Source: Chromatiales bacterium (GTDB lineage Bacteria > Pseudomonadota > Gammaproteobacteria > Thiohalomonadales > Thiohalomonadaceae). From it: a stretch of 6,012 bases of DNA. Positions 1 through 6,012 of the stretch are shown here, piece by piece. The notes beneath the pieces are model-generated. The model had not been told where the DNA came from. It searched no databases and saw nothing but the letters and a program-made list of their open reading frames with translations. The translations under genes were made by a program, and so were the position numbers. The stretch lies in contig JAOTST010000106.1 of NCBI GenBank assembly GCA_029864785.1, positions 1 to 6,012 of the forward strand, in the 5' to 3' direction. Every line of letters begins with the position of its first letter. The first letter of the stretch is position 1.

Positions 1-989
1 ACTTGTAGCGTATCGTTATCTGGAAAAGCAAAATTGACCCATATATGATGACCATCAGGACGAGCCATTACAAATACAGGCTGTCCATGAACATCAATGC
101 GCCCAATTTCACGCCAATTAATCGCATCCATTACAACGACCTGTTTACGACCTACGGCAGGAATAAAGGCAAGATTACCGGCCATCGCCCACCCTTCAAG
201 ATGCGGCATTTTATAAATAGGCATCTTCTTATTTCCACGACCATAATCAACTAAAATATGCTTTATCCCTTTTTCTGGATGCCATAGATCGAGCAATGCC
301 AATCCATCTTCTCCATAAAGCCCCGCAATATAGTGACGCCCGTCGGGACTAATCAATGCATCATATGGCTGCAGGCCAATATCTTTAAACTTGGTTATTT
401 TAGGTGATTGTGGAGAGCTCATATCAAGTATCCAGATCTGATTACCTTCATAGAGGCTGAATACAAATTTATTTCCTGGCGCATCGACCAAGCCAACTAC
501 TTTAGATTGCTTTCCCGTATCATCAAAAATGGCTGGAATATCTGCTATCAATTCAAGTGTATCTGCATTAAATACCTTTACTCCACCAGGACTATAATTG
601 GACACGGCAACCATAGTTCCATCTTGAGATATCGCCCCACCAATACTATTGCCCGATTGCATAACTCTTTTAACAATCTTTTGGGTAAGCATATCGACCT
701 TTGTCAGCCCACCATCACGACCAAAGATATAGGCATAATGTTCATCACGAGAATAGACCACGGAGGCATGAGAGAGGTCTCCGAATTGGTCAAGTGTTTT
801 AATTTTAGTGTGATTTGTCGTCTCTATAATTGAGATCTCGCCCGCCGAGCGATCAATTATAAGCCCCATATCCCCCGTTGCTTTAAATTGACATTCATTC
901 TGCGCCGTACTACTTAATGATGCGCATCCCGATAATAAAGCAACTAAAAATAAGGAGCCTGATAGTGCTCTTAGCAGAGCTTTCAACAT
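1..989 (-). CDS. nirF: NirF, haem d1 biosynthesis lipoprotein (3' end cut by window)
   Basis: NirF is a periplasmic d1-type beta-propeller protein needed for late steps of haem d1 assembly for NirS. The reading frame is open from the ATG at 989 to the left window edge, giving 329 codons; the family is usually about 390-400 residues, so roughly the last 60-70 are missing. Residues 1-22 form a lipoprotein signal with lipobox LSGC (Cys22). Ala and Ser follow the Cys rather than Asp, which suggests outer-membrane sorting. Family-like motifs are HASVVYSRDEHYAYIFGRDG starting at His74, GGLTKVD at 93-99 and MPHLEGWAMAG at 261-271. His74 aligns by context with the haem-d1-binding His of NirS and is the likely functional residue. 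The start overlaps the nirC stop (TGATG, one shared base), and AGAGGGA lies about 7 nt upstream, so it is translationally coupled and the last gene seen of the operon. NirN, a related d1 protein, is the main alternative, but NirN carries an N-terminal CXXCH cytochrome domain that is absent here. Confidence 0.9.
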   Translation of the reverse strand, partial: MLKALLRALSGSLFLVALLSGCASLSSTAQNECQFKATGDMGLIIDRSAGEISIIETTNHTKIKTLDQFGDLSHASVVYSRDEHYAYIFGRDGGLTKVDMLTQKIVKRVMQSGNSIGGAISQDGTMVAVSNYSPGGVKVFNADTLELIADIPAIFDDTGKQSKVVGLVDAPGNKFVFSLYEGNQIWILDMSSPQSPKITKFKDIGLQPYDALISPDGRHYIAGLYGEDGLALLDLWHPEKGIKHILVDYGRGNKKMPIYKMPHLEGWAMAGNLAFIPAVGRKQVVVMDAINWREIGRIDVHGQPVFVMARPDGHHIWVNFAFPDNDTLQ

Positions 990-1330
990 CACCCTATCCC
1001 TCTGCGCAGTAACTTAACCAACCAATCAACCTCATCTTCACTAAAAAATTTACGCCATGGCGGCATAGGTGTTGGAGGACGACCATTGAGAATAGTCTGT
1101 TTTAGCACCTCGTTTGATTTATTTCTGAGACTTTCTGGCAGTAATGATGGGCCAAGACCTCCCTTCAGAGTCATTCCATGACATGCACCACAGTCTTGCT
1201 TTACTAAATGAATAAGTTCCTTCTGTCGTTCTAAAGAGGGTTCAGCTGATACCGAAGCGGTTACTGATGAAACCATAATTAAACCCATGGCAACCAGCAC
1301 ACTTCGATATAACGTCCTACTCAACAACAT
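989..1330 (-). CDS. nirC: NirC-like small monohaem cytochrome c (cytochrome c55X family)
   Basis: The protein has 113 residues, the usual size for the NirC/cytochrome c55X family. It has a Sec signal peptide (basic residues at 5 and 9, hydrophobic core about 10-24, likely cleavage near VSA at 27-29). One haem c site, CGACH, lies at 47-51. The TPMPPW motif at 87-92 supplies Met89 as probable sixth ligand. The segment from QDCGACHGM through GGLGPSLLPESL is close to remembered Pseudomonas NirC sequences. In that family the protein is a periplasmic electron carrier that can donate to NirS or serve haem d1 maturation. The ATG at 1330 has AGGAG six bases upstream and overlaps the end of the cupredoxin gene by 14 bp; its stop overlaps the nirF start, so all three are coupled. 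Family assignment is firm. Whether its role is electron donation or d1 maturation cannot be told from sequence. Confidence 0.88.
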   Translation of the reverse strand: MLLSRTLYRSVLVAMGLIMVSSVTASVSAEPSLERQKELIHLVKQDCGACHGMTLKGGLGPSLLPESLRNKSNEVLKQTILNGRPPTPMPPWRKFFSEDEVDWLVKLLRRGIG

Positions 1331-1664
1331 GAACCACTCCTGTCATTTCTGGATGAGGCCCGCAACGATATTCAAAACTGCCTACCTGATCAAAATGTCG
1401 TGAGTAGGCCTCATCAGGAAAGATATAGTCTGGTTCTGGATCACCATATTTTTCAAACCAGACACTGTGATATTGACGTTTTTCCCGATTAATCCAGTGA
1501 ACACTCTCACCCCGTTTTATGGTTATCTCCTGTGGGATAAATTTCATTTTCTGAAGAGTTACAATAGAGCTTCCAGCAGGAAACTCTAAAGCCACGGCAT
1601 TCATCACCTGAAATGAAATAACCAACAACGAGGCCAGTACTATTCTATGGATTACATTCAACAT
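1317..1664 (-). CDS. Small periplasmic cupredoxin (amicyanin/plastocyanin-like blue copper protein)
   Basis: The protein has 115 residues from the ATG at 1664. A hydrophobic signal peptide covers about residues 5-25 (likely cleavage near NAVA), followed by a single cupredoxin domain. Type 1 copper ligands are visible: His66 in YHSVWF, then Cys101, His104 and Met107 in CGPHPEM. The C-x2-H-x2-M spacing is that of amicyanin rather than the C-x2-H-x4-M of plastocyanin and pseudoazurin. A GTG six codons upstream (1682) extends the frame in phase but has no Shine-Dalgarno sequence in front. The ATG has GAAGG about 11 nt upstream, so it is preferred with moderate certainty. The gene starts 44 bp after the nirT-like stop and overlaps nirC by 14 bp. 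Position between a quinol-oxidising cytochrome and NirC suggests a one-electron carrier toward NirS (inference). A copper-handling role is less likely, since no methionine- or histidine-rich segment is present. Confidence 0.85.
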   Translation of the reverse strand: MLNVIHRIVLASLLVISFQVMNAVALEFPAGSSIVTLQKMKFIPQEITIKRGESVHWINREKRQYHSVWFEKYGDPEPDYIFPDEAYSRHFDQVGSFEYRCGPHPEMTGVVHVVE

Positions 1665-1708
1665 CTGCTGGTTAGCCTTCACCTGATAATCGTTATTTAA
1701 ATTTTAAA

Positions 1709-3337
1709 TTAATGTTTAATTGCATTAATTTCAGCCTCATCATTATCAAATCCCAACTTATACCCCACAGAGACATGATGATAGCGTGAATTGCTATAAT
1801 CATCGTGAATTGCGAACCCGATGTTATAGGTCTGATCTAAGGCCATACTAATATCGCCTTTCTGATCGGAGAGCAGCTTACGTTTCATCTCAACAACCCA
1901 TTGGCCATCTTTAAGGTGTGCATTGAACTCTGCACCTTGCCCACCTTCCATCACGCGGTCTGACAAAATATATCCATCCTCAACTACTTTTTCACCCGCT
2001 TTATAGCGGATAATATCCATAAAGTGACCGGCATCCAACTCGGTCTGAATCTCTTCATCACTATTGCGCTTATCCCATCCACCTAAAGGTTTTCCTCCAC
2101 GACCTCTTACCTCGATCTTACTTCGACTCTCTTTAAGGTATTTGCTCACTTCTCCGCTTTCAGGAACATACGGCATATTATTGGCATCTGCATGACAAGT
2201 CGCCCAACAGCCTGCCCGATCGGAGTACTCCACATCATCGGTTGAAATCATCATTGCAAGCTTCATGGGATTTTTAGGATCCATTTTACCGCCATCGGCA
2301 AAAGGAACGGGGGCATGCTCACTGTCAGGCCAACTAAAGCGAAGGTAGAGATTTTCATCATCATGTGTAGCATTGATGGTGACAGGAATACTTCCTCGTT
2401 TTCCGGGAATGACCGTAGGCTCAACGCCCTCTTTGGCGCCCGTGACAATCTTCTCGCCAATCTCTGCAGTCTCTTCTACATGGCAATCAAAACAGCGGTC
2501 GCCTGCCTTAAATGGACGAGCTCCACCATGGTCTTTACCACGTAGAACCCACTCTAAAGAAGCTTGGCCTGGATAAAAGAGCGTAGCTAACATCTCTGAT
2601 GAACCTCCCCAATTAACCATGCTATCGCCAGAATCTGCTGAATCGCCAGCCGGTGCAGATACCACCGCTTTGGTTGCGTGTTTTTCTGCTGATTGCTTGT
2701 CAATAAATGCCTGCCATTGTGGAGGCAGCTCTTTCATCGCCAGCGCTGGATCAGGTGCTGAAAGTTTATCTAGCTCTTCATCAGTGAGTTGATCATGAAC
2801 CTTCTTATGAGCGATGCCCTTGTGACAATCAATACAGGTATTGCCTGCTCGCATTGCATTAATATGTTGCTTTCTTGCACGAGGCTTTTGCGTCTCTGGA
2901 TTCATGGTTGTGAAGTCATGACAGTTTCGACACTCGCGAGAGTTAGTCGTTTTCATGGTATTCCAAACATGTTTTGCCAATGTTAATCGCTTTGCATCAA
3001 ATTTTTCTGGCGTATCAATCGTTCCTAAAATTTTATGCAATACTTCATTAGATGCCTGTATTTTTCGTATTACTTTATGCCCCCATGTTTTTGGTACATG
3101 GCAGTCTGAACAGATAGCTCGCACACCAGCACGGTTATTGTAGTGAATCGTATGGGTATACTCCTGATAAACATTCTCTTCCATCTCATGGCAAGAGGTA
3201 CAGAATGTTAAGGTATTGGTGACCTCCATGGCCGTGTTAAATCCTCCCCAAAAAATAATACCAATCAGCATAAATACCAATGCCACCCCCACAGAGGTTC
3301 CCAATATTATTTTACGTGAAAAAAAACCACCATTCAT
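1709..3337 (-). CDS. NapC/NirT-type membrane multihaem cytochrome c fused to an ethylbenzene-dehydrogenase-type haem domain
   Basis: The 542-residue protein has two parts. Residues 1-180 are a NapC/NirT module: an N-terminal membrane anchor (about 10-31) after a short basic stretch, then four CXXCH sites at 46-50, 76-80, 136-140 and 168-172. This family oxidises quinol and passes electrons to periplasmic reductases. After a hydrophilic Ala/Ser/Gly/Asp-rich linker (about 180-245) comes a second module with CFDCH at 282-286 and an atypical CWATCH (CX3CH) at 377-382. This module resembles the cytochrome c-552/DMSO-reductase-like haem-binding domain seen in the ethylbenzene dehydrogenase gamma subunit; WVVEMKRKL (480-488) and the C-terminal IHDDYSNSRYHHVSVGYKLG (510-529) are typical. 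Classical NirT has about 200 residues and lacks this extension. The ATG at 3337 has GGGAG about 7 nt upstream. As the first gene after the nirS terminator, it is the probable quinol-to-NirS link. The modules are clear; the function of the second is unknown. Confidence 0.88.
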   Translation of the reverse strand: MNGGFFSRKIILGTSVGVALVFMLIGIIFWGGFNTAMEVTNTLTFCTSCHEMEENVYQEYTHTIHYNNRAGVRAICSDCHVPKTWGHKVIRKIQASNEVLHKILGTIDTPEKFDAKRLTLAKHVWNTMKTTNSRECRNCHDFTTMNPETQKPRARKQHINAMRAGNTCIDCHKGIAHKKVHDQLTDEELDKLSAPDPALAMKELPPQWQAFIDKQSAEKHATKAVVSAPAGDSADSGDSMVNWGGSSEMLATLFYPGQASLEWVLRGKDHGGARPFKAGDRCFDCHVEETAEIGEKIVTGAKEGVEPTVIPGKRGSIPVTINATHDDENLYLRFSWPDSEHAPVPFADGGKMDPKNPMKLAMMISTDDVEYSDRAGCWATCHADANNMPYVPESGEVSKYLKESRSKIEVRGRGGKPLGGWDKRNSDEEIQTELDAGHFMDIIRYKAGEKVVEDGYILSDRVMEGGQGAEFNAHLKDGQWVVEMKRKLLSDQKGDISMALDQTYNIGFAIHDDYSNSRYHHVSVGYKLGFDNDEAEINAIKH

Positions 3338-3509
3338 CAGATTGCTCCCAAGAAATTATTAGTTCTATTCTATTTAATGCTTTTTAAAAACTGTTCAGAG
3401 TATTCATCTCTCACCAAAAATAGGCTTTTTCACACAAACAATAATACAACCTGTGAAATTCGTAGAGTTATCAGAAAAAATATGAATACACTGAATAGTT
3501 AACTATTTT
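3338..3509 (-). promoter_or_regulatory. Intergenic leader expected to hold the nirT-cupredoxin-nirC-nirF promoter
   Basis: This AT-rich stretch lies between the nirS terminator and the nirT-like start. If the terminator works well, the four-gene unit needs a promoter here. No TTGAT-N4-ATCAA FNR/DNR box was found on either strand. A TAGAAT hexamer close to the nirT-like gene (minus strand) resembles a -10 box but has no good -35. Two dyads are present: TTTCACA/TGTGAAA arms at 3428-3458 and the palindrome AATAGTTAACTATT at 3494-3507. No ORF with coding character was seen. The promoter call is inference from position. Confidence 0.35.
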
Positions 3510-3538
3510 AAAAATGAGGTGGGCGCAATGCCCACCTC
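3510..3538 (-). terminator. Rho-independent terminator of nirS
   Basis: A perfect 9-bp GC-rich stem (GAGGTGGGC/GCCCACCTC, 3516-3524 and 3530-3538) encloses a 5-nt loop. On the minus strand it is followed by ATTTTT. It begins about 20 bp after the nirS stop codon. On the plus strand no T-run follows the stem, so it acts in the nirS direction. It separates nirS from the nirT-like operon. Confidence 0.88.
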
Positions 3539-3558
3539 GATACTAGATAACCAATAAC

Positions 3559-5187
3559 CTAGGTTACATGGTTAACACGGTTGTGCACGTTGAACTTACC
3601 TGTTGGTGCATACAGACCTTTAATGCGAGTCTTCTCTTTAAGAGTATTCGCATCAAAGATGATGATTTCACCATTAGGCTTCAGACTATCTGCACGATTC
3701 CATACAGAAACCCAAACTTCAGAACCATCATTATTGAACTCAATATGAACGGCCGCGTAGCCTTTCTTCTTGGTCAAACGGATTGTCTTAACAATCTCAC
3801 GGCTCTTCTTAGAGATAACCTGAACAGATTGCTGAATTTCTGGATCTGGATTTTTGGTTTGGTCTGCCCATACGTATTTAGACTTAGGGTGTGTACGCAA
3901 GAATACGCCGGCACCATCAGTTTCAACTTCGTAACAGATTTTCCATGCCTGCTTTTTATGACCCTTAGGATCATTACCCCAAACAGTCACTTTACCTACA
4001 CCCAGGTGAGTCGTTCCACTTACAGGACCACACTTAGGATCATTCCAGTTAGCACCAGGACCAGGATGCGGCTTTTTATCAACATCAATCATCGCCTCAA
4101 GTTTCTGCGTTTTTGAGTCAATAATAACCATCTTATTCGACGCATTTGCAGCAATCTGGAAATAACGACCGGTTGGATCGTAGAAACCATCATGCAGATA
4201 CTTAGCTGAATCGATTTTGGTCATTTTCAGGTTATCAATATCACTATAATCAACCTGCCACATCTGCCCCAGCTCTTTCATAGAGACCAACCAACTGGTT
4301 GCCATAGGAGTGTCATAAACAGCGGCAACACGAGACTCATTAACATATTCACCGTCAATGTTGACACCACGTGAAGAGACAACCTTCAGAGGCATCATAG
4401 TCTTAGAATCAAGAATGACAAAGTGAGGAGGCCAATAAGCGCCACCAATAACATATTTGCCATCACCTGAAACTGCTACATCACGTGCATCATAGGCAAC
4501 CTGTACCTGAGCCACCTTCATTTTATCAGGAGTCTGCCACAGATCGACTTTGGTCATCATGCCGTCACGCCCCATAATGTACCAGAAGCGTCCTCTATCC
4601 TTAGCCTTCAGGAAGTCATGATGCTCAACAGTTTTGAGTACGTGTACTGCATAACCGGTAGGAATGTGGGCCACAATCTCTTTTGTATCACCATCAATAA
4701 TCGCAATTTTTCCTACATCACGTTCAATAACGAGGAAGAAATTATCCCAGTTACGACCATGTAACGGCTTGGTGGGATAGTCTTTAGGCTGAACATAAAC
4801 CTTATGACGTTTCTTCATCAGTGCAAGAGACATCTCTGGCGGTACTGGTGGCTCATGCTGAATATACTTAGCTAATAACTGAATCTCTTTCTTGGAGAAA
4901 ATATCATTAAAGTTATTCATCCCTCCATCAGTACCAAGTTCAATGATACGAGATAGGCGCTTAGTACCTTTTTTAATTGTATTTTTTGGCTCCAGATTTT
5001 TTCCTGTAGCCCCCTTACGTAAAACACCATGACAACCAGCGCAACGCTGGAAATACATAGAATTTGCTTTATCAAACTCAGCTTTGGATAGTGCCGGCGC
5101 TTTGGTATTCGCAGCGTTTGCGGTCCCTCCTAGACTAAGTCCAATAGCCATAGCTATTGCAGATAACCCTAATATCCTCTTTTGCAT
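3559..5187 (-). CDS. nirS: Cytochrome cd1 nitrite reductase NirS
   Basis: NirS is the periplasmic haem c/haem d1 enzyme that reduces nitrite to nitric oxide. The 542-residue precursor has a Sec signal peptide (MQKR basic start, hydrophobic core to about 20, cleavage near TANA at 22-25). An N-terminal cytochrome c domain follows with CAGCH at 49-53 and Met90 as probable distal ligand. The remainder is the eight-bladed d1 propeller. His182 in GYAVH is the proximal d1 ligand, and His332 (YLHDG) and His374 (KPHPGPGANW) match the two active-site histidines of Pseudomonas/Paracoccus NirS. The ending PTGKFNVHN is family-typical. The ATG at 5187 is chosen because AAGGAGGT lies 4 nt upstream; the frame is open farther up, to 5283, but that would run through the promoter. 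Compared with remembered Pseudomonas NirS there is a loop of about 12 residues after His182 and a shorter loop near residue 240, as in a divergent NirS subgroup. It has its own FNR-type promoter and terminator. Confidence 0.97.
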   Translation of the reverse strand: MQKRILGLSAIAMAIGLSLGGTANAANTKAPALSKAEFDKANSMYFQRCAGCHGVLRKGATGKNLEPKNTIKKGTKRLSRIIELGTDGGMNNFNDIFSKKEIQLLAKYIQHEPPVPPEMSLALMKKRHKVYVQPKDYPTKPLHGRNWDNFFLVIERDVGKIAIIDGDTKEIVAHIPTGYAVHVLKTVEHHDFLKAKDRGRFWYIMGRDGMMTKVDLWQTPDKMKVAQVQVAYDARDVAVSGDGKYVIGGAYWPPHFVILDSKTMMPLKVVSSRGVNIDGEYVNESRVAAVYDTPMATSWLVSMKELGQMWQVDYSDIDNLKMTKIDSAKYLHDGFYDPTGRYFQIAANASNKMVIIDSKTQKLEAMIDVDKKPHPGPGANWNDPKCGPVSGTTHLGVGKVTVWGNDPKGHKKQAWKICYEVETDGAGVFLRTHPKSKYVWADQTKNPDPEIQQSVQVISKKSREIVKTIRLTKKKGYAAVHIEFNNDGSEVWVSVWNRADSLKPNGEIIIFDANTLKEKTRIKGLYAPTGKFNVHNRVNHVT

Positions 5188-5191
5188 AACG

Positions 5192-5199
5192 ACCTCCTT
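5192..5199 (-). promoter_or_regulatory. Strong ribosome binding site of nirS
   Basis: AAGGAGGT on the minus strand is a full anti-Shine-Dalgarno match and sits 4 nt before the ATG at 5187. It settles the nirS start in favour of 5187 over the in-frame upstream ATG codons, and implies high translation. Confidence 0.9.
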
Positions 5200-5254
5200 A
5201 TGCATAATTAACATAACAAACAACGATAAAAAAATATTTTTTACTACGGACTTG

Positions 5255-5260
5255 ACTACA
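5255..5260 (-). promoter_or_regulatory. Candidate -10 box of the nirS promoter
   Basis: TGTAGT on the minus strand matches TATAAT at four of six positions. It lies where a -10 is expected if the FNR/DNR box at 5283-5296 is centred at -41.5 (class II activation), which puts the transcript start near 5249 and gives a leader of about 60 nt. The hexamer alone is weak; the spacing is the main support. Confidence 0.45.
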
Positions 5261-5282
5261 ACACAGGCGGACAAAGTCAACA

Positions 5283-5296
5283 TTGATAAAGGTCAA
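5283..5296 (-). promoter_or_regulatory. FNR/DNR/NNR-type binding site upstream of nirS
   Basis: The minus strand reads TTGACCTTTATCAA, which matches the TTGAT-N4-ATCAA consensus at nine of ten defined positions. It sits about 95 bp before the nirS start, in the norD-nirS gap. CRP/FNR-family regulators of this type (Anr, Dnr, NNR) switch on nir and nor genes under low oxygen and NO. Which family member binds here cannot be told from the site. Confidence 0.8.
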
Positions 5297-5332
5297 TTTA
5301 AGAACAAATAAATTGTAGGGTTATTCTTACTT

Positions 5333-6012
5333 TTATGCGGTAATTTGTGCGTAGAGCATAGGCAATTGTGTGGGGAGTTCATCCGGACGACGAATCACCA
5401 CATAACCTGCCGGTCCAAAGAGGTGCGGAAGATATTCGCTCGCCTTCTTATCAATCGTGATACAGAAGGGATAGAGCCCTGCTTGGCGTGCCTCCTGAAT
5501 CGCAATGCGGGTATCCTCTATTCCATAACGTCCTTCATAACGATCAAGGTCATTCGGTTTACCGTCGGTGAGTATCAATAAAAGCTGGCGTGTAGCCGCC
5601 TGCTTTTTTAATAGCTCTGTTCCGTAACGAATTGCCGCCCCCAAACGCGTGTAATAACCAGGCTTGATCGCCTCGATACGTCCACGTATATCTGCGGTAT
5701 AACGCTCTTGAAAAGATTTAAGCGTGTGGAAACGAACATGGTCACGACGTTTTGAGGAGAAGCCATATATGGCAAATTGATCGCCCGTTGTATCAAGCGC
5801 CTCCGAGAAAAGATAGAGAGAATCACGAATCACATCGATCACCCGTGCCGTGTTGTTGACTGCCGCATCGGTAGAGAGCGACAAATCCGCAAGCAGTAGC
5901 GATGCTAAATCACGATTCCCCGGACGATACTCACGATAGAGTCCATCTCCCTGTTCATGTTGGCCTCGGGTTCGCTCGGTAATAAAATGGATGTAAGCAT
6001 CCATATCGATCT
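5333..6012 (-). CDS. norD: NorD, nitric oxide reductase activation protein, C-terminal VWA domain (5' end cut by window)
   Basis: The frame stays open to the right edge (Ile-Asp precede the Met at 6004), so that Met is internal and only the C-terminal 225 residues are seen; NorD proteins usually have about 600 or more. The segment starting IDMDAYIHFITERTR, then RDLASLLLADLSLSTD, matches the region leading into the NorD von Willebrand A domain. Counting from the Met at 6004, the MIDAS metal site is complete: D40-L-S42-L-S44 (DxSxS), Thr119 in YYTRLG and Asp147 in LTDGKPND. NorD works with the AAA+ ATPase NorQ to assemble or activate cytochrome c-dependent NO reductase (NorCB), probably by metal insertion. 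Its stop lies 145 bp before nirS in the same direction, with no clear terminator between. Base composition looks more GC-rich than the downstream genes. CbbO-type VWA proteins are the nearest alternative, but the nir context favours NorD. Confidence 0.9.
   Translation of the reverse strand, partial: IDMDAYIHFITERTRGQHEQGDGLYREYRPGNRDLASLLLADLSLSTDAAVNNTARVIDVIRDSLYLFSEALDTTGDQFAIYGFSSKRRDHVRFHTLKSFQERYTADIRGRIEAIKPGYYTRLGAAIRYGTELLKKQAATRQLLLILTDGKPNDLDRYEGRYGIEDTRIAIQEARQAGLYPFCITIDKKASEYLPHLFGPAGYVVIRRPDELPTQLPMLYAQITA

Follow-up and report, generated by a model that had tools for sequence, protein, structure and literature searches.

In the nirSTBM operon of P. stutzeri, a tetrahaem quinol dehydrogenase of the NapC/NirT family (NirT) and a dihaem cytochrome of the EB_dh type (NirB) are encoded directly after nirS, the gene of cytochrome cd1 nitrite reductase (PMC8954225, PMC13086519). 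According to the first of these sources, NirB is the dihaem cytochrome c-552, an order NirT to NirB to NirS is implied, and Rhodocyclus makes NirB without NirS or corresponding reductases, so that NirB-type proteins can serve elsewhere (PMC8954225). In a fitness table for P. stutzeri RCH2, NirS is the entry for Psest_0815 and 'Ethylbenzene dehydrogenase' the one for Psest_0817; under chromate each gene scored -2.1, and the values without chromate were small (-0.5 and -0.7, respectively) (PMC5554334). NapC/NirT quinol dehydrogenases are known to pair with NirB and with the similar NapO and PcrO (PMC8954225, PMC5845722). NapO and PcrO are described as dihaem proteins homologous to the gamma subunit of ethylbenzene dehydrogenase (EBDH gamma), and deletion of either napC or napO leaves cells unable to grow on nitrate alone (PMC5845722). 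EBDH gamma itself and NXR-C carry one haem b each and are found beside a molybdoenzyme (PMC8387239); a word search of the available text of the NXR paper found no wording on the haem ligands of NXR-C.

The window, by which we mean the whole stretch of 6,012 nucleotides analysed here, has the gene content of the P. stutzeri operon in that a NapC/NirT part and an EB_dh-type dihaem part are encoded directly after nirS. It differs from that operon in three respects: NirT and NirB form one polypeptide, a cupredoxin gene stands at the place of nirM, and NirS belongs to a different clade. Fused NirTB has been found before, e.g., in Halomonas sp. 2A (Li et al., 2018, cited in PMC13086519), where by the description in the citing sentence the fusion is the same; within the literature searched, the consulted part of PMC13086519 holds the only mention that we found. 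The NapC/NapO and PcrQ/PcrO pairs of Azospira suillum PS are also alike by description, each combining a NapC/NirT quinol dehydrogenase with a dihaem EBDH gamma homologue, but they are separate proteins and serve nitrate or perchlorate reductase (PMC5845722).

One Reading Frame, Two Modules and Six Haem Motifs

The first-pass annotation had described a four-CXXCH NapC/NirT module, a linker and a CFDCH/CWATCH module within one protein, an arrangement that Pfam and the sequence both confirm (Table 1). The profile searches that it had proposed matched both halves: the 542-residue protein scored 236.5 bits with PF03264 against a cut-off of 24.1, and PF09459 (EB_dh) matched the C-terminal half, with its best stretch at residues 307-471. 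The lack of any domain hit in that half, which had been named as counter-evidence, was not what we observed. With the NCBIfam model TIGR02161 (napC_nirT) the fusion remains below the cut-off (256.9 against 310.6 bits), as does the fused Azospirillum protein (275.5), and the split NirT of locus L180 lies above it (317.2). In TorC pentahaem cytochromes, too, a NapC-type domain is fused to a C-terminal cytochrome part; unlike TorC, however, the fusion reaches only 229.5 bits with TIGR02162 against a cut-off of 478.2, the NirT part alone matching. The N-terminal half has the traits of the NapC/NirT family, namely four CXXCH motifs, the first of them CXXCHxM, and an acidic residue at the place of NrfH Asp89. 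Invariant Glu98 of the fusion stands in the alignment opposite the acidic residue that ligates haem in NrfH, the ligand residues used for comparison being those given in PMC10654088. The NirT half of the predicted structure is of low confidence.

The C-terminal half has the traits of NirB-type proteins, i.e., an EB_dh domain with two c-type haem motifs, and the same motif pair is common to split NirB-type proteins. That these motifs arose by chance was ruled out by their conservation, CXXCH being present in all 103 modules and CWXXCH in 102. The sole exception is found in L065 (9974-11794), where the second Cys of CX3CH is replaced by Ser (CWGTSH), and Cys381 is absent only there. Candidate haem ligands are His286, His382, Met388, His511 and His520, none of which varies in either alignment, and in the profile alignment Asn505 stands opposite a lysine that we take to be the haem ligand of EBDH gamma. 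Since the two motifs and the candidate residues are conserved, and since Asn505 occupies the place of that lysine, two covalently bound haems are favoured over one haem b in the NirB-type module.

Table 1. Coordinates of the features of the window, with the evidence for each
Feature	Position	Strand	Evidence
Fused NirT-NirB gene, 542 aa	1709..3337	-	ORF; Pfam; module tree
Predicted N-terminal membrane helix, residues 6-40	3218..3322	-	helix in predicted model; membrane role inferred
NapC/NirT domain, residues 17-180	2798..3289	-	PF03264
Haem motif 1, CTSCH (CXXCHxM)	3188..3202	-	CXXCHxM in 80/80 loci (best 80 of 276)
Haem motif 2, CSDCH	3098..3112	-	invariant, alignment of 43
Haem motif 3, CRNCH	2918..2932	-	sequence; alignment of 43
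Haem motif 4, CIDCH	2822..2836	-	sequence; alignment of 43
Linker, about residues 183-240	2618..2791	-	length varies in alignment; residues 223-236 pLDDT <50
NirB-type (EB_dh) module, residues 241-542	1712..2617	-	PF09459; predicted fold; tree
Haem motif 5, CFDCH, at residue 282	2480..2494	-	CXXCH in 103/103 modules
Haem motif 6, CWATCH (CX3CH), at residue 377	2192..2209	-	CWXXCH in 102/103 modules
nirS, cytochrome cd1 nitrite reductase	3559..5283	-	PF02239, PF13442; solved NirS relatives
Terminator-like hairpin between nirS and fusion	3516..3538	-	consensus scan
Amicyanin-like cupredoxin, copper loop C-GP-H-PE-M	1317..1682	-	PF00127; sequence
NirC-like monohaem cytochrome c	989..1330	-	PF13442; name inferred from position and size
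NirF-like protein, cut by window end	3..992	-	PF02239

Neighboring Genes

The likely true start of nirS lies near 5187, where a signal-peptide-like stretch begins. Upstream of nirS, an FNR-type box with one mismatch is found at 5283-5296; the pattern has three matches in the window against 0.57 expected by chance. The fusion and the cupredoxin, NirC-like and NirF-like genes behind it form a row of four, each 26 bases from the next or overlapping it. The putative terminator downstream of nirS may mean that the cell makes less of the fusion than of NirS. Elsewhere in the host genome, another contig encodes a second NirS, 45% identical (L199, 736-2400), and L198 (1-1800) encodes an EB_dh protein of 599 residues that has two cytochrome c motifs.

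Identity of the C-Terminal Half

Two loci, L180 and L215, carry the NirT and NirB-type halves as separate genes directly after nirS, a gene order that matches nirSTBM of P. stutzeri. A tree of 35 modules, with an outgroup of five rows (NirT-partner EB_dh proteins from other settings), separates the fused and the split NirB-type modules into sister groups; the support is 100/99 for the split group, and 94/83 with and 100/98 without Azospirillum for the fused group. The fused modules therein group with the NirB-type proteins and not with the other NirT-partner EB_dh proteins. The earlier suggestion of a haem-b output domain borrowed from the EBDH type is not borne out by this placement of the second half, which is among NirB-type dihaem c-type cytochromes. 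Because of the tree, the gene order of the split loci, the RCH2 table and the papers on NirB, NapO and PcrO, we read the C-terminal half as most likely a NirB-type dihaem cytochrome, the name being taken from the operon order and the RCH2 table.

Distribution and Association With nirS

A protein search gave 3180 proteins with E <= 0.001 among 7998 scored candidates; some of these 3180 may share one domain only. Scanning of genomes found 276 stretches that encode a relative, and the best 80 of these were analysed as loci. Among these 80, the end of nirS lies at most 700 bases upstream of the fusion in 74 of the 75 testable loci, the upstream sequence of the five others being too short to judge. 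The single testable locus without nirS at this place (L042) has a run of 100 N at 9828-9927 just before the fusion, and its genome holds only two weaker NirS matches, 33 and 36% identical; nirS may sit in the assembly gap or be absent.

A sample of 369 genomes from the class, in which neighboring matches of one gene were merged by hand, contained the fusion or its EB part in 27, and in 23 of these nirS is found on the same contig, 100-345 bases upstream and in the same order. Contig edges affect the remaining four: in G094 the last 67 residues of a NirS lie at the contig edge, and in G147, G154 and G361 a contig edge cuts the region. In the phylum sample (398 genomes), five genomes beyond the host passed the threshold, with four fusions and one split nirS-nirT-nirB pair (G714) that was excluded from the fusion count; nirS is directly upstream in all four fusions. 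Plasmid records contain the fusion over most of its length in five cases. The three plasmid regions examined (Azospirillum brasilense Sp7, Ruegeria sp. AD91A and Aliiroseovarius sp. M344) all show a cytochrome D1 protein/nitrite reductase, then the fusion, then a copper-binding protein. We also note two consecutive nirS genes, 72 and 69% identical to that of the window, directly before a fusion at G219:C24:22696-25958.

Adjacency of the fusion to nirS is thus nearly absolute wherever it can be read. The first-pass annotation had proposed a survey of how often the two lie side by side, and had noted that fusions occurring mainly away from nirS would speak against it; the best 80 loci, the class sample, the phylum sample and the plasmids together rule out such a distribution. 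The fusion represents a known type of system in a fused and widespread form, and not a new type.

The NirS Partner Clade

In a NirS tree of 68 rows, 64 of which differ, 55 rows including that of the window form one strongly separated clade. Downstream sequence is readable for 54 of them, and the NirT part is present in 54 and the EB part in 51, counts that include split pairs and rows (L003-L082) chosen for carrying the fusion. Because many rows were chosen in this way, the class sample is the fairer test: there, 26 genomes have a NirS of the window clade and 25 of these also have the fusion or its EB part, the remaining one (G319) having a fragment of such a NirS and no fusion. On the Sp7 plasmid of A. 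brasilense (L200, 6238-9584), fused NirTB lies beside a NirS of another clade, 44% identical to that of the window and placed next to the split locus L180 in the NirS tree. The pairing in A. brasilense of the fusion with this other NirS shows that there is more than one combination of fusion and NirS type.

Tandem NirT-NirB-NirB Proteins

A second NirB module is present in the same reading frame in 23 of the best 80 loci (of 276), giving eight c-type haem motifs, as for example in the 942-residue protein of the isolate Sedimenticola selenatireducens DSM 17993 (L044, 2286-5114). A quick module tree covered 22 of these 23 loci, L080, which is cut by its contig, being left out. The two modules of a locus are direct sisters in 10 of the 22; they are unresolved in L070 and apart in L053, and in four tubeworm-symbiont and six Sedimenticola loci the first and the second modules form two sister groups. 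Pairwise module identities were obtained for 18 of the 23 tandem loci, as the motif filter missed some, and it also omitted 19 single-module loci. Because of the 10 direct sister pairs and the sister groups in 10 further loci, the tandem copies appear either to have been duplicated repeatedly or to have been kept alike, e.g., by gene conversion.

Proposed Electron Route and Alternatives

We consider it probable that the NirT-NirB fusion carries electrons from membrane quinol through four haems and then two more to NirS. The N-terminal helix would anchor the fusion in the membrane, and quinol would be oxidised at haem 1, as the CXXCHxM motif and the invariant Glu98 suggest. Electrons would then cross the four NirT haems and the two probably covalent NirB haems, and the NirB module would likely hand them to NirS, which would reduce nitrite to nitric oxide, in the putative order NirT to NirB to NirS. 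The cupredoxin, in the operon place of nirM, would act as a parallel soluble donor. Because the host genome also encodes the cytochrome b of bc1, the cupredoxin and NirC may provide a second, parallel path, and NirS could be fed without the fusion. Further points against the proposed route are the NirT and NirB-like pairs found away from nirS (L182, L183, L185, L186), the making of NirB without NirS in Rhodocyclus, the small fitness loss of the two RCH2 genes without chromate, the TIGR02161 score below the cut-off and the low confidence of the NirT half of the model. The six-haem conduit from quinol to nitrite reductase that had been suggested at first thus stands in part: motifs, domains and nirS adjacency place a potentially six-haem fusion for such a link, but an EBDH-type haem-b output domain as part of it is not supported.

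Delivery by the NirB module mainly to the neighboring cupredoxin (or to NirC), which would in turn reduce NirS, seems unlikely to us, even though among the best 80 of 276 loci a cupredoxin gene follows within 700 bases of the fusion in 68 of the 74 testable ones, six others being unjudgeable, and is present in the three plasmid regions examined. It is missing from that place in six testable loci, the 10 kb taken at L213 contain NirS and the fusion but gave no match to a cupredoxin, and bc1 is available and could feed the cupredoxin instead. A still less probable view is that the main job of the fusion is the reductive activation of NirS when denitrification starts, and not the supply of electrons for turnover. 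NapC is reported to activate cytochrome cd1 (Zajicek, 2004, cited in PMC13086519) and a similar role has been suggested for NirT (PMC13086519), but the same source describes NirT as a requirement for functional nitrite reduction by strain ZoBell, and the similar NapC/NapO pair carries respiratory electrons (PMC5845722).

We regard it as highly improbable that the EB_dh half serves as a gamma-type subunit that carries haem b and docks a molybdoenzyme. The predicted C-terminal fold does match EBDH gamma and NXR-C (2ivf_C and 7b04_C), and profile matches have E values of 3.7e-08 and 1.1e-05. The fusion differs from these subunits, however, in having two c-type haem motifs, conserved across the modules, and in having no molybdoenzyme neighbor; it scores 21.6 bits with TIGR03477 (DMSO reductase type II gamma subunit) against a cut-off of 169.85, and the neighbors of its relatives are nirS and the cupredoxin gene. 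Pfam found no molybdoenzyme domain in the 6,012 nucleotides of the window, in agreement with the first-pass annotation, and the five PF00384 matches of the host genome are all on other contigs.

Related Gene Pairs and Implications

Several other gene sets contain related proteins. In L183 (4387-9374), the genes of a DmsE-family (decahaem) cytochrome with 11 CXXCH and of an MtrB/PioB porin immediately precede those of an unfused NirT and an EB_dh dihaem protein, a set that could possibly form a conduit from quinone to the outer membrane. L182 (6398-9454), L185 (5956-9103) and L186 (8185-11016) each encode in a row a NirT, an EB_dh dihaem protein and a protein of about 400 residues with one CXXCH near its start. 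Two of the three latter proteins have a weak porin match; no NCBIfam model matched these barrels, which reached at most Porin_4 below its cut-off and which we presume to resemble Cyc2. In L151 (1411-3850), a larger unfused EB_dh protein (CXXCH, CWXTCH) is encoded next to, and in partial overlap with, a reading frame that contains ten CXXCH motifs.

Alongside the preferred route from quinol through NirT and NirB to NirS, these pairs permit a wider reading, which as a joint whole we offer tentatively and with some doubt. NirB would be a plug-in wire: fused to NirT next to NirS of one clade, found in largely marine Proteobacteria, it would give NirS a quinol line independent of bc1; it would then have been doubled in several lineages (NirT-NirB-NirB, with eight c-type haems), the copies being kept alike by repeated copying; and related NirT and NirB-like pairs would be wired to outer-membrane conduits, either MtrB/PioB together with a cytochrome of the decahaem type or a barrel with one haem. 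Among the findings, the tandem proteins and the pairs beside outer-membrane conduit genes are the less expected ones.

Electrons may reach NirS via bc1 and soluble carriers or via NirT, and in the literature consulted the part of NirB is only implied. One polypeptide that would hold the line from quinol to NirB, with a gene that nearly always adjoins nirS, allows the order NirT to NirB to NirS to be tested on a single purified protein. It also follows that in such genomes the labels 'ethylbenzene dehydrogenase-related' and 'cytochrome C552' can mean nitrite respiration and not hydrocarbon breakdown, an ambiguity that matters for metagenomes interpreted by label.
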